Of a DNA stretch of 64,000 nucleotides, positions 1-64,000 are shown piece after piece. Origin of the DNA: Mycolicibacterium sp. YH-1 (GTDB lineage Bacteria > Actinomycetota > Actinomycetes > Mycobacteriales > Mycobacteriaceae); the NCBI RefSeq assembly GCF_022557175.1, contig NZ_CP092915.1, positions 248,001 to 312,000 of the forward strand. Reading direction: 5' to 3'. The translations under genes were made by a program, and so were the position numbers. Positions within the stretch are counted from its first letter, which is position 1. Every line of letters begins with the position of its first letter. The notes under the pieces are model-generated. The model saw only the letters and a list, made by a program, of their open reading frames with translations, ran no database searches and was not told the origin of the DNA.

Positions 1-57
1 GCGGCCTGACGCGCGGTATCAAACGAAATCCAGCTTCACACGACGTGCAACGCCAAA

Positions 58-86
58 CGCAGTGTTCGGAGGCTCCGAACACTGCG
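58..86. terminator. Perfect 14-1-14 inverted repeat, probable terminator hairpin
   Basis: The arms CGCAGTGTTCGGAG and CTCCGAACACTGCG are exact reverse complements around one G. It lies 25 bases downstream of the stop codon of the 36-codon minus-strand gene (112-222), so it is best read as that gene's terminator. It has no T-tract, as is usual for mycobacterial hairpins. It could also end a gene entering from the left of the window, or be an operator. Confidence 0.7.
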
Positions 87-111
87 TTGGTAGTGGTGTG
101 CCGTCGAGTCG

Positions 112-222
112 CTACACCGGGGGATAGGCTGGCGGCGGGTAGACCCCGCGCAGCCCCCAGGGCAGCCACTGGAAGAAGTATTCTATCTCGTCACTGGCGT
201 CGTAATCCGGATTCGGATCCAT
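112..222 (-). CDS. Small 36-residue aromatic/proline-rich protein, unknown function
   Basis: A 36-codon reading frame starts at ATG 222 and ends at TAG 112. I do not recognise the family. The case for a real gene is the ribosome binding site GGGAGG (231-236 complement), exactly 8 bases before the ATG, and a perfect hairpin just after the stop. The N-terminal half is acidic (DPNPDYDASDEIEYFF). The C-terminal half is hydrophobic and aromatic and ends in GVYPPPAYPPV. No signal peptide or membrane segment is evident. It is divergent from the TetR gene at 370, with about 147 bases of shared upstream DNA, so that regulator may control it. It could be a peptide effector, a small membrane-surface protein or a peptide precursor; none of these is shown. 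Confidence 0.6.
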   Translation of the reverse strand: MDPNPDYDASDEIEYFFQWLPWGLRGVYPPPAYPPV

Positions 223-369
223 GTGAAAAGCCTCCCAGCAGTGACGTCGTTGTCCGAAGTCTAACCCCCGGGCCCCGTCCACGGACAGAGGATTGGGTCG
301 ACTGAATAGACTGGCCAACCAGTTGATTGATCCCCGGGGAGCGTCCCGGCCTGCATATAGTGAGTCGCC

Positions 370-1041
370 ATGTCCCTTACGTCCAAGGAACCGTCCGCGA
401 ACGGCCTGACCCGCCGGGAAGAACTGCTCGCGGTAGCCACCAAACTCTTCGCCGCCCGTGGTTACCACGGCACCCGCATGGACGACGTGGCCGACGCTGT
501 CGGCCTGAACAAGGCGACGGTCTACCACTACTACGCCAGCAAGTCGCTGATCCTCTGGGACATCTACAAGAGCGCCGCCGACTTCACCGTCGGCGCCCTG
601 CACGACGACCCGACGGCGACGGCGCGCGAGACGCTCTACAACTTCACCCGGCGACTGCTGGTCGGCATCGCCAGCGACATCGAGCGTGCGGCCGTCTACT
701 TCCAGGAGGGCCCCTACATCACGGAGTGGTTCACCGAGGAGCAGGTGGCCTATATCCGCACGTCGGAGACCACCGTCTACGAGCACGTCCGCGACGTCAT
801 GGACCGTGGCATCGCCAGCGGTGAGTTCTACGACTGCGACTCGCATGTACTCGCGCTCGGCTACATCGGCATGACGCTGGGCGCCTACCGGTGGCTGCGG
901 CCGCAGGGCCGGCGCAGCGCACAGGAGATCGCAGTCGAGTTCAGCACCGCGCTGCTGCGCGGCCTCATCAAGGATGAGACCGTGCGCGTCGAGTCTCCAC
1001 TGGGAATCGTCGTCAGCCAAACCAGCGCGGCCAACGACTGA
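370..1041 (+). CDS. TetR/AcrR-family transcriptional regulator
   Basis: A 223-residue TetR-type repressor. The N-terminal helix-turn-helix spans about residues 15-60 (REELLAVATKLFAARGYHGT, then VGLNKATVYHYYASKS), followed by an all-helical ligand domain resembling KstR2/FadR-like TetR proteins that sense acyl-CoA esters. The ATG at 370 is the first good start. The gene ends 10 bases before the acyl-CoA dehydrogenase at 1052, so the two are probably co-transcribed and the likely ligand is the substrate or product of that enzyme. This ligand is inferred from context. It is also divergent from the small gene at 112-222. Confidence 0.9.
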   Translation: MSLTSKEPSANGLTRREELLAVATKLFAARGYHGTRMDDVADAVGLNKATVYHYYASKSLILWDIYKSAADFTVGALHDDPTATARETLYNFTRRLLVGIASDIERAAVYFQEGPYITEWFTEEQVAYIRTSETTVYEHVRDVMDRGIASGEFYDCDSHVLALGYIGMTLGAYRWLRPQGRRSAQEIAVEFSTALLRGLIKDETVRVESPLGIVVSQTSAAND

Positions 1042-1051
1042 CCTGCTGTCG

Positions 1052-2848
1052 ATGAAGTCAACGATTCTGTCGCGCCGCGACCTGGACTTCCTGCTCTACG
1101 AGTGGCTGCGCGTCGACGACCTCACCAAGCGTGTCCGCTTCGTCGAGCACTCCCGCGAGACGTTCGACGGCGTCCTCGACCTGTGCGAGCAGCTGGCGAC
1201 CAGGTACTTCGCGCCGCACAACAAGACCAGCGATGCCAACGAGCCGACCTTCGACGGCACCCGCGTCACCGTCATCGGTGAGGTCAAGGAGGCGCTGGAC
1301 GCTTTCGCCGCCGCCGACCTGATCGGCATGACCGCCGACGAAAACCTCGGCGGCGCACAGCTTCCGGTGACCGTGGCGCAGGCGGCCTTCGCGTGGATCG
1401 CCGCAGCCAACGTGTCCACGTCGGGCTACGTCATGCTGACCGTCGCCAACGCCAACCTGATCGCGCACTTCGGCACCGAGGAGCAGATCGACGCCTTTGT
1501 CCGGCCGATGCTGGCTGGCCGGTTTCTCGGCACGATGGCGCTCTCGGAGACGCAGGCGGGGTCGTCGCTGGCCGATATCACCACCCGCGCCGAGCCGGTG
1601 GGCGATGGCACCTACCGGGTGTTCGGGTCCAAGATGTGGATCTCGGGCGCCGAGCACGACATGTCCGACAACATCATCAACCTGGTCCTGGCCAAGATCC
1701 CCGGCGGGCCGGCGGGCACCAAGGGTATATCGCTGTTCATCGTGCCCAAGTTCCTGGTGGAGCGCGACGGGGCGATCGGCGAGCGCAACGACGTGGCACT
1801 GGCCGGGCTGAATCACAAGATGGGCCAACGGGGTATCACCAACACCGTGCTCAACTTCGGCGACGGAACCTTCCAGCCCGGCGGCCAGCCCGGTGCCGTC
1901 GGCTACCTGGTGGGCGAGCCGCACCGCGGCCTGACCTACATGTTCCGCATGATGAACGAGGCGCGACTCGGTGTCGGGATGGGCGCGGTTGCGCTCGGCT
2001 ACACCGGCTATCTGAAGTCACTGCAGTACGCGCGGGAGCGCCCGCAGGGCAGACCGCCCACGGCCAAGGATCCGTCCGCGCCGCAGGTCCCGATCGTCGA
2101 GCATGCCGACGTCAAGCGAATGCTATTGGCGCAGAAGGCCTATGTCGAGGGCGGGTTGGCGCTGGCCCTGTACTGCGCGCGTCTGATCGATCTTCAGCAG
2201 ACGGCCGAGTCCGACGACGAGGCGGAGCGCGTGACGCACCTCCTGGACATCCTGACTCCGATTGCCAAGAGTTGGCCCTCGCAGTGGTGCCTGGCGGCCA
2301 ACGACCTGGCCATTCAGGTCCACGGCGGCTACGGCTACACCCGCGAGTACGACGTCGAGCAGCACTACCGCGACAACCGGCTCAACCCGATCCACGAGGG
2401 GACCCACGGGATCCAGAGTCTGGACCTGTTGGGCCGCAAGGTCACCCAGCACGGCGGCGCGAGCCTGGCCGTGCTCGGCGACGCGGTGCAGGCCACCCTG
2501 GCGCAGGCGACGACGCTCGGTGGCGAGGCCGCCGGCCTGGCCGCCACATTGGGTGCCTCCTGGGACAGGTTGCTCGAGGTGACGGCGGGAATGTTCGCCT
2601 CCGGCGACATCGAGGCAGCGCTGGCTAACAGCGTGGTCTACCTCGAGGCGTTCGGGCACGTGGTGGTGGCGTGGATGTGGCTGGAGCAGTTCATCGCCGC
2701 CGACGGCCGCGATGGCGACTTCTACGACGGCAAGCGGCAGGCCGCGCGGTTCTTCTTCCGCTACGAACTGCCAAGGACTGCGCCACAATTCGATCTTCTC
2801 GAGAGCATGGATCACACAACGCTCGATATGCGCGACAACTGGTTCTAG
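1052..2848 (+). CDS. Acyl-CoA dehydrogenase, long FadE5/DmdC-like type
   Basis: A 598-residue flavoprotein that should oxidise an acyl-CoA to the 2,3-enoyl-CoA and pass electrons to ETF. The order is an N-terminal helical domain, a beta domain (MALSETQAGSSLADI at about 170-190, then FGSKMWISGAEHD), a C-terminal helical domain with the catalytic base in IHEGTHGIQSLDLLG (Glu449), and an extra C-terminal region of about 130 residues. That length (about 600 rather than 380) is typical of FadE5 and of DmdC (3-methylmercaptopropionyl-CoA dehydrogenase). The start is ATG 1052, 10 bases after the TetR gene. The natural substrate cannot be told from sequence; a branched or substituted short-chain acyl-CoA is as likely as a fatty acyl-CoA. 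Confidence 0.9.
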   Translation: MKSTILSRRDLDFLLYEWLRVDDLTKRVRFVEHSRETFDGVLDLCEQLATRYFAPHNKTSDANEPTFDGTRVTVIGEVKEALDAFAAADLIGMTADENLGGAQLPVTVAQAAFAWIAAANVSTSGYVMLTVANANLIAHFGTEEQIDAFVRPMLAGRFLGTMALSETQAGSSLADITTRAEPVGDGTYRVFGSKMWISGAEHDMSDNIINLVLAKIPGGPAGTKGISLFIVPKFLVERDGAIGERNDVALAGLNHKMGQRGITNTVLNFGDGTFQPGGQPGAVGYLVGEPHRGLTYMFRMMNEARLGVGMGAVALGYTGYLKSLQYARERPQGRPPTAKDPSAPQVPIVEHADVKRMLLAQKAYVEGGLALALYCARLIDLQQTAESDDEAERVTHLLDILTPIAKSWPSQWCLAANDLAIQVHGGYGYTREYDVEQHYRDNRLNPIHEGTHGIQSLDLLGRKVTQHGGASLAVLGDAVQATLAQATTLGGEAAGLAATLGASWDRLLEVTAGMFASGDIEAALANSVVYLEAFGHVVVAWMWLEQFIAADGRDGDFYDGKRQAARFFFRYELPRTAPQFDLLESMDHTTLDMRDNWF

Positions 2849-2869
2849 CAGTCGCCATGCGTCGGGCGC

Positions 2870-2891
2870 TAATGCAGTATGTATTGCATTA
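2870..2891. promoter_or_regulatory. Candidate TetR operator TAATGCA-N8-TGCATTA
   Basis: Perfect 7-base arms TAATGCA (2870-2876) and TGCATTA (2885-2891) flank an 8-base spacer. The site lies 12 bases before the ATG of the TetR gene at 2904 and overlaps a possible -10 (TACAAT, 2890-2895), which would place the transcript start almost at the ATG. The same half-sites recur before the SDR gene at 3645 and 3679. This suggests autorepression plus control of the downstream cluster. Confidence 0.65.
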
Positions 2892-2903
2892 CAATCGGTG
2901 AAC

Positions 2904-3497
2904 ATGACGGAGTCACAGGCTGGCAAGCGGCGCCCTGGCGGTCGCACCGCTCGGACTCGGTCGCAGGTCCACGCCGCGGTGCGGGCGCTGCTCGGCGAGG
3001 GCAAGGACACGCCCTCGGTCCGTGAGGTATCGGAGCGATCCGGCGTTCACGAGGTGACGATCTATCGGCGCTGGGGTTCCATTGAGTCGCTCATCCTCGA
3101 CGTCGCCGTCACGCAGCTCAACGACGAATCCCCGTTCCCCAACTCGGGCGATCTGCGACGCGATATCCTCGATTGGGCGAATTCTGTTACAGCACAGGTG
3201 AAGACGCATGAGGGGTTCGCGCTGTTTCGTGCGTTGGCCATGGCGCGGTCCGCGTTGTACGTCCAGGATGGGACCGTTCCGACTGTGGATGCGACGACCT
3301 ATCTGCGTCGCAGAATGGATCAGATTCAAATCGCGATCGACCGCCACGAGGCCTTACACGGCGGCAGCGCGCCGACTGTCGAGATGATATTCGACATCGT
3401 GCTTGCCCCGATCTATCTCCGCGCAGTCTTCGGGTACTCGTCGCCGGACTTTGAAATTGAAGCGCTCGTTGACCGCGCGCTGCAGAGTGGCAGCTAG
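2904..3497 (+). CDS. TetR/AcrR-family regulator, probable controller of the adjacent catabolic cluster
   Basis: A 197-residue TetR-like protein. The DNA-binding region lies at about residues 15-60 (TRSQVHAAVRALLGEG, VREVSERSGVHEVTIYRRWG), followed by a TetR C-terminal helical domain. ATG 2904 is preferred over the upstream GTG 2898; both sit directly behind a candidate -10, so the message may be leaderless. Its own promoter contains the palindrome TAATGCA-N8-TGCATTA, and the same half-sites occur in the 300-base gap before the SDR gene. From context it probably represses the 3798-12941 genes and is released by their substrate or an intermediate. Confidence 0.88.
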   Translation: MTESQAGKRRPGGRTARTRSQVHAAVRALLGEGKDTPSVREVSERSGVHEVTIYRRWGSIESLILDVAVTQLNDESPFPNSGDLRRDILDWANSVTAQVKTHEGFALFRALAMARSALYVQDGTVPTVDATTYLRRRMDQIQIAIDRHEALHGGSAPTVEMIFDIVLAPIYLRAVFGYSSPDFEIEALVDRALQSGS

Positions 3498-3797
3498 AAG
3501 CGCAGCGCATCGCGGGTAGGGGCGCGCCCGTCCCCCAATCTGTGCCGGCGGCCACGCCGACGTCCGACCTCGGGTGACCTGGCAGATCCTTGGCGTGCGC
3601 AGGCGGCATCTCATCGCGCCCGAAACCAGTACTGCAAGAGATCTTGCATTAATGGGTGACCGGGGTCATACTTGGCCTTAATGCAGGATTAGTTACATTA
3701 GACCGGTGGCGGTGCACGCCTGGCGCAGCGCGCGACGGTCCGAATCTCCTGTGTTGCAACGCAGTTTCAGGTTCAGATCGACGAGATGAGGATTCCC
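3498..3797. promoter_or_regulatory. 300-base regulatory gap before the SDR operon with repeated TGCATTA/TAATGCA half-sites
   Basis: I see no gene here. It holds an inverted repeat TGCAAGA (3633-3639)/TCTTGCA (3642-3648), then half-sites TGCATTA (3645-3651) and TAATGCA (3679-3685), the same heptamers that form the palindrome before the TetR gene at 2904. The clustering 110-165 bases upstream of the SDR start fits an operator/promoter region for the 3798-12941 cluster. No obvious -35/-10 pair can be assigned with confidence. Confidence 0.55.
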
Positions 3798-4556
3798 ATG
3801 GCCCCTACGCACACATCCCTTAAAGGCAAGGTCGCGGTCGTGACGGGCGCCAGCTCGGGCATAGGCGCCGAGATCTGCCGCGAACTCAGCCAGTGGGGCG
3901 CGTCGGTGGCCCTGGTCGGTCGCGATGCGGGCCGCTTGGACAGTGTCCTCGACGACCTGACCTCCACCGGCGCGGACGCCATCCGTCTGTGCGTTGACAT
4001 CACCGACGACGATGCACCGGAGCAGGTCATCGGAGGGACGCTTGCGGCATTCGGCGCAATCGACATCCTGGTGCACGCAGCTGGCATCTTTCTTCCGACA
4101 CCCTTCACCGACACCCCCGACTCCGATCTAGACGCACAGTGGGCGGTCAACGTACGCGCTCCGTTTCGCCTGACCCGTTCTGCAGTGGAGCACCTCGGTG
4201 AGGGCAGCGCAGTGATCTTCGTATCCTCCATCTGCGGACATGTCGGCTTCCCCAACTCGAGCGCCTATTGCGCAACCAAGGGTGCTGTCGAACTCCTGGT
4301 CAAATCGCTGACAGCGGAGTTCGCGCCCAAGGGCATCCGCGTCAACGCCGTGTCGCCGGGCAACGTGCGGACGAGTATCAACGCCCACCTGCTCGCCGAC
4401 AAGGCCTACGAGCAGCAGATGCTCGACTCCACGCCGGCCGGCCGGGTCGGAGAGGTTTCCGATATCGCCCCGGCAGTCGCCTTCTTGGCCTCTCCTGCGG
4501 CCTCCTACATCCACGGGGCGAGCCTGCTCATCGACGGTGGGTGGGTCGCCTCCTGA
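3798..4556 (+). CDS. Short-chain dehydrogenase/reductase (SDR)
   Basis: A 252-residue classical SDR that should oxidise an alcohol or reduce a ketone with NAD(P). It has the TGASSGIGAE cofactor loop near the N-terminus, a modified NAG motif (VHAAG) at about residues 93-97, the catalytic Tyr157 and Lys161 in YCATK, and a C-terminal SYIHGASLLIDGGW signature. ATG 3798 follows the ribosome binding site GATGAGG; an in-frame ATG at 3786 lies inside that site and is less likely. It is the first gene after the half-site-rich gap and 52 bases before the kinase/lyase fusion, so it probably acts on the same compound or on the carbonyl the fusion makes. Confidence 0.9.
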   Translation: MAPTHTSLKGKVAVVTGASSGIGAEICRELSQWGASVALVGRDAGRLDSVLDDLTSTGADAIRLCVDITDDDAPEQVIGGTLAAFGAIDILVHAAGIFLPTPFTDTPDSDLDAQWAVNVRAPFRLTRSAVEHLGEGSAVIFVSSICGHVGFPNSSAYCATKGAVELLVKSLTAEFAPKGIRVNAVSPGNVRTSINAHLLADKAYEQQMLDSTPAGRVGEVSDIAPAVAFLASPAASYIHGASLLIDGGWVAS

Positions 4557-4608
4557 GAGGCCGCGGCACGGCCCGTCTCCCACGCTCTCGACCTAGCAGG
4601 AGTCACTC

Positions 4609-7041
4609 ATGTTGCCCAACAGCACTTCTCCGAACCTCACCTCTCGTCGCCACGGCAGGGATGTGAACGACGTATCCGCGTTCACCGCCCTCGTGGAGGA
4701 GAGCGGGCTCAACGCCGCGTCACCTCCGCTGCCCGAACAGGTCGTGGAGTCTGCACTGGCCACATGGTTCGGGATGACCGGGGAGTTGACCCGGATTCCG
4801 ACCGAGAAGGACGACACCTTCGAGCTCGACGGCAACACCGGGCGTCATCTCGTCAAGGTCAGCGGGGCACAGGAGGACCCCGGTATCGTGAACCTGCAGA
4901 CGGCCGCCCTGCGGCACATCGAGGCGGCATCCCCGCGTCTGCCGGTCCCACGGATGCGCCAGGGAACAGACGGCGCCTACGAGTACCGTCTGGCCGACCC
5001 GGCACACGGTGGTCGGGTCCTGCGGGTCATGTCATTCCTGTCAGGAGCGCCACTGAGCGGTACCGCCGCCACGCCGGGGCAGCTCCAGTCAGTCGGGGCC
5101 GGGCAGGCGGCCGTCACCAGCGCATTGAGCCGATTCCACCACTTCAGGCAGGACCGGCGTTTGGTGTGGGACCTTCGCCACTTCCCGGCTCTGCGAGTGC
5201 TTCTCGACAGCATCGACGACACGGCACATAGGCGACTCGCGTCGCAGGTGTTCGACAGCTTTCACGAAGTGGTGGCACCGCGCATACCTGGGCTGCGACA
5301 CCAGGTGGTGCACGGCGACTTCAGCACACACAACATTCTGGTGGACTCCGGGCAGGCCGAATTCGTCTCGGGGATCATCGACTTCGGCGACACCCTACGC
5401 ACCGCCGAGATATTCGACGTGGCGATCGCCATGTCGAACCTTCTAGACCCGGACGCCGCCGATCCATGGCACCGAGCCCTCGATCATCTGACTGGCTACC
5501 GGGCTCACCGGGAGATCGACGCCGACGAGTTGGCGGTCCTTCCCGTCGCGGTTGCCGCTCGCAGCGCGCAACGAGCGCTCATCGCACAATGGCGCGCTCG
5601 GCGCGACCCATCACGCGCCGACTACGTCCTCGCGCACGCTGCGCAGGACTGGCATGCACTCGAAGCGGTCGCCGCCGCTCCAGCGCCCCAGGCCGAGTTC
5701 TCGCCTCGTCGAAAGCCAGCCATGGTCAACGGTTTTGCGGCCGTTGACCTCGCCCGCCAACCCGCACCCAACCGAGCTCGAATCCAACGCCGACAACGGC
5801 TCCTCGGCCCCGGATATCAACTCTTCTACACCGATCCCGTCGACATTGCCCGGGGGAGCGGTGTCCACCTGTACGACTCCGACGGCCACGAATACCTGGA
5901 CGCCTACAACAACGTCGCGTCGATCGGACACTGCCACCCCGCCGTCGCCGATGCGGTGGCCGCACAGCTTCGCGTCGTCAACACCAATACGCGGTACCTG
6001 CAAGACCAGATCCTCGACTACTCCGAGGACCTCCTGTCGACCTTCCCCGCTGACCTGGACCGCGTGACCTACACGTGCACGGGGTCAGAGGCCAACGATC
6101 TCGCCATCCGGATCGCCCGCGCGCACACAGGCGCCGAAGGGATCATCGTCACCCGCAACGCGTATCACGGTGTCACCGAGACCGTCGCTGCGTTCTCACC
6201 GTCGCTGGGGCCGACCTCGCCGTTGGGGCCGCACGTGCGCCTCATCGAGGCCCCGGATGGGGGCCGCCTGCCGGGAGGCGACGTCGCGGAGTTCATGCGC
6301 CAGCAAGTCCGGCAGGCGATCGCCGACCTCAATCGACACGGCTACGGGCTGTGCGCCCTGGTGGCCGACAGCATCTTCTCCTCCGACGGTGTGTTCGCGA
6401 CGCCGACGTCAGTGCTCGGCGCCGTTGCCCAAGAAGTGCGACGGGCCGGCGGTCTGTACATCGCCGACGAGGTGCAGTCGGGCTTCGGCCGGACCGGTGA
6501 CGCGTGGTGGGGATTTCAGCGCCACGGCGTGGTGCCCGACATCGTCACCATCGGAAAGCCGATGGGCAACGGCATCCCGGTGGCAGCGGTGGTGCTGAAG
6601 CGCGCCGTGGGCAACGCCTTCGGCGACAACGTGCGCTACTTCAACACCTTTGGCGGTAGCAACGTGCCGATCGCCGCCGCCGGAGCCGTCCTCGACGTCA
6701 TCCGCGGCGATCGACTGATCGAGAATGCCCGGACGGTCGGCACGTATCTGCTCGACGAACTGCGGTCGGGCTGCGCATCGCGCGAACAGGTCTTCGAGAT
6801 CCGCGGCGCCGGGCTCTTCATCGGCGTCGACATCGTCGAGGATCGGCAGTCCGCAACACCGAACGGTGCTCTCGCCAAACAGATCGTCGACGACCTCCGC
6901 CGTAACTTCGTCCTGGTGTCGGCCTCGGGGCCCGAGGGCAACGTCCTGAAGATCAGGCCGCCGTTGGTCTTCGGTCGCGCACATGCCGACCGGCTGCTCG
7001 AGGCCTTCTTCGCCGCCTTCGACCGATGGAGTGAACGGTGA
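4609..7041 (+). CDS. Bifunctional amino-alcohol kinase / PLP-dependent phospho-lyase fusion
   Basis: An 810-residue two-domain protein. Residues about 30-350 are an aminoglycoside-phosphotransferase-fold kinase close to hydroxylysine kinase (AGPHD1/HYKK): catalytic HGDFSTHNIL (His235, Asp237) and metal-binding IDFGD (Asp258, Asp261). Residues about 385-810 are a class III aminotransferase fold with Asp620 (ADEVQSGFGR) and the PLP lysine Lys650 (GKPMGNG). The NNVASIGHCHP and NTNTRYLQD segments match ethanolamine-phosphate and 5-phosphohydroxylysine phospho-lyases (AGXT2L1/2) rather than true transaminases. Expected chemistry: phosphorylate the hydroxyl of an amino alcohol, then eliminate phosphate and ammonia to give an aldehyde or ketone. 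ATG 4609 follows AGGAG. It overlaps the PxpA-like gene by 4 bases (GTGA). The substrate is unknown. Confidence 0.88.
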   Translation: MLPNSTSPNLTSRRHGRDVNDVSAFTALVEESGLNAASPPLPEQVVESALATWFGMTGELTRIPTEKDDTFELDGNTGRHLVKVSGAQEDPGIVNLQTAALRHIEAASPRLPVPRMRQGTDGAYEYRLADPAHGGRVLRVMSFLSGAPLSGTAATPGQLQSVGAGQAAVTSALSRFHHFRQDRRLVWDLRHFPALRVLLDSIDDTAHRRLASQVFDSFHEVVAPRIPGLRHQVVHGDFSTHNILVDSGQAEFVSGIIDFGDTLRTAEIFDVAIAMSNLLDPDAADPWHRALDHLTGYRAHREIDADELAVLPVAVAARSAQRALIAQWRARRDPSRADYVLAHAAQDWHALEAVAAAPAPQAEFSPRRKPAMVNGFAAVDLARQPAPNRARIQRRQRLLGPGYQLFYTDPVDIARGSGVHLYDSDGHEYLDAYNNVASIGHCHPAVADAVAAQLRVVNTNTRYLQDQILDYSEDLLSTFPADLDRVTYTCTGSEANDLAIRIARAHTGAEGIIVTRNAYHGVTETVAAFSPSLGPTSPLGPHVRLIEAPDGGRLPGGDVAEFMRQQVRQAIADLNRHGYGLCALVADSIFSSDGVFATPTSVLGAVAQEVRRAGGLYIADEVQSGFGRTGDAWWGFQRHGVVPDIVTIGKPMGNGIPVAAVVLKRAVGNAFGDNVRYFNTFGGSNVPIAAAGAVLDVIRGDRLIENARTVGTYLLDELRSGCASREQVFEIRGAGLFIGVDIVEDRQSATPNGALAKQIVDDLRRNFVLVSASGPEGNVLKIRPPLVFGRAHADRLLEAFFAAFDRWSER

Positions 7042-7805
7042 ACACACGCAGCATCGACATCAACGCCGACGCAGGCGAGGGCTTCGGACGCTGGACCCTG
7101 GGTGACGACGCAGCCCTGTTCAAGTTCGTCACCACGACCAACATCGCATGCGGTTACCACGCCGGTGATCCCGTGACGATGCGTGTCGCCGTCACGCAGG
7201 CCCGCGATGCAGGTGTCGCCGTCGGCGCCCACCCCGGTTACCCCGATCTGTTGGGCTTCGGACGACGTGCGCTGCCCGCCACTGACTCCGACGTCGTGGA
7301 CTACATCATCTACCAAGTCGGCGCGTTGCAGGCGCTGGCGGCTTCCGAATCCGTTGCCTTGACGCACGTGAAGCCGCACGGCTCCCTGATGGGCCGGATC
7401 TGTCGCAGTCCCGAACTGGCCGTCGCCATCGCGACACAGCTGCAGGCCGTCATGGCCGGGCTACCCCTGATGTTCGCCCCAACGGCCGCGTTCGACGCCG
7501 TGCGCCGCGCCGGACTGCCCGCAATCCCGGAGAACGCCGCCGATCTCGACTTCGACGACGATGGCATCAACATTGTCGAACCGCGCCCCGAATCCAAGGA
7601 TCCCGAACAGGTGTCGGATCGTGCCGTCGAGATGGCACGCGGCAGCGTGACGACCGTATCGGGCTCCACGATCGCGATGCCCGTGCGTTCCATCTGCATC
7701 CACGGTGACCGACCGAACGCGGTCGCCATCGCCGCCGCAGTGAGGCAACGACTCGAACGGTCTGGCTTCGTCGTCCATTCGCACGCCCGCACGGAAGCCG
7801 ACTAG
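7038..7805 (+). CDS. LamB/YcsF-family (PxpA-like) lactam-opening subunit, divergent
   Basis: A 255-residue LamB/YcsF protein. In the canonical family PxpA works with PxpBC to open 5-oxoproline with ATP. Conserved parts are the N-terminal DINADAGEGFG, the NIACGYHAGDP block, VGAHPGYPD, HVKPHGSL and the C-terminal ICIHGD. The canonical EVFADRGY segment is absent: the equivalent region reads IPENAADLDFDDDGINIVEPR in part, so the substrate pocket probably differs. GTG 7038 overlaps the fusion stop, showing translational coupling to the kinase/lyase gene. I therefore call it PxpA-like, acting on an unknown lactam, cyclic imide or urea-type substrate. Confidence 0.85.
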   Translation: MNTRSIDINADAGEGFGRWTLGDDAALFKFVTTTNIACGYHAGDPVTMRVAVTQARDAGVAVGAHPGYPDLLGFGRRALPATDSDVVDYIIYQVGALQALAASESVALTHVKPHGSLMGRICRSPELAVAIATQLQAVMAGLPLMFAPTAAFDAVRRAGLPAIPENAADLDFDDDGINIVEPRPESKDPEQVSDRAVEMARGSVTTVSGSTIAMPVRSICIHGDRPNAVAIAAAVRQRLERSGFVVHSHARTEAD

Positions 7806-7807
7806 CC

Positions 7808-8710
7808 ATGCGAAGCGCTCCCTATCAGATACTTCACGATGGCACCCGCGTGAGCTTCGGCGGCGACGAGTTCATCTTCGTGGAAGTCGGCGAGGCGATG
7901 GACCTGGCTAAAGCGCTACGGATTCAGGCGATCACGACTGCCTTGGCGCAGACTGACGTCGTCGGCCTGGTCGACATCGTTCCCGCCAATGCGAGCTACA
8001 TGCTGCGGATCGAGCCGGAGTTGGCTGAGCAGCGGCAGTTGATCGGGTTGATGGCGGAACTGCACCAGCGATTCGCCGACTCGAACGCCGTCACTCTCGA
8101 CACCGAGATCGTGGAGATCCCGGTGTGGTACGACGACCCGTGGTCAGCGGAGACGTGCATGCGTTTCCGCGACCACCATCAATCCGACACCGAGACCGAC
8201 ATTCAGTACACCGCGCGGGTCAACGGATTCTCGTCGGTCGACGAGCTCGTCCTGGCGCACTCGTCGGCCCCCTTCATCGTGACCTTCCCGTGCTTCAAAC
8301 CGGGAAACACCGAGAGCGTTCAACTCGTGGAGCGCAGCAGACAGATACAGGCGCCGAAATACCTGCGCCCGCGCACGGATACCCCAGCCCGGGCCGTAGC
8401 GCACGGCGGCGCCTTCACCGTTGTGTATCCCACCCGCGGGGTTGGCGGATACCAGCTCCTCGGCCGGTCGCCCGTGCCGGTCGTCGATCTGACCCAGAGC
8501 ATTCCCGGGTTCGAGACCTCCATGGTGCTCACGCGGGCGGCAAGCCTTCTCAAGTTTCGCGTCATCGACGGCGATGAGTACCGGCACACGCGTGAGTGCT
8601 CGAAAGCGGGTCACTATGAGTACAGACGTCGTCCAGTAACCTTCGAGCTGGCCCGCTATCTCCAGAATCCGGACGCGTATGCGGCCGCGCTCACGGGTCA
8701 CCTCCGATGA
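7808..8710 (+). CDS. PxpB/KipI-like carboxyltransferase-domain subunit, divergent
   Basis: A 300-residue protein of the allophanate-hydrolase-subunit-1 (PxpB/KipI) family, longer than the usual 210-240 residues. Family features are the EIPVWYDD strand, an FKPG element where PxpB has GFQPGF, and GGYQLLGRSP near the C-terminal half. The usual PR-x-VPAGSVGI block is replaced by a different segment (about residues 181-205), so catalysis or ATP use may be altered. ATG 7808 comes 2 bases after the PxpA-like stop, and the gene overlaps the PxpC-like start by 4 bases, so the three subunits are made together. E. coli PxpB handles ATP-dependent phosphorylation of oxoproline; whether that holds here is open. 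Confidence 0.82.
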   Translation: MRSAPYQILHDGTRVSFGGDEFIFVEVGEAMDLAKALRIQAITTALAQTDVVGLVDIVPANASYMLRIEPELAEQRQLIGLMAELHQRFADSNAVTLDTEIVEIPVWYDDPWSAETCMRFRDHHQSDTETDIQYTARVNGFSSVDELVLAHSSAPFIVTFPCFKPGNTESVQLVERSRQIQAPKYLRPRTDTPARAVAHGGAFTVVYPTRGVGGYQLLGRSPVPVVDLTQSIPGFETSMVLTRAASLLKFRVIDGDEYRHTRECSKAGHYEYRRRPVTFELARYLQNPDAYAAALTGHLR

Positions 8711-9699
8711 TCACCGTGTGTCATGCTGGCGCGTACACGCTCATCCAGGACCTGGGGCGCGCGGGGCACTACGCGATGGGGTTGCCCCCGTCCGGGGCGC
8801 TCGATCAGTTCTCGCATCGCTGCGCCAACCTCCTGGTGGGCAATGATCCCAACGCGGCAACGCTCGAAATCACCATGATCGGACCGACACTCGAGTTCGC
8901 CACGTCGGCTCGAGTGGCCATCACGGGCGGTGATGTGCCGGTCTGGATCGATGGCGAGCCGCACGACAGTTGGCGCACGCTCGCCGTGCGTTCGGGGCAG
9001 ACATTGACCGTCGGCGCGTTGCACACCGGCTGCCGCGCCTACCTGGCTGTCCGCGGTGGCATCGACTGCCCTCCCTTTCTCGGGAGCCGTTCGACGTACG
9101 TCAGCTCCGCCATGGGTGGACTCAGCGGCTCGGCTCTGGCAGCCGGTGACCGGCTTTCGATCGGCAGTGACTCAGCAACCCCATGCCCCGGGGTGGGTAG
9201 CACCGTCGACAACCACCTGCGGCCGCCTCTCGGGGGTGAGGTCCACCGCGTGCGTGTCGTGGAAGGGCTGTGCCACTACCGATTCGATCCCGATAGTGTT
9301 GATGTCTTCTTCTCCTCGACCTTCACGGTCTCCTCGGTGTCCGACCGCACGGGATACCGCCTGATCGGGCCACCACTCGAATTCGTGCCCCGTGAACCGC
9401 CTTTCGGCGCTGGTGACAATCCGAGCAACGTCGTCGATCTCGGATATCCGATGGGGTCTATCCAGGTCCCCAATGGTGAGGAGCCCATATGCCTGCTGCG
9501 CGATGCAGTCACCGGTGGGGGATACGCCACCATCGGCACTGTCATCACCAGTGACCTGGACCTGATCGCGCAGATGAAGGCGCCGGACGCGATTCAGTTC
9601 ACACCCGTCTCGCTCGACAACGCCATGTCAGCGAGGAGAGTCCAACGACAGCGACTGAGAGAAGTGGAATTTGGCCTCAGACTTCTAGAACTCTTCTAG
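8707..9699 (+). CDS. PxpC/KipA-like biotin-dependent-carboxyltransferase-fold subunit
   Basis: A 330-residue allophanate-hydrolase-subunit-2 (PxpC/KipA, urea-amidolyase CT) protein. Typical elements are the N-terminal TLIQDLGRAGHYAMGLPPSG, the LEITMIGPTLEF strand, AITGGDVPVWIDG, the RAYLAVRGGID block and a YPMGSIQVPNGEEPICLLRD segment. This subunit keeps its family signatures better than the A and B partners. ATG 8707 overlaps the PxpB-like stop (ATGA). It presumably pairs with PxpB-like to form the carboxyltransferase-like complex. No biotin carboxylase or biotin carrier gene is nearby, arguing for an oxoprolinase-type reaction over a urea-carboxylase-type one. Confidence 0.88.
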   Translation: MITVCHAGAYTLIQDLGRAGHYAMGLPPSGALDQFSHRCANLLVGNDPNAATLEITMIGPTLEFATSARVAITGGDVPVWIDGEPHDSWRTLAVRSGQTLTVGALHTGCRAYLAVRGGIDCPPFLGSRSTYVSSAMGGLSGSALAAGDRLSIGSDSATPCPGVGSTVDNHLRPPLGGEVHRVRVVEGLCHYRFDPDSVDVFFSSTFTVSSVSDRTGYRLIGPPLEFVPREPPFGAGDNPSNVVDLGYPMGSIQVPNGEEPICLLRDAVTGGGYATIGTVITSDLDLIAQMKAPDAIQFTPVSLDNAMSARRVQRQRLREVEFGLRLLELF

Positions 9700-9873
9700 T
9701 GCCCAAACGCAGTACACCCCAGCTGGACACCCCCGCCAGGCACATGACCTCGCCGTTCACCGACATCGAGACTACGTGCCAAGGACGACCGGCGACAGGC
9801 CCAGAACCTGTGATCGTGCACACCAACCCGACGAGCGCTCTTTCCCGAAAGTGCTACCCCCTCAGGAGTTTCG

Positions 9874-11148
9874 ATGCCAACCCACGATGCCAGCACGGCC
9901 GCGGCCGCCGCACCAGCGGCCGATAGCCGCGCCTATCTCCCCGCAGCCACTCTGGGTGGCCGCGCGCTGTTCCTGCTTCTCATCCTCGACCTCGCCTACT
10001 TCATCAATGCGATGGACCGCCAGGTCTTCTCGATCCTGCTGCCCGACATCAAGACCGCCTATGGATTGACCGGCGGCCAGGCAGGCATCATCGCGACGAT
10101 CTTCACCCTCGGCATGGGACTGGCGGGAATACCGGCCGGCTACCTCGCTGACCGTTTTGGCCGCAAGAGGATCATCCTGATCAGCCTCGCCATCTTCTCG
10201 GTCAGCGTTGCGCTGCAGGCCACCGCCCTCGGCATCGTCGATATGACGTTGTGGCGCGTCCTGTCCGGCGTTGGCGAGGGAATGCAGAATGCCGCGCTAT
10301 TCGCCGCCGTCGGAGCATATTTCAGTCGCAACCGTGGATTCGCAATCGGTTCCATCAACGCGGCGTTCGGCCTGGGCGCCTTCACCGGCCCGATCCTCGG
10401 CGGTGCCATCGTCGCAGCCACCGGCGACTGGCGAGTTCCACTCGTCATCTTCGGCGGCATCGGAATCATAATCTTGATTCTGCTCCTGACGCTGGTACCC
10501 GAGTCCGTGACAGAAGTCGGCCGAAGTACACCCGCGAGCGACGCAAAGCGCAACGCTGACGAGACCGCACTGGGGTTCATCAACCGACGCGTCATCTGCG
10601 GTGCGATCGCCGCTGTGGCCGCAGGCTTCACCATTTATGGATACCTCGGCCTGTACCCCACATATCTGCGCGAGGCACATGGGTTCACAGCGACGCAGGC
10701 GGGCTGGGCAGCCAGCATGTTCGGCATCGGCGCACTCGGGGCGCTCGTGGGTGGTGCCATCGCCGATCGCGTCGACCAACGGATGCTGAACGTCGTCGGC
10801 TTCCTCGGCATCATGGGTCTCGGTGTTGCCATCTTCGCATTCACCACACCCCTGCCTGTGCAGATGTTCTTCTCACTGCTGCTTGGCATCTCATTCACCG
10901 GCATCGTCTACACCAACACCAGCACACTGCTGCAACGCTCTGTTGACGTCAAATACGTCGGTCGAGTGAGCGGACTCTTCGTAGCCGCCATGTACATCCC
11001 CGCCAGCGCCTCGGGTTACTTCTTCGCCCATATGCGCGACAGCTTCGGTTGGGAGATCGCAGGAGTCGTCCAACTGACGGTGATTCCCATCATCGGTTTG
11101 GTGGCGATGGCGGCGATGGGAAGAGCCCCGGCCGGGGGCAACCGATGA
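9874..11148 (+). CDS. MFS transporter, probable importer for the catabolic cluster
   Basis: A 424-residue major facilitator with about 12 hydrophobic segments in two halves. It carries the loop 2-3 motif GYLADRFGRKR and a DRQV charge in helix 1 typical of sugar-acid/aromatic-acid and spinster-like families. ATG 9874 follows AGGAG (9863-9867). The 174 bases between it and the PxpC-like gene hold no gene. The stop overlaps the in-frame ATG 11145 of the next reading frame, so it is coupled to the CocE-type hydrolase. From context it should carry the substrate that the kinase/lyase and PxpABC-like enzymes degrade; the direction of transport is inferred. Confidence 0.88.
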   Translation: MPTHDASTAAAAAPAADSRAYLPAATLGGRALFLLLILDLAYFINAMDRQVFSILLPDIKTAYGLTGGQAGIIATIFTLGMGLAGIPAGYLADRFGRKRIILISLAIFSVSVALQATALGIVDMTLWRVLSGVGEGMQNAALFAAVGAYFSRNRGFAIGSINAAFGLGAFTGPILGGAIVAATGDWRVPLVIFGGIGIIILILLLTLVPESVTEVGRSTPASDAKRNADETALGFINRRVICGAIAAVAAGFTIYGYLGLYPTYLREAHGFTATQAGWAASMFGIGALGALVGGAIADRVDQRMLNVVGFLGIMGLGVAIFAFTTPLPVQMFFSLLLGISFTGIVYTNTSTLLQRSVDVKYVGRVSGLFVAAMYIPASASGYFFAHMRDSFGWEIAGVVQLTVIPIIGLVAMAAMGRAPAGGNR

Positions 11149-11195
11149 ATCAGCCTCACCTGACGAGATTCGCAACAACAAGGGAAGGGTCCGAC

Positions 11196-12941
11196 ATGTC
11201 CGAGCACTACCCACCGATAAACGATCTACGGGACGGCATGCGCGTCGACTGGGACGTGAGAATCACGATGGACGACGGTGTCACGCTCGCCGCCGACATC
11301 TTCCGCCCCGACGACGACCAGCCGCACCCGGTGCTTCTGGCCGCCAGCCCGTACGGGAAGGGCCTGCCGTTCGCGGTGGGCTTCGCCAGCCAATTGCGCA
11401 GCCTCCTCACCGAACACCCCGAGGTCGCCGCGTCCTCGTCGAATGAGTACCAGGTGTGGGAGTACCCCGACCCCGAGCGTTGGGTGCCTGCCGGATACGT
11501 CTGCGTCCGCATCGACACCCGCGGGGCCGGCGCGAGCGAGGGAGCGATCGACTTCTTCTCACCGCGTGAGACGCAGGACCTGTACGACTGCATTGAGTGG
11601 GCCGCCGCGCAGCCGTGGAGCAACGGCAAGGTGGGGTTGCTCGGCATCTCGTATCTGGCAAGCAATCAGTGGCAGGTCGCCGAACTGGCGCCGCCGCACC
11701 TCGCTGCGATCTGCCCGTGGGAGGGTGCTTCCGACTTCTTCCGTGAGTACACCCACCACGGTGGCATCGCCACCGAGTTCATGCCGAGCTGGATGCCCTA
11801 TCAGGTGAAGAGTGTCCAGCACGGCCGCGGGGATGCGCAGCTCAACCCGCACACCGGGCGGCGGGTCTCGGGCAAGCCCATCCGCTCCGAGCGTGAGCTG
11901 GAGGACAACGCAATCGCCATCGGCGACGTCCTGCGCGCCAATCCGACACTCGGCGAATACTACCGCGACCGCTCGGCCGTACTCGAGAAGATCACGCTTC
12001 CAGTTCTTTCCGCGTCCAACTGGGGTGGCATGGGTCTGCACTCGCGTGGGAACTTCGAGGGCTTCTCTCGCGTTGCATCGGAGCAGAAATGGCTTGAAGT
12101 CCACGGGCTGGAGCACTGGACCGAGTTCTACACCGACTACGGTCTCGCCATTCAGCGGCAGTTCTTCGACCACTTCCTCAAGGGTGAAGACAACGGGTGG
12201 GATCGCCGACCGCCGGTGCAGCTCAAGGTGCGCACTCCGAACGACTTCTTCGTGCGCCAGGAGAACGAGTGGCCACTTGCCAGAACCCAGTGGACGCGGT
12301 TCTACCTCGACGCGAGTTGCGGAATGCTCTCGGAGACAACGCCATCTGGCGACAGCCACGCGGCGTTCAAGGCCCGCTCGGAGGGCGTCATGTTCAAGAC
12401 GCCGGTGTTCGACGACGACATCGAGATCACGGGGCCGGCGGCACTGAAACTGTTCGTGTCGTCGACCACCGCCGACGCGGACCTCTTCGTCACCATGCAC
12501 CTGTTCGACCCCAGCGGCACCGAAGTGCTCTTCCCGACGGCGTTCGAGCCCCACGGGCCCCTCGCTCAGGGGTGGCTGCGGATGTCGCACAGGGCGCTCG
12601 ACGAGGATCGGTCGCTGCCGTACCGGCCGTGGCACCACCACACCGAGATTGCCCCGCTGACACCCGGAGAGACCTACGAGGCCGACGTCGAGATCTGGCC
12701 GTTCTCCATCGTCGCCCCGGCCGGGTACCAGATCGGACTGTCGGTGCGCGGCCAGGACTACACCCACGACCTGGCTGGCGAGCCGGAGATCACCTACGGC
12801 CGCGAGATTCGCGGTAGCGGTGCCTACTGGCACGAACTCCCCGGCGACCGGGACAATCCCGTCTACGACGGCGAGACCACGCTCATCGGACGAGCCAGTC
12901 ACCGGCCATATGTCCTGCTGCCCGTGATCCCGAAGTCCTAG
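11196..12941 (+). CDS. CocE/NonD-family (peptidase S15-like) hydrolase
   Basis: About 581 residues from ATG 11196, behind the purine-rich AAGGGAAGGG. An alternative ATG at 11145 overlaps the MFS stop and would add 17 residues. It has the alpha/beta-hydrolase core of X-Pro dipeptidyl-peptidase and cocaine esterase: IRIDTRGAGASEG (oxyanion region), a serine nucleophile in GLLGISYLASNQW, and a His in LEHWTEFY. A C-terminal jelly-roll XPP domain follows (about 370-575: ITGPAALKLFVSSTTADADL and VRGQDY). No signal peptide is seen, so it is probably cytoplasmic. Such enzymes cut esters or amides. As the last gene of the cluster it may release the amino-alcohol or lactam part of a larger compound. 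Confidence 0.88.
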   Translation: MSEHYPPINDLRDGMRVDWDVRITMDDGVTLAADIFRPDDDQPHPVLLAASPYGKGLPFAVGFASQLRSLLTEHPEVAASSSNEYQVWEYPDPERWVPAGYVCVRIDTRGAGASEGAIDFFSPRETQDLYDCIEWAAAQPWSNGKVGLLGISYLASNQWQVAELAPPHLAAICPWEGASDFFREYTHHGGIATEFMPSWMPYQVKSVQHGRGDAQLNPHTGRRVSGKPIRSERELEDNAIAIGDVLRANPTLGEYYRDRSAVLEKITLPVLSASNWGGMGLHSRGNFEGFSRVASEQKWLEVHGLEHWTEFYTDYGLAIQRQFFDHFLKGEDNGWDRRPPVQLKVRTPNDFFVRQENEWPLARTQWTRFYLDASCGMLSETTPSGDSHAAFKARSEGVMFKTPVFDDDIEITGPAALKLFVSSTTADADLFVTMHLFDPSGTEVLFPTAFEPHGPLAQGWLRMSHRALDEDRSLPYRPWHHHTEIAPLTPGETYEADVEIWPFSIVAPAGYQIGLSVRGQDYTHDLAGEPEITYGREIRGSGAYWHELPGDRDNPVYDGETTLIGRASHRPYVLLPVIPKS

Positions 12942-12965
12942 CCTGAGGTCGCGCAGAACACGGTT

Positions 12966-14066
12966 CTAGTCAAACGCGATGATCTGCCGTACCGCCTGCC
13001 CGTCGGCCAGTTGATCCATTCCCTCGTTGATCTGATCGAGCGTGATCGTGGACGACACCAGCGACTCGACGGGCAGGCGCCCGGCCCGCCACATCTCGAC
13101 GAACCGGGGAATGTCGCGCGCAGGCACTGACGAGCCGAGGTAGCTGCCGATGAGCGATCGCCCCTCGGCGACGAAGCTCAACGGGGACACGCTGATTCGG
13201 GCATCGGGCCGCGGCAGCCCCACGGTGACCGTCCGTCCGCCGGGTGCGGTCAGCGCGAGGGCCGTCTCCAGGGCCGCCGGGTGGCCGACCGCCTCGATCA
13301 CCACCTCAGCCCGCAGATCGCCCACGTCGTCCGGCGCATACGCCGCGTGGGCGCCGAGTTCGATTGCCCGGGAGAGCTTCTCGGGCACTTGATCGACGGC
13401 CACGACTCGTACGCCATCGTGGGCCAGGGCTGTGATCATCGCCGCCATGCCGACACCACCCATCCCCACGATCGCCACGGTCTGGCCCGGCCGCGGCTGG
13501 CCTGCGTTGAGCACCGCGCCGCCGCCGGTCAGCACCGCGCACCCCAGCAGTGAGGCGACCACGGGCGGCACGTCGTCGTCGACGGGGACCACCGATCGCC
13601 GGTCAACGACGGCGTGGGTGGCGAACGCCGAGACGCCGAGGTGGTGCAGCACGGTGGTGCCGTCACGGCTCAGGCGCACATCACCGTCGAGCAGCGTGCC
13701 GGCCGCGTTGGCCGCGCTGCCTGCGCTGCACGGCGCGAGGCCGTCGGTGGCACATGCACGGCAGTCGCCGCACCGCGGCAGAAACGTCATGACCACCCGT
13801 TGACCCACCGCGATGTCGCCGACCGCGGAGCCGACGGCCTCGACCACGCCCGCCGCCTCGTGGCCGAGCAGCATCGGTACGGGCCGGACCCGGTTGCCGT
13901 CGACAACCGACAGGTCGGAGTGACAGAGGCCGGCCGCCTCGATGCGGACCAGCAGCTCGTCGTCGCCGGGCGGTGCGAGGTCGAGATCGGTGACCCTCAA
14001 CGGCTGCGACTCGGCGTAGCGCCGCGGTGCTCCGATGCGTTCGAGAACAGCTCCCCGGATTCTCAT
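12966..14066 (-). CDS. adhE1: Zinc-dependent alcohol dehydrogenase, AdhE1 (Rv0162c) homologue
   Basis: A 366-residue medium-chain zinc alcohol dehydrogenase. Catalytic zinc ligands appear in AGLCHSD and LLGHEAAG, the structural zinc cysteines in CGDCRACATDGLAPC, and the NAD-binding loop in GMGGVGMAA. Its place beside Rv0163-like and Rv0164-like genes and mce1R matches Rv0162c (adhE1) of M. tuberculosis. The symbol rests on family plus synteny. It is divergent from the thioesterase at 14102 (35 bases between starts) and converges on the CocE-type gene. It is likely cytoplasmic and NAD-dependent; the substrate is unknown. Confidence 0.87.
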   Translation of the reverse strand: MRIRGAVLERIGAPRRYAESQPLRVTDLDLAPPGDDELLVRIEAAGLCHSDLSVVDGNRVRPVPMLLGHEAAGVVEAVGSAVGDIAVGQRVVMTFLPRCGDCRACATDGLAPCSAGSAANAAGTLLDGDVRLSRDGTTVLHHLGVSAFATHAVVDRRSVVPVDDDVPPVVASLLGCAVLTGGGAVLNAGQPRPGQTVAIVGMGGVGMAAMITALAHDGVRVVAVDQVPEKLSRAIELGAHAAYAPDDVGDLRAEVVIEAVGHPAALETALALTAPGGRTVTVGLPRPDARISVSPLSFVAEGRSLIGSYLGSSVPARDIPRFVEMWRAGRLPVESLVSSTITLDQINEGMDQLADGQAVRQIIAFD

Positions 14067-14101
14067 GACCTCCAGACTGCCCTGCCTGACAGACTGGCGC
14101 G

Positions 14102-14542
14102 ATGAGCGTCGACGAACGATCGCTGCGGGCAGGCGACTTTCCGGTGCACTGGCCTGTGTTGACGCGGTGGACCGACAACGACATGTTCGGGCACCTCAAC
14201 AACGCGGTCTACTACGAGCTGTTCGACACCGCGATCAATGCGTGGATCAACACCAGCGTCGACGTGGACCCGGTCACCGCGCCGTGGCTCGGCGTCGTGG
14301 CCGAGTCGGGCTGCCGCTTCTTCGCGGAGTTGAAGTTCCCCGACCCGCTGGTGGTGGGGCTAGCCGTCACCCGACTGGGCACCAGCAGCGTCACCTACCG
14401 GACCGCACTGTTCGACTCGTCGGCCCAGGCGCCCGTTGCGGCGGTCGGGCACTGGGTGCACGTCTACGTCGACAGATCCACCCGCCGACCCGTCCCGATC
14501 CCGGAGACCGTCCGGACACTCCTGGCCACCGCCGAGGTCTGA
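14102..14542 (+). CDS. Hotdog-fold acyl-CoA thioesterase, Rv0163 homologue
   Basis: A 146-residue 4HBT hotdog protein. The N-terminal RWTDNDMFGHLNNAVYYE matches the catalytic segment of acyl-CoA thioesterases, with the acidic residue before the HxNN turn. It should hydrolyse acyl-CoA esters in the cytoplasm. ATG 14102 is the first start after the divergent adhE1 promoter. In M. tuberculosis the equivalent gene lies directly before Rv0164. Here a convergent hydroxyacid dehydrogenase gene, with only 3 bases between the two stops, separates them. Confidence 0.85.
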   Translation: MSVDERSLRAGDFPVHWPVLTRWTDNDMFGHLNNAVYYELFDTAINAWINTSVDVDPVTAPWLGVVAESGCRFFAELKFPDPLVVGLAVTRLGTSSVTYRTALFDSSAQAPVAAVGHWVHVYVDRSTRRPVPIPETVRTLLATAEV

Positions 14543-14545
14543 CGG

Positions 14546-15490
14546 CTAGGTCTGTCCGTCGAGCCACTCGGCCATGGCAGCGACGGCGTCGCGGAAGAAG
14601 ATCCGGTACGGGCGGTCGGCGACATAGCCGATGTGTGGCGTGGCCGTCACGTTGGGCATGGTGCGCAGCGGGTGGTCGGCGGGCAGGGGTTCGACGTCGA
14701 ACACGTCGAGACCCGCGCCGGCGATCGAGCCCGAGCGCAGCGCGTCGATCAGTGCGCCCTCGTCGACGATGGGTCCACGCGACGTGTTGACCAGCAGCGC
14801 GGACGGTTTCATCGCCGCGAGTTCAGCGGCGCCGATCAGGCCCAGGGACCGTTCGCTGAGCTTGAGGTGGACGGTCACGACGTCCGCGGTGGCGAAGAAC
14901 TCCTCGCGGGGCAGGTAGCGGGCACCGGCGTCCTGCGCAGCCTCGGCAGTCAGGTTCTGGCTCCACGCCACGACGTCCATTCCGAATGCCGCGCCGACGC
15001 GCGCGACCCGTGAGCCGATGCGGCCGAGGCCGAGCACGCCGAGCACTCGGCGATCGAGCTCGCGGCCGACGGTGGTCTGCCAGCCCCCCTCCGCCACTGA
15101 CTGCCGTTCGGCGACGAGGTGACGTGCCGCGGCCAGGATGAGCGCCCAGGTGAGCTCGACCGTGGATCCGATGGATCCGCCTGTCGTGCTCACGTGGATG
15201 CCGAGGTCAGCGGCCGCCTCCGTGTCGATCGAGGCGTTGACGTTGCCCGTGGAGGCGATCATCCGCAGCCGGGGGAGCCTTTCGAGGATGCTGCGGGGCA
15301 ACGGAGTTCGCTCGCGCATGACGAACACCACGTCGAACGGCGCCAACCGTGCGACGAGTTCGTCGGCGTCGAAGACGTGGTCGGCGAAGACGGTGACGGA
15401 CGCCCGCGCCGTGACGGGTGACCAGTCGGCCATACTCAGCGCGACGTTCTGGTAGTCGTCAAGGACTGCGATCCGGATTGGGGTGCTCAT
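14546..15490 (-). CDS. D-2-hydroxyacid dehydrogenase family protein
   Basis: A 314-residue NAD-dependent D-isomer-specific 2-hydroxyacid dehydrogenase. It has the NAD-binding GLGRIGSRVA (about 150-160), the substrate arginine in NTSRGPIVDE, the acid in DVFDVEPLP and a C-terminal His in TPHIGY. It would interconvert 2-keto acids and D-2-hydroxy acids; the exact acid is unknown. It sits between the homologues of Rv0163 and Rv0164, an insertion relative to the M. tuberculosis order as I recall it. It converges with the thioesterase and is divergent from the SRPBCC gene (41 bases between starts). Confidence 0.9.
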   Translation of the reverse strand: MSTPIRIAVLDDYQNVALSMADWSPVTARASVTVFADHVFDADELVARLAPFDVVFVMRERTPLPRSILERLPRLRMIASTGNVNASIDTEAAADLGIHVSTTGGSIGSTVELTWALILAAARHLVAERQSVAEGGWQTTVGRELDRRVLGVLGLGRIGSRVARVGAAFGMDVVAWSQNLTAEAAQDAGARYLPREEFFATADVVTVHLKLSERSLGLIGAAELAAMKPSALLVNTSRGPIVDEGALIDALRSGSIAGAGLDVFDVEPLPADHPLRTMPNVTATPHIGYVADRPYRIFFRDAVAAMAEWLDGQT

Positions 15491-15531
15491 CGGCCTCCAT
15501 CGTGTCTGTGTGGCGACGATATGCTCGCCCG

Positions 15532-15984
15532 ATGCCGTTGGTGAGCAAGACCGTAGAGGTGTCGGCCCCCGCCGAGGCGATCATGGCGATCGTCGCGGAC
15601 TTCGAGGCCTATCCGGAGTGGAACGAGGAGATCAAGGGCTGCTGGATTCTGGCCCGCTACGAGGACGGTCGACCGAGCCAGTTGCGCCTGGACACCTCGG
15701 TGCAGGGCATGGACGGCACCTACATCCAGGCCGTCTACTACCCGAGCCCCACTCAGATCCAGACCGTCATGCAGCAGGGCGATCTGTTCACCAAGCAGGA
15801 ACAGGTCTTCGCCGTCGTCGAGATGGGTCCGACGACGCTGCTGACGGTCGACCTCGACGTCGAGGTCTCGATGCCGGTGCCGGCAATGATGGTGAAGAAG
15901 GTCGTCAACGACGCGCTCGATCACCTGGCAGGAAATCTGAAGACGCGGGCCGAGCAGCTCGCGTCGGGGAATCAATCCGGCTAG
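15532..15984 (+). CDS. SRPBCC (START-like) family protein, Rv0164/TB18.5 homologue
   Basis: A 150-residue polyketide-cyclase/START-like protein from ATG 15532. The N-terminal strand and helix (KTVEVSAPAEAIMAIVADFE then YPEWNEEIKG) is the usual SRPBCC opening, and the final long helix (VVNDALDHLAGNLKTRAEQL) closes the lipid-binding cavity. Such proteins bind hydrophobic ligands. Next to mce1R it corresponds to Rv0164. It converges on mce1R with a 1-base gap between stops. A carrier or sensor role for lipids imported by Mce1 is plausible but unproven. Confidence 0.85.
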   Translation: MPLVSKTVEVSAPAEAIMAIVADFEAYPEWNEEIKGCWILARYEDGRPSQLRLDTSVQGMDGTYIQAVYYPSPTQIQTVMQQGDLFTKQEQVFAVVEMGPTTLLTVDLDVEVSMPVPAMMVKKVVNDALDHLAGNLKTRAEQLASGNQSG

Positions 15985-15985
15985 G

Positions 15986-16675
15986 TCAGGTCCACAGCCC
16001 GAGTTCGTCGAGGCGGGCGGTCAGACGCCGCGCCCCGTCCTCGAACTGATCGCGGGTCAGCCGCACGGCCTCGTCGGCGTCGCGGCGGCGGAACGCGGCG
16101 ATCAACTCGCGGTGATTGGCCACGGCGGCGGCGCCCCATGACGGGTCGTCGGCGTAGATGCGAGACGGCAGGTAGCGCGTCGCGTGCAGCAGGAACCAGG
16201 CCAGCTTGGTTCGGCCCGCGGCTCGGTTGACCGCTCGGCGGAAGGCGAAATGTGCCGATGCCACCGCATCGGCGTCGCCGTCGTCGATGGCCGCGGCGGT
16301 CTCGGCGGCGAGCCCCTCGAGGTCGTTGATCTCCTCGTCGGTGATGCGAGCGGCCGCCGAGCGCACCAGTTGGGTGGCGATGGTGGCCTGCAGCCAGAAC
16401 AGATCCTCGATGTCACCGCGGGTGAACGGGGACACCACGTGTCCGCGGTGGGGTTCGAGGTCCACCATGCCCTCTCCGCGCAGCGTCCGTAGCGCCTCGC
16501 GTACCGGCGTGATGCTGACCCCGAGTTCGGCCGCGGTCTCGTCGAGTCTGATGAACGTTCCCGGCCGCAGGGTGCCCGACATGATGCGGGCGCGAAGGTG
16601 CGCGGCGACCTCATCGGAGAGTTGCTCGCGGCGGACCGCCCCGCGCGAGGAGGGTCGCGATCTGCTGGCCTTCAC
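15986..16675 (-). CDS. mce1R: GntR/FadR-family regulator of the mce1 operon
   Basis: A GntR-type regulator with a winged helix (LSDEVAAHLRARIMSG, then LDETAAELGVSITPVREALR) and an FCD/FadR ligand domain (about 100-225). Position divergent from fadD5 and yrbE1A identifies it as Mce1R, the repressor of mce1 in M. tuberculosis. I chose GTG 16675 (229 residues) because GGAG precedes it and the protein then begins directly before the DNA-binding domain. A TTG at 16780 would give 264 residues, similar to the length annotated in M. tuberculosis, but it overlaps the palindrome at 16772-16781. It is expected to sense a fatty acyl effector. Confidence 0.88.
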   Translation of the reverse strand: MKASRSRPSSRGAVRREQLSDEVAAHLRARIMSGTLRPGTFIRLDETAAELGVSITPVREALRTLRGEGMVDLEPHRGHVVSPFTRGDIEDLFWLQATIATQLVRSAAARITDEEINDLEGLAAETAAAIDDGDADAVASAHFAFRRAVNRAAGRTKLAWFLLHATRYLPSRIYADDPSWGAAAVANHRELIAAFRRRDADEAVRLTRDQFEDGARRLTARLDELGLWT

Positions 16676-16770
16676 GGCGCTCCGTTCCCCGCTGTCAGTC
16701 GTTGCCGGTCCGTCCGGTGAGGGGTTGTCCCTGGGCCACCGAGGCCATAGTGTGACCGGGACAACACCAT

Positions 16771-16790
16771 GTTTGATCAAATATCAAAGC
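16771..16790. promoter_or_regulatory. Candidate Mce1R operator between mce1R and fadD5
   Basis: A perfect decamer palindrome TTTGATCAAA (16772-16781) is followed by the half-site TATCAAA (16783-16789). It lies in the divergent gap, 41 bases before the fadD5 start and 96 before the chosen mce1R start. The position fits an operator through which Mce1R represses both sides. The sequence is not the classical E. coli FadR site, so the assignment rests on symmetry and position alone. Confidence 0.5.
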
Positions 16791-16830
16791 GGCGCAACCC
16801 GCGTCGCGGGTATCCAGGGAGCACCAACCA

Positions 16831-18486
16831 TTGAGCGCCTCGCCTGACACATCTGCCCACCCCGCCGAGCAGCCCTACCTGGCGCGCAGGCAGAACTGGA
16901 ACACCCAACTCGCCCGGCACGCGCTGATGCAGCCGGGTGCCGCGGCGTTGCGGTTTCTCGGCCACACGACCACCTGGCGTGATCTGGATCGTCGCGTCAC
17001 GGCGCTCGCGGGTGCGCTGAGCAGGCGCGGTGTCGGGTTCGGCGACCGCGTGCTGATCCTGATGCTCAACCGCACCGAGTTCATCGAGACCTTCCTTGCC
17101 GCCAACCTCATAGGCGCCATCGCAGTACCCGTGAACTTCCGCATGACGCCACCGGAGATCGCCTTCCTGGTCACCGACTGTGAGGCATCGGTCGTCATCA
17201 CCGAACCGGTGCTGGCGGGGGTCGCGACGGCCGTGCGCGATCTTGAGGCCACGCTCGCGACGGTGATCGTCGCCGGCGGTGTCACCGATGACGACGTGCT
17301 CGGCTACGAGGACGTGTTGACCGAGGGGGGCGCACCGCCACCGGTTGTCGACGTTCCCAATGACGCGCCGGCGCTCATCATGTACACCTCGGGCACCACC
17401 GGGCAGCCCAAGGGCGCCGTGCTCACGCACACCAACATCGCCGGCCAGGGCATGACATTCCTCTTCACCAGTGGTGCCGATCTGAACCACGACGTCGGCT
17501 TCATCGGTGTGCCGCTGTTCCACATCGCGGGCATCGGCAACATGATCGTCGGTCTGCTCCTGGGCCGGCCAACGGTCCTCTACCCGCTGGGGGCGTTCGA
17601 CCCGGACGCGCTGCTCGGCGTGCTGTCCGAGGAGCAGGTGACCGGCATCTTCCTGGTCCCCGCCCAGTGGCAGGCGGTCTGTGCGGCGCAGCGCGCCAAC
17701 CCCCGTCAGCTCAAACTGCGGGTGCTGTCGTGGGGTGCGGCCCCGGCATCGGACACGCTGCTTCGCGATATGGCGGAGACCTTCCCCGGCACCCAGATCC
17801 TCGCCGCGTTCGGACAGACCGAGATGTCGCCGGTGACCTGTATGTTGTTGGGCGAGGACGCGATTCGCAAACTCGGCTCGGTCGGCAAGGTCATCCCGAC
17901 GGTGTCCGCCCGCATCGTCGACGAGGCGATGAACGACGTGCCCGTCGGCCAGGTCGGCGAGATCGTCTACCGCGCACCCACTCTGATGGCCGGCTACTGG
18001 AACAACCCGAAGGCGACGGCCGAGGCATTCCACGGCGGCTGGTTCCACTCCGGTGATCTCGTCCGCCAGGACGACGAGGGCTACATCTGGGTCGTCGACC
18101 GCAAGAAGGACATGATCATCTCCGGCGGAGAGAACATCTACTGCGCCGAGGTGGAGAACGTCCTGGCGGCCCATCCCGCGATCGTCGAGGTCGCCGTGAT
18201 CGGTCGGACGCACGCCAAGTGGGGCGAGGTGCCGTTGGCGGTCGTCGCGCTCGGAGCGGCCCCGCCGTCTGGCTTCACGCTGGCCGATCTCGACGAATTT
18301 CTCACCGAGCGGCTCGCGCGGTACAAGCACCCGAAGGTGCTCGAGATCGTCGATGCGCTCCCGCGCAACCCCGCAGGCAAGGTTCTCAAGACGGAACTGA
18401 GAGAGCGCTTCGGTCACGGTGACTCTGCTGACGCCGGCGAAAGTACCTCTGCTCCAACGGGTTCTGCAACGCCCGCAGAGTCCTGA
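16831..18486 (+). CDS. fadD5: Fatty-acyl-CoA/AMP ligase FadD5, first gene of the mce1 locus
   Basis: A 551-residue ANL-superfamily ligase that activates a fatty acid as acyl-AMP and then acyl-CoA. The AMP-binding loop MYTSGTTGQPKGAVLTH starts at residue 184. AFGQTEMS and the hinge and C-terminal blocks (HSGDLVRQDDEGYIWVVDRK, then NPAGKVLK with the catalytic lysine) are intact. The start is TTG 16831 with AGGGAG 8 bases upstream. Gene order (mce1R, fadD5, yrbE1A) and length (554 in M. tuberculosis) identify it. In M. tuberculosis FadD5 is tied to recycling of mycolic acids released from dying cells; here it should activate fatty acids delivered by Mce1. Confidence 0.93.
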   Translation: MSASPDTSAHPAEQPYLARRQNWNTQLARHALMQPGAAALRFLGHTTTWRDLDRRVTALAGALSRRGVGFGDRVLILMLNRTEFIETFLAANLIGAIAVPVNFRMTPPEIAFLVTDCEASVVITEPVLAGVATAVRDLEATLATVIVAGGVTDDDVLGYEDVLTEGGAPPPVVDVPNDAPALIMYTSGTTGQPKGAVLTHTNIAGQGMTFLFTSGADLNHDVGFIGVPLFHIAGIGNMIVGLLLGRPTVLYPLGAFDPDALLGVLSEEQVTGIFLVPAQWQAVCAAQRANPRQLKLRVLSWGAAPASDTLLRDMAETFPGTQILAAFGQTEMSPVTCMLLGEDAIRKLGSVGKVIPTVSARIVDEAMNDVPVGQVGEIVYRAPTLMAGYWNNPKATAEAFHGGWFHSGDLVRQDDEGYIWVVDRKKDMIISGGENIYCAEVENVLAAHPAIVEVAVIGRTHAKWGEVPLAVVALGAAPPSGFTLADLDEFLTERLARYKHPKVLEIVDALPRNPAGKVLKTELRERFGHGDSADAGESTSAPTGSATPAES

Positions 18487-18698
18487 CCAGTGCCGATGAG
18501 TTTGCCAGCGGCCGAACCCGCAATCCTGCGGATGGCATGCAACGGCCGCCAATTATCGGGTACAGTCCTGTGGTCCGACTTACTACCCGCGAGTAGGGAG
18601 ACGGATATCACACAGTCGGGGCCGACGCTAGGAGGACGAGTGCGACGGGTTTCTCCGATCCGCCGCAGCGATGGCGGCTGCACCCGGCGAGGTTGCCT
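18487..18698 (+). promoter_or_regulatory. fadD5-yrbE1A gap, possible internal mce1 promoter
   Basis: A 212-base gap inside an otherwise tightly packed operon. It contains a TACAGT hexamer (18561-18566) and a small dyad TACT (18581-18584)/AGTA (18592-18595) followed by GGGAGACGG. The gap length and dyad suggest a secondary promoter or operator driving yrbE1A onward. I see no convincing gene in it. Confidence 0.35.
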
Positions 18699-19499
18699 GT
18701 GACGGCGCAGCAAACGGGCCTGGTCGGCTACGTAAGAGACCAGGTCAGGCCTGGATTGCAGGCAGTCGGCGGTTTCGTCAAGATGACCGTGCTGACAGCC
18801 AAGGCGCTCTTCCGTCGGCCATTCCAGTGGCGGGAGTTCATCCTTCAGGGCTGGTTCTTGATGCGGGTGGCGTTCCTGCCCACTATCGCGGTCGCCATCC
18901 CGCTCACCGTCCTCATCATCTTCACGCTGAACATCCTGCTCGCCGAGTTTGGCGCCGCTGACATCTCCGGAGCGGGAGCGGCACTCGGTGCGGTCACCCA
19001 GCTCGGGCCACTGGTGACGGTGCTCGTGGTCGCAGGTGCCGGTTCCACGGCCATCTGCGCCGATATCGGCGCCCGCACGATCCGCGAGGAGATCGACGCG
19101 CTGGAAGTGCTGGGCATCGACCCGATCCACCGTCTGGTGGTTCCGCGCGTCGTCGCCTCGACGTTCGTCGCGTTCCTTCTCAACGGTGCGGTCATCACCA
19201 TCGGCCTGGTGGGCGGCTTCGTGTTCGGCGTCTACATCCAGAACATCTCGGCCGGCGCCTATGTCTCGACACTGACTCTGGTGACGGGCCTGCCCGAGGT
19301 GCTCATCTCGGTCGTCAAGGCCATGACCTTCGGGCTGATCGCCGGACTGGTCGGCTGCTACCGCGGCCTGACGGTCTCCGGTGGCGCCAAGGGTGTTGGG
19401 ACCGCTGTCAACGAGACGCTGGTGCTATGCGTTATCGCGCTGTTCGCGGTCAACGTCGTACTGACCACCATCGGCGTCCGATTCGGAACGGGGCGCTGA
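18699..19499 (+). CDS. yrbE1A: Mce1 transporter permease YrbE1A
   Basis: A 266-residue MlaE-family integral membrane protein, one of two permeases of the Mce1 lipid importer. Hydrophobic segments and the EExDALxxLG-like signature (REEIDALEVLGIDP, about 130-143), which contacts the MceG ATPase, are present. The C-terminus VLTTIGVRFGTGR is nearly the same as in M. tuberculosis. GTG 18699 aligns with the known N-terminus; TTG 18693 is in frame and adds two residues. It ends one base before yrbE1B. Confidence 0.94.
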   Translation: MTAQQTGLVGYVRDQVRPGLQAVGGFVKMTVLTAKALFRRPFQWREFILQGWFLMRVAFLPTIAVAIPLTVLIIFTLNILLAEFGAADISGAGAALGAVTQLGPLVTVLVVAGAGSTAICADIGARTIREEIDALEVLGIDPIHRLVVPRVVASTFVAFLLNGAVITIGLVGGFVFGVYIQNISAGAYVSTLTLVTGLPEVLISVVKAMTFGLIAGLVGCYRGLTVSGGAKGVGTAVNETLVLCVIALFAVNVVLTTIGVRFGTGR

Positions 19500-19500
19500 C

Positions 19501-20370
19501 ATGTCGACCTCTGCCGTCGTTCGCTCCCGCTTCCCGCGGGCCATCTCGCGGGGTGAGCGCCTGGCCGGCGCGCCAGGCCGGGCGCTGGGCAGCATCGGGC
19601 ACATCGCCTGGTTCATCGTCACCGCCGTCGGCTCAATCGGCCACGCGCTGCGCTACTACCGTCGTGAGATGTTGCGGCTGATCGCCGAGATCGGCATGGG
19701 CACAGGCGCTATGGCCGTCATCGGCGGCACCGTCGCGATCGTCGGCTTCGTCACGCTCTCAGGCGGCTCGCTGATCGCCATCCAGGGCTTCGCATCACTG
19801 GGCAACATCGGTGTCGAGGCATTCACCGGCTTCTTCGCCGCACTCGTCAACGTCCGTATCGCCGCGCCCGTCGTCGCGGGACAGGCGTTGGCCGCCACCG
19901 TCGGGGCAGGCGCCACAGCCGAACTCGGCGCCATGCGGATCAGCGAGGAGATCGACGCGCTGGAGGTGATGGGCATCAAGTCCATCTCCTACCTGGTGTC
20001 GACGCGCATCATGGCCGGGTTCGTCGTGATCATCCCGCTGTACGCGATGGCGATCATCATGTCGTTCCTGTCGGCGCAGGTCACCACGACGCTGTTCTAC
20101 GGGCAGTCCACCGGCACCTACGAGCACTACTTCCGCACGTTCCTGCGGCCCGACGACGTGGCCTGGTCGTTCGTACAGGCGATCATCATCTCGGTGATCG
20201 TGATGGTCAACCACTGCTACTACGGCTTCTATGCCAGCGGCGGCCCGGTGGGTGTTGGTGAGGCCGTGGGCCGTTCGATGCGCGCCTCACTCATCGCCAT
20301 CGTGCTGGTCGTCCTGTTCGCCTCGTTGGCGCTGTATGGCACCAATGCAAACTTCAACCTGACGGTGTGA
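19501..20370 (+). CDS. yrbE1B: Mce1 transporter permease YrbE1B
   Basis: A 289-residue MlaE-family permease, the same length as the M. tuberculosis protein. It has an N-terminal amphipathic region, about five or six membrane segments, and the EEIDALEVMGIKS signature (about 158-170) matching the ATPase-coupling loop in its partner. ATG 19501 follows the yrbE1A stop by one base. With YrbE1A it forms the inner-membrane channel that the six Mce1 proteins feed. The shared ATPase MceG is not in this window. Confidence 0.94.
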   Translation: MSTSAVVRSRFPRAISRGERLAGAPGRALGSIGHIAWFIVTAVGSIGHALRYYRREMLRLIAEIGMGTGAMAVIGGTVAIVGFVTLSGGSLIAIQGFASLGNIGVEAFTGFFAALVNVRIAAPVVAGQALAATVGAGATAELGAMRISEEIDALEVMGIKSISYLVSTRIMAGFVVIIPLYAMAIIMSFLSAQVTTTLFYGQSTGTYEHYFRTFLRPDDVAWSFVQAIIISVIVMVNHCYYGFYASGGPVGVGEAVGRSMRASLIAIVLVVLFASLALYGTNANFNLTV

Positions 20371-20374
20371 CGCG

Positions 20375-21604
20375 ATGACCGCACCCAACCAGACGCAGTC
20401 ACCGGTCAACGCGCCTCGGACGCCGCCCTACAAGATCGCGGGCCTGGTGCTCCTGCTGGTCGTCGCCGTCATCGTCGCCCTCGTCTGGATGCAGTTCCGC
20501 GGCGACTTCAACAATCCCGAGAAGCTGACGTTGATCTCGTCGCGCTCGGGTCTGTCGATGGACCCCGGGTCCAAGGTCACCTACAACGGGGTGGAGATCG
20601 GGCGCGTGTCCGCGATCGACGCCGTCGACATCAACGGTGAGCCCAGGGCGAAGGTGACGCTCGACGTCAACCGCAAGTTCGTCGGCCTCATACCGTCCAA
20701 CGTCGACGCCGAGATCAAGGCCAGCACGGTGTTCGGCAACAAGTACATCGCGTTCTCGACGCCAGCGAACCCCAGCCCGCAACGGGTCAGCAGCTCCACC
20801 CCGATCGACGTGTCATCGGTGACCACCGAGTTCAACACGCTGTTCGAGACCGTGGTGTCGGTGGCGCAGAAGGTCGACCCGATCAAGCTCAACGAGACGC
20901 TGAGCGCCACCGCGCAGGCGCTCGACGGCCTGGGCAACGGGTTCGGCGAGTCCCTGGTGAACGGCAACACGATCCTGGCCGACATCAACCCGCAGATGCC
21001 ACGCATCCGTGAGGACAACCGGGCGCTGGCCGACCTGGCGGAGGTCTACGCCGACAACGCACCCGATCTGTTCGACGGACTCGAGCACGCCGTGACGACC
21101 GCCCGCACGCTGAATGAGCAGCAGGACAACGTCGATCAGGCGTTGATGGCCTCGGTCGGATTCGGCAACACCGGTGGCGAGATCTTCGAGAAGGGCGGCC
21201 CGTACCTGGTGCGCGGTGCCGCCGACCTGGTGCCCACCAGTGCCCTGCTCGACGAGTACAGCCCGATGCTGTTCTGCACAATCCGCAACTTCCACGACGT
21301 CGAGCCCAAGGTCGCCTCGTCGCTCGGTGGCAACGGCTACTCGCTGAACACCCACTCCGAGGTTCTCGGTGCCGCCAACCCCTACGTCTACCCGGACAAC
21401 CTGCCGCGCGTGAACGCCAAGGGCGGCCCCGAGGGCAGGCCCGGCTGCTGGCAGCCGGTGACCCGTGACCTGTGGCCGCAGCCGTACCTGGTGATGGACA
21501 CCGGCGCCAGCATCGCGCCCTACAACCACATCGAACTGGGTCAGCCCATCGCCATCGAATACGTCTGGGGACGCCAGATCGGGGAGAACACGATCAACCC
21601 ATGA
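20375..21604 (+). CDS. mce1A: Mce family protein Mce1A
   Basis: A 409-residue Mce subunit. A short cytoplasmic tail is followed by one membrane helix (about 20-41), the MCE/MlaD beta domain (about 47-125: LISSRSGLSMDPGSKVTYNG, IGRVSAI) and a long helical region that in solved Mce1 complexes builds a hollow tunnel. It is shorter than the 454-residue M. tuberculosis protein, mostly at the C-terminus. ATG 20375 lies 4 bases after yrbE1B. It shares an ATGA overlap with mce1B, so the subunits are translationally coupled. It acts in the cell envelope to move fatty or mycolic acids toward the YrbE1 channel. Confidence 0.93.
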   Translation: MTAPNQTQSPVNAPRTPPYKIAGLVLLLVVAVIVALVWMQFRGDFNNPEKLTLISSRSGLSMDPGSKVTYNGVEIGRVSAIDAVDINGEPRAKVTLDVNRKFVGLIPSNVDAEIKASTVFGNKYIAFSTPANPSPQRVSSSTPIDVSSVTTEFNTLFETVVSVAQKVDPIKLNETLSATAQALDGLGNGFGESLVNGNTILADINPQMPRIREDNRALADLAEVYADNAPDLFDGLEHAVTTARTLNEQQDNVDQALMASVGFGNTGGEIFEKGGPYLVRGAADLVPTSALLDEYSPMLFCTIRNFHDVEPKVASSLGGNGYSLNTHSEVLGAANPYVYPDNLPRVNAKGGPEGRPGCWQPVTRDLWPQPYLVMDTGASIAPYNHIELGQPIAIEYVWGRQIGENTINP

Positions 21605-22632
21605 GAATCACCGGAACGGCTATCAAGCTCGGCGCCATGTCGTTGGTGCTGTTGATGTTCACCGCGATCATCATCGTGGTGTTCGGACAGATGCGGTTCG
21701 ACCGCACGACCGGCTATTCGGCGATCTTCAAGAACGCCAGCGGTCTTCGTGCCGGGCAGTTCGTCCGCGCGTCGGGCGTGGAGGTCGGCAAGGTCGACAA
21801 GGTCGAACTCCTCGAGGGCGGCGACAGGGTGCGCATCGACTTCAACGTGGACCGCTCGCTGGAGCTGTTCCAGGGGACCAGCGCCTCCATCCGCTACCTG
21901 AATCTGATCGGCGATCGCTACCTGGAACTCAAGCGTGGTGACGACAACCAACGGCTGCCCGCCGGTGGCACCATCCCCGACACGCAGACCGAACCGGCGC
22001 TCGATCTCGACGCGCTGATTGGTGGGTTCCGGCCGCTGTTCCGGGCGCTGGATCCCGACAAGGTCAACAACATCGCCCAGTCGATCATCACGATCTTCCA
22101 GGGCCAGGGCGGCACCATCAACGACATCCTGAACCAGACGGCATCGCTCACCTCGGCGCTGGCCGACCGGGATCAGGCCATCGGCGAGGTGGTGAAGAAC
22201 CTCAACACCGTGCTCGACACCACGGTGAAGCATCAACAGCAGTTCGACGACACGGTGCAGAACTTCGAGAAGCTGATCACCGGCTTGAAGAACCGCGCCG
22301 ATCCGATCGCGACATCGGTGGCCGACATCAGCGATGCGGCGGGCTCGGTCGCTGACCTGCTCGGCGACAACCGGCCGCTCCTCCAGAAGACCGTCACCAG
22401 CCTCGAGATCATTCAGCAGCCGTTGGTGGATCAGAAGCAGCAGCTCAACGACACACTGATCCAGATTCCCAACGCGCTGAAGATCATCGGACGCGCGGGC
22501 GGCATCTACGGCGACTTCTTCAACTTCTACGCATGTGACATCTCGTTGAAGCTCAACGGACTTCAGCCCGGTGGCCCCGTCCGCACCGTCAAGATCACGT
22601 CGCAGCCGACCGGTAGGTGCACGCCCCAATGA
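21601..22632 (+). CDS. mce1B: Mce family protein Mce1B
   Basis: A 343-residue Mce subunit, close to the usual 346. It has one N-terminal membrane helix (about 9-30), an MCE domain (about 37-115: YSAIFKNASGLRAGQFVRAS, LNLIGDRYLELKRG) and a helical tunnel segment (about 130-300) rich in Gln and Leu. ATG 21601 overlaps the mce1A stop (ATGA), and its own stop overlaps the mce1C start in the same way. An in-frame upstream extension exists but would overlap most of the mce1A C-terminus and is rejected. Confidence 0.93.
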   Translation: MRITGTAIKLGAMSLVLLMFTAIIIVVFGQMRFDRTTGYSAIFKNASGLRAGQFVRASGVEVGKVDKVELLEGGDRVRIDFNVDRSLELFQGTSASIRYLNLIGDRYLELKRGDDNQRLPAGGTIPDTQTEPALDLDALIGGFRPLFRALDPDKVNNIAQSIITIFQGQGGTINDILNQTASLTSALADRDQAIGEVVKNLNTVLDTTVKHQQQFDDTVQNFEKLITGLKNRADPIATSVADISDAAGSVADLLGDNRPLLQKTVTSLEIIQQPLVDQKQQLNDTLIQIPNALKIIGRAGGIYGDFFNFYACDISLKLNGLQPGGPVRTVKITSQPTGRCTPQ

Positions 22633-24227
22633 GAAGCATCGAAGGCGGCAACCGCATCCGCAACGGGTTGATGGGCATCATCATCCTGGCGCTCGTCATC
22701 GGAGTCGGGCAGAGCTTCGCCAGCGTGCCGATGATCTTCGCGACGCCGACGTTCTACGCCCAGTTCTCCGACACCGGAGGCCTGAATCCGGGCGACAAGG
22801 TCCGCATTGCAGGTGTTGACGTCGGTCAGGTCCGCAGCATGGAGATCGAGGGCGACAAGGTCGTCATCGGCTTCTCGCTCAACGGCACGCGAGTCGGCAC
22901 CGACAGCCACGCCGCGATCCGCACCGACACGATCCTCGGCCGCAAGAACCTGGAGATCACGCCGAAGGGCTCGACGGCGTTGGCCTCCAACGGAATTCTC
23001 CCGCTCGGTCAGACCACAACGCCCTATCAGATCTACGACGCCTTCTTCGACGTCACCAAGGCGGCGTCGGGCTGGGACACCGAGACCGTCAAGCGGTCGC
23101 TCAACGTCCTGTCCGAGACCATCGATCAGACGTCCCCTCAGCTGAGCGCGGCGCTTGATGGAGTGGCGAGGTTCTCGGACACGATCGGCAAGCGCGACGA
23201 GGACATCAAGTCGCTGCTCGCCAACGCCAACAAGATCGCCGGCGTGCTCGGCAACCGCAGCGAGCAGATCAACGATCTCCTGGTCAATGCGCAGTTCCTG
23301 CTTGCGGCGATCAACGAGCGCCAGTACGCGATCAGCCAGCTGCTCGAGCGGGTGGGCAACTTCTCCGCTCAGGTGAAGGGCTTCATCGACGACAACCCGA
23401 ACCTCAACAAGGTGCTGACCCAGCTGAACACGATCAGCGATGTCCTGGTGCAGCGGAAGTACGACCTGGTCGACGTCCTGACGACGCTGAGCAAGTTCAC
23501 CGGAGCGCTGGCCGAGGCCATCGCGTCGGGCCCCTACTTCAAGGTCATGTTGGTGAACCTGTTGCCATTCCAGATCATCCAGCCGTGGGTCGATGCGGCG
23601 TTCAAGAAGCGTGGCATCGATCCCAACGAGTTCTGGCGCAACGCGGGCCTGCCCGAGTTCCGCTACCCGGACCCCAACGGCCAGCGCTTCCCCAACGGTG
23701 CACCGCCGCAGGCCCCGATGCCGCTCGAGGGCACACCCGAGAATCCCGGCCCGGCCGTCATCGCGGGCTCGCCGTGTTCCTACGCGCCTGCGGCAGGCAA
23801 CTTCCCGACCCCGCAGAACCCGATGCCGTGTGCGCAGGCCACCGACGGGCCATTCGGTCCCAACCCGTATGGCGCCAACACCTACGGGCCGCCGAATGTC
23901 CTTGGCGCACCGCCCAACCCGGATGCGCCGCCACCGGCACCCGGCGTGCCGAGTTCGGCGTTCCCCGGCGAGTACGCGCCGCCGGTCCACGGCATCCCGG
24001 CCGCTCCGTTTGCGCCAGGTCCGCCCGGAGCCCGGACGGTTCCGGTCACGCCCGGCCCGTCCGATCCATACATCGCCCCGGGATCACTGCAGGGTGACGG
24101 CACGTCGCCGCTGCCGCCCGCACTCGTCGGTCCCCCGCCGCCTCCCGGTCCGGGACCGCAGGTCGGCGGCGGTGGTGCGCCGCTGCCCGGCAACCCGCCC
24201 TTCCTCCCGCCCGGATCCCAGGGATAG
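22629..24227 (+). CDS. mce1C: Mce family protein Mce1C
   Basis: A 532-residue Mce subunit. It has a membrane helix (about 13-33), an MCE domain (about 40-118: YAQFSDTGGLNPGDKVRIAG, ILGRKNLEITPKG), a helical tunnel section to about 320, and a proline-rich low-complexity tail from about residue 340 to the end. The tail is typical of Mce C and D subunits and probably spans or contacts the outer envelope. ATG 22629 overlaps the mce1B stop. The last 150 codons are strongly biased to Pro, Gly and Ala. Confidence 0.93.
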   Translation: MRSIEGGNRIRNGLMGIIILALVIGVGQSFASVPMIFATPTFYAQFSDTGGLNPGDKVRIAGVDVGQVRSMEIEGDKVVIGFSLNGTRVGTDSHAAIRTDTILGRKNLEITPKGSTALASNGILPLGQTTTPYQIYDAFFDVTKAASGWDTETVKRSLNVLSETIDQTSPQLSAALDGVARFSDTIGKRDEDIKSLLANANKIAGVLGNRSEQINDLLVNAQFLLAAINERQYAISQLLERVGNFSAQVKGFIDDNPNLNKVLTQLNTISDVLVQRKYDLVDVLTTLSKFTGALAEAIASGPYFKVMLVNLLPFQIIQPWVDAAFKKRGIDPNEFWRNAGLPEFRYPDPNGQRFPNGAPPQAPMPLEGTPENPGPAVIAGSPCSYAPAAGNFPTPQNPMPCAQATDGPFGPNPYGANTYGPPNVLGAPPNPDAPPPAPGVPSSAFPGEYAPPVHGIPAAPFAPGPPGARTVPVTPGPSDPYIAPGSLQGDGTSPLPPALVGPPPPPGPGPQVGGGGAPLPGNPPFLPPGSQG

Positions 24228-24238
24228 GGGGATAGCTG

Positions 24239-25876
24239 ATGTCAACGATCTTCAACGTCCGCAACATGAAGTTGCCTGCGCTGACTAAGGGCACAGTCAT
24301 CGTCGGGGTCATCGCGGTGGTCCTCGCGCTCGTCGTCGCCTTCGTGGGCTGGAATCTGTACCGGAAGCTGACCACCAACACCGTGGTCGCCGAGTTCCCG
24401 CAGACGCTGGCGCTGTATCCCGGTGACAAGGTCCAGATCATGGGCGTGCGAGTGGGGCAGATCGACAAGATCGAGCCCGCCGGCGACAAGATGAAGGTGA
24501 CGTTCCACTACGCGTCGAAGTACAAGGTGCCCGCCAACGCGACGGCGTCGATACTGAACCCGAGCCTGGTGGCGTCCCGAACCATCCAGCTGGCGCCGCC
24601 CTACACCGGTGGTCCCGTCATGGAGGACGGCGCGGTCATCCCGATGGACCGCACCCAGGTGCCGGTCGAGTACGACGAACTGCGTGACTCGCTGAACCGC
24701 ATCCTGGTCGACCTCGGGCCGACTCCGGAACAGCCCAAGGGGCCCTTCGGTGAGGTGATCGAGTCCTTCTCCGACGGCCTGCAGGGCAAGGGCCAGGAGA
24801 TCAACAAGACGCTGAACAGCCTGTCCGAGGCGTTGACGACGCTGAACACCGGCCGCGGCGACTTCTTCGGCGTGGTGAAGAGCCTCGCGCTGTTCGTCAA
24901 CGCGCTGCACAAGAGCGATCAGCAGTTCGTCGCACTGAACAACGACCTGGCGCAGTTCACGAACGCCTTCACCAACACCGACCGCGAGGTCGCCACAGCA
25001 CTCAACGATCTCAACCAGCTGCTGTCCACGACGCGCGGCTTCCTCGACGAGAACTCGTCCGTGCTGACCAAGGACGTCAACAACCTCGCCGAGGTCACCA
25101 ACGCGATCCTGCAGCCCGAGCCTCTCAAGGGTCTCGAGACCGGCCTGCACGTGTACCCCAACCTGGCGGCGAACATCGTCAACATCAGCTCGCCGAACGC
25201 GGGCGGCATCGTGGGTCTGCCGGTGATCAACAACTGGGCCAACCCCATGCAGTTCCTCTGCAGCTCGATCCAGGCCGGTAGCCGGCTGGGGTACCAGGAG
25301 TCGGCGGAACTGTGTGCCGAGTACCTGGCGCCGATCCTCGACGCGACGAAGTTCAACCATCCGCCGTTCGGCCTCAACCAGGTCAGCACGGCGATGACGC
25401 TGCCCAAGCAGATCGCGTACTCCGAGCCGCGGCTGCAGCCGCCGCCGGGTTACAAGGACACGACGGTGCCGGGCATCTTCAGCCGCGACACCCTGTTCTC
25501 GCACGGCAACCACGAGCCGGGCTGGGTGGTCGCGCCGGGCATGCAGGGTGTCGACGTGCAGCCGTTCACCGCGAACATGCTGACGCCGGAATCGCTTTCG
25601 GCGCTGCTGGGTGGACCCGACGTGCCGATCCCCGCCGCGCCGCCGGCATTCGGTGTGCAGCCCAACGGCAAGCTGCCTGGGCCGCCGAACGCCTACACGG
25701 AGAACAACCCGTTGCCACCGCCGTGGTACCCGCAGCCGGGTCCGCCGCCATTGCCCGCACCGGGCGTCCTCGCGGGCGATCCGTTGGGAGCCATCACACC
25801 GGCGGCCGGACCGGCACCGGTAGCCGCACCGGCACCGGCCGGGCCACCGCTGCCCGCTGAAGCAGGAGCGGGCTGA
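24239..25876 (+). CDS. mce1D: Mce family protein Mce1D
   Basis: A 545-residue Mce subunit. It has a membrane helix (about 20-42), an MCE domain (about 48-125: LALYPGDKVQIMGVRVGQID), a helical tunnel region to about 300, two cysteines within about residues 341-360 (FLCSS, AELCAEYL) and a proline-rich tail (about 470-545). ATG 24239 lies 11 bases after mce1C behind GGGGGATAG. Its stop shares one base with the mce1E start (TGATG). Its role is as the other Mce1 ring subunits. Confidence 0.93.
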   Translation: MSTIFNVRNMKLPALTKGTVIVGVIAVVLALVVAFVGWNLYRKLTTNTVVAEFPQTLALYPGDKVQIMGVRVGQIDKIEPAGDKMKVTFHYASKYKVPANATASILNPSLVASRTIQLAPPYTGGPVMEDGAVIPMDRTQVPVEYDELRDSLNRILVDLGPTPEQPKGPFGEVIESFSDGLQGKGQEINKTLNSLSEALTTLNTGRGDFFGVVKSLALFVNALHKSDQQFVALNNDLAQFTNAFTNTDREVATALNDLNQLLSTTRGFLDENSSVLTKDVNNLAEVTNAILQPEPLKGLETGLHVYPNLAANIVNISSPNAGGIVGLPVINNWANPMQFLCSSIQAGSRLGYQESAELCAEYLAPILDATKFNHPPFGLNQVSTAMTLPKQIAYSEPRLQPPPGYKDTTVPGIFSRDTLFSHGNHEPGWVVAPGMQGVDVQPFTANMLTPESLSALLGGPDVPIPAAPPAFGVQPNGKLPGPPNAYTENNPLPPPWYPQPGPPPLPAPGVLAGDPLGAITPAAGPAPVAAPAPAGPPLPAEAGAG

Positions 25877-27042
25877 TGAGGATGAGGAAGGCAGTGGGGT
25901 CGCTGACGCTGGGACGGATCGCCAAGCGCGTCACGACGTTGTCGGTCGCCGCCGTGGTGTTGACCTCGTGTGGCTGGCAGGGCATCGCCAACGTGCCGCT
26001 GCCGGGCGGACCCGGAACCGGTGCGGACAAGATGACGCTCTACGTCCAGATGCCGGATACGTTGGCGCTCAACGTCAACAGCAGGGTCCGGGTGGCCGAC
26101 GTCTTCGTCGGCACCGTGCGTGCCATCGAGCTGAAGAACTGGGTGGCCACGCTCACGCTGGACGTCCAGCCGGGCCTGAACCTGCCGTCGAACACCATGG
26201 CGGCGATCGGGCAGACCAGCCTCCTGGGCAGCCAGCACGTGCAACTCGACCCGCCGCGAGATCCGTCGGGTCAGCAGCTCAAGAGCGGTGACACCATCCC
26301 GCTGCAGAACTCATCGTCGTTCCCGACCACGGAACGGACGCTGGCCAGCATCGGCACCATCCTGACCGGTGGCGGCATCCCGAACCTGGAAGTCATTCAG
26401 ACCGAGATCAGCAATATCCTCACAGGCCGCGGTGACCAGATCCGCGAGTTCCTGAACCGGCTCGACACGTTCACCGCCGAGCTGAACGATCAGCGCCAGG
26501 ACATCACCCGCGCCATCGACTCGACGAACCGGCTGCTGGCCATCGTGGCGCAGCGCAACGACACCCTGGACCGCGTGCTGACCGAGTTCCCACCGCTCAT
26601 CAAGCACTTCGCCGAGACGCGGGATCTGTTCGCCGACGCGGTGACAGCGCTCGGTCGGATCAGCAACGCCACCGATGACGCGTTGTCGCAGGCGAACCCG
26701 GACATCCAGAAGAACCTGCAGAACCTGCAGCGACCGCTCACCCAGCTCGGTAAGGCATCGCCGTACCTGCTCGGTGCGCTGAAAATGATCGGCACCGCGC
26801 CGTTCAGCATCGAGAACGTGCCGAAGGCCATCCGCGGTGACTACATCAACGTGTCGCTCAACGTGGACCTGACGCTGTCCGCCGTCGACAACGGGTTCCT
26901 CTCGGGCACCGGCGTATCGGGCATGCTGCGGGCACTCGAGCAAGCCTGGGGACGGGATCCGAACACGATGATTCCGGACGTGCGCTTCACACCGAACCCG
27001 CACAACGCGCCCGGTGGCCCGCTGGTCGAGAGAGGTGAGTGA
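25876..27042 (+). CDS. lprK: Mce-family lipoprotein Mce1E (LprK)
   Basis: A 388-residue Mce subunit with a lipoprotein signal: positively charged N-region, hydrophobic core (about 19-29) and lipobox L-T-S-C with the acylated Cys32. The MCE domain (about 50-128: MPDTLALNVNSRVRVADV, SLLGSQHVQLDPP) and the helical region (about 150-300) follow. It is the only lipid-anchored subunit of the six, as in every actinobacterial mce operon. ATG 25876 overlaps the mce1D stop by one base; ATG 25882 is a possible alternative. Confidence 0.93.
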   Translation: MRMRKAVGSLTLGRIAKRVTTLSVAAVVLTSCGWQGIANVPLPGGPGTGADKMTLYVQMPDTLALNVNSRVRVADVFVGTVRAIELKNWVATLTLDVQPGLNLPSNTMAAIGQTSLLGSQHVQLDPPRDPSGQQLKSGDTIPLQNSSSFPTTERTLASIGTILTGGGIPNLEVIQTEISNILTGRGDQIREFLNRLDTFTAELNDQRQDITRAIDSTNRLLAIVAQRNDTLDRVLTEFPPLIKHFAETRDLFADAVTALGRISNATDDALSQANPDIQKNLQNLQRPLTQLGKASPYLLGALKMIGTAPFSIENVPKAIRGDYINVSLNVDLTLSAVDNGFLSGTGVSGMLRALEQAWGRDPNTMIPDVRFTPNPHNAPGGPLVERGE

Positions 27043-27045
27043 GCG

Positions 27046-28599
27046 ATGCTGACCCGCTTCATCAGAATCCAGCTGCTGCTGTTCACGATCCTCACGATCG
27101 TTGCGCTGCTCGTACTCGGCATCTACTACCTGCGGCTGCCCAGCGTCGTGGGTATCGGGCAGTACCACCTCAGTGCCGAGCTGCCACGTTCGGGCGGCCT
27201 GTACGCGACGGCCAACGTCACCTACCGAGGTACGCAGATCGGCAAGGTCACCAGCGTCGAGCCCACCGAGCACGGTGCGCGGGCGACGATGCGGATCGAC
27301 AGCGACATCAAGATCCCGGCCGACGCGAGCGCGAACGTGCACTCGGTGTCTGCGATCGGTGAGCAGTACCTCGACATCGTGTCGTCCGACAGCACCCCGG
27401 GCAAGTACCTGTCCGACGGCGACACCATCACCAAGAGCTCGGTGCCCAGCGAAGTGGGTCCCGCGCTGGACGCCGCGAACAAGGGCCTGGCGGTGCTGCC
27501 CAAGGAGAAGATCGACGCACTGCTGACGGAGACCTCTGAGGCCGTGGGTGGGCTCGGTCCCGCCCTGCAGCGCCTGGTGGACTCGACGACGGCGATCGCG
27601 AGCGACTTCAAGGACAACCTGGGGCCTGTCAACGACATCATCGAGAACTCGACGCCGATCCTGAACAGCCAGGTCGAGTCGGGTGACGCGATATCGCAGT
27701 GGGCCGCGAACCTCAACACGATCACCAGCCAGACCGCCGAGCAGGATCAGGCCCTGCGCAGCGGTATCCAACAGGCCGCGCCGACGGCTGACCAGCTCAA
27801 CGCGGTGTTCGGTGACGTGCGGGAGGCGCTGCCGCAGACGCTGGCGAATATCGCGATCGTCGCCGACCTGCTCAAGCGCTACAACAAGGGACTCGAACAG
27901 GCGCTGGTGATCCTGCCGCAGGGCGCCACGATCGCGCAGGCGGCCACGATCTTCGACGGCGAGGGACTGCTGCACTTCGGTCTGTCCATCAACCAGCCCC
28001 CGCCGTGTCTCACGGGGTTCCTCCCGGCCTCGGAGTGGCGATCGCCTGCCGACACCACGACGAAACCGCTGCCGGACGGCCTGTACTGCAAGATCCCGAA
28101 GGACTTCCAGGCCAACGTCGTTCGTGGTGCGCGTAACTATCCGTGCGCCGACGTGCCGGGAAAGCGGGCCGCCTCCCCGGAGGAGTGCCGCAGCGACAAG
28201 CCCTATGAGCCACTGGGCACGAACCCCTGGTACGGCGATCCGAACCAGATCCTCACCTGCCCGGCCGCCGGTGCCCGATGTGACCAGCCGGTGAAACCCG
28301 GTTACGTGATACCGGCACCGTCGATCAACAACGGTCTGAACCCGTTGCCCGCCGATCAGTTGCCGCCGAAGCCGCCGTCACCGATGAGCGACCCGCTCAC
28401 CGCCCCTGGCCAGGGCACCGTCAGCTGCAGTGGCCAGCAGCCCAATCCGTGTGTCTACACTCCGGCATCGGGACCTAGCGCGATCTACAGCCCATCGAGC
28501 GGTGAAGTCATGGGCCCTGACGGGGTCACATACTCCGTCACCAACTCGAGCAACCCAGGAGATAACGGATGGAAGGAGATGCTGGCACCAGCCAGCTGA
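27046..28599 (+). CDS. mce1F: Mce family protein Mce1F
   Basis: A 517-residue Mce subunit. It has a membrane helix (about 8-30), an MCE domain (about 38-118: PRSGGLYATANVTYRGTQIG, AIGEQYLDIV), a long helical section to about 310, and a C-terminal region with several cysteines and proline-rich stretches. ATG 27046 is 3 bases after lprK. Its last 31 bases overlap mas1A, which starts within it in another frame. It completes the hexameric set A to F. Confidence 0.93.
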   Translation: MLTRFIRIQLLLFTILTIVALLVLGIYYLRLPSVVGIGQYHLSAELPRSGGLYATANVTYRGTQIGKVTSVEPTEHGARATMRIDSDIKIPADASANVHSVSAIGEQYLDIVSSDSTPGKYLSDGDTITKSSVPSEVGPALDAANKGLAVLPKEKIDALLTETSEAVGGLGPALQRLVDSTTAIASDFKDNLGPVNDIIENSTPILNSQVESGDAISQWAANLNTITSQTAEQDQALRSGIQQAAPTADQLNAVFGDVREALPQTLANIAIVADLLKRYNKGLEQALVILPQGATIAQAATIFDGEGLLHFGLSINQPPPCLTGFLPASEWRSPADTTTKPLPDGLYCKIPKDFQANVVRGARNYPCADVPGKRAASPEECRSDKPYEPLGTNPWYGDPNQILTCPAAGARCDQPVKPGYVIPAPSINNGLNPLPADQLPPKPPSPMSDPLTAPGQGTVSCSGQQPNPCVYTPASGPSAIYSPSSGEVMGPDGVTYSVTNSSNPGDNGWKEMLAPAS

Positions 28600-29237
28600 A
28601 CCCCACCGGCAACAACGACGAGCCTGACGCCGACATCGAGGCCGAAGCCGACACCGAGACGACGGACACCGCTACGCCGTCAGAAGCACACGACGATTCC
28701 GAGGAAAACGCCGCGGAGGTCGTTGATGCGCGTCGCGAGGAGCGACTCGGCCGCGGTTGGTTCGCCGGAATCACCGCGGGGCTTGTCCTGCTTGCCGCTG
28801 GCGTCGGCGTCGGTGGCTACCTCGCGCTGCGCGGCCACGACGAGAGTCAGGCGATCGCACGGGCTGACATCCTGGCCGTGGAGCGCGCCAAGGAGTGCGT
28901 CGCGGCCACCCAGGCACCCGACACCGCGGCGATGACGGCCAGCCAGTCGAAGATCATCGAATGCGGAACCGGTGACTTCGCAGTCCAGGCCAACCTGTTC
29001 AGCAGCATCCTGGTGGAGGCCTATCAGGCCGCCAACGTGCAGGTGCAGGTGTCCGACATGCGGGCTGCCGTCGAACGCCATCACGACGACGGATCGGTCG
29101 ACGTCCTGGTGGCGCTGCGAACCAAGGTGACCAACACCGAGGCGGCAAACCAGGAGCAGGGCTACCGTCTGCGGGTCAACATGGCCCCGGTTGACGGCAC
29201 CTACAAGGTCGCCAAGCTGGACCAGGTCACGTCGTGA
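28569..29237 (+). CDS. mas1A: Mce-associated membrane protein (Rv0175 homologue)
   Basis: A 222-residue Mce-associated protein. It has an acidic disordered N-terminus (about 1-55, rich in Asp and Glu), one membrane helix (about 65-88: LVLLAAGVGVGGYLAL) and an extracytoplasmic domain of about 130 residues with the NTF2/VirB8-like fold expected of Mas proteins. ATG 28569 has AGGAG 7 bases upstream and lies inside the mce1F 3' end. In M. tuberculosis Rv0175-Rv0178 are stability or assembly partners of Mce1. It overlaps mas1B by 4 bases (GTGA). Confidence 0.9.
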   Translation: MEGDAGTSQLNPTGNNDEPDADIEAEADTETTDTATPSEAHDDSEENAAEVVDARREERLGRGWFAGITAGLVLLAAGVGVGGYLALRGHDESQAIARADILAVERAKECVAATQAPDTAAMTASQSKIIECGTGDFAVQANLFSSILVEAYQAANVQVQVSDMRAAVERHHDDGSVDVLVALRTKVTNTEAANQEQGYRLRVNMAPVDGTYKVAKLDQVTS

Positions 29238-30214
29238 CAGCAGTGCTGCCCGAGACCGACGGCTCCCCGGCGACCGACCAGGAGGCGATCCGCTACGCGT
29301 CTTGGCAGGCACGGGCCGCAGCGTTGCTGATCGACTTCACGCCGGGCGCTGCGGTGATCGTGACGATGGCGCTGCTCGCCTACATGACCGATCAGTGGAG
29401 CCTGTTGAGGTGGGTGTTCGTCACGACGGCAGCCCTGGCGCTGCTGGTCACGGCGCTGAACCGCACCGTGGTGCCTGCGGTGACGGGGTGGACCCTCGGG
29501 CGCGCACTTCTCGGAATCCGCGCCGTGACGGACACGGGCACGGCCGCCAGTGCACTGCGGCTGCTGCTGCGCGATCTGGCGCACGTGCTCGACACCGCGG
29601 CGGCTCTCCTGGGTTGGCTGTGGCCGCTCTGGGACAGCCGGCACCGGACCTTCGCCGATCTGCTGCTGCGTACCGAGGTCCGAGTCGTCGACCCACCCGG
29701 CAGTGACGTTCGACGGCGCGCGGGGATGGCGTTCGTGATCACCGCGGTGATCTGCGCGGCGGGTAGTGGACTGGCCTATCAACAGATCTACAGCCACGAC
29801 CGGGCGGTCGAGCAGGCGCGGACCCAGATCGCCGAGCAGGGACCCCGCATCGTCGAGAAGATGCTCAGCTACGGGGCGAGCACGGTGAAGGACGACTTCG
29901 CCAACGCGCAGTCCCTGGCCACCGACGCCTACCGGCCGCAGTTGATCTCCCAGCAGGAGGCGGTGGAGAAGGGCGGCGTGGTCAGCAATGAGTACTGGGC
30001 GGTGAGCAGCGCGGTGCTGAGCAACACCGCGACTCGGGCCTCGATGCTGCTGGCGTTGCAGGGCCAGCGCGGCGACAACGCGAACGACCTGAAGTTCATC
30101 ACGGCCACGGTGCGGGTGGACTTCGACAGGGTCGCGGGCGACCGCTGGCACGTCGCGAGCCTCACGGTGCTGAAGAAGCCCGCGATGAACACGGCCGCGG
30201 GAGCTACGGGATGA
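29234..30214 (+). CDS. mas1B: RDD-domain Mce-associated membrane protein (Rv0176 homologue)
   Basis: A 326-residue fusion. The N-terminal RDD-type membrane domain (about 20-150) has RAAALLIDFTPGAAVIV as the signature Arg/Asp segment and three or four helices. A further membrane helix (about 160-180) leads into a Mas-type extracytoplasmic domain. GTG 29234 overlaps the mas1A stop, and its stop overlaps mas1C (ATGA). Only one of the four mas genes here carries an RDD domain, as in M. tuberculosis. It probably helps Mce1 assembly in the membrane. Confidence 0.9.
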   Translation: MTAVLPETDGSPATDQEAIRYASWQARAAALLIDFTPGAAVIVTMALLAYMTDQWSLLRWVFVTTAALALLVTALNRTVVPAVTGWTLGRALLGIRAVTDTGTAASALRLLLRDLAHVLDTAAALLGWLWPLWDSRHRTFADLLLRTEVRVVDPPGSDVRRRAGMAFVITAVICAAGSGLAYQQIYSHDRAVEQARTQIAEQGPRIVEKMLSYGASTVKDDFANAQSLATDAYRPQLISQQEAVEKGGVVSNEYWAVSSAVLSNTATRASMLLALQGQRGDNANDLKFITATVRVDFDRVAGDRWHVASLTVLKKPAMNTAAGATG

Positions 30215-30768
30215 GCCCCCGCCGCAGGATCGAGGCGGGCGAGCGCGACTACTTCGACTTCACCGTCGAGCCCAAACGCCCGCTGCGCTGGGGCCTTCCG
30301 GTCACGGCGATGCTCACCGGACTCGTCGCTGCGCTGGCGATCGCGGCCAGCGTGTTCATGGTGGCGGGGCACGTGAGCCAGGACCGCACCCAGGCCAGGG
30401 ATGCCGCTGCACTGGACTACGTGCGTGGCTTCATGACCGCCTACACGACACTGGATCCCTTCCACGCCAACGACTACGCCGACCGGATCCTGGCGCAGGG
30501 CACCGGAGACTTCGCGACGCAGTTCAAGGGCAAGATGAACGAGATCCTCGTTCAGGTGGCGCGCGCCGAACCCACCACCGGCACTGTGCTCGATGCGGGA
30601 GTGCAGCGGTGGAACGACAACGGCAGCGCCGACGTGTTGGTCGCCGTGAAGATTGGTACCGCATCCCCGGATGGAAAGTCGACGGTTGAGAGTGGAAGCC
30701 GTTGGGTGGTAACGACAGTCAAGGAGGGACAACAGTGGAGGATCAGCCAGCTGATTCAGGTGATCTGA
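30211..30768 (+). CDS. mas1C: Mce-associated membrane protein (Rv0177 homologue)
   Basis: A 185-residue protein with one membrane helix (about 30-50: VTAMLTGLVAALAIAASVFM) and an extracytoplasmic Mas/VirB8-like domain (about 55-185). ATG 30211 overlaps the mas1B stop. Its 3' end overlaps the mas1D start by 34 bases. It is the shortest of the four Mce-associated proteins and has no extra domain. Confidence 0.89.
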   Translation: MSPRRRIEAGERDYFDFTVEPKRPLRWGLPVTAMLTGLVAALAIAASVFMVAGHVSQDRTQARDAAALDYVRGFMTAYTTLDPFHANDYADRILAQGTGDFATQFKGKMNEILVQVARAEPTTGTVLDAGVQRWNDNGSADVLVAVKIGTASPDGKSTVESGSRWVVTTVKEGQQWRISQLIQVI

Positions 30769-31481
30769 CCACCGGCGGCGTCCCGCAGGGTAAGTCTTCC
30801 CGTCGGCATCGCCTGCCACGGCATGAGCCGCACGAGTCCGACGGTGACACCGGCGCCGAGGTGGAGCTGGCCGAGGAACAGGAGCAAGACTCGGAGCCGG
30901 AGCAAGCCCCGGAGCAGGAATCTGATCCGGAGTCGGAAGCCGAAACCGTCCTCGTGCCGCACCGCACTGCGGGCCGCAGGCTCAAGGTGACGGCCGTCGC
31001 GGCCGGGGTGCTGTTCGTCGGTGCGGCCGCATTCGCCGGTGCGACACTGCAGCCCTACCTGGCGGACCGCGCCGAGGTGCACACCAAGTTCGAGATCGCC
31101 GAGACCGCGGCCAACGCGATCACCACGTTGTGGACCTACACCCCCGACGATATGGACACGCTGCCCGACCGGTCGGCGAAGTTCCTGGGCGGCGACTTCG
31201 CGGCGGACTACCGGCGCTACATCGACGCCATCGTCGAACCCAACAAGCAGGCCCAGGTCACCAACAGCACGCAGGTGCTGGGCGCGGCCGTCGAGTCGCT
31301 GAGCCCGACCGAGGCGACCGCGCTGGTGTACACCAACTCGGTGGCGACCAGCCCGGTGACCAAGGGCATTCCCTCGCTGCGCTACCTGTCCTACCGGTTG
31401 ACGATGGAGCGGCGCGACGCCGAGTGGCTGATCACCCAGATGACCGCGGTCACCTCGTTGGATCTGACGCCGAGACTCTAG
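30735..31481 (+). CDS. mas1D: Mce-associated membrane protein (Rv0178 homologue)
   Basis: A 248-residue protein (244 in M. tuberculosis). It has a long acidic low-complexity N-terminus (about 35-75, dense in Glu, Pro and Ser), one membrane helix (about 90-110: VAAGVLFVGAAAFAGATL) and a Mas-type extracytoplasmic domain. I chose GTG 30735 because AAGGAGG sits 7 bases upstream and the length then fits; an earlier frame opening at 30702 has no ribosome site. It is the last gene of the mce1 operon; the next gene follows after 13 bases. Confidence 0.89.
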   Translation: MEDQPADSGDLTTGGVPQGKSSRRHRLPRHEPHESDGDTGAEVELAEEQEQDSEPEQAPEQESDPESEAETVLVPHRTAGRRLKVTAVAAGVLFVGAAAFAGATLQPYLADRAEVHTKFEIAETAANAITTLWTYTPDDMDTLPDRSAKFLGGDFAADYRRYIDAIVEPNKQAQVTNSTQVLGAAVESLSPTEATALVYTNSVATSPVTKGIPSLRYLSYRLTMERRDAEWLITQMTAVTSLDLTPRL

Positions 31482-31494
31482 GCGGAGGCGGGTC

Positions 31495-32187
31495 ATGGCC
31501 ACCGAATCACCTGTGACACACCGGACCACGGTCACAGCGCTGCTGCTGTTGACGTTCGCCACCGGTCTGGTCGATGCGGTCAGCGTGCTGGTGCTCGGCC
31601 ATGTGTTCGTGGCGAACATGACCGGCAACGTGATCTTCCTGGGGTTCTGGTTCGTACCGCACTCGGGTGTCGACATGGCGGCCGCCGTCGTCGCCTTCGC
31701 GAGCTTCATGGTGGGCACGGTGCTCGGCGGCAGGCTGGCCCGCCACCTCGACGCACAGGTGAGACGCTGGCTGGTGGTCGCACTGAGCATCGAGGTGGTG
31801 CTGCTCGTGACCCTGGCCGCGCTGGCCGGCGCCGGCGTTCTGCACTACCAGGGCCGTGGCCGCATGCTCCTGATCGCCGGCCTGGCGGTGACCTTCGGAA
31901 TCCAGAGCGCAACGGCGCGGCAGTTCGGCATTCAGGAACTCAGCACGACGGTGCTCACGGCGACGATCGTCGGCATAGGCTTCGACAGCCGGCTGGCCGG
32001 GGGGACAGGCCATCGCGAGGGGCTGCGCTACGGGGTGGTGGCCACCATGCTGGGCGGAGCGGCCCTTGGTGCGACGCTCACCCGGTTCACGGTGGCGCCG
32101 ATCATCGCGCTGGCCGCGCTGGCGGTCGCGGCGAGTGCTGCCCTGTTTTGGTTCGGACCGGCACCGCAGGCGGCCGCAGACGATTAG
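31495..32187 (+). CDS. DUF1275 (YoaK) family integral membrane protein
   Basis: A 230-residue hydrophobic protein with about six membrane segments. The opening FATGLVDAVSVLVLGHVFVA and following NMTGNVIFLG are the DUF1275 signature. Its function is unknown in the family. ATG 31495 follows GGAGGCGGGTC, 13 bases after mas1D, so it may be read from the mce1 transcript, but it is not part of mce1 in M. tuberculosis. It sits at the junction of two chromosomal segments that are far apart in that species. Confidence 0.85.
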   Translation: MATESPVTHRTTVTALLLLTFATGLVDAVSVLVLGHVFVANMTGNVIFLGFWFVPHSGVDMAAAVVAFASFMVGTVLGGRLARHLDAQVRRWLVVALSIEVVLLVTLAALAGAGVLHYQGRGRMLLIAGLAVTFGIQSATARQFGIQELSTTVLTATIVGIGFDSRLAGGTGHREGLRYGVVATMLGGAALGATLTRFTVAPIIALAALAVAASAALFWFGPAPQAAADD

Positions 32188-32197
32188 CGTGGCCACC

Positions 32198-33028
32198 ATG
32201 CCCTCAGTCCTCGTGACCGGCGCCGCACGTGGCATCGGCCGGTCGATCACCGAGCATCTCGCCGAGCGTGGCTGGGACGTCATCGCAGGCGTCCGCAGCG
32301 AGGCTGATGCGGCCTCGGTCGCGGCGGTCAACCCGAATCGGATCACGCCTCTCATCCTCGACGTCACCGACGCCGGGCACCTGGCCCGGCTGGAGTCCGA
32401 GCTGCCGGCCCGGCTCGACGGCATCGTCAACAACGCGGGTATCGCGGTGACCGGTCCGATTGAGACCGTGACCAGTGAGAGTTGGCGGAATCAGTTGGAG
32501 GTCAACGTCATCGGCGCGCTGGCCGTAACCCGCGCCGTGCTGCCAAGACTGCGGGAGTCGCACGGTCGCATCGTCTTCATATCCAGCGTGAACGGCCAGC
32601 TGGTCATGCCGATGCTCGGCGCCTACTGTGCCTCGAAGTTCGCGCTCGAGGCGGCCGCCGAGGCGCTGCGCATGGAATTGCGTCCGTGGCACATACCGGT
32701 GTCCGTGGTCGAGCCCGCCCAGACCGACACCGACATGTGGCGAACCGCCGACACCATGGTCGAGGAGATGGAGTCGGCGCTGCGTCCCGATGAGCGCGCG
32801 CTGTACGCCAGGCATGTCGTCGGCATGAAGAAGCTCATCCCGATGGCTCGGCGCATGGCCGTCGCGCCGGAGAAGGTCGCGCTGGTGGTCGAACGGGCGC
32901 TGACCGCCCGCCGGCCTCGGCCCCGTTACGTGGTCGGCGCGGGCCCGCGCGCGCAGGCGGCGCTGATGACCAACCTGCCGATTGCGGTGCGCGACCGCGT
33001 GCTGCGCAAGGTCTCGGGCCAGCCTTAG
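32198..33028 (+). CDS. SDR family oxidoreductase
   Basis: A 276-residue classical SDR. It has the cofactor loop TGAARGIG right at the N-terminus, NNAGIA, the catalytic serine in VFISSVNG and the Tyr-x-x-x-Lys in YCASK. Residues beyond about 180 resemble retinol/steroid-type SDRs (EPAQTDTDMW). ATG 32198 is preferred; GTG 32189 is in frame and adds three residues. It converges with dinB3 (22-base gap). Substrate unknown. Confidence 0.88.
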   Translation: MPSVLVTGAARGIGRSITEHLAERGWDVIAGVRSEADAASVAAVNPNRITPLILDVTDAGHLARLESELPARLDGIVNNAGIAVTGPIETVTSESWRNQLEVNVIGALAVTRAVLPRLRESHGRIVFISSVNGQLVMPMLGAYCASKFALEAAAEALRMELRPWHIPVSVVEPAQTDTDMWRTADTMVEEMESALRPDERALYARHVVGMKKLIPMARRMAVAPEKVALVVERALTARRPRPRYVVGAGPRAQAALMTNLPIAVRDRVLRKVSGQP

Positions 33029-33050
33029 TTTCACGTTCGGGCGGCGCCAA

Positions 33051-34247
33051 CTACTCGGGCAGCATCGGCATCTCGAGCCCGGGATCACGACCCAGCAGGA
33101 CGCCCCGCATCACCGAACCGTTTCCGAAGCGCTGTCTGACCTCGTCGACCGCCGAGTCCAGCGCCACCGGGTCTGCCGATGCGTCGAACGGCAACTCCAA
33201 CTGCTGCGCGCCGTCCCGATCGATGTTGGACACCGCGAAACCGACCAGCGTCAAACCGCGTTCGGCGATCAGGGGTCGCGCTGCTGCGACAAGTCCGCGC
33301 GCCGCGGCGAGTATGGCGTCGGTGGAGGCGGTCGCCCGCGGCAGCGTGTGCGACCGTGTGACACGGCTGAAGTCGTTGAACCGCAGGCGAAGTACTACGG
33401 TCCGCCCGGTCCGCCCGGACCTGCGCATTCGACGCGTGATGCGGTCGATCAGGTTGACCACCACGGCGTCGACCTCGGCGTCGGACATCGAGTTTCCGGC
33501 GCGACCCAGTGCCCGCTGCGCGCCGACCGAGCGGCGTCGCACGCCCGTGACGACGCGTCTTCGGTCCACGTTGTGCGCCAGCGCGAACAGCTGCCTGCCC
33601 ATTGCGCCACCGACAATCGAGCCCAGTGTCGTCTCGCTCAACTCGGCCACATCGGCCACGGTGTGCACACCGTGGATGCGCAGCTTGTCCGCCGTCTTGG
33701 CCCCGACGCCCCATAGCCGGCGCACGGGCAGGGGATGCAGGAACGCCAACTCGCGATCGGGTGGCACCAGGAGCAGCCCGTCGGGCTTGGCCTCCTGGCT
33801 GGCCACCTTGGCCAGGAACTTGGTGCGTGCGATGCCCACTGTGATGGGCAGGCCAACCCGCTCGCGCACCGCCGACCGCAGCTGCGCGCCGATCTGTACC
33901 GGTGTCCCCGAGATCCGGGCCAGGCCGCTCACCTCGAGAAACGCCTCATCGACCGACAGCGGCTCGACCAGGGGAGTGGTGTCGTGGAAGACCTCGAACA
34001 CCGCCCTGCTGGCCTGCGAGTAGGCCGCCATCCGCGGCGGCACCACTATCGCGTGCGGGCACAGCCTCCTGGCCTCGCGTCCGCCCATCGCGGTGCGCAC
34101 GCCGTAGGCCTTGGCCTCGTAGCTGGCCGCCAGCACCACTCCGCCGCCGACGATGACAGGTCGGTTTCGCAGGGTCGGGTCATCGCGCTGCTCGACCGAT
34201 GCGTAGAACGAGTCGAGATCAGCGTGCAGGATCGAAGCCCCGGTCAC
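33051..34247 (-). CDS. dinB3: Y-family DNA polymerase IV, DinB3 type
   Basis: A 398-residue translesion polymerase that inserts nucleotides opposite damaged bases. The palm motif HADLDSFYASVE, with the first catalytic Asp and the aromatic steric-gate region, is present, as is the second acidic pair in SVDEAFLEVSG. Helix-hairpin-helix elements and a little-finger domain follow. A clamp-binding-like QLELPF sits near residue 340. GTG 34247 is the start. M. smegmatis has three DinB paralogues, one next to ethR; synteny suggests this is that one, so the symbol is inferred from context. Confidence 0.85.
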   Translation of the reverse strand: MTGASILHADLDSFYASVEQRDDPTLRNRPVIVGGGVVLAASYEAKAYGVRTAMGGREARRLCPHAIVVPPRMAAYSQASRAVFEVFHDTTPLVEPLSVDEAFLEVSGLARISGTPVQIGAQLRSAVRERVGLPITVGIARTKFLAKVASQEAKPDGLLLVPPDRELAFLHPLPVRRLWGVGAKTADKLRIHGVHTVADVAELSETTLGSIVGGAMGRQLFALAHNVDRRRVVTGVRRRSVGAQRALGRAGNSMSDAEVDAVVVNLIDRITRRMRRSGRTGRTVVLRLRFNDFSRVTRSHTLPRATASTDAILAAARGLVAAARPLIAERGLTLVGFAVSNIDRDGAQQLELPFDASADPVALDSAVDEVRQRFGNGSVMRGVLLGRDPGLEMPMLPE

Positions 34248-34285
34248 CTACACATGTTCGCACATGTGTTCGAATGATGAGTGAA

Positions 34286-34933
34286 TCAGGCCCGGTCGCC
34301 GTAAATGCTGCTCACCCAGATGTGCGCGAGTGCGTCGACCATTCGGTCGGCCGGGATGGCCGAGGGCTCGTCGGCGAACGCCGCGAACATCGTCCGCTCG
34401 TTCATGAGGTTCAGCGATATGGCCAGATCGCGGGCGGGGATGGTGATCGGTGCGGCACCCCGGTCGCGCTCGGTCTGGATCGACGCCGTCGTGTAGTCGA
34501 TCCACTTCTCCATGAAGGTCGACCACATGCTTTGCAGCGCGGGCACATTCCCGCGGGCCGAAGCTCCGGCCAGCGTGACCGCGCGGTGCGCACCGAACGT
34601 GTCGAACAGGGCGTTGATACCCCGCCACACTCCGGCGGGGTCGACACGGGTGTCATCGCGGCCGCCGAGGGCCTCGTCGGCCTTGCGGTCCGCCTCGGCC
34701 ACGACGCGGTCCATCAACGCCAGCAGTACGGCTTCCTTCGACGGGAAGTAGAAGTAGAACGTCGGGCGGGACAGGCCGGCGCCTCTGGCCAGGTCATCGA
34801 CGGAGATATCGCCGAAGTTGCGCTCCTCGAGCAGCTGTTCGGCGGTCGAGAGGATGGCGGCCTCGCGGTCGTCGCCGGAAGGGCGGGCCGAACGTCGGCC
34901 GCGCCCCGCGCGGGCTGGGCTGGTGGTGGGCAC
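34286..34933 (-). CDS. ethR: TetR-family repressor EthR
   Basis: A 215-residue TetR regulator whose helix-turn-helix (about 30-75: DISVDDLARGAGLSRPTF then YFYFPSKEAVLLALMD) and C-terminal ligand domain (ERDRGAAP, NLMNERTMFAAFA, HIWVSSIYG) are close to M. tuberculosis EthR. GTG 34933 gives the EthR length (216). A longer reading frame to 34969 would run into the operator and is rejected. EthR represses ethA and thereby lowers activation of ethionamide-type prodrugs. It is divergent from ethA over a 76-base gap that holds a double palindrome. Confidence 0.92.
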   Translation of the reverse strand: MPTTSPARAGRGRRSARPSGDDREAAILSTAEQLLEERNFGDISVDDLARGAGLSRPTFYFYFPSKEAVLLALMDRVVAEADRKADEALGGRDDTRVDPAGVWRGINALFDTFGAHRAVTLAGASARGNVPALQSMWSTFMEKWIDYTTASIQTERDRGAAPITIPARDLAISLNLMNERTMFAAFADEPSAIPADRMVDALAHIWVSSIYGDRA

Positions 34934-34950
34934 GGACCACACCTTACTCG

Positions 34951-35003
34951 GTGTCGAATTTATCAACACACCGTTGACCTATTCGACACAGTGTTGATAA
35001 ATT
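34951..35003. promoter_or_regulatory. EthR operator: two nested inverted repeats in the ethR-ethA gap
   Basis: Two inverted repeats interlock: GTGTCGAAT (34951-34959) with ATTCGACAC (34981-34989), and AATTTATCAACAC (34957-34969) with GTGTTGATAAATT (34991-35003). Together they span 53 bases, close to the roughly 55-base operator to which M. tuberculosis EthR binds as a multimer. It ends 6 bases before the ethA ATG, so bound EthR would block the ethA promoter and also its own. Confidence 0.85.
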
Positions 35004-35009
35004 GGCGCC

Positions 35010-36479
35010 ATGACCGAACATCTCGACGTTCTGATCGTCGGCGCCGGCATCTCCGGCATCAGCGCTGCATGGCACCTGCAGGACCGGAGCCCATCGAAGT
35101 CCTACGCCATCCTGGAGAGCCGCGAAGGTCTCGGCGGAACCTGGGACCTCTTCAAGTACCCGGGCATCCGCTCGGACTCCGACATGTTCACGCTCGGCTT
35201 CCGATTCAAGCCGTGGACCTCGGCCAGGGCGATCGCCGACGGGCCGTCGATCCTGAACTACGTCAAGGAGGCAGCGGCCGAGAACGGCATCGACAAGAAC
35301 ATCCGCTTCCGCCACAAGGTGGTGGCCGCCGAGTGGTCCGATGCCGACAACCAGTGGACGGTCACTGTCGACCACGACGGCGAAGAGGTCGTCATGACCA
35401 CGTCGTTCCTGTTCGCGACCACGGGCTACTACAACTACGACCAGGGCTACTCGCCGACGTTCCCCGGCGCTGAGGACTTCAAGGGCACCATCGTGCACCC
35501 CCAGCACTGGCCCGAGGACCTCGACTACCAGGGCAAGAAGATCGTCGTCATCGGCAGCGGCGCCACCGCGGTGACGCTGATCCCGGCGCTCGTCAACAGC
35601 GGGGCCGGCCACGTCACGATGCTGCAGCGGTCACCGACCTACATCGGTTCGCTGCCCGAGGTCGATCCCATCGCGGAGCGGGCCAACAAGCTCCTGCCGG
35701 AGAAGGCCGCCCACGTGGTCAACCGGTGGCAGGCCATTGCCATCAGCACCGCGCGGTACCAATTCGCCCGCAAGTTCCCCAAGCAGATGCGCAAGATCCT
35801 GCTCACCATGGCGCAGCGCCGCCTGCCCGAGGGATACGACGTCGAGAAGCACTTCGGCCCGCGCTATAACCCGTGGGACGAGCGACTGTGTCTGGCCCCC
35901 AATGGCGATCTCTTCAAGACCATCCGCAAGGGTCACGCCGACATCGTCACCGACACCATCGATCACTTCACCGAGACCGGCATCTTGCTGGCCTCCGGTG
36001 AGGAGATCGAGGCCGACATCATCATCACCGCAACGGGTCTGAACCTGCGACTGTTCGGTGGCGCTGAGATCCGTCGCAATGGCGAGCCCGTCGACCTGAC
36101 GACGACGATGTCCTACAAGGGCATGATGCTCTCGAGCATGCCGAACATGGCGTTCACCATCGGCTACACCAACGCCTCCTGGACGTTGAAGGCCGACCTG
36201 GTCTCGGAGTTCGTCTGCCGTGTGCTGAACTACATGGACGACAACGGTTTTGACACCGTGGTGCCACAGCATCCGGGCGACTCGGTCGATGAGCGTCCGC
36301 TGATGGACTTCACCCCCGGTTACGTGCTGCGTGCGCTCGACGAGCTGCCTAAGGCCGGCTCGAAGACGCCGTGGAAGCTCAAGCAGAACTACTTCCTCGA
36401 CATCAGGATGATCCGTCAGGGCAAGGTCGACGACGAGGCGCTGCTCTTCACCAAACACCGTGCACCGGTGACGGTTTAG
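35010..36479 (+). CDS. ethA: Baeyer-Villiger monooxygenase EthA
   Basis: A 489-residue FAD/NADPH monooxygenase, exactly the length of M. tuberculosis EthA. It has the FAD-binding GAGISG (11-16), the Baeyer-Villiger fingerprint [12 protein letters not shown] (157-168) and a second Rossmann loop GSGATAVT (about 188-195). It inserts oxygen into ketones and S-oxidises thioamides; in M. tuberculosis it activates ethionamide. ATG 35010 follows the EthR operator directly, leaving almost no room for a leader, so the message may be very short-leadered. It converges on rraA with the two stops overlapping. Confidence 0.95.
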
Positions 36480-36958
36480 CTCTGCGCTAGAACGACAATC
36501 CCGTCCTCATCGCAGTAGGCGATCTCGCCCGGCGAGAACGTGACACCGCCGAAGGTGACCGCGACATCGCGGTCACCTTCGCCGGTCTTGGTGCCCTTGC
36601 GGGGGTTGGTGCCCAGCGCCTTGATCCCGACCGCGATGGTGCGCAGCGTTGCGGCGTCTCGCACCGCCCCGTTCACGATCACACCCGCCCACCCGTTATC
36701 GGCTGCCAGCCCCGCGATGATGTCGCCGACCAGCGCCGTGTGCAGCGAACCGTCGCCGTCGACCACCAGCACGCCACCGGCGCCCGGCGTCGAGAGAATC
36801 GACTTCAGCAGCGCGTTGTCCTGGAAGCAGCGCACTGTGGTGATGGGGCCGGCGAACATCGTCGTCCCGCCGTAGTTCTGCAGTTGCAGATCGCAGCTGC
36901 GGACGTCGGGGTAGATGTCGTCGACGAGGTCGGCAGTGGGGCGGGGCTCGATGGTCAC
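36476..36958 (-). CDS. rraA: RraA-family protein (RNase E regulator RraA homologue / putative aldolase), Rv3853
   Basis: A 160-residue RraA-like protein, once called MenG. Typical segments are [21 protein letters not shown], the core [20 protein letters not shown] and the RD pair ([12 protein letters not shown]). In E. coli RraA inhibits RNase E; related proteins are oxaloacetate or HMG aldolases, and which applies here is unknown. GTG 36958 overlaps the MerR-gene stop (GTGA), so it is translationally coupled to that regulator. This pairing is not the arrangement I know from M. tuberculosis. Confidence 0.9.
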
Positions 36959-37710
36959 CTCAAGATGCTAGCGATCACCACGTCGTGGACGAACTGGGCC
37001 AACCCCGGCTCGACGTCGTCGTAGTACGCCGCGAACCGTTCGTCAGCCACATACATCTCCACGAGCCCACGGTGCATCTCACCGCCGCACTCGTAGAACC
37101 GCTCGATTGACGCCCGGTGTCGTGCCGCGAGCTCGTCGGCCGCCGGTGACCCCGGCGTGACCCCGTCCCGTTTGGCCTGCGCCAGCGCCGCCAGCAGGGC
37201 GTCACCTTCGGCCTTGAGGTCGATCCAGTCCTGCTTGGACATGCGCGAGACCCGTTGTTGCGACTGACGCCACGCGTCGGTGTCGCCCCACCGCTGCTCG
37301 GCCTCGACCGCGTACTCCTCGCCGAACGCGGTAGTGCCGAAGATCTCGACCTGTTCCTCGGCTGTCAATTGAATCCCGCTGCGATGCGCGTCCATGAGTT
37401 CCTCCACTGCCTTGATCGTGCGCTGCAGCCCATCGGCCCGCTCCAGGAGCAGGGCGTGCTGGTGTTGCAGCATGGCCAGCCCGTCGACCTCGGGGTCGTC
37501 GAGCAGGGCGCGAATCTCGTCCAGCGGCAGCCCGGCCGCCCGGTAGGTCAACACCAGGTGCAGTCGTTCCACATCGGCATCGGTGTAGCCCCGGTAGCCG
37601 GCAGCGGTCCGCACGCTGGGCATCACCAGACCGATGTGGTCGTAGTGGTGCAGCGTGCGCACCGAGACACCGATCAGTTCGGCGACAGCGCCGACGGTCC
37701 TCGCGTCCAT
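36955..37710 (-). CDS. MerR-family regulator with TipAS drug-recognition domain
   Basis: A 251-residue TipAL-like regulator. The MerR DNA-binding domain (1-70: [37 protein letters not shown]) is followed by a coiled-coil dimer helix (about 75-110) and a TipAS-type domain (about 115-250: [23 protein letters not shown] in part, [12 protein letters not shown]). TipAS binds thiopeptides and other small molecules and triggers transcription of its own gene. The ATG is 7 bases after the -10, so the message is probably leaderless. The classic MerR promoter directly upstream indicates autoregulation. It is translationally coupled to rraA. Confidence 0.92.
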
Positions 37711-37717
37711 GCCAGGA

Positions 37718-37748
37718 ACTATCGCCCCTGACGTCGCGTCAGGGTCAA
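37718..37748 (-). promoter_or_regulatory. MerR-type autoregulated promoter with 19-base spacer and dyad
   Basis: On the minus strand a -35 TTGACC (37743-37748 complement) and a -10 GATAGT (37718-37723 complement) are separated by 19 bases. The spacer region is filled by the perfect dyad CCCTGACG-CGA-CGTCAGGG (37726-37744). A 19-base spacer with a central dyad is the hallmark of promoters activated by MerR proteins through DNA distortion. The ATG of the MerR gene follows 7 bases after the -10, which predicts a leaderless transcript. Confidence 0.9.
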
Positions 37749-37758
37749 GGCTGCAGTG

Positions 37759-38274
37759 TCAGTCGTCGTCGGATCCGCGTCGTACCAGCAGCACGACGAG
37801 GATCGCCAGCACACCCGCGGCGATGGCCGCGGCCACGGGCAGCCGGGAGGTCTGCGGCCCGGGGGCCACGGGAAGCGGTATGGAGGGAGCGGTCGAGATC
37901 GTCGACTTCGCCTGTGCGGCAGTCTCCTTCGCGGCTTCGCGCGCAGTGCTGACTTCCGGACGGCCGCCGTTGGTGTCGGCAGCGGCAGCGGCCGTGGCTG
38001 CCGGGGAGGTCGCCGAGGGCGGTGGCGGGCTTGCCGGGGCCTTCTTCGCCGGTGCCTTCTTGGCGGGTGCCTTCTTCGCGGCGGCCTTCTTTGCAGGTGC
38101 CTTGGCCGGAGCCGCCTTCTTCGCAGGCGCCTTGGCCGGGGTGGCCTTCTTGGCAGGAGCCTTCGCGGGAGGTTGCGCGGCAGCAGGCGGCGGTGGGGTC
38201 GCGGCGGCAGGAGGTTGCTGATCGGCGGGTCGGCTCTCGGAGTTCTCCTCCGGGCGATCCTGCTGGTCTGCCAT
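37759..38274 (-). CDS. hns: Membrane-anchored H-NS-like nucleoid protein (Rv3852 homologue)
   Basis: A 171-residue protein. Its middle part (about 40-80) is a string of KAPAKKA/KKAPAKKA repeats like those of histone H1 and Hup tails, and a single hydrophobic C-terminal segment (LPVAAAIAAGVLAILVVLLV) ends in RRGSDDD. This layout, a Lys/Ala/Pro DNA-binding region plus a membrane anchor, is that of M. tuberculosis Rv3852. ATG 38274 has AGGAG 8 bases upstream; a longer opening to 38340 is less likely. It is longer than Rv3852 (134), mainly in the Pro-rich parts. It probably organises or tethers the nucleoid; in M. tuberculosis its loss has little effect. Confidence 0.88.
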   Translation of the reverse strand: MADQQDRPEENSESRPADQQPPAAATPPPPAAAQPPAKAPAKKATPAKAPAKKAAPAKAPAKKAAAKKAPAKKAPAKKAPASPPPPSATSPAATAAAAADTNGGRPEVSTAREAAKETAAQAKSTISTAPSIPLPVAPGPQTSRLPVAAAIAAGVLAILVVLLVRRGSDDD

Positions 38275-38358
38275 GTAGCTGCTCCTTTGCAGTTCTCGTC
38301 CAACGGTCGACGGCGCGCGGTCGGCAGTGGACTCCATCATGCCATTGGCCCCGGGCGG

Positions 38359-39276
38359 CTAACCCGTCACCGCCAGCGCAGCCGCCAGCGTCAGCGCTAC
38401 GGCCATCCCGGCCAATTCGATTCGCGACCTCAGCCCAGACACCGCGGCGGTCGAGCGATGCGTCCGTGCCGCGGGCAGCCATACCGTCCGATTGCGCCAC
38501 GCGAGCACCGTCAGCGCCGCCGTGAGCAGGATCTTTGCCGACAGCAGCCGGCCGTAGCCGGTCGACCACAGCTCGGTGGGCGCCCGCAGCGCGACGACCG
38601 CGCCGATGATGCCTGCCACCACCAGCAGCGCGACGCACACCAGGGACATGCGGGAGAAGCGCGGCAGGACGCGTGCCCACTGACCGCGGTGGTCGACAGT
38701 GAGGACCAGCGCCGACAAACCGCCACACCACACTGCGGCGGCCAGCGCGTGGACGGCGACCGCCATGCCACCCCACTCATCGGCCGACAGGTGGCCGACC
38801 AGTGTCCGCCCGGTCAGCCCGACGGCTGCCGCGCCCGCGATGATCACCGACACCGCCGGGGTGCGTGGCGCGACGGCCGCGACACACACCACCACCGCCG
38901 CGACCGCGCACACCAGGCCCGACCTGCCCGCCGCCGTGTCCATGACGAAGTCGAGTGTGGTTGCGGCGCCCACCTGCAGTACCGGCACACCGGCAGCCTG
39001 AGCCGCGGACAGCGGCAGCCGGACGAACTCGGCGACCGCCCACACCGCCGCGGCGACGATCAACGGACCGACGGCCCGTTCGGCGAGTTCGCGGCGGTAC
39101 CGCTCGACGTCGAGCCACGGCACCACCGCCAGGCCGAGTGTCAGCACCGCCGCAACGTCGACCACCGCGCGTGCCAGCGTGAATCCGAACGGGCTCTGCG
39201 GATAGGCCAGCGCCCAGGCGAGTGCCGCCGCGGCAGCGACAACGGCGGCGCCGCAGGCCACCGTGCGCCAGCGCAT
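38359..39276 (-). CDS. copD: CopD-family copper-resistance membrane protein
   Basis: A 305-residue membrane protein with about eight hydrophobic segments. The block VHALAAAVWCGGLSALVL with its His and Trp is the CopD signature. CopD is thought to move copper across the membrane together with CopC. ATG 39276 shares a base with the copC stop (TGATG), so it is translationally coupled. Longer N-terminal extensions overlap copC and are rejected. It is the last copper gene; the H-NS-like gene follows after 84 bases. Confidence 0.88.
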   Translation of the reverse strand: MRWRTVACGAAVVAAAAALAWALAYPQSPFGFTLARAVVDVAAVLTLGLAVVPWLDVERYRRELAERAVGPLIVAAAVWAVAEFVRLPLSAAQAAGVPVLQVGAATTLDFVMDTAAGRSGLVCAVAAVVVCVAAVAPRTPAVSVIIAGAAAVGLTGRTLVGHLSADEWGGMAVAVHALAAAVWCGGLSALVLTVDHRGQWARVLPRFSRMSLVCVALLVVAGIIGAVVALRAPTELWSTGYGRLLSAKILLTAALTVLAWRNRTVWLPAARTHRSTAAVSGLRSRIELAGMAVALTLAAALAVTG

Positions 39277-39791
39277 CACGACCTGCGTCGTACCGCCCAC
39301 CACGCGCCTCCACCGACAATCACTGCGGCCACCGCGACGAAGGGCCACACGGGCACCCCGCTGTCGGCACCGTTTGCGGGTTGTTGCGCCACCGCTGGCC
39401 CGGGCGAGCCGGTGCCCGCGACCGTCACCTGGAACGACCACGAGCCCGAGACCACGTGGCCGTCTGCCGAGGTAACGCGGTAGTTCACCGTGTAGACACC
39501 GGCTGGTCCGGTCGGCAGCATCGCGACGCTCGCGACGGCGCCCGACACCTCGACGGGCCCCGTCGACCACATGTTGCCGTCGGGGCCGACCACCGTCATG
39601 CCGGCGAAATTCGACTGCAACGCCTCGTTGAACGTGGCGGCCACCCGCGGCGGACCCGTCTCCAGGACGGCGTCCGCAGCGGGTTCAGCGGCGATGCGTG
39701 CCGCGTGCGCGGATGCGGTCCCCGCGCCCATCAGGCTCAGCGCGGCGATGATCAACCCGGCCAGGGTGGCCGCTAGTGCGCGCCGGATCAT
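39276..39791 (-). CDS. copC: CopC-domain periplasmic/surface copper-binding protein
   Basis: A 171-residue protein. It has a signal peptide (about 1-28, ending GTASAHA), a mature N-terminus starting HAARIAAEPA with the copper-binding His, a CopC beta-sandwich (about 29-125) with the Asp and His of SADGHVVSGSW, then a Pro/Gly linker and a C-terminal membrane helix (about 147-167). So it is exported and tethered at the outer face of the membrane. It overlaps ycnI by 4 bases upstream and copD downstream. Confidence 0.88.
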   Translation of the reverse strand: MIRRALAATLAGLIIAALSLMGAGTASAHAARIAAEPAADAVLETGPPRVAATFNEALQSNFAGMTVVGPDGNMWSTGPVEVSGAVASVAMLPTGPAGVYTVNYRVTSADGHVVSGSWSFQVTVAGTGSPGPAVAQQPANGADSGVPVWPFVAVAAVIVGGGAWWAVRRRS

Positions 39792-40504
39792 GCCGACTTC
39801 CGGCGCAGAATCGACGCGACCACCGCGACGGCGGCCAGAACGAGCGCGCCACCGGCCAACCAGCGGGCGGTGTCATCGCCGGTGCTGGCCGACTCCTGGG
39901 GCGTCGCGGTCACCGAGACGTCGGGCGCCGCGGGCGGTGCGGTCGACGGCGCGGCGGACGGTGCCGGATGGTCGTGTCCATCCTCGGCGGTTCCGGTCAG
40001 GGCCAGCACCGGTGCCGGGTACTCCGGTTCACCGCCCCCTGGCAACGGAGCCTGGTCCCAGCGGACCACTTTGCCGTCCGAATAGGTCTGAGTCGCGGGC
40101 AGCGTCACCGACGGCTGATCGGGAAGTGTCACCGACACCCGAAACAGTGCGAACTGCTCGCCCGAGATGCCGGTGCTGGGTCCTGCGGTCCAGGTGACCG
40201 ATCGGACGGTGCCTGCACCGGCGTCGCGGTCGAGGCGCGCCGTCCATCCCGGCATCACCTCGGTGCGCGCCGACGCCACGTCGGGAAGCGTGACGCTGAA
40301 CTGAGTTGTGAGTGCACCGCCATCGGATTCGCCGGGTACGCGGAAGGTGAGAACTGTGGTGCTGCCGGGCGCCGGATTGGCGGCGTCGACGTGCACGTGA
40401 GCCGAGGCGGGCGGGGCTCCCGCCGCAACGGTGATCGACAGGGCGGCGCCGGTGATGGCGGCCGCCACGAGGGCGCGCGAGGACGCGCGCAGTTTGGATC
40501 GCAT
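39788..40504 (-). CDS. ycnI: YcnI-family (DUF1775) copper-binding membrane protein
   Basis: A 238-residue protein. It has a signal peptide (about 1-35, ending PPASAHVHV), a DUF1775 domain starting at the mature N-terminal His that binds copper with nearby acidic or Trp residues, a Pro/Ala-rich linker and a C-terminal helix with RRK anchor. The linker includes HDH, which may add copper ligands. ATG 40504 is followed by the typical basic signal start. It lies between a membrane protein (40546-41070) and copC. Confidence 0.87.
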   Translation of the reverse strand: MRSKLRASSRALVAAAITGAALSITVAAGAPPASAHVHVDAANPAPGSTTVLTFRVPGESDGGALTTQFSVTLPDVASARTEVMPGWTARLDRDAGAGTVRSVTWTAGPSTGISGEQFALFRVSVTLPDQPSVTLPATQTYSDGKVVRWDQAPLPGGGEPEYPAPVLALTGTAEDGHDHPAPSAAPSTAPPAAPDVSVTATPQESASTGDDTARWLAGGALVLAAVAVVASILRRKSA

Positions 40505-40545
40505 TGGTGTGACTGCCTTCTGGTCGTGTGTGTGTCGGGGTTCGG

Positions 40546-41070
40546 TCAGCGTGCGGCTGTGACCGGTGGCCCGCGATGAGACAGCGACGACGCGAGGGCG
40601 ATTGTGGATCGCAACGGATGATCGCAGCGCTGGAACACCACGGCGGACGCGGCGATCGCCGGCCCCCGCGGTGGCGGGGTGACACTGCGCACCGCCCGCG
40701 ACATGACGCGGCACAGGTACTCGCCGACCGTGGCGAGCCCTGCGACGATCACCAGGGCGACAGCGTGTGCGGCCAGCATCACCGCGGTCGACGTGCCGCT
40801 GTGGTGATGGCTCGCGGCCGACAGAAGGACGTGGGCGAGTAGTTGGCCCGCCGTCATCACCGCGACCAACACGATGAAACGGTCGGCGCCACGAACGGTG
40901 GCCGCGAACGCTCCGACGGCCACCGCGAGCAGCGCGAGTTGGACCACCGCTGCACCCGACGGCGCGCCACCACCCGCAGCGGCATGGCCGACCGCGGCCA
41001 GCGCCGCGGTGAGGATTCCGGCCGCACCCCCACGCAACCGCGTTGCGGGCGTCAGAGCGCGGGATGTCAC
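40546..41070 (-). CDS. Small polytopic membrane protein of the copper operon, Rv3851-like position
   Basis: A 174-residue hydrophobic protein with about four membrane segments. The loop SHHHSGTSTAVMLAAH between helices 3 and 4 is rich in His, and the cytoplasmic C-terminus has a lone Cys-Asp-His (RCDHP). I do not recognise a named domain. It starts with GTG 41070, 7 bases after the Rv3850 homologue, and is followed by ycnI, copC and copD, so a role in copper handling is likely but inferred from context. Rv3851 occupies this place in M. tuberculosis. Confidence 0.75.
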   Translation of the reverse strand: MTSRALTPATRLRGGAAGILTAALAAVGHAAAGGGAPSGAAVVQLALLAVAVGAFAATVRGADRFIVLVAVMTAGQLLAHVLLSAASHHHSGTSTAVMLAAHAVALVIVAGLATVGEYLCRVMSRAVRSVTPPPRGPAIAASAVVFQRCDHPLRSTIALASSLSHRGPPVTAAR

Positions 41071-41077
41071 GGGATGC

Positions 41078-41734
41078 TCAGATCAAGCCGAGCCGGGCCA
41101 TCAGGTCGGCGTCGATACCGTCGAGCTGGTCCGCGATGGCGGTGTGGGCGGCGCGGCGACGCGCGGCTGGCATGTTCTCGGCCGCGGCAACGGCGGCCGA
41201 CAGGTCACCGAGGCGATCGGTGATCGCTGCGACGAACTGTTTGGTCTCGGCGTCCTTGGGCTTCTTCTCGGCGACCTTGCGCAGCGACTGCTCGGCACCC
41301 GCAATACGCGCCGACAGTGCGCCACCGACTCCGGAGAACTGGCCGATCTGGCTCAGTGGCACGCCCAATTTGTCGGCGCGACGCTGATCCAGGGCACCAC
41401 GCGCGGTGATCGCGGCGCGGTAGACGATGGGGACCACCACGGGGGCCAGAAGCCGCGAGATCGTCAGCACCCGGCGAATTCGGCTGGGGGAGAGCAGCTT
41501 GCCCTCCCGGACCGCCTTCAATTGGGTCTCAGCAACCTTCAACGCCGCCTGGTCGCTCTCGCGTTGAGCCTTCAGCCCTGCCTTGATGGCCGTCGTCTGG
41601 CTTTTGGCCTCGTTCTTGATGCGGCGGGCGTCATTCTTGGCGCCCAGCCGGGCCTCGAGCTTCGCCTTGGCCTTGATGGCGCGGGCCTCGGCTCGGCGTG
41701 TGGCGCGGCTCTTACGTCGCTTGAACAGGCCCAT
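41078..41734 (-). CDS. Conserved mycobacterial protein, Rv3850 homologue
   Basis: A 218-residue protein, the same length as Rv3850. The N-terminus is very basic (MGLFKRRKSRATRRAEAR) and runs into a long Ala/Lys/Glu-rich coiled coil (about 8-75). A hydrophobic stretch follows (about 92-112: ISRLLAPVVVPIVYRAA), then helices to the end. This suggests a membrane-associated helical protein with DNA-binding-like basic character. ATG 41734 is chosen by length match. It leads the minus-strand run of copper genes. Function unknown. Confidence 0.87.
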   Translation of the reverse strand: MGLFKRRKSRATRRAEARAIKAKAKLEARLGAKNDARRIKNEAKSQTTAIKAGLKAQRESDQAALKVAETQLKAVREGKLLSPSRIRRVLTISRLLAPVVVPIVYRAAITARGALDQRRADKLGVPLSQIGQFSGVGGALSARIAGAEQSLRKVAEKKPKDAETKQFVAAITDRLGDLSAAVAAAENMPAARRRAAHTAIADQLDGIDADLMARLGLI

Positions 41735-41941
41735 CCCGGCTGCCTCCCGGTCAATTAGTCGAGAACCTGCGATTGTGGCTGCGCTGGTTTGGCTCACAGT
41801 ATCGCCGAATGGGAACTGCCTTGGCTCCGGCCCCGGGCGAATGGACGAATTCATTCCACCAGCAAACAGATCGGCGGTCTTGTGCGACAATCTGTTGGAC
41901 GATTGTTCGCCAATAGACCGTGCCGTGAGAGGTGGGAACCC

Positions 41942-43279
41942 GTGGCTTCGAGAGCACGTATCGCCGCGGCAGCGTGCCTGATGGCGTCAGGCCTGCTCGT
42001 GACTGGTGGCAGCGCATCGTTGGCGTTTGCCAATCCTGACGATGGTGGGGCGGCCGCAGGCGGCGGCGCCACCTCGGGCAATACCGAGGGAAGCCCCGCG
42101 GGGCAGTCCCCGGGCCCCACGAAAGCCGAGCCGACGACGACCCCGGGTGCGTCAGCCGGTGGTGTGACGGGATCCACGGGTGCTTCTGGTCACCCACCGA
42201 AGCCCAGGTTCACCATCGGGAATGGCCGCACCGGCGAAGAGGTCTCGACGTCACCGGGTGGTCCCACCGGCAGCACTGGAACCGGACAACCCGGCAAAGT
42301 GTCCGACGATGTGTCCGATAATGCTGAGCCGACAGCTGACGTCGGTTCTGGCAAGCCTGAAGAGGGCGCCCCAGTCGACGGCGAGATCATCGGCGACGGA
42401 TCCGGCGAGGTCATCGGTGACGGATCCGGCGAGATCATCGGCGACGGGACAGGCGAGGCCACCGGTGACGGGGCTGGCGCCGCCGCATCGAATCCGATCG
42501 GCGATGCCCTACGGCGGGCCGCGGAGTCTCTCAACCACCCCGCACCGACCGCCCCGCAGCCCGTCGATCCGGCGGCGCTGGACCCCGCACTGCTTCTCGG
42601 TGCGCTGTCGGAGCAGCGCGTCGAGGCACCCAGCGGTGAAGTGGCACAGGTGTCCGGCCTGCCCTGGTCGTGGTGGGGCTGGGGCTCGACGCCGGGTAGC
42701 AATGGAGAGACGCCCGAGTACCCCGCCGGCCCGATTCCGCTACTGCTGCAGATCCCCGTGCAAATACTCTATGAGATCAACGGCATCGCGCAGCCGTTGA
42801 TCGAGGCGGCAGTCACGGGTCTCGCGACCGCCGCGTCGCACCTACCGTTCCCACCCGCCAGCACCCTGCCCCTGTTCGTCTCGCCGGGCCCGAACGCTGG
42901 TGTCGGCATGAGTGCGGGCGGTGGCAGTAGGGGTGCGGGGACGGCCGTGCCCGAGGGTCCGCGGTTCACCCCGCCCGCCGTGCCGCCGCCTGTGGTGGCC
43001 CCGGATCCGCCCAGGCACGTGACTGCGCCGCCGCCCGTCAAGCAGCAGACATCGCCCCCGGCATCCCCGGCGAGTAACGAATTGCTCGCTGCACCGACAT
43101 ATCGGATGGGTTACGTCGATTACCTGCGGGCCGCCGGAATGGGCGAGGTCGCAGCGGTCGCCGTGCCCGGAGTGACCGGAATCCTCGTCCTGACGAGTGC
43201 CGGAGGTCTGATCGGATACCGCCAGGCCCGAGCCGGCCGAGCCGTCCGTGCAGGGGGCCCGGCGCGCTTCATGGGTTGA
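41942..43279 (+). CDS. Secreted low-complexity protein with octapeptide repeats and C-terminal membrane anchor
   Basis: A 445-residue protein from GTG 41942, behind GAGAGG. It has a signal peptide (about 1-31, AAACLMASGLLVTGGSASLA), a Gly/Ser/Thr/Pro-rich region (about 32-250) with four tandem octapeptides of the form E-[IV]-I-G-D-G-[ST]-G (about 148-179), a hydrophobic Pro-rich middle, and a hydrophobic C-terminal segment (about 405-425) followed by RQARAGRAVR. So it is exported and anchored. No PE, PPE or catalytic motif is visible. It starts the three-gene insertion between the Rv3850 and espR homologues. Function unknown; a cell-surface or wall-spanning role is plausible. Confidence 0.8.
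   Translation: MASRARIAAAACLMASGLLVTGGSASLAFANPDDGGAAAGGGATSGNTEGSPAGQSPGPTKAEPTTTPGASAGGVTGSTGASGHPPKPRFTIGNGRTGEEVSTSPGGPTGSTGTGQPGKVSDDVSDNAEPTADVGSGKPEEGAPVDGEIIGDGSGEVIGDGSGEIIGDGTGEATGDGAGAAASNPIGDALRRAAESLNHPAPTAPQPVDPAALDPALLLGALSEQRVEAPSGEVAQVSGLPWSWWGWGSTPGSNGETPEYPAGPIPLLLQIPVQILYEINGIAQPLIEAAVTGLATAASHLPFPPASTLPLFVSPGPNAGVGMSAGGGSRGAGTAVPEGPRFTPPAVPPPVVAPDPPRHVTAPPPVKQQTSPPASPASNELLAAPTYRMGYVDYLRAAGMGEVAAVAVPGVTGILVLTSAGGLIGYRQARAGRAVRAGGPARFMG
42383..42478 (+). repeat. Four tandem 24-base units encoding E-I/V-I-G-D-G-S-G
   Basis: Four consecutive 24-base units encode EIIGDGSG, EVIGDGSG, EIIGDGTG and EATGDGAG within the secreted protein at 41942-43279. The first three units are nearly identical in DNA, which points to recent tandem duplication, and the copy number may vary between strains. 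The Asp/Gly pattern resembles calcium-binding repeats only loosely. Confidence 0.8.
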
Positions 43280-43342
43280 CCTCCCTCACCTGCCAGTGCG
43301 GGAGTAGACACGTCCTAGTGAACTCGTTGAGAGGGGGTCGAC

Positions 43343-43834
43343 TTGCCCGCCAGCCGCCGCGTGACGCGCGCTGTCAACGAGGTACTCGACCTCGCCCCGA
43401 GACGAGGTGAGGTGTCACTCAATCGTCTGGTGCAGGCCGTCGCCGAATCGCGTGCCCGGCCCATCGAGCTGACGATGGCGGATCTGCCGTCTGGGGTGTG
43501 CGGGCAGTGGCGTCAGTACGTCGACCACGACGTCTTCCTGATCCAGCGGGGACTGCCTGCCGGTGATCGCACGCTCGCCCACGAACTCGGCCACCTGGTG
43601 CTCGGCCATGAGGGCATCTCCATCGTCGAAGCCGCGCGTGACAACGTCGAACTCGCCAGCAGCGATCTCATCGGCTACATGCTGAACCAGCGCACCGGAT
43701 GTATGGGCCCCAGCGGCGAGGACGCCGAGCAGGAGGCCGAGGACTTCGCGGCGCTGCTCATCTATCGACTCGGTCGGCTACCGTCCGACCGTTCGTCGAT
43801 CGTCCAGGTCCGGCTCGGAGAGGCGTTTGGTTGA
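43343..43834 (+). CDS. ImmA/IrrE-family metallo-endopeptidase
   Basis: A 163-residue zinc metallopeptidase. The zinc motif is HELGH (in TLAHELGHLVLGHEG, about residues 80-94), with a downstream Glu in EAEDFAALLIYRLG as the third ligand. This is the IrrE/ImmA layout, where the peptidase cleaves or inactivates a helix-turn-helix repressor. The start is TTG 43343 behind GAGAGGGGG. Its stop overlaps the TTG start of the following membrane protein, so the two are translationally coupled. No XRE repressor lies in the same operon, but the XRE-like espR is the next gene, convergent. Confidence 0.87.
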   Translation: MPASRRVTRAVNEVLDLAPRRGEVSLNRLVQAVAESRARPIELTMADLPSGVCGQWRQYVDHDVFLIQRGLPAGDRTLAHELGHLVLGHEGISIVEAARDNVELASSDLIGYMLNQRTGCMGPSGEDAEQEAEDFAALLIYRLGRLPSDRSSIVQVRLGEAFG

Positions 43835-44964
43835 TCGTCTGGGTGATCGCCGGTCTCCTCGGATTGGCGACGGGCCTGCGCATCGGCTGGGCACTGGTCA
43901 ACAAGCAGTCGCTCGTCAGCGCGGCCATGATCCTCGCGCTGGGCAGCCTGGGTACTGTCGCCGCCCTCAACTGGCAGCCGCTCACGCTGCTCATCGACAG
44001 CCTGCTGCGGTGGCCCAACGTGTCCATGGTGTTCAGCCAGGTGGCGTTGATCGCCTGTGCGGCCGGAAGTTGCGTGATGATCACGTCGGCGTCGTCGAGT
44101 CGAAAGCCGGCTCAGATACGGCGGATCGCGATCGTGCAGTACTCCGTCGCGTTGGTCATCGCGGCGCTGTCGCTGCTGACGTTCTTCACCTCGCCGCAAC
44201 AACCGGAGATGGCGCCTGAGGAATACCTGCGGCGCAACCTCGGGGCCGGGGGGACCGGGATGTCGTGGCTCCTGCCGCTGCTCTACGTGCTTCTGGCGTT
44301 GACGCTGGTGGCATGGGCGGGTGTCCGGCACTCCAACCGCACGCGACGGGGCCGCGCCCTGTTCCTGTTCACGCTCGGCATCGCCCTGATCGTCCTGGCG
44401 AGCGCGTTCTTCCTGCTCCGCGCCGTGGGCAACACGCGGTTCGTCGGAGTGGGCTCGGCGGCAACACTTCTCGGGTGCGCCATGTTGGTGGTGGCCGGTG
44501 GCTCGTTGCTGCCCAGCATCGAGGACTGGTTCGGGGCCCGCCGTGAACTGAAGACCATCCAGCCGCTGCTCAGCGAACTCAGTGTGCGGCATCCCAATAT
44601 CGGCATCGGCGTGCGTCCACGCGGCCCGCTGCTGTTCCGCGTCGCTGAGCAGATGTCGCTGATCTCCGACGCGCTCTACCTCGAGGCGACGGAAGTCCTC
44701 GAGGACGGGCAGGCGAATGAGACGCCGATGCGGGGCGCGTATGACGACGTGGACCCGGAGACGGCATCACCCGAGCTGCAGGCACGTCGAGTGGCCGAGT
44801 GGATACACGATGGGCGTGGCGCATCACGTGAGTCGGCAAACTCGAAGTTCCCCGGTCCCACTTGGCTGCGTCAACCATCGGGGTATTCCGACCGCGAGTG
44901 GATCCTGGCCATCGCCGATGAGTACAGAAAGCTGGATCAGGCAGTCGGGGTTGCCGCGCAATAA
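43831..44964 (+). CDS. MAB_1171c-type polytopic membrane protein
   Basis: A 377-residue protein with about seven membrane segments in the first 235 residues and a cytoplasmic C-terminal domain (about 240-377: VRHPNIGIGVRPRGPLLFRV, LYLEATEVLEDG, YSDREWILAIADEYRKLD). This matches the MAB_1171c family, usually encoded next to an ImmA/IrrE peptidase. TTG 43831 overlaps the peptidase stop (TTGA) behind GGAGAGG. The pair may form a membrane sensor that releases or activates the peptidase; that is inference from repeated co-occurrence. Confidence 0.82.
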   Translation: MIVWVIAGLLGLATGLRIGWALVNKQSLVSAAMILALGSLGTVAALNWQPLTLLIDSLLRWPNVSMVFSQVALIACAAGSCVMITSASSSRKPAQIRRIAIVQYSVALVIAALSLLTFFTSPQQPEMAPEEYLRRNLGAGGTGMSWLLPLLYVLLALTLVAWAGVRHSNRTRRGRALFLFTLGIALIVLASAFFLLRAVGNTRFVGVGSAATLLGCAMLVVAGGSLLPSIEDWFGARRELKTIQPLLSELSVRHPNIGIGVRPRGPLLFRVAEQMSLISDALYLEATEVLEDGQANETPMRGAYDDVDPETASPELQARRVAEWIHDGRGASRESANSKFPGPTWLRQPSGYSDREWILAIADEYRKLDQAVGVAAQ

Positions 44965-44984
44965 ATAACGCGGCAGTCAATTTT

Positions 44985-45012
44985 CGCCAGGTGCAACAGT
45001 CTGCACCCGGCG
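44985..45012. terminator. Hairpin between convergent membrane-protein and espR genes
   Basis: An 11-base-pair stem with one mismatch (CGCC-A-GGTGCA pairing with TGCACC-C-GGCG) around a 6-base loop, placed between two convergent stops 20 bases and 2 bases away. There is no T-run on either strand. It probably ends both transcripts. Confidence 0.55.
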
Positions 45013-45014
45013 GG

Positions 45015-45413
45015 CTAATCGTCCAGGTGCTCTTGACGACGGAGTTCGTCGACCTTCTCGACCAGGTCCTGCTTGGCCTCGGGGGACAGGCCCACGGTAC
45101 GCGCCGCAATACGTCGGATGCCCTCGTCGCGCATACCGGCGAGCCACGTCAGCTCCTTGTCGAGCTTCTCGTAGTACTCGTCGTCGGTGAAGTAAGCGGG
45201 CTTGATGCGGAAGAAGTTGGCAAGTGCGGCCATGGTGGCGACCGACGGGTTGGTCCGGTTGCCTGAACGCAGCTGCGACAGGTACGGCGCCGACATCGTG
45301 ACGCCTTCGGCCTTGAGTGCAGCAATCACCTCGGCCGACGTGTGCGGGCCGCGTCCGGGCGGGTAAACCGTGTCAAAGAGGCGGTTTAGCCGGGCGGCAA
45401 ACGTCATGCTCAT
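45015..45413 (-). CDS. espR: Nucleoid-associated regulator EspR
   Basis: A 132-residue protein, the same length and largely the same sequence as M. tuberculosis EspR. It has an XRE-like helix-turn-helix (about 27-55: TSAEVIAALKAEGVTMSAPY, LSQLRSGNRTNPS) and a C-terminal dimerisation helix pair (about 90-130). EspR binds many promoters, including the espACD operon for ESX-1 secretion, and bridges DNA. ATG 45413 gives MSMTF; the rest of the upstream reading frame is not needed. It is followed by a hairpin and preceded by a 470-base gap. Confidence 0.95.
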   Translation of the reverse strand: MSMTFAARLNRLFDTVYPPGRGPHTSAEVIAALKAEGVTMSAPYLSQLRSGNRTNPSVATMAALANFFRIKPAYFTDDEYYEKLDKELTWLAGMRDEGIRRIAARTVGLSPEAKQDLVEKVDELRRQEHLDD

Positions 45414-45883
45414 CGTGAATCCTCCACTTAGCGTTACAGGCGGGCGTCTATCTGGACGTATTTGCTGATCATCGTAGCGAGTGATAGCACTGCCGCCAAG
45501 TGCAAACCACCGAAAACTCGCTGCCGCCCTTCGGCGGGACCCGCCGGAAAGCCATCTAGCTGCGGCTTTTCGGGGCGCCGTTCCGGACGACATGGGACGA
45601 GTGCAAGCAAATACTGACGCGCGAGTTGTTTTGCCAACCTCGACGGCTGCGACGACTGGGTCTGGGGTGGCCCCTGGTGCACTCCCGGCTACCGAACTGC
45701 GGCGACCTCGATCCCCGGGTCGTGATTTGCTCACGAACTTAACGGTTCCTGCACGCAGTAGCTGTATCTGCGGCCGTCGTGCGCTGGCCTGGGTCGCCCG
45801 ATGGCCGCGGCGCGCGGTGCCCGTCCCGCGTCCGGGTAACCAATCCCCTCGGACATTGATTCTGGCGACGAGCGGCGGTGGCG
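45414..45883. other. 470-base gap upstream of espR without a recognisable gene
   Basis: I find no gene with a ribosome binding site and plausible composition here. Its AT content is locally higher near 45440-45500, directly before espR, and it probably holds the espR promoter and EspR autoregulatory sites. In M. tuberculosis another gene (Rv3848) lies between the Rv3847 and espR homologues; here I cannot see one, so it is either lost or never present. Confidence 0.5.
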
Positions 45884-46417
45884 CTATGCCGCGAGCAGCA
45901 TCGCCAGGATCGCGGTATCCGGGTGACTGATCGGATCGACGCCCACCCGACTGATCATCGATGTGATGGTGCCGTCCGACTCGGCCTCGACCCATGCGGC
46001 GCGGTGCTCCAGGCCGAGGTGCGGCAGCCCGGGCAGCAGCACGCACCCCGATGCGGCGCCGCTGCACTCGGGCAGCGACGGCGTCGTCTCCGAAGGAGGA
46101 TGAAGCATCAGCAGCGCCGGCGGTTGATGGTCGGCGAAATATCCGGGAGGGAGGGCGAACTCACCTATCACCGGACCCTCGGCCAGGACCAGTCCGACGG
46201 TGCCGGGCGAAGGTGCGTCGGGCAGCTCCTCGCGAACACCGAAGATGGTCGTGGTCGCCAGCAGCCCGGGAAGTGACGCGACCCTGACGGCGACGATGAG
46301 CAGCTGGGCCCATTCCTTGGTCGAATCCGGCCAACGGCCGGAGACCACGAAACCCTTGAGAGACCCACCCGAGTGGAAGGGGGAGATCTCCACGGCCTTG
46401 CCGGAACCCGTATCCAT
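45884..46417 (-). CDS. Conserved mycobacterial protein, Rv3847 homologue
   Basis: A 177-residue protein, the same length as Rv3847 and in the same place after sodA. It has no signal peptide or membrane helix. Hydrophobic strands (AQLLIVAVRVASLPGLLATT and VGLVLAEGPVIGEFALPPGY) suggest a compact alpha/beta domain. No catalytic motif is visible. ATG 46417 is chosen by length. A strong hairpin lies between sodA and this gene, so it may need its own promoter. Confidence 0.83.
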   Translation of the reverse strand: MDTGSGKAVEISPFHSGGSLKGFVVSGRWPDSTKEWAQLLIVAVRVASLPGLLATTTIFGVREELPDAPSPGTVGLVLAEGPVIGEFALPPGYFADHQPPALLMLHPPSETTPSLPECSGAASGCVLLPGLPHLGLEHRAAWVEAESDGTITSMISRVGVDPISHPDTAILAMLLAA

Positions 46418-46548
46418 ATCGCCTCCGTTCTCGGCGCCTGGCGACTGCCCCGACACGGCTGTGGGTCGATCCCGTCAGCATGCGGCAGGGGTGGCTGGCA
46501 CGCAAGAGGACACGACTGCCAGCGCGACGCGAATGTGCGCACACGCGA

Positions 46549-46583
46549 GAAGGGCGCCGTGCGCGATGCGCACGACGCCCTTC
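46549..46583 (-). terminator. Strong hairpin terminator after sodA
   Basis: The stem GAAGGGCG-CGTGCG / CGCACG-CGCCCTTC (one bulge-type mismatch, 4-base loop) lies 22 bases after the sodA stop on the minus strand. It has about 15 paired bases. It lacks a T-tract, as is common in mycobacteria. Confidence 0.8.
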
Positions 46584-46605
46584 TGCAGAGGAACTGTGGG
46601 TCGGG

Positions 46606-47229
46606 TCAGCCGAAGATGAGCCCGTTGGTCTTCGAGGTCGCCTGGGCGTACCGGTTCTGAACGTCCTCCCAGTTGACGACATTCCAGAACGCCTTGACGT
46701 AATCGGCCTTCACGTTCTTGTACTGCAGGTAGTAGGCGTGCTCCCACATGTCGACCTGCAGCAGCGGGATGATGCCGAGCGGCACGTTGGCCTGCTGGTC
46801 GTACAGCTGGAAGGTGAGCAGCCGGTCGCCGAGGCTGTCGTAGCCCAGCACGGCCCACCCCGAACCCTGCAGGCCGTTGGCGGCGGCGGTGAACTGCGCC
46901 CGGAACTTGTCGAACGAGCCGAACTGGTCGTCGATGGCCGCGGCCAGATCACCCGTCGGCTTGTCGCCACCGTTAGGCGACAGGTTCTTCCACCAGATCG
47001 AGTGGTTGACGTGGCCACCGAGGTGGAAGGCCAGGTTCTTCTCGTTGAGGAAGATGGCGGCGTGGTCGCCCTCGCCGCGCGCCTCATCGAGCTTCGCGAT
47101 GGCGTCGTTGAGCCCCTTCACATAGGTGGCGTGGTGCTTGCTGTGGTGGATCTCGTTGATCTGACCGGAGATATGCGGTTCCAGCGCACCGTAGTCGTAA
47201 TCCAACTCCGGCAATGTGTACTCAGCCAC
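46606..47229 (-). CDS. sodA: Superoxide dismutase SodA, manganese-type
   Basis: A 207-residue Fe/Mn superoxide dismutase that converts superoxide to oxygen and peroxide. Metal ligands are His28 (HHSKHH), His76 (GGHVNH), Asp160 and His164 (DMWEH). Residue 145 is Gln; the M. tuberculosis iron enzyme has His there and Gln is associated with manganese, so this is predicted to use manganese as in fast-growing mycobacteria. There is no signal peptide; mycobacterial SodA is found outside the cell despite that. ATG 47229 follows AAGGAAA. The upstream gap has short direct repeats. Confidence 0.96.
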
Positions 47230-47244
47230 AGGTTTCCTTCCCTA

Positions 47245-47333
47245 GGTGTTTCGGTGGAGCGCGGTGTTTCGATGGAGCGTGGTCCTACAAGAGATCCGCA
47301 AGATTCGGTCCCTCAAGATCATCCCTCAAGATC
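47245..47333. repeat. Two sets of short direct repeats in the sodA upstream region
   Basis: An 18-base unit GGTGTTTCGGTGGAGCGC (47245-47262) is repeated at 47263-47280 with two changes. Further upstream of sodA a 12-base unit TCCCTCAAGATC occurs at 47309-47320 and again at 47322-47333. The sets lie 16 and 80 bases from the sodA start. They may be regulator-binding sites or simple duplications. Confidence 0.7.
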
Positions 47334-47411
47334 GCTGTCCACCTTGCTCCATGCCTGCGCGCACCGCAAGGACGCGTGCGCGTACCGAACGTGTACCCGG
47401 GCCGGGGGGAG

Positions 47412-47570
47412 TTAGAACAGGATGATGAGTGCGAGTACGCCGAGCAGGACGAGTGCGATGACGCTTGCTCGCATGAAAGCCATCAACTGGCTGCGCGTGT
47501 AGACGTGCGCGGAGGAGTTCCACTCGGATGGGGGCATGGCCGGATTCGGGCCCAGCGGGTGAGATGCCAT
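47412..47570 (-). CDS. Small 52-residue single-pass membrane protein
   Basis: A 52-residue protein from ATG 47570: a hydrophilic N-terminal half (MASHPLGPNPAMPPSEW, then YTRSQLMAFMR) and a C-terminal membrane helix (SVIALVLLGVLALIILF) that ends the protein. AGGAG lies 7 bases before the ATG, which supports expression. The N-terminus is probably cytoplasmic. I do not recognise a family. It lies upstream of sodA on the same strand with a 182-base gap. Confidence 0.72.
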   Translation of the reverse strand: MASHPLGPNPAMPPSEWNSSAHVYTRSQLMAFMRASVIALVLLGVLALIILF

Positions 47571-47859
47571 CACGAACTCCTGACCAGCACGATCAATATT
47601 GTCCCTCGCGTGAGATCTGTCACAGCCTGCGTTGGTGACGACGATCATAGCCCCCGGTTGCCCAACCGTGAAAATCGCGTTCCACGCGCCCTCCGGGGGT
47701 CGCGGATCGGCCAGTTTCGGCGGCGGCCACGGGGGCTATTCAGGGGAGGAGCGAGATGCGACCACGGTGCGCGAAAGTCCTCGAGTTCCTCCGTCGTGCC
47801 CGCCATGTTCGCTCACCGGCTTGATCACCTGTTGATCACCGGCCCGTGAGTGGGTCCGG

Positions 47860-47958
47860 TTATCCACAGTCAATTTCGGATGCGCGACGGATTCCGCGGT
47901 TCAGGCCGTGTTCGGGCTTTCGCCGGCCTGTGGATGAACCTGTGGAAACTGTGGATAG
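47860..47958. other. Cluster of DnaA-box-like nonamers in a 511-base gene-free gap
   Basis: The 47571-48081 gap has no gene I can support. It contains a perfect DnaA box TTATCCACA (47860-47868) and three related reverse nonamers, TGTGGATGA (47929-47937), TGTGGAAAC (47941-47949) and TGTGGATAG (47950-47958). Two copies of TTGATCACC (47821-47829, 47832-47840) lie just upstream. It is not near dnaA or dnaN, so I do not call it oriC; a DnaA-titrating or DnaA-regulated site is possible. Confidence 0.5.
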
Positions 47959-48081
47959 TCCAACCATTGCTAGGAGACGCGGGTGCGTGCGCCCGTCGCG
48001 CATGCCAGCATGGTTGGGACGGATCGCAACCGCGGGATCCGCAGAGGATGAGGCCCCTGGTGGCCGGATCGGACGAGGTTG

Positions 48082-48423
48082 ATGGATGACGTCGAGGTCG
48101 GGCAGGCGGAGGTCGCCGACGTTCCGATGACATTTGACCAGTCGGTGGTTCTTCTGGACGTTCGCGAGGACGACGAGTGGCAGCGCGGTCACGTGGCCGG
48201 TGCGCAGCACATCCCGATGGGTGAGGTGCCCGCTCGCCTCGCCGAGATCGACAACGGGGCGACGCTGTATGTGGTGTGCCACGCGGGAGGCCGATCGCAA
48301 CGTGTTGCGCAGTATTTGGTTCGCAACGGGTACGAAGCGCTCAACGTCAGCGGTGGAATGCTCGCCTGGGCCGGACTCGGCCGGCCTGTGGTCACCGACG
48401 ACGGCGGCGTCGGCACGGTCTGA
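48082..48423 (+). CDS. Rhodanese-like domain protein
   Basis: A 113-residue single rhodanese domain with the active-site loop CHAGGRS (Cys about residue 73) and the DVREDDEW and GGMLAW signatures. It should transfer sulfur from a donor such as thiosulfate or act as a sulfur carrier or thiol sensor. ATG 48082 is used; GGACGAGG lies close upstream. It is 18 bases before the DUF4328 gene on the same strand, suggesting co-transcription. Confidence 0.88.
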   Translation: MDDVEVGQAEVADVPMTFDQSVVLLDVREDDEWQRGHVAGAQHIPMGEVPARLAEIDNGATLYVVCHAGGRSQRVAQYLVRNGYEALNVSGGMLAWAGLGRPVVTDDGGVGTV

Positions 48424-48441
48424 GGGTCGTAGGCTGGTCGC

Positions 48442-49539
48442 GTGATCCAGGTCTGTTCGCGGTGCGGCACGCGGTGGAACGTTCGCGACCGTCAGCGAAG
48501 TTGGTGCCCCCGGTGCCAAGGCACCCTGCAGGCACCCACCACTGATCCAGCAGAGCAGCAGTGGGGTCAGCGGCCCACCCCGAGTGCGGGTGGCGCACCG
48601 GCGAGGCTTCCCCAGGGGTTCCGATGGATCGCGGTTCGCCCCGGTGCCGCGCCTGCGCCACGCCGCGGCCCGCAGCCTTTGGGGCCCACCCCGCGTTACT
48701 CCGTCATACCGCGCTGGGGCCTGGTGGATCACTTCGATTCGCTCGATCAGCACGCCGCCGACGCCGCAGATGCGCGCAGCGGCCCCTCGGTCAGCATGGT
48801 CCGGACCGTCCTGCTGGTCACCGGCGTGCTCCTCGCACTGGCCGCGTTCATCCACCTGGTCCGGTATGTGCTGCTGCTGGTGAATCGGTCGATGCTGTTG
48901 CATCCGCTGGTGGCAGGCGTGGCCACCTGGCTGGGCGTCGCGCTGAGCGTGCTGGCCTCGTTCGCGGTGGTCGCCAGCGCGGTGGTGTTGACGAACTGGC
49001 TGATAGCGCGCCGCGCGGCGGCCTACGCCCTCAACGGTGCCATCGACCCGCGGTCGGGTTGGGAGATCCTCGCCGGCTGCGTGATACCGGTGGCCAACCT
49101 GCTGCTGGCGCCGCTCTACGTCATCGAGTTGGCGCGCGCTGAGGGCCGATTGTCGAGGCTGCGTCGTGACATCGCGGTCTGGTGGTGTGTCTGGGTGCTG
49201 AGCACGGCACTGATGGTGTGGTCGGTGGCGACCAGCTTCACCCGGGACGCCCAGGGCATCGCCGACAACACCGTCACCACGATCATCGCCTACCTCGCGG
49301 GCCTGGCCGCACTCATGCTCGCCGGACGGGTGTTCCTCGGTTTCGAGGCGAAGCCGGTCGACCGGCCGGCCAAGAGGTGGGTGATCGTCCCCGACGAGCA
49401 AGGCAACGTCCCCGGGCACCACAGAGCCACCAAGCGAGACAGTGCCCCCGAGCAGGAGAGCGCCCCCGAACAAGACAGCGTCCCCGACGAACAGTCGGAG
49501 GTACCGGCACCGCCTCGGCAGCGGGAACCGGTGGCCTAG
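48442..49539 (+). CDS. Zinc-ribbon DUF4328 membrane protein, Rv3843c homologue
   Basis: A 365-residue protein from GTG 48442. The N-terminal zinc ribbon has four cysteines (CSRCGTRW and CPRC), followed by a Pro/Gly-rich linker (about 30-95), a DUF4328 region with about six membrane helices (about 115-295) and a charged low-complexity tail with repeated [SA]-x-PEQ-[ED]-S. It corresponds by place to Rv3843c. Function unknown; the ribbon suggests a cytoplasmic metal- or nucleic-acid-binding module. glpQ1 starts 4 bases after its stop. Confidence 0.85.
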   Translation: MIQVCSRCGTRWNVRDRQRSWCPRCQGTLQAPTTDPAEQQWGQRPTPSAGGAPARLPQGFRWIAVRPGAAPAPRRGPQPLGPTPRYSVIPRWGLVDHFDSLDQHAADAADARSGPSVSMVRTVLLVTGVLLALAAFIHLVRYVLLLVNRSMLLHPLVAGVATWLGVALSVLASFAVVASAVVLTNWLIARRAAAYALNGAIDPRSGWEILAGCVIPVANLLLAPLYVIELARAEGRLSRLRRDIAVWWCVWVLSTALMVWSVATSFTRDAQGIADNTVTTIIAYLAGLAALMLAGRVFLGFEAKPVDRPAKRWVIVPDEQGNVPGHHRATKRDSAPEQESAPEQDSVPDEQSEVPAPPRQREPVA

Positions 49540-49543
49540 CCTC

Positions 49544-50380
49544 GTGAACTCGGGCGACGGCACCCTCGGTGGCCACCCCTTCGTGGTCGCGCACCGTGGT
49601 GCCTCCGCGGATCGCCCCGAGCACACCATCGCCGCCTACGAGCTGGCATTGCGTGAAGGTGCGGACGGTGTTGAGTGCGATGTCAGGCTCACCCGCGACG
49701 GCCATCTGGTCTGTGTGCACGACCGCCGGGTGGACCGGACGTCGACGGGCACTGGCCTGGTCAGCGATATGACATTGGCGCAACTGCGCGAATTCGATTA
49801 CGGCGCATGGCATTCCAGCAGTAAGGCGGGTGCCGGGATCGGCGACACCGGCCTGCTCACCCTCGATGACCTCATCGCGCTGGTGCTGGACTGGAACCGG
49901 CCCGTCAAGCTCTTCATCGAGACCAAGCACCCGGTGCGGTACGGCGCGCTCGTCGAGAGCAAGGTGCTGGCCATCCTGCACCGTTACGGCATCGCGTCGC
50001 CCGCGTCGGCAGATTTGTCCCGCGCCGTGGTGATGTCGTTCTCGGCGGCGGCCGTGTGGCGCATCCGCAGGGCGGCACCGATGCTGCCGACGGTGCTCCT
50101 CGGGGAGACATCGCGCTACCTCGGCGGTAGTGCGGCGACAACCGTCGGCGCCACGGCCGTCGGTCCCTCGATCGCCACACTGCGCGAGCACCCGGAGTTG
50201 GTGGATCGCGCTGCCGCCAACGGCAGGGCGCTGTACTGCTGGACGGTCGATCACTACGAGGACGTTCGATACTGCCGCGACGTCGGTGTGGCGTGGGTCG
50301 CCACCAACCATCCAGGACGAACCAAGGGCTGGCTGAACGAGGGTTTGACCGGAGCCGGCCTCGATCAGCCGGAGCCCTGA
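49544..50380 (+). CDS. glpQ1: Glycerophosphodiester phosphodiesterase GlpQ1
   Basis: A 278-residue TIM-barrel GDPD (274 in M. tuberculosis GlpQ1) that cleaves glycerophosphodiesters to glycerol-3-phosphate and an alcohol. Catalytic and metal residues are seen in VAHRGASADRPEHT, EGADGVECDVRLT and HDRRVDRTS. GTG 49544 starts directly after the upstream stop. There is no signal peptide, so it is probably cytoplasmic. It is read with the rhodanese and DUF4328 genes and converges with bfrB (15-base gap). Confidence 0.93.
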   Translation: MNSGDGTLGGHPFVVAHRGASADRPEHTIAAYELALREGADGVECDVRLTRDGHLVCVHDRRVDRTSTGTGLVSDMTLAQLREFDYGAWHSSSKAGAGIGDTGLLTLDDLIALVLDWNRPVKLFIETKHPVRYGALVESKVLAILHRYGIASPASADLSRAVVMSFSAAAVWRIRRAAPMLPTVLLGETSRYLGGSAATTVGATAVGPSIATLREHPELVDRAAANGRALYCWTVDHYEDVRYCRDVGVAWVATNHPGRTKGWLNEGLTGAGLDQPEP

Positions 50381-50395
50381 GGCACCTAGAGCGGG

Positions 50396-50941
50396 TTAGA
50401 GACTGCCGCCCGCGGCCTTTGGCGCCGACGGATCTGCGGTGCCCGTGGCGATCTCGCGTGCCACGAAGTCCTCGAGGTGGAAGACGTTGACGCCAGCGCG
50501 GTCGGCGACGCGGACCAGCGTGCTCATCAGGGCGACCTCCTCGACCTGCTCCTTGAGGAACCACTGGATGAACTGCTCGCCGAGGTAGTCGCCCTCATCG
50601 CGGGCCACCGCGGCCAGTCGCGTCAGCTGCTCGGTGACGGTGCGCTCCAGGTCGAGTGCCAGCTGAAGTGCCTCGCGTGGTGAGTCGAATGAGTTCCGGA
50701 CGGGATCGATGCCGGGGATCTCGACCTCGACGCCGCGGTCCATCAGATAGCGCACCAGCATCATGGCGTGATTGCGTTCCTCGACCGCCTGGGCGTAGAA
50801 GAGCTTGGCCAGTTGCGGGAGGTCTGCGCCGTCGAAGTGGACCGCAATCCCAATGTATTGCTGAGACGCGGTGAACTCGGCGCGGACCTGTTCCTGAAGC
50901 AGGTGGTGGAACTTGGTGTCGAGTGTCGTGACGTCATTCAT
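50396..50941 (-). CDS. bfrB: Ferritin BfrB
   Basis: A 181-residue non-haem ferritin, the same length as M. tuberculosis BfrB. The ferroxidase-centre residues are in QEQVRAEFTASQQY, AVEERNHAMM and EQVEEVALM. It assembles into a 24-subunit iron-storage shell and oxidises Fe(II). ATG 50941 is chosen by length; an ATG 9 bases upstream is in frame. Two IdeR-type boxes overlap just upstream (50980-51013), fitting the known activation of bfrB by iron-loaded IdeR. Confidence 0.95.
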   Translation of the reverse strand: MNDVTTLDTKFHHLLQEQVRAEFTASQQYIGIAVHFDGADLPQLAKLFYAQAVEERNHAMMLVRYLMDRGVEVEIPGIDPVRNSFDSPREALQLALDLERTVTEQLTRLAAVARDEGDYLGEQFIQWFLKEQVEEVALMSTLVRVADRAGVNVFHLEDFVAREIATGTADPSAPKAAGGSL

Positions 50942-50979
50942 GAGACACACGATAGGGCAGCTCAGAAGGGGTTGTCATC

Positions 50980-51013
50980 AAAGGTATGCCTTATTCAGGC
51001 AAGCTTTCCCTAA
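50980..51013 (-). promoter_or_regulatory. Two overlapping IdeR-type iron boxes before bfrB
   Basis: Read on the minus strand, TTAGGGAAAGCTTGCCTGA (50995-51013 complement) matches the IdeR consensus TTAGGTTAGGCTAACCTAA at about 13 of 19 positions, and the adjacent 50980-50998 matches at about 10. The centres are 15 bases apart. Tandem weak boxes 40-70 bases before the start are the known arrangement for IdeR-activated bfrB. Confidence 0.7.
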
Positions 51014-51059
51014 CTGAGTCCAGCCTATCCTTGACTACGCAAATGTGTTTGCTGGACGA

Positions 51060-52358
51060 TCACGGCTCCGCCGCGTCGAGGACGTCTGGTGGAATTTGGG
51101 AGTCGGAGCCGATGGCGCTGAACAGGCGGCTCGCCGCGTCGTCGTCCCACACCACCACAGCCCCGGAGTCGCCGGCCGTGAACTCGCCAATCGGCACTGT
51201 CGTGGTGGTGATGGTGCCGTGCATTGCCCATGCCAGGCGGGCCAGGTCCCACACATGGGCGTCGTCGTCGACCGTGATGGCGCCCGAGGCGGCGTGCGCC
51301 ATGGGGTACCAGCGCAGCGGGTTCGCCAGCACAGCCGGGCTCGCGGCGCGGTGCATCAGTGCCGACATGAACGCGCGCTGGTTGGTCATCCGGTCCAGAT
51401 CAGCCCGCGGTGTTGCGCGGGTGCGGACGTAACCCAGCGCCGTCCGTCCGTCGAGTTCCTGGCAGCCGGGTGCGAGATCGATGCCCGCCAGCGGATCACT
51501 GACCGGCTCCGGTGGGCACATGGTGACCCCGCCGACGGCGTCGACCATCTCGGCGAAGCCGTCGAAGCCGATCTCCGCGTAGTGGTCGAGTCGCAGCCCG
51601 GTGGCCTCCTCAACGGTCTGCGCAAGCAACGACGCGCCACCGAGCGCGAAGGCGGCGTTGACCTTGTCCTGGCCGTAGCCAGGGATCGCGAGGTAGGAGT
51701 CGCGCGGTATGGAGACCATCGTGGTTGGTGCGCTCGACCCGAGGCCGGGGACGTGAACGAGCAGGATCGTGTCGGTGCGGCCGTTTCCGATGTCCCCGCC
51801 GGTCGCGAGTTCGGCCTGCTGTTCCGGGCTCAGCCCAGTGCGGCTGTCGGAGCCGACCAGCAGCCACGTGGTTCCGCGGCCGCTCGCAGGCCGTTCGGCG
51901 TAGTCGGCGAGCGCGGGAATGCGGTGCAGGTGTGTGTCGATCCAGTACCCGGTCCCTACCGTCGCGGCCGCGGCGACGAGCAGGCACACCAGCACGATGC
52001 GACCCCATCGGCGCTTGCGTTTCGGCTTCCGCACGGCAGGCGGTGGTGGCGGCGGCGCGGCCCGCCGCGCGACGGGCTTCGCCGGCGGTGGCGGGGGTGG
52101 TGACTTCCGGCGCGCTGACGGCGGCGGCAGCGGTGGTGGTGGGGGTGGGGGTGCGGGCCGTCTCGGTGGCGGTGTGCGCAGGGGTGGCGGCGGGCGGTGC
52201 GGTGGCGGAGCCTGTCGGGGAGGTGGCGGAGCCTGGCGAGGAGGTGGCGCGGGTGGCGGCTGATGGCGCGGGTCGCGTCGGATCACCTGTGGCGGCTCAT
52301 GGGGCGGGCGAGCCCGCCTGGGGTCCGGCCCACCGACAGGGGGCCGGCTGCTGTTCAC
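51060..52358 (-). CDS. LytR-CpsA-Psr (LCP) family protein, Rv3840 homologue
   Basis: A 432-residue LCP protein. It has a long cytoplasmic Pro/Arg-rich tail (about 1-115, nearly all PPPP and PPRR), one membrane helix (about 118-138: IVLVCLLVAAAATVGTGYW) and an extracytoplasmic LCP catalytic domain (about 150-370) with the polyprenyl-phosphate residues in LVGSDSRTG, GRTDTILLVHV, IPRDSYLAIPGYG and the Arg-rich ALGYVRTRATPRADLDR. LCP enzymes attach arabinogalactan-type polymers to peptidoglycan. GTG 52358 is the start. In M. tuberculosis Rv3840 is only 137 residues; here it is complete. Confidence 0.87.
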   Translation of the reverse strand: MNSSRPPVGGPDPRRARPPHEPPQVIRRDPRHQPPPAPPPRQAPPPPRQAPPPHRPPPPLRTPPPRRPAPPPPPPPLPPPSARRKSPPPPPPAKPVARRAAPPPPPPAVRKPKRKRRWGRIVLVCLLVAAAATVGTGYWIDTHLHRIPALADYAERPASGRGTTWLLVGSDSRTGLSPEQQAELATGGDIGNGRTDTILLVHVPGLGSSAPTTMVSIPRDSYLAIPGYGQDKVNAAFALGGASLLAQTVEEATGLRLDHYAEIGFDGFAEMVDAVGGVTMCPPEPVSDPLAGIDLAPGCQELDGRTALGYVRTRATPRADLDRMTNQRAFMSALMHRAASPAVLANPLRWYPMAHAASGAITVDDDAHVWDLARLAWAMHGTITTTTVPIGEFTAGDSGAVVVWDDDAASRLFSAIGSDSQIPPDVLDAAEP

Positions 52359-52389
52359 ACGTTTGAATGTAGTGCCGTCGGCGCTGGGA

Positions 52390-53166
52390 TCACGGCAGCC
52401 AGCCGAGGCGACCCGCCATGAGTGCGTACCCGACGAATGCGACGGCGTCGATCACGCCATGCGCGATGATCAGCGGCCACAGCCGTCCGGTGCGCTGCCA
52501 CACGTAGCCGAACACGAGGCCCATGACGATGTTGCCCAGCCCGGCGCCGAAGCCCTGGTACAGGTGATATAGCCCGCGTACGACACTGGAGGCCACCAGC
52601 ACGGTGACCGGCGTCAGGCGCAGCTGACGCAGCCGCGTCATGAGGAACGCGACGACGATGATCTCCTCGGCCCAGCCGTTCGCGAACGCCACTGCGAGCA
52701 GGACGGGCACTCGCCACCAGGTGTCGTTGAGTTCGGCTGGCTCGACCGACACGCCGATACCGGCCAGGCGGCCGACGAGGTAGAGGCCGAGGCCGGGCAG
52801 GCCGATCAGCGCGGCCAGGCCGAGGCCGCCGAGCAGGTCGGGGCGAAGCTGGAAGCGTCCGAGCCCGATGCTTGGCGGGCCGAAACCGCTGCGCCACAAC
52901 AGGTACAGCCCGAGGGTTCCCCACGCCAACAGTTGGAACACCGTCGCGAGGTTGAGCCCGAGGTCTATGAGGTCGATGGGCGAGCGGCGTGGGTTGAGCG
53001 CGACCGTCTGGCCGGAGAGGCCGAGGATCACTGCCTCGGTGAGTCGCAGCAGCGCCGTGTAGGCCGACAGTCCGAAGGTGACCGCGAGAACGACGGCGAT
53101 CTCGATGCGGATCTTCCGACGCTGAGGTGCAGTGAAGTCGTCAGCCGGCCCGGTCACACCGAGCAA
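52390..53166 (-). CDS. CPBP-family (Abi/CAAX-type) intramembrane metalloprotease
   Basis: A 258-residue membrane protein with about seven helices. The CPBP motifs are the Glu pair in GWAEEIIVVAFLMTRLRQ (about 165-182), the His in GLYHLYQG (about 203-210) and the His in IIAHGVIDAVAF (about 235-246). These proteases cut within the membrane, or act in immunity to peptides; the target here is unknown. It is 31 bases before the LCP gene on the same strand. Confidence 0.87.
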   Translation of the reverse strand: MLGVTGPADDFTAPQRRKIRIEIAVVLAVTFGLSAYTALLRLTEAVILGLSGQTVALNPRRSPIDLIDLGLNLATVFQLLAWGTLGLYLLWRSGFGPPSIGLGRFQLRPDLLGGLGLAALIGLPGLGLYLVGRLAGIGVSVEPAELNDTWWRVPVLLAVAFANGWAEEIIVVAFLMTRLRQLRLTPVTVLVASSVVRGLYHLYQGFGAGLGNIVMGLVFGYVWQRTGRLWPLIIAHGVIDAVAFVGYALMAGRLGWLP

Positions 53167-53185
53167 CGGTAGTGCCGCCTGCGAT

Positions 53186-53225
53186 CTCTGATCAGATACG
53201 GCGCGCTCTGATCAGATACGGCGCG
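53186..53225. repeat. Perfect 20-base tandem duplication spanning a gene's stop codon
   Basis: The unit CTCTGATCAGATACGGCGCG occurs at 53186-53205 and again, identical, at 53206-53225. The second copy carries the last codons and the TGA of the Rv3839 homologue (minus strand), so the duplication adds a spare copy of that end just downstream. A recent slippage event is the simplest explanation. Confidence 0.95.
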
Positions 53226-54015
53226 CGCGGAGGCCGTTGAGGAACGGACATCCCATCAGCACCCGGATTGCCTGGCTCAGGCCGCTGACATCGTCGACGG
53301 GCTTGGCGAAGGGCAGGCGAACGTCGTGATCACCGTCGGTGTCCTCGACCCGCAACTGCACGCCGTAGCGATCCAGCCCCAGCGGGCGGACCCGGCCGCG
53401 TCGCAGCGTCGTGGGCAGTCGGTCGGCGAGGCGGTCGACGACGTCGCGGTGCGCTGACTCGAGGTGCTGCAACCAGCACGACTCCAGGGTGCAGAACGGA
53501 TCGGGCTTGGCCTCGAGCAGGGTGCTCAGACCCACCGACTCCGCTCCCGTCGAATCGGCCACCACGACTGACTCGACCTCCAAGCGCACCAGCGTGTAGG
53601 GCGTGTCGCCCGTCGTCGCGTCCACCGTGCCCGTATTGACCTGCAGCAGAGCGGGATTGGGGTTCTCGGTGGCGATCAGATCGAGCAGGCCGGCCACGTC
53701 GCGTGGCGGAACGTGGCGCAGTAGGCCGCTCGTCCAGACCAGGGATCGCACCGGTTCGCGCAGTGGCAGTGGTGCGTAGTCGGTCATCTCCAGTACGGCC
53801 TGCATGCCCGATGCGCCCGAGGTGATGACCATGCCGGCCAACTTGCCGTAGGCCGGCACTGTGATGGCGAACGAGCCGTCCTCGAGCAGGTGATGGACCG
53901 GTGTGGCGACCGGTTCGACACCCTCGGCGGCCAGAATGGCGCCGCCCGCGCGGACGCAAGCGCTACGGATTCGCTCGGCTGTCGTCGGTGCAGCGGGTGC
54001 CTGGGCCATCGTCAT
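53212..54015 (-). CDS. DUF2470 (haem-utilisation-like) family protein, Rv3839 homologue
   Basis: A 267-residue protein from ATG 54015 (or ATG 54009). The first part (about 20-130) has a split-barrel feel and the C-terminal part (about 160-262: LESAHRDVVDRLADRLPT, GLDRYGVQLRVEDTDGDHDVRLPF in part) matches DUF2470, found in haem-binding and pyridoxamine-oxidase-like proteins. The gene has an IdeR-type box 19 bases upstream, in line with Rv3839 being iron-regulated in M. tuberculosis. It may be involved in haem or iron use. A 20-base tandem duplication covers its stop. Confidence 0.83.
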   Translation of the reverse strand: MTMAQAPAAPTTAERIRSACVRAGGAILAAEGVEPVATPVHHLLEDGSFAITVPAYGKLAGMVITSGASGMQAVLEMTDYAPLPLREPVRSLVWTSGLLRHVPPRDVAGLLDLIATENPNPALLQVNTGTVDATTGDTPYTLVRLEVESVVVADSTGAESVGLSTLLEAKPDPFCTLESCWLQHLESAHRDVVDRLADRLPTTLRRGRVRPLGLDRYGVQLRVEDTDGDHDVRLPFAKPVDDVSGLSQAIRVLMGCPFLNGLRARRI

Positions 54016-54033
54016 CGGGAGCCTTCCGGATAG

Positions 54034-54052
54034 TGAGGTAAGCCTAACTTAA
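54034..54052 (-). promoter_or_regulatory. IdeR iron box before the Rv3839 homologue
   Basis: TGAGGTAAGCCTAACTTAA matches the IdeR consensus TTAGGTTAGGCTAACCTAA at 15 of 19 positions, the best match in the window. It lies 19 bases before the ATG of the minus-strand gene and also within 120 bases of pheA. Its closeness to the start suggests repression by iron-loaded IdeR. Confidence 0.85.
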
Positions 54053-54150
54053 CTACGATCCCGGGAGTGCGCAAGGCCTCCGCGGCGACATCGGACCGGT
54101 GATCACCGAGGTTGGGCTGAGCCGCCCACCTGAGCCGATATGGTTGAAAC

Positions 54151-55092
54151 GTGCCGCGCGTCGCCTACCTCGGACCGGAGGGAACCTTCACCGAAGAGGC
54201 GTTGTGGCACATCGCAGGCACCGGCGCGATGTCGCTGACACCGGCCGACGTGGTGCCCATGTCCTGCGACAGCCCGGCCGCCGCCCTTGCCGCGGTACGC
54301 GCCGGTGACGCCGACTACGCATGCGTGCCCATCGAGAACTCGATCGAGGGTTCGGTGCTGCCAACCCTCGACAGCCTGTCGACAGGCGCCGCGCTGCAGA
54401 TCTACGCCGAGCACACACTGGACGTGGCGTTCTCCATCGTCGTCAAACCTGGAACGGACGCGGCGGACATATCAACCGTCGCGGCGTTCCCCGTCGCCGC
54501 CGCGCAGGTGCGGCGCTGGCTGGCCGAGAACCTGCCCACCGCGACGCTGGTTCCCGCGAGCTCGAACGCCGGGGCCGCTCACGAGGTGGTCAACGGCCGC
54601 GCCGATGCCGGTGTCAGCACCGCACTGGCCTGCAGACAACTGGGTCTGGACGCACTCGCGGCAGGCGTTGTCGACGAACCGAACGCGCGAACCAGGTTCG
54701 TCCTCGCCGGGCCACCGGGGCAGCCGCCGGAGCGCACCGGGGCTGACCGGAGCTCGGTGATTCTGCGCCTCGAGAACGTCCCGGGTGCGCTGGTTGCCGC
54801 CATGACCGAACTCTCGATCCGAGACATCGACCTGACACGTATCGAGTCACGGCCCACCCGTACCGAGCTGGGTACCTACATGTTCATCCTGGACTGGGTC
54901 GGCCACATCGATGACGATTCGGTCGCCCAGGCACTCAAGGCGCTGCACCGTCGTTGTAGGGACGTGCGATATCTGGGTTCATGGCCGACGGGGTCGGCGT
55001 TAGGGGCGGTACCACCGCCGAGTGACGAGGCGACGCGCTGGCTGGAACAGCTGCGTGCGGGCGGGGCGCGGCGTACCGGAGTCGAGTCGTGA
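54151..55092 (+). CDS. pheA: Prephenate dehydratase
   Basis: A 313-residue enzyme that converts prephenate to phenylpyruvate in phenylalanine synthesis. The catalytic domain (1-190: VAYLGPEGTFTEEA, VPIENSIEGSV and the NARTRF threonine/arginine) is followed by an ACT regulatory domain (about 200-285: ILRLENVPGALVAAMTELSI, IESRPTR) that binds phenylalanine. GTG 54151 gives the usual start. Its stop overlaps the next gene by 4 bases (GTGA). This is the Rv3838c homologue. Confidence 0.95.
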   Translation: MPRVAYLGPEGTFTEEALWHIAGTGAMSLTPADVVPMSCDSPAAALAAVRAGDADYACVPIENSIEGSVLPTLDSLSTGAALQIYAEHTLDVAFSIVVKPGTDAADISTVAAFPVAAAQVRRWLAENLPTATLVPASSNAGAAHEVVNGRADAGVSTALACRQLGLDALAAGVVDEPNARTRFVLAGPPGQPPERTGADRSSVILRLENVPGALVAAMTELSIRDIDLTRIESRPTRTELGTYMFILDWVGHIDDDSVAQALKALHRRCRDVRYLGSWPTGSALGAVPPPSDEATRWLEQLRAGGARRTGVES

Positions 55093-55775
55093 CGGGCCGG
55101 CTCGTCCTCGTCAGGCACGGCCAGTCGATCGCCAACGTGGATCGCAGACTCGACACCCGGCCCCCGGGTGCCGCGTTGACCGACCAGGGCCTAGATCAGG
55201 CGCAGAAGTTCGCGCAGAACTGGCAGCATCCCGTCGGAATGATCGCGCACTCACTGGCGCTGCGGGCCGTGCAGACGGCGGGTCAGATCGGCGAACGGCT
55301 GGGGATGCCCACCACCGAGATCGACGGTATTCACGAGGTGCAGGCCGGCGATCTCGAGGATCGCAACGACGAGGCGTCGATCGACCTCTTCCACGACGTG
55401 TACCGGCGCTGGCTCGAGGGTGATCTCGACCAACGGGTGCCCGGTGGGGAGTCCGGCCACGAAGTGCTCGAGCGCTACGTGCCCGGCGTCACCGAACTCC
55501 GATTGCGGCACCTCGACGACCACGCCTGGCGCGGCGACATCGTCGTCGTCAGCCACGGCGCGGCAATCCGTCTGGTCGCCTCGTCGCTTGCCGGGGTGGA
55601 CGGCGGCTTCGCCCTCGAACACCATCTCGCGAACACCGAGTGCGTGGTGTTGAGCCCGATCACCGATGGTCGCTGGAGCTGCGTGCAATGGGGCTCGAAG
55701 CTGCCGCCGTTCCTGCCGGAGCCCGACCCGCACCCCGGGCAGGACGACGTGCCGGGCGCCGACCCCATGGGGTGA
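55089..55775 (+). CDS. Histidine-phosphatase (phosphoglycerate-mutase-like) protein, Rv3837c homologue
   Basis: A 228-residue branch-1 histidine phosphatase. The catalytic LVLVRHGQSIAN (Arg-His-Gly at about 8-10), the second arginine in AHSLALRAVQTA and the later VVSHGAAIR are present. It probably dephosphorylates a small metabolite; it need not be a phosphoglycerate mutase. GTG 55089 overlaps the pheA stop, so it is coupled to pheA, as in M. tuberculosis. The C-terminal tail is Pro/Asp-rich. Confidence 0.9.
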   Translation: MTGRLVLVRHGQSIANVDRRLDTRPPGAALTDQGLDQAQKFAQNWQHPVGMIAHSLALRAVQTAGQIGERLGMPTTEIDGIHEVQAGDLEDRNDEASIDLFHDVYRRWLEGDLDQRVPGGESGHEVLERYVPGVTELRLRHLDDHAWRGDIVVVSHGAAIRLVASSLAGVDGGFALEHHLANTECVVLSPITDGRWSCVQWGSKLPPFLPEPDPHPGQDDVPGADPMG

Positions 55776-55778
55776 GCC

Positions 55779-55976
55779 TCAGATCGCGAGGTCTGCCGCG
55801 GCCGTGTCCTGGGAGCACGCGCAGCCGACCGCGTCGCAGTCGATGGTGAGCGAGTGCTCGGACTCGGGCTGCACACAGTCCGGCTCGGTGCACTCCGCAC
55901 GCGCGGCGGCGTGGGCGATGACGGTGCCATGGCAGTGCGCCAGCCCCCGCGCGCACTCCCGGCAGTCGCCACTCAT
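55779..55976 (-). CDS. Small 65-residue Cys/His-rich protein
   Basis: A 65-residue protein from ATG 55976 with eight cysteines and four histidines: paired as CRECARGLAHCHG, then ECTEPDCVQ and DCDAVGCACS. The spacing does not fit one standard zinc ribbon but suggests metal binding. There is no signal or membrane segment. It converges with the histidine-phosphatase gene with a 3-base gap and lies 58 bases after the start of the metallopeptidase-type gene's stop side. I do not recognise a named family. Confidence 0.7.
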   Translation of the reverse strand: MSGDCRECARGLAHCHGTVIAHAAARAECTEPDCVQPESEHSLTIDCDAVGCACSQDTAAADLAI

Positions 55977-56034
55977 GATCCGTTCATAGCACCATTGGCC
56001 GACGAAATCGGATCGGCACACCGAGGTTTGGGGA

Positions 56035-56385
56035 TCAGGCCCAGCCGAGTTCGTGCAGACGCTCGTCGTCGATTCCGAAATGGTGGGCGATCTCGTGAAT
56101 CACGGTCACGGCCACCTCCTCGACGACGTCCTCCTCGGTGTCGCAGATGTCCAGCAGCGCATCCCGGTAGATGGTGATGGCATCGGGCAGTGACCCGGCG
56201 TAGGACGAGTCGCGCTCGGTCAGCGCGATGCCCTCGTAGAGGCCCAACAACGAGGGCTCCTCGGGATGCCGCGGCTCAACGAGCACGACGACGTTGTCGA
56301 TCGCCGCGGCCAGTTTCGGCGGAATCGCATCGAGCGCGTCGGACACCAGCTCGTCGAATCGCTGCGGGCTCATCCCCACGGGCAT
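56035..56385 (-). CDS. Zincin-like metallopeptidase family protein, Rv3836 homologue
   Basis: A 116-residue minimal zincin of the possible-zinc-metallopeptidase family. The zinc motif is HEIAHHFGIDDERLHELGW (HExxH plus a third ligand), with a preceding GLYEGIALTERDS block. ATG 56385 gives MPVGMSPQRF; ATG 56373 is in frame. The gene lies 5 bases after the Rv3835-type gene's stop, so it is probably on the same transcript. Substrate unknown; members of this family are small and cytoplasmic. Confidence 0.85.
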   Translation of the reverse strand: MPVGMSPQRFDELVSDALDAIPPKLAAAIDNVVVLVEPRHPEEPSLLGLYEGIALTERDSSYAGSLPDAITIYRDALLDICDTEEDVVEEVAVTVIHEIAHHFGIDDERLHELGWA

Positions 56386-56390
56386 CGTGA

Positions 56391-57827
56391 TCAGGCGGGT
56401 GGAAGCAGCGGAGCACCAGGTGCCGGCTCGCCCGGAGGCGGACCCGGGGGCGGTGGCGGTGGCGGTGCGCCGGGCGGCGGTGGCGGGACGGGGGCGCCGG
56501 GCGGCGGCGGGGCGTCCTGCGGCGGGCCGTCCTGCGGCGGTGCACCAGGCGGTGGCGGGGGCCCGTTGAGGAAGGTGTTGCCCTGCACGGGTGGTTCGGG
56601 CGCCGGGGAGCTGGTGGGCGCCGTGGAGGTCTGCTGCTGCTGTTGCTGCTGGCCGGGCAGATGCTGCGAGGAACTCTGCTGGCCCTGGCTCTGCCCCTGC
56701 TGGCTGAGATCGATCTCCGACTGCTGGCTCGACGTGTCGACCGACGGCATCGGAATGGGCGGCAGGTTCAGGCGTTCCTCGGGAATGTCCGGCGGTGGCA
56801 CCGGCGGGCGGCCATTGATCACCAGTGGGCCCTTGGCGCTGTTCAGCAGCGTCGACCAGCCGCCGTTGCCCAGCGTCGCGCCGATGCTGCACGACACCTG
56901 ATGGCTACCAGCCGACCAGCTCGGCAGCGAGATGGTGCCGTAGATGAGCGTCAACGTGGTGTTGCGCAGCGCGACCGGGGCCAGATAGGCGTCGGTCATC
57001 CGGGTGCAGGCGTCCTTGATGAACGTGTCCTGCTCGTTCTCCGGTGGCGGTCCGCCCGGGAACTTCTCGGCGAGGTTGACCGAGCCGGTGACCTCCATGG
57101 CGTGCGGTGCCGCGCAGTCGACCGGGATGTCGGTGGGCTGGTTGGTCGTCGGGTCGATGCCGAGGCAGGTACCCGCGGACCAGACCTGCGACTGGTCGAG
57201 GTTGGCGACCTTGCCGCGGAACGCCAGCTGCTGGTTGTTCGGGCCGGGCAGCTGCAGACCGCACAGCATCCGGCGTTCGCCGGCCTGACGCCACGCCTTG
57301 TCGCCCGACCACAGCAGGCTGACGGTGAACTTGCCGTTCGGGTCGTACTTCGGGCCGAGGTAGGACCGAATGGCGGCGCCGCACTGCTCCTGGCTGATCT
57401 GCTGGATGCGCGCCTGCGACGGCGGTGCGGCATCGGGTCCGTACTCGCTGCCCGGGAACGTCCGCATGTCGATCGACTCGGCGACCTCGAAGCGGTGTTC
57501 GTCGTTGCAGTCGACCACCTCGGCGTCGTCGGGGGTGCGTTCCGGCCAGTTCAGGCAGTCGCCCGCCTTGGCGGAGTCGAAGGTGGCGTTGGTGCGCCCG
57601 CCCAGCGCGGTGCCCGTGGCAAGCCCGATGGGCCCTTGGCCCGGTCCGCCGGGAAATGCGGTGACCGTCCCGGCGATCAACAGGCCGCCCAGCGCGGTCA
57701 GCAGCAACCCGCGACGCGTGGAGTTGGACTGCAGGCTCTTCCACCACGCGCGTCCAGCCGGCGCCCCTGCGGCGGGCTCGTCGGTGGGTTCGTCATCGCG
57801 ATCTGGTGCTTCCAACATCGGCTCCAT
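56391..57827 (-). CDS. Septum-formation-domain membrane protein, Rv3835 homologue
   Basis: A 478-residue protein (449 in M. tuberculosis). It has a short acidic cytoplasmic N-terminus, one membrane helix (about 38-60: [18 protein letters not shown]), two repeats of a Cys-containing septum-formation domain (about 90-220 and 215-330: [17 protein letters not shown] and [18 protein letters not shown]), then a Gln/Ser and Pro/Gly-rich tail of about 130 residues. The paired cysteines probably form disulfides outside the cell. ATG 57827 is divergent from serS (130-base gap). Cell-wall or division role is inferred from the domain name only. Confidence 0.86.
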
Positions 57828-57957
57828 TGTGACAGGCGCGCCGAGTGCTGTGACAAGAGATGCAGTTGTAACGTTATGTGGTTGTGCTTTGCGTCGACGT
57901 CAACTGCGGCCCCCTCCGCGCTGTCGGCGGCCGCACCGCGAAAGTAGGGTTGCGCCC

Positions 57958-59211
57958 GTGATCGACCTCAAGCTCCTGCGGGACGACCCAGACCTGGTCC
58001 GCGATTCGCAGCGGGCCCGCGGCGAGAACCCGGCGCTCGTGGACGCGCTGCTCGACGCGGATTCGGCGCGCCGCGCGGCCATCGCGGAAGCCGATAACGC
58101 GCGCGCGGAGCAGAAGAAGGCCAGCAAGCTGGTTGGTTCGGCGTCGCCAGAGGAGCGCCCGGCGCTACTGGCGCACGCCAAGCAACTCTCAGATGCGATC
58201 AAGGCCGTCGAGGTCACCCAGGCCGAGGCGGAAACCGCCTTCACCGCCGCGCACATGGCCATCAGCAACGTTGTCATCGAGGGCGTGCCCGCCGGCGGCG
58301 AGGACGACTTCGTGGTTCTCGACACGGTTGGCGAGCCACGCGCCATCACCGATCCGAAGGACCACCTGGAACTCGGCGAGTCACTGGGCCTGATCGACAT
58401 GGAGCGCGGCGCCAAGGTGTCCGGGTCGCGCTTCTACTTCCTCACCGGCTTCGGCGCGCTGTTGCAGTTGGGTCTGCTGCAACTCGCGGTCCGGTTGGCG
58501 ACCGAGAACGGGCACACCCTGATGATCCCGCCGGTGCTGGTGCGGCCTGAGGTGATGTCGGGTACCGGGTTCCTGGGCTCGCACGCGGACGAGATCTATC
58601 ACCTTGCCGATGACGACATGTATCTCGTTGGTACATCAGAGGTTCCGCTGGCGGGTTATCACTCCGGCGAGATCCTGGACCTGTCCGACGGGCCGCTGCG
58701 TTACGCCGGCTGGTCGTCGTGCTTCCGCCGCGAGGCGGGCAGCTACGGCAAGGACACTCGCGGCATCATTCGCGTGCACCAATTCGACAAGGTCGAGGGC
58801 TTCGTCTACTGCAAGCCCGAGGACGCCGAGGCCGAACACCAGCGCCTGCTGGACCTCGAGCGCCAGATGCTGGCGCAGATCGAGGTGCCCTACCGCGTGA
58901 TCGACGTCGCGGCAGGCGATCTCGGATCCTCAGCGGCGCGCAAGTTCGACTGCGAGGCCTGGGTGCCGACCCAAGGCACCTACCGTGAGCTGACGTCGAC
59001 CTCGAACTGCACCACATTCCAGGCCCGCCGCCTCTCGACGCGCTACCGCGACGACAACGGCAAGCCGCAGATCGCTGCCACCCTCAACGGCACACTGGCC
59101 ACCACTCGGTGGCTGGTTGCCATCCTGGAGAACCACCAACAACCCGACGGCAGTGTTCGAGTGCCCGACGCGTTGGTGCCCTACGTCGGAAGGTCGGTGC
59201 TGGAACCATGA
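57958..59211 (+). CDS. serS: Seryl-tRNA synthetase
   Basis: A 417-residue class II synthetase that charges tRNA-Ser. The N-terminal coiled-coil arm for the tRNA long variable loop (about 30-100) is followed by the catalytic domain: [15 protein letters not shown], motif 2 [15 protein letters not shown] and motif 3 near [19 protein letters not shown] 57958 gives the family length (419 in M. tuberculosis); longer frames upstream run into the divergent promoter region. The only copy expected in the genome, so essential. Confidence 0.97.
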
Positions 59212-59251
59212 GCGAGCTTGCGAGCGAATCATGAAGGAGCGTGAGTTGACG

Positions 59252-60058
59252 ATGATCGACCTGGACCTCGATGAGCTGCGAACGTGGTTCGGCTTCGGTG
59301 TGGCAGGCAACTTCGCCGGCCACCTCGAGCAGGCTGGGGAGGCGGCCGACTTCGTCAATGTGACCTCCGAAGGGGTTGCGCCCAAGGGCATCTTCCCTTG
59401 GTACGCACCGGGTTACGACAGCTTCCTCGGTGAGTTCCCGCTGTCGCACGACACGATCAAGCTTCCTCAGAGCGACACTCCGCTCAACCTGCAGATCGAG
59501 CCCGAGGTGGGTCTGGCCTGCGAGGTGAGCTGGCAGGGCGACACCGTGTCCTCGCTTCGGCCGTTCGCGCTCGGGGCGTTCAACGACTGCTCGATCCGTA
59601 GGCCGAACGCCCCCAAGATCAGCCACAAGAAGAACTGGGGACCGGCATCGAAAGGTGTTGCAGCGCAGTTCTTCGACGTCAGTGACCTCACGCCCGACGG
59701 ACCGACCTCGACGCTACGACTGGTGTGCCACCTCCGCACGGCCGACGGTCAGGAGCACGAGTACGGGGTCGACAGCCCACTGCTCGGCTACTCCTACTAC
59801 GGGGAGGTGCTGCTGGACTGGATCACTGAGCGCCTCGCCAACCAGAAGGGTTCGCCCGACACGCCGCTGGAGGACGTTGGCGCACTGATGGTGGCCAGCG
59901 GCAAGCCCGAACGGGTGCTGATCGGGATCGGCGCGACGCGCTACACCGAACTCGGCGAGACGACGTTCCTGCAGCCCGGCGACCAGGCCCTCGTTCGGGT
60001 CTACGACACCGCCAGCGATGTGTTCTCCGAACTGCGGCAGACGGTTTCGGGCGCCTAG
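59252..60058 (+). CDS. FAH-like (DUF5718-type) family protein
   Basis: A 268-residue protein from ATG 59252, behind GAAGGAG (59232-59238); an ATG at 59231 and a TTG at 59246 are in frame. The block LQIEPEVGLACEVSW, then FNDCSIRRPNAPKISHKKNW and GPASKGV resembles the fumarylacetoacetate-hydrolase fold (metal-binding Glu/Asp pair and N-D-x-S element) but is divergent. It may cleave or decarboxylate a 1,3-dicarbonyl-type compound; unproven. It follows serS by 40 bases that contain the repeat-like AGCGAGCTTGCGAGCGAATC, and converges with the PH-domain gene (4-base stop overlap). Confidence 0.8.
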   Translation: MIDLDLDELRTWFGFGVAGNFAGHLEQAGEAADFVNVTSEGVAPKGIFPWYAPGYDSFLGEFPLSHDTIKLPQSDTPLNLQIEPEVGLACEVSWQGDTVSSLRPFALGAFNDCSIRRPNAPKISHKKNWGPASKGVAAQFFDVSDLTPDGPTSTLRLVCHLRTADGQEHEYGVDSPLLGYSYYGEVLLDWITERLANQKGSPDTPLEDVGALMVASGKPERVLIGIGATRYTELGETTFLQPGDQALVRVYDTASDVFSELRQTVSGA

Positions 60059-60396
60059 CGCGCCAACAGCTCGTCGAGAACGGCGAGGAACTCCTCGGTG
60101 CGCAACGGTGTGCAGGCCGGCTGCGGCCGGGTGCCCGGCACGTCGAACGTCACCAACGTCGACTTGATCGGGCGCCACACATCCAATGGCAGCCAGCGGC
60201 GAAAATCAGACGAGCCCCAGATGCGGAACCGGTTGATGAACAACCCGAGCGACTCGGCGCGGTAGCCGCGGATCGCGTCGAGCGGGATGACCTTGGACGT
60301 GCCCGAGGGAAAGTGGTAGCGGCGCAACGTGATCGCGTGCCGGTCCAGCTGGATCAGGCCGTCGTCATAGCGGGCCTCATGGTTCGAATCGCTCAC
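60055..60396 (-). CDS. PH-domain-like small protein coupled to the MBL-Rieske gene
   Basis: A 113-residue protein from GTG 60396, whose start overlaps the stop of the upstream gene (GTGA). It folds as a single bacterial PH-like domain: strands around LIQLDRHAITLRRYHFPSGT, KVIPLDAIRGYRAE and a final helix TEEFLAVLDELLA. No membrane helix. Translational coupling suggests it works with the Rieske-MBL protein, perhaps as a docking or membrane-association module. Confidence 0.8.
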   Translation of the reverse strand: MSDSNHEARYDDGLIQLDRHAITLRRYHFPSGTSKVIPLDAIRGYRAESLGLFINRFRIWGSSDFRRWLPLDVWRPIKSTLVTFDVPGTRPQPACTPLRTEEFLAVLDELLAR

Positions 60397-61943
60397 GCCT
60401 TGGCGCTCCGCAGTTCGTGACCCTTCGACGTCAGGCAGCGTCCGTTGTCGAGGTTCCACTGCCAGCCGTGCAGATTGCAGGTCAACGTCGACCCCTCGAC
60501 CACGCCGAACTTCGATAGGTCGGCCTTGAGGTGCGGGCAGCGGCGCTGAATCTCCCAGCCGTCCAGGGTTATCGACGCCGAGTCGTCATGTGTCTCGGCG
60601 AACCAGCCGTCGGCGTAGGCGATGCGCTCGTCGGTCAGGCACTTGAAGAACGTGTACAGGAACTCGTTGTAACCGCCGACCCGCCAGGCCTTGAACCGGG
60701 TGGACAGGAAGATGGTGTTGACCCAGTCGGGTTCGTCGTCGCGCAGCACGGTGCGGACCAGTTCTGGGGCGATCTCGAAGCCGTAGCGGAACTTCTCGTC
60801 CGGAATCGGCTCGCGGACTGTGCGTTTCGGGAAGTCGAGCACGACGATCTCGGGCCCGAGTCGCAGCTCGACCGGGTACCCGATGCCATCGCAGATCTGG
60901 TCGGTGGCAAGCATGATCGGCTCGAACCTGGCCCGCAGCGGCTCGAGAAGCGGTTCCCCCTCAGCGGGTGCCCAGCTCGCCTTCTCCGCGGCCAACACCG
61001 GCGCCATGCGCTGGGCGAAGGCCTCGATGTAGTCGGCCTTACCGGTGGTGAAGATGGCCTGCACCTCGTCTTCGGGCACCGGGTGTGTGAGCGAGTCCAG
61101 TTGCGAGCCCGTGAAATCCGCGGTCGTGCCGGGGATCATCAGCAGACCCCGGTCGTGTCCGTGCATGCGCATCTGCTCGAGGAACACCACCTGGTCGGGG
61201 AAGATGTTCGCGGGGTCGCCGTGGTCGTCGTTGAGGTCGCGCAGCTCGGTGTCCAGGAAGCACGGCGGCCCGGCCGACGGAATCACCCACGTCGCACCGA
61301 CCTGCGCGATGTACTGGCGGCTGCGGTCCATCTGGCGCTGCCGCTTCTGGGTGCCGAAGGTCTCCTTGGCCCGCGCGGGCATGTCGTAGACCATCGGGTA
61401 CCAGATCGCGCCCGAGTACTGCAGCATGTGGACGTCAATGTGCCCGAACTCCGACTCCAGCACGTCAAGGTCGACGGGACGGGCGTCGTTCATGTTGAAC
61501 ACCACCGTCTCACCGTCGGAGACCACCAGACCCGAGTCGCCAATCGGCCCGTCGGCAGGCGCGCGCAGAGCGATGATCATCACATCGAGATCACCCTTGG
61601 GCCCGCTCACGCGGTGCTTGGTCGAGTCGGTGGTCTCAAAAAACCGGTGGAAGCCGAGCTTCTCCAGCTCACGGCGCAGATCGGGCACCGGGAAGTCCGG
61701 CAGCAGCACGACGGCGTCCTTGTTGACGTGCGCGGCGAGGTTGGCCGGGTCGAAGTGGTCCTTGTGCAGGTGGCTGACGTAGAGGTAGTCGCAGTCACCG
61801 AGTGCGTCCCAGTCGAGGGTGGTGTTGTCCGGGAAGGGGAACCACGATGCGAAGTACGCCGGGTTCACCCAGGGGTCGCACAGGATGCTGCCTGCGGCGG
61901 TGTCGATCCGGAAACCGGCATGTCCGACGCTTGTGACCTGCAC
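60393..61943 (-). CDS. MBL-fold hydrolase with C-terminal Rieske [2Fe-2S] domain
   Basis: A 516-residue protein. The N-terminal metallo-beta-lactamase-like domain (about 1-260) has the metal motif SHLHKDHFDP (His/Asp ligands at about 57-64) and later GDSGLVVS and NMNDARP. A middle region (about 260-430) follows, then a Rieske domain (about 455-505) with ligands in RRCPHLKADL (C-x-H) and CNLHGWQW (C-x2-H). The combination recalls CMP-sialic-acid hydroxylase (CMAH) but with the Rieske domain at the other end. It probably hydroxylates or hydrolyses an unknown substrate using an electron donor. No signal peptide. Confidence 0.87.
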   Translation of the reverse strand: MQVTSVGHAGFRIDTAAGSILCDPWVNPAYFASWFPFPDNTTLDWDALGDCDYLYVSHLHKDHFDPANLAAHVNKDAVVLLPDFPVPDLRRELEKLGFHRFFETTDSTKHRVSGPKGDLDVMIIALRAPADGPIGDSGLVVSDGETVVFNMNDARPVDLDVLESEFGHIDVHMLQYSGAIWYPMVYDMPARAKETFGTQKRQRQMDRSRQYIAQVGATWVIPSAGPPCFLDTELRDLNDDHGDPANIFPDQVVFLEQMRMHGHDRGLLMIPGTTADFTGSQLDSLTHPVPEDEVQAIFTTGKADYIEAFAQRMAPVLAAEKASWAPAEGEPLLEPLRARFEPIMLATDQICDGIGYPVELRLGPEIVVLDFPKRTVREPIPDEKFRYGFEIAPELVRTVLRDDEPDWVNTIFLSTRFKAWRVGGYNEFLYTFFKCLTDERIAYADGWFAETHDDSASITLDGWEIQRRCPHLKADLSKFGVVEGSTLTCNLHGWQWNLDNGRCLTSKGHELRSAKA

Positions 61944-62010
61944 GAATAACCTCTCTGAGCCTGGTCGACGGGACCGGCGACCACGGGTAATTCTAGCCGG
62001 AAAGCGGGCG

Positions 62011-62736
62011 CTACTCCTCCCAGCGCTCCCGGTAGTAGGCCATCCGCGGCGGATCGGGTGCCACTCCGTAGGCGTCCAGCAGCGCCGCCTCCAGGGTGCC
62101 GTCGTCCGGGAAGTTCCACGCCAGCGACATCGTCGCCACCGCCAGGTCCGACCACGGGTCGGCGACGCCGAGGTCGCCGAGGTCGACGTGCCCCGCGCAC
62201 GAACCGTCGTCGGCGATCAGTGTGTTGGGCGCGCACGCGTCGCCGTGGCAGACCACGAGGCGGTCTGCGGGCGGTGCGTCGGCCGGAATCCAGGAGGGCC
62301 TGCCGAACGGGAACTGCGCCACCGGCAGTGTGTCGTGCATCCTGCGCAGACCGGCGCCGATCGCGCGGGCCGCCGCGACGGGCCGCGCCACCCAGGACGG
62401 ATCGACAGCTGAGAGCCCTGGCACCCCCGCCGTGTGCAGCCATCCGGGCCCTGACGAGATCACGCGCGGCACCGCCAGGAAGCGGCCCGCCCAGGTCAGC
62501 CGCTGCGCCTCGGTCACCAGCAGGGCGGCGTGCTCATCGGGATAGACCTTCACGAACTCGGCCGTCACCGAACCCGCGGTTCCCACCGAGAACGTCACAC
62601 CGCCGAGTTCGTTGAGCCACACGGAACCCACATCGCGACCCGCCGCGATCGTTGTGACGACATCGGGCACGGGGACAGGGGTACTGGGGTAGCTCACCCA
62701 AACGACCTTTCCATCGGGACGGTGTTGCGCCCGCAC
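62011..62736 (-). CDS. Aminoglycoside 3'-phosphotransferase-fold kinase, Rv3817 homologue
   Basis: About 241 residues of an APH(3')-type kinase with the catalytic HGDACAPNTLI and the metal-binding HVDLGDLG. In mycobacteria Rv3817-type proteins are intrinsic and their substrates unknown; antibiotic resistance is not implied. The start is uncertain: GTG 62736 leaves 13 bases to the divergent acyltransferase, while GTG 62697 (VSYPSTPVP) leaves room for a promoter. I keep the longer form. Confidence 0.85.
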   Translation of the reverse strand: MRAQHRPDGKVVWVSYPSTPVPVPDVVTTIAAGRDVGSVWLNELGGVTFSVGTAGSVTAEFVKVYPDEHAALLVTEAQRLTWAGRFLAVPRVISSGPGWLHTAGVPGLSAVDPSWVARPVAAARAIGAGLRRMHDTLPVAQFPFGRPSWIPADAPPADRLVVCHGDACAPNTLIADDGSCAGHVDLGDLGVADPWSDLAVATMSLAWNFPDDGTLEAALLDAYGVAPDPPRMAYYRERWEE

Positions 62737-62749
62737 TAGGCTGGACCAC

Positions 62750-63532
62750 GTGGAACCTGTCTACGGCACTGCCATCACGGCCGCCCGCCTGGTGTGGCGG
62801 CTGCAGGGCCTGAAGTTCACCGTGACGGGTGTGGAGAATCTTCCCGTCACCGGTGGAGCGGTGATCGCCATCAACCACACCAGCTACTTCGACTTCACCT
62901 TCGCCGGCCTACCGGCCTTTCGTCAGGGACGCGGCCGCAAGGTTCGCTTCATGGCGAAGAAGGAGGTGTTCGACAACAAGCTGACCGGTCCGATCATGCG
63001 GAGTCTGCGACACATCCCGGTGGATCGCGGCAGCGGCGCGGCGTCGTTCGAGGAGGCGTGCCAGCGGCTCAAGGAGGGCGAGCTGGTCGGCGTCTACCCC
63101 GAGGCGACCATCAGCCGCAGCTTCGAGATCAAGGAGTTCAAGTCGGGTGCGGCGCGGATGGCGATCGCCGCCGACGTGCCGATCATCCCGCACATCGTGT
63201 GGGGCGCTCAGCGCATCTGGACGAAAGGGCATCCACGCAGGATGGGGCGGACGAAGGTGCCGATCTCGATCGCGGTCGGTGAACCGATCTATCCGACCCT
63301 TCCCGCCGCCGAACTGACAGCGCTGTTGCACTCGCGCATGCAGCACCTCCTGACGGAGGTGCAGGACGCCTACGGTCGTCATCCGGCGGGTGAGTTCTGG
63401 GTGCCACACCGTCTTGGTGGGGGAGCCCCGACGCTGGCCGAGGCCAATCAGCTCGACGCCGAGGAAGCCGCCGAGAAGGCAGCGAACCGCGCGGAACGAC
63501 CCGAGCCGGGCGGGGCGCCCGGGCAGGTATGA
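62750..63532 (+). CDS. PlsC-family 1-acylglycerol-3-phosphate O-acyltransferase
   Basis: A 260-residue PlsC acyltransferase with motif I NHTSYFDF (catalytic His and Asp), motif II (MAKKEVFDNKLTGPIMRSLR), motif III VYPEATISRS and motif IV IIPHIVWGAQR. It moves an acyl chain to a lysophospholipid or similar acceptor at the membrane. GTG 62750 is the start. Its stop is followed after one base by a second, related copy, matching the tandem Rv3814c-Rv3816c acyltransferases of M. tuberculosis. Confidence 0.92.
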   Translation: MEPVYGTAITAARLVWRLQGLKFTVTGVENLPVTGGAVIAINHTSYFDFTFAGLPAFRQGRGRKVRFMAKKEVFDNKLTGPIMRSLRHIPVDRGSGAASFEEACQRLKEGELVGVYPEATISRSFEIKEFKSGAARMAIAADVPIIPHIVWGAQRIWTKGHPRRMGRTKVPISIAVGEPIYPTLPAAELTALLHSRMQHLLTEVQDAYGRHPAGEFWVPHRLGGGAPTLAEANQLDAEEAAEKAANRAERPEPGGAPGQV

Positions 63533-63533
63533 C

Positions 63534-64000
63534 ATGGAACCGATCTTCCGCAGCCTGGAGATCGCGGGTAGAACGGCGGTGCGAGTCACCGGTACCCGCA
63601 TCACCTACCACGGTTTGGAGAACATCCCCGCGGTTGGCGGAGCGGTGGCTGCCATCAACCACACGAGTTATGTCGACTTCCTCCCCGCGGCATTGGCTGC
63701 CATGTACCGCAAGCGGCGGATGCGTTTCATGATCAAGGCCGAGATGGCTGACGTGAAGGCGGTTGACTTCCTGATCAAGCACACTCAGGCCATTCCCGTC
63801 GACCGGCGCGCGGGTGGCGATTCCTACCCCATCGCCGTCGAGCGATTACAAGCCGGCGAACTCGTCGGCGTCTACCCGGAGGCAACCATCAGCCGCAGCT
63901 TCGAACTCAAGGAGTTCAAGACAGGTGCCGCACGCATGGCCAAGGAGGCCGACGTGCCGATCATCCCGATGATCGTGTGGGGCGCTCAGCGCATCTGGAC
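63534..64000 (+). CDS. PlsC-family acyltransferase, second tandem copy, cut by window end
   Basis: A partial gene (155 residues visible) from ATG 63534, one base after the first copy's stop. It shows motif I NHTSYVDF, motif II (FMIKAEMADVKAVDFLIK), motif III VYPEATISRS and the start of motif IV IIPMIVWGAQR before the window ends. It is about half identical by eye to the first copy. Tandem duplication with divergence suggests different acyl or acceptor specificity. Confidence 0.92.
   Translation, partial: MEPIFRSLEIAGRTAVRVTGTRITYHGLENIPAVGGAVAAINHTSYVDFLPAALAAMYRKRRMRFMIKAEMADVKAVDFLIKHTQAIPVDRRAGGDSYPIAVERLQAGELVGVYPEATISRSFELKEFKTGAARMAKEADVPIIPMIVWGAQRIW

Follow-up and report, generated by a model that had tools for sequence, protein, structure and literature searches.

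A conserved actinobacterial gene block joins a kinase and phospho-lyase to a urea carboxylase-like PxpABC trio and may encode a route of amide breakdown

Introduction

The 64,000-nucleotide stretch of the Mycolicibacterium sp. YH-1 genome analysed here (the window) contains a fused kinase/phospho-lyase gene directly followed by three genes resembling the subunits of PxpABC 5-oxoprolinase, which raises the question of whether enzymes from such different families serve one catabolic route. A sequence-only reading had proposed that they do. Our analysis upholds that proposal in outline only: the opening of an amide or ring, with the product passed on to a kinase and phospho-lyase, survives as a proposal, whereas the MFS transporter and CocE-type hydrolase as core members, and the identity first given to the trio, do not. 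The gene set, its conservation, a shared candidate operator, the clade structure of the trio and its catalytic residues are all read directly from sequence.

Gene content and organization of the locus

Searches with Pfam and NCBIfam profiles recovered every gene named in the sequence-only reading, all on the + strand, and called for small corrections. The TetR-family regulator (2904..3497; PF16859 and PF00440 above cut-off) occupies a longest frame of 2712-3497 and most likely starts at the ATG at 2904; position 2870, where the sequence-only reading begins the block, marks the left border of an inverted repeat that resembles a TetR operator. It is followed by an SDR oxidoreductase (3798..4556, alternative start 3786; PF13561, 203 bits, and PF00106), in which the motifs TGxxxGIG and YxxxK were recognised by eye, and by the fused kinase/phospho-lyase-like gene encoding 810 residues (4609..7041; APH kinase and Aminotran_3 in Pfam). 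The trio comprises a PxpA-like LamB/YcsF subunit (7038..7805; PF03746, 257.9 bits, and alignments), a PxpB-like carboxyltransferase subunit with a urea carboxylase-like C-terminal extension (7808..8710; CT_C_D) and a PxpC-like carboxyltransferase subunit (8707..9699; CT_A_B, PF02626, 294 bits, and tree). An MFS transporter (9874..11148; MFS_1, PF07690, 202 bits) and a CocE/NonD-family hydrolase (11145..12941; Peptidase_S15/PepX_C; TIGR00976, 258.9 bits against a cut-off of 66.3), whose nearest PDB relative is 3ib3, complete the block.

The overlapping starts described from the fusion through to PxpC are present at the fusion/PxpA and PxpB/PxpC junctions (4 nt each), but PxpA and PxpB are separated by a gap of 2 nt. 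The MFS and CocE genes also overlap by 4 nt, with the CocE start lying in the MFS stop codon (ATGA at 11145), and the spacing between PxpC and the MFS gene is 174 nt.

Conservation of the gene block and a shared candidate operator

Of the 80 lyase loci retained, 11 have PxpA/B/C-like genes next to those for a kinase and a phospho-lyase, a positive outcome for the co-occurrence check put forward with the sequence-only reading. The full order TetR-SDR-kinase-lyase-A-B-C-MFS-CocE is retained in four of these 11 loci, from Amycolatopsis and Actinosynnema, at 63-76% identity to the window (46-48% for the kinase), and this conservation across genera makes the block more than a chance assembly. TetR is found in the same place at 68-70% identity in L056-L059, L170 and L169 (which duplicates L057, the locus of Amycolatopsis azurea), where an MFS orthologue (65-68% identical) likewise keeps its position; in L062 the regulator is 57% identical and divergently placed. 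An SDR orthologue, 67-75% identical, precedes the kinase in 10/10 relatives of the window-type clade from the lyase-locus survey; L055 has no SDR. The MFS and CocE genes, initially counted as core members, are replaced in a sister form by an APC permease, an FrsA-like hydrolase and a CoA ligase. Plasmid scans yielded nothing beyond PxpB and lyase matches of less than 60% identity, and in the open-access literature searched we found no description of this gene set or of biotin-linked Pxp operons; a paper on riboflavin catabolism offered no connecting term beyond a single reference.

Two regions of the window carry candidate regulatory sequences. An inverted repeat, TAATGCAG-N6-TTGCATTA (2870..2891), lies just before the TetR start and is a proposed TetR operator, and a proposed operator/promoter region for the SDR operon (3644..3700) contains TTGCATTA at 3644, TAATGCAG at 3679 and TTACATTA at 3693. 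TTGCATTA, which thus precedes both TetR and SDR, occurs twice in the 64 kb against 0.16 copies expected, a count reached in 1/100 shuffles, and the three matches to TTRCATTA in the window were reached in 0/100. Upstream of SDR, TTGCATTA recurs in seven related loci (L056-L059, L062, L169 and L170, L169 again being the L057 locus) and was not found there in L060, L069, L079 or L087. The operator before TetR was not found in L056-L059, which counts against the scheme proposed below. Because the candidate operator is common to them, the parts of the block appear linked, and together with the co-occurrence this agrees with the original claim that the genes belong together. As one element of that scheme, and with the same tentative standing as the whole, the block would form a single TetR-controlled catabolic operon.

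The kinase/phospho-lyase fusion

The fusion combines an APH-fold kinase (residues ~1-365, best stretch 68-300) with a class III PLP domain (~371-810, Aminotran_3 411-803). The kinase part carries the APH-fold motifs HGDxxxxN and DFGD, with H235, D237, N242 and D258 invariant in the alignment, and its predicted model is close to homoserine kinase and aminopropanol kinase. The nearest PDB relatives of the lyase domain, 5g4i and 6tor, are phospho-lyases; within the lyase part, K280 and D250 are invariant in the alignment, and the PLP lysine is residue 650 of the fusion. Eleven clade-specific lyase positions were found, none of them tied to a substrate. This comparison and the trio-residue alignments omit the near-copies L081 and L169.

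An assembly accident is an unlikely source of the fusion, since an 82%-identical fused homologue (P0002) lies on another contig and three more fused kinase-lyase frames occur elsewhere in the same genome. These three frames, along with many other fused matches, also rule out the fusion as the central novelty of the locus. NCBIfam already includes profiles of such fusions (PRK06148, PRK06149), and in the conserved relatives of the operon kinase and lyase are separate genes; the fused state is therefore derived.

The trio belongs to a urea carboxylase-like lineage

Although subunits A, B and C all lie in one operon, the trio is not simply a divergent 5-oxoprolinase, as had been supposed: the tree, a catalytic lysine and the predicted fold place it in a biotin-linked, urea carboxylase-like lineage. 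PxpA exceeds the cut-off of the subfamily model NF003814 (268.9 against 226), but PxpB and PxpC fall short of their equivalog models (57.6 against 145.55 for TIGR00370; 213.5 against 500 for NF045499). In the trees the trio does not group with E. coli PxpA and PxpC, and kinase-linked trios make up a single clade, placed next to or inside a lineage that mostly adjoins biotin carboxylase (BC) genes. PxpB Lys184 (8357..8359, +), the equivalent of the urea carboxylase base KlUA Lys1605, is present in each of the 11 window-type rows of the alignment, whereas E. coli PxpB, L053, KipI (2zp2) and 3mml/9yx5 have Arg; Lys1605 probably acts as general base in the carboxyltransferase reaction of urea carboxylase. 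The predicted fold of the B subunit is closest to urea carboxylase over the full domain, including the C-terminal extension. Window PxpA differs from nearly all other PxpA compared at Y118M and Y172F, and window-type PxpB carries G162C and D246S/T at positions kept in most others, so the chemistry of the trio may have changed.

This fold and the retained base would also suit a trio whose substrate is not a lactam but an open-chain amide or urea, for instance an amino alcohol bearing a ureido or carbamoyl group, or a cyclic carbamate such as an oxazolidinone; the lyase would then yield a simple aldehyde, and the remaining steps would be unchanged. Relatives are automatically named '5-oxoprolinase subunit', 'allophanate hydrolase' or 'urea carboxylase', and the many 'urea carboxylase' names in JGI point the same way. 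However, the partner here is PxpA (LamB/YcsF) and not allophanate hydrolase, a separate frame of urea carboxylase type, 1262 aa long, lies at 4.60 Mb in the genome, and PxpA probably has lactamase activity according to the summary given in a caprolactamase paper (PMC8453981); we judge this alternative fairly unlikely. The branch that now bears these three names can in any case be set apart from 5-oxoprolinase.

A loop in PxpB tracks the kinase

The loop FPCFKPGNTE (PxpB residues 160-169; 8285..8314, +) is a signature of the kinase-linked clade. A kinase HMM detected a kinase frame in 17/17 loci with a PGNxE loop and in 0/38 with PGLP, so that a single loop has so far been predictive of the metabolic partner. 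As L169 is the L057 locus, the PGNxE loci number 16 distinct ones; ten of the 17 were found by way of the lyase, and part of the HMM's training set came from the clade, its alignment including the window, L055, L057 and L139 kinases, while those reached through PxpB or PxpC have the frame in 6/6 cases. A PGN loop is readable in 108 of the 120 PxpB relatives listed, and gene context was read for a minority; loops of the FIGFMPGNAE and FPCFVPGNAE types are among the others. L230, with no readable loop motif, and L055, with a loop of its own, stand outside the count, and the L058 kinase frame, interrupted by a stop, was left out of the kinase comparison set.

The two halves might also be accidental neighbours, an ethanolamine-type phospho-lyase and a 5-oxoprolinase working as independent modules. 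Each family has stand-alone jobs, and another, distant PxpABC set lies elsewhere in the genome, but gene order is conserved over several families, the candidate operator is common to the parts, and the division of kinase frames between PGNxE and PGLP loci led us to reject this explanation, which we hold to be very improbable indeed.

Biotin carboxylase genes near and far

A BC query matched nothing in the opening 20 kb of the window or in the stretches read around L055 and 12 related loci, no BC gene was found near L237 or L238, and none of the BC-like frames of the Mycolicibacterium sp. YH-1 genome is adjacent to the operon. Scanned with a widened carrier motif, this window segment and 13 related loci gave three chance-looking matches, two in L056 and one in L169. 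Among 19 other genomes with matches, 12 loci were read, of which 10 have BC and 11 the carrier motif; carriers beside BC genes read EVMK or EIMK.

The missing BC genes around window-type loci, and residues changed in this branch only, would fit a trio that works without biotin in the classical PxpABC manner, using ATP directly on the lactam. Against this stand the uniform Lys184, set against Arg in the PxpB-type proteins named above, and the retention of BC and carrier in L139 and L236, which belong to the same clade as the window trio, and we consider it distinctly unlikely. The biotin-dependent reading raises the question of whether a biotin carboxylase shared with other enzymes can supply a carboxyltransferase.

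A proposed pathway

From these features we infer a set of reactions, their order, biotin supplied in trans and a class of substrate, a scheme that, taken whole, has in our estimate just under an even chance of being correct. The transporter would import an acylated or otherwise conjugated compound, the hydrolase would trim it, and the A/B/C trio would open an amide bond, most likely that of a small lactam. As a urea carboxylase-type carboxyltransferase, the B/C pair would carboxylate the amide nitrogen with CO2 from carboxybiotin on a BC/carrier protein encoded elsewhere in the genome, and the A subunit would hydrolyse the activated amide. The product would be a vicinal amino alcohol (H2N-C-C-OH), whose hydroxyl the kinase would phosphorylate and from which the PLP lyase would then remove phosphate and ammonia to give an aldehyde or ketone; the SDR would probably serve in forming the hydroxyl earlier or in handling the carbonyl later. 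The lack of a visible SDR orthologue in L139, L236 and L237, the two lyases in both L236 and L237, the changed trio residues and the BC genes missing nearby count against the scheme, which does not account for the CoA ligase, FadE and thiolase that sister clusters encode. It offers a testable route for the breakdown of hydroxylated cyclic amides in actinobacteria.

The order could also be reversed, with an amino alcohol, for example hydroxylysine, as the starting compound for kinase and lyase, and the resulting semialdehyde cyclising and being oxidised to a lactam of the 6-oxopipecolate type that the trio opens. Hydroxylysine kinase and 5-phosphohydroxylysine lyase belong to these families, and the SDR gene lies upstream of the kinase. 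Nocardia-type clusters and L236, however, encode an aldehyde dehydrogenase that scores best to succinate-semialdehyde dehydrogenase (SSADH) and could oxidise a free semialdehyde directly, and we regard the reversed order as decidedly improbable.

Our boldest guess, improbable when all its steps are taken jointly, is a dedicated route for 4-oxo/4-hydroxy pyrrolidones (tetramic acids and kin). An FrsA/pseudo-oxynicotine-hydrolase-like enzyme or CocE would take off the acyl group, the SDR would reduce the 4-ketone, and the trio, borrowing a general biotin carboxylase, would open the lactam, giving an acid of the 4-amino-3-hydroxybutyrate type. From this, kinase and lyase would produce succinate semialdehyde (or a 4-oxo acid), and the SSADH-like dehydrogenase of sister clusters would oxidise the succinate semialdehyde. 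If true, this would be a new catabolic route that joins biotin-type lactam opening to phospho-deamination.

Comparison with known systems

The PRK06148 and PRK06149 fusions, like that of the window, are single polypeptides carrying both a kinase and a class III domain, but they are ~1000 aa long against 810, and the window protein, at 646 and 515 bits, scores far below their cut-offs of 1128 and 973. PDB 6ef6, the 1-amino-2-propanol kinase of a microcompartment pathway, is 19% identical to the window kinase, and we know of no amide-opening trio in that pathway. Ethanolamine-phosphate and 5-phosphohydroxylysine phospho-lyases, together with A1RDF1 (5g4i), have the class III PLP fold in common with the window lyase and are its nearest solved relatives; their partner kinase is also of APH fold, but the window lyase forms its own clade and is fused to its kinase. 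A 2021 paper recognises, apart from its own PbfA, just ethanolamine-phosphate phospho-lyase and one close relative as documented class III enzymes of this kind (PMC8154272).

The carboxyltransferase of urea carboxylase (K. lactis urea amidolyase, 3va7/5i8i; PMC5770610) shares with the trio the predicted fold of the B subunit over almost its entire length, the catalytic Lys and a PxpC-like half, but in the window a BC/carrier domain is neither attached nor found nearby and the partner is PxpA-like, not allophanate hydrolase. In PDB 9yx5 a PxpB/C-like pair is bound to a carboxylase, but it is of the Arg type and hence a weak parallel. PxpABC 5-oxoprolinase (E. coli ybgJKL; C. glutamicum pxpTABC, PMC13274462) has three homologous subunits and a transporter in one operon, as here, whereas the window trio lies in another clade, has Lys and not Arg at PxpB 184, carries a urea carboxylase-type C-terminal extension and a PGNxE loop, and is coupled to a kinase and lyase. 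The biotin-linked PxpABC-BCCP-BC operons of Actinobacteria are its nearest lineage (PxpC 46-54% identical), but these have a PGLP loop, adjoining BC in nearly all cases and no kinase frame found, whereas the window trio has PGNxE and a kinase at its side.

A conserved gene set joins a kinase and a lyase to a PxpABC-like trio

The YH-1 genome is a single contig of 7.27 Mb, of which the window comprises bases 248001-312000. On a plain reading of the gene list, its content looks mycobacterial. Positions 2904-12941 of the window encode, on the forward strand, a TetR regulator, an SDR, a kinase/lyase fusion of 810 residues, PxpA-, PxpB- and PxpC-like subunits (the trio), an MFS carrier and a CocE-type hydrolase. 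The catalytic motifs of the kinase, lyase, SDR and CocE look intact: kinase residues H235, D237, N242 and D258 appear preserved, the PLP lysine is residue 280 counted within the lyase part, and the SDR motifs TGASSGIG and YxxxK and the CocE serine motif were recognized by eye. Immediately upstream lies a FadE-type acyl-CoA dehydrogenase (974-2848) that may or may not be part of the same system; it is 60-62% identical to one within Nocardia-type clusters (L069, L079 and L238).

The sequence-only reading had proposed a search of other actinobacteria for co-occurrence of PxpABC-like genes with the kinase/lyase, and this was borne out. A lyase-alignment scan of one genome per species yielded 364 relatives, and in 11 of the best 80 loci kept, PxpA, PxpB and PxpC adjoin the kinase and lyase. 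The full order from TetR to CocE is retained in three Amycolatopsis loci (L056, L057, L059) and in Actinosynnema (L058), with identities of 63-76% except for the kinase (46-48%), and the SDR-kinase-lyase-A-B-C order is found in Actinomadura, A. jejuensis, Nocardia and Qaidamihabitans. Five loci (L060, L062, L069, L079, L087) lack the MFS and CocE genes and instead have an APC permease, an FrsA-type alpha/beta hydrolase and a CoA ligase nearby. The nearest solved relatives of the L060 hydrolase include 2,6-dihydroxy-pseudo-oxynicotine hydrolase, acylaminoacyl peptidase and Ayg1; the first and last of these cleave carbon-carbon bonds adjoining ketones. As the kinase and lyase occupy separate frames in all 11 trio-bearing lyase loci, we infer that their fusion in the window is derived. 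The L058 kinase frame (8169-9986) is broken by one in-frame stop, reflecting either decay or sequence error.

In a lyase tree of 110 rows, the window lyase falls in a clade of 20 (SH-aLRT 99); the trio is present in all 13 rows of known context, the remaining seven being proteins without context. Two lyases beyond this clade also adjoin a trio, namely those of L139, which was found by a class-level PxpC scan (5 of 394 genomes at E <= 1e-80), and L055 from Pseudonocardia spinosispora (6281-11314). The latter, with the order B-C-A-kinase-lyase and a different, more distant trio (36-43%), is a further association of a trio with these enzymes.

Regulation and origin of the block

The motif TTGCATTA occurs twice in the 64 kb against 0.16 expected, a count reached in 1 of 100 shuffles, once inside an inverted repeat before TetR and once before the SDR, while TTRCATTA has three matches in the window, a count reached in 0 of 100 shuffles. 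Upstream of the SDR, TTGCATTA also occurs in L056-L059, L062, L169 and L170; it was not found there in L060, L069, L079 or L087, nor before TetR in L056-L059. Three half-sites also lie 16-66 bases before the hydrolase, CoA ligase and permease genes of L062, suggesting that the regulon of this strain extends to them.

Third-position GC is 0.70-0.83 within the block versus 0.89 (FadE) and 0.86 (ADH) in its flanks. Apart from the window's own, the closest lyases in 148 genomes of the genus (own genome included) reach 60% identity, and those entered in the tree all fall outside the window clade; on these grounds the block was probably acquired. Elsewhere, the genome holds three more fused kinase-lyase frames (1.67, 1.95 and 5.72 Mb) and a split pair (2.63 Mb). 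Related split pairs in the genus (L035-L043; lyase 59-61%, without a Pxp match) probably represent another amino-alcohol route; several adjoin a ~960-residue frame and aldehyde-dehydrogenase-like frames, neighbours read by eye only.

The trio groups with a biotin-linked lineage

The trio had been read from sequence as a PxpABC-like set. Its PxpA scores above the cut-off of a PxpA subfamily model, and PxpB (57.6 vs 145.55) and PxpC (213.5 vs 500) fall far short of the NCBIfam equivalog cut-offs. PxpA, PxpC and concatenated trees agree in placing the kinase-linked trios, L055 apart, in one clade that lies beside or within a biotin-linked lineage and is separate from both E. coli PxpABC and the genome's own second set (L051). 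Cut-offs and trees together indicate that the trio is not PxpABC proper. In the concatenated tree (57 rows) the kinase-linked clade has 15 rows (SH-aLRT 99), each accompanied by kinase and lyase. Its deepest branch, L139, has biotin carboxylase (BC) and biotin carrier genes; neither was found in the stretches surrounding L237, L238 or the window-type members.

In a PxpC scan covering the order (397 genomes), 29 genomes had a match at E <= 1e-80: our own, two with a window-type operon, one of which is once more the A. azurea locus, and a further 26. Within the 20 kb read around each of these 26, a BC gene lies near 25 (L194 excepted), 22 have a small frame with the carrier motif E[VI]MK, and the kinase HMM found no kinase frame at any. 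For L055, 12 related loci and the window, the surrounding sequence gave no BC match and just three chance-looking matches to the carrier motif (two in L056, one in L169). The genome encodes eight BC-like frames, 46-53% identical to the BC of the biotin-linked locus L140, none adjacent to the block. Biotin-linked PxpA-B-C-BCCP-BC operons are widespread (L140, L171-L193, L221-L232), that of L140 adjoining molybdenum hydroxylase and HpaB-type genes; we found no paper on them in the open-access literature.

A loop of the B subunit reads PGNxE in kinase-linked and PGLP in biotin-linked trios, and the kinase HMM found a kinase frame at 17 of 17 PGNxE loci versus 0 of 38 PGLP loci. Outside this count, L055, with its own loop, has a kinase frame, and L230, with no readable motif, does not. 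The 17 are not independent, ten having entered via the lyase and one being the window; among those found by PxpB or PxpC searches (L139, L169, L170, L236, L237, L238, with L169 repeating L057) the kinase is present in all six. Proteins of the FMCFVPGNAE type were expected beside a kinase before their context was seen, an expectation not recorded beforehand, and L236 and L237 combine the trio with a kinase-lyase fusion (874 and 897 aa), a second lyase (53-55%) and ABC transporter genes; L236 additionally has a BC-carrier fusion within the operon and an SSADH-like dehydrogenase. The PGN loop is readable in 108 of the 120 PxpB relatives listed, with genomic context seen for a minority.

Proposed function

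We tentatively favour, at close to an even chance, a single TetR-controlled catabolic operon in which the trio would open an amide by biotin-type chemistry before the kinase and lyase act. Several observations count against it: no biotin partner lies nearby; the window-type changes Y118M and Y172F in PxpA and G162C and D246S/T in PxpB may alter the chemistry of the trio; no SDR orthologue was found in L139, L236 or L237; and no one scheme accounts for the CoA ligase, FadE and thiolase. Alternatively, the trio has dropped biotin and works with ATP like classical PxpABC, which we consider unlikely. In PDB 9yx5, a PxpB/C-like pair (MSMEG_0435-0436) is listed bound to the M. smegmatis long-chain acyl-CoA carboxylase, and its role would bear on the use of BC-carrier proteins in trans. 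Because Arg occupies the key position of this pair's PxpB, we give slightly more weight to the ATP-driven alternative and slightly less both to the biotin-type operon and to a dedicated pathway for 4-oxo/4-hydroxy pyrrolidone compounds (tetramic acids and kin), a proposal we regard as improbable.

The gene set itself is real and conserved, is probably co-regulated judging from its shared upstream motifs and, as far as our searches of the open-access literature reach, is undescribed, no pathway of this make-up having been found there. It brings known families into a new combination, and one branch of the trio can now be separated from 5-oxoprolinase.
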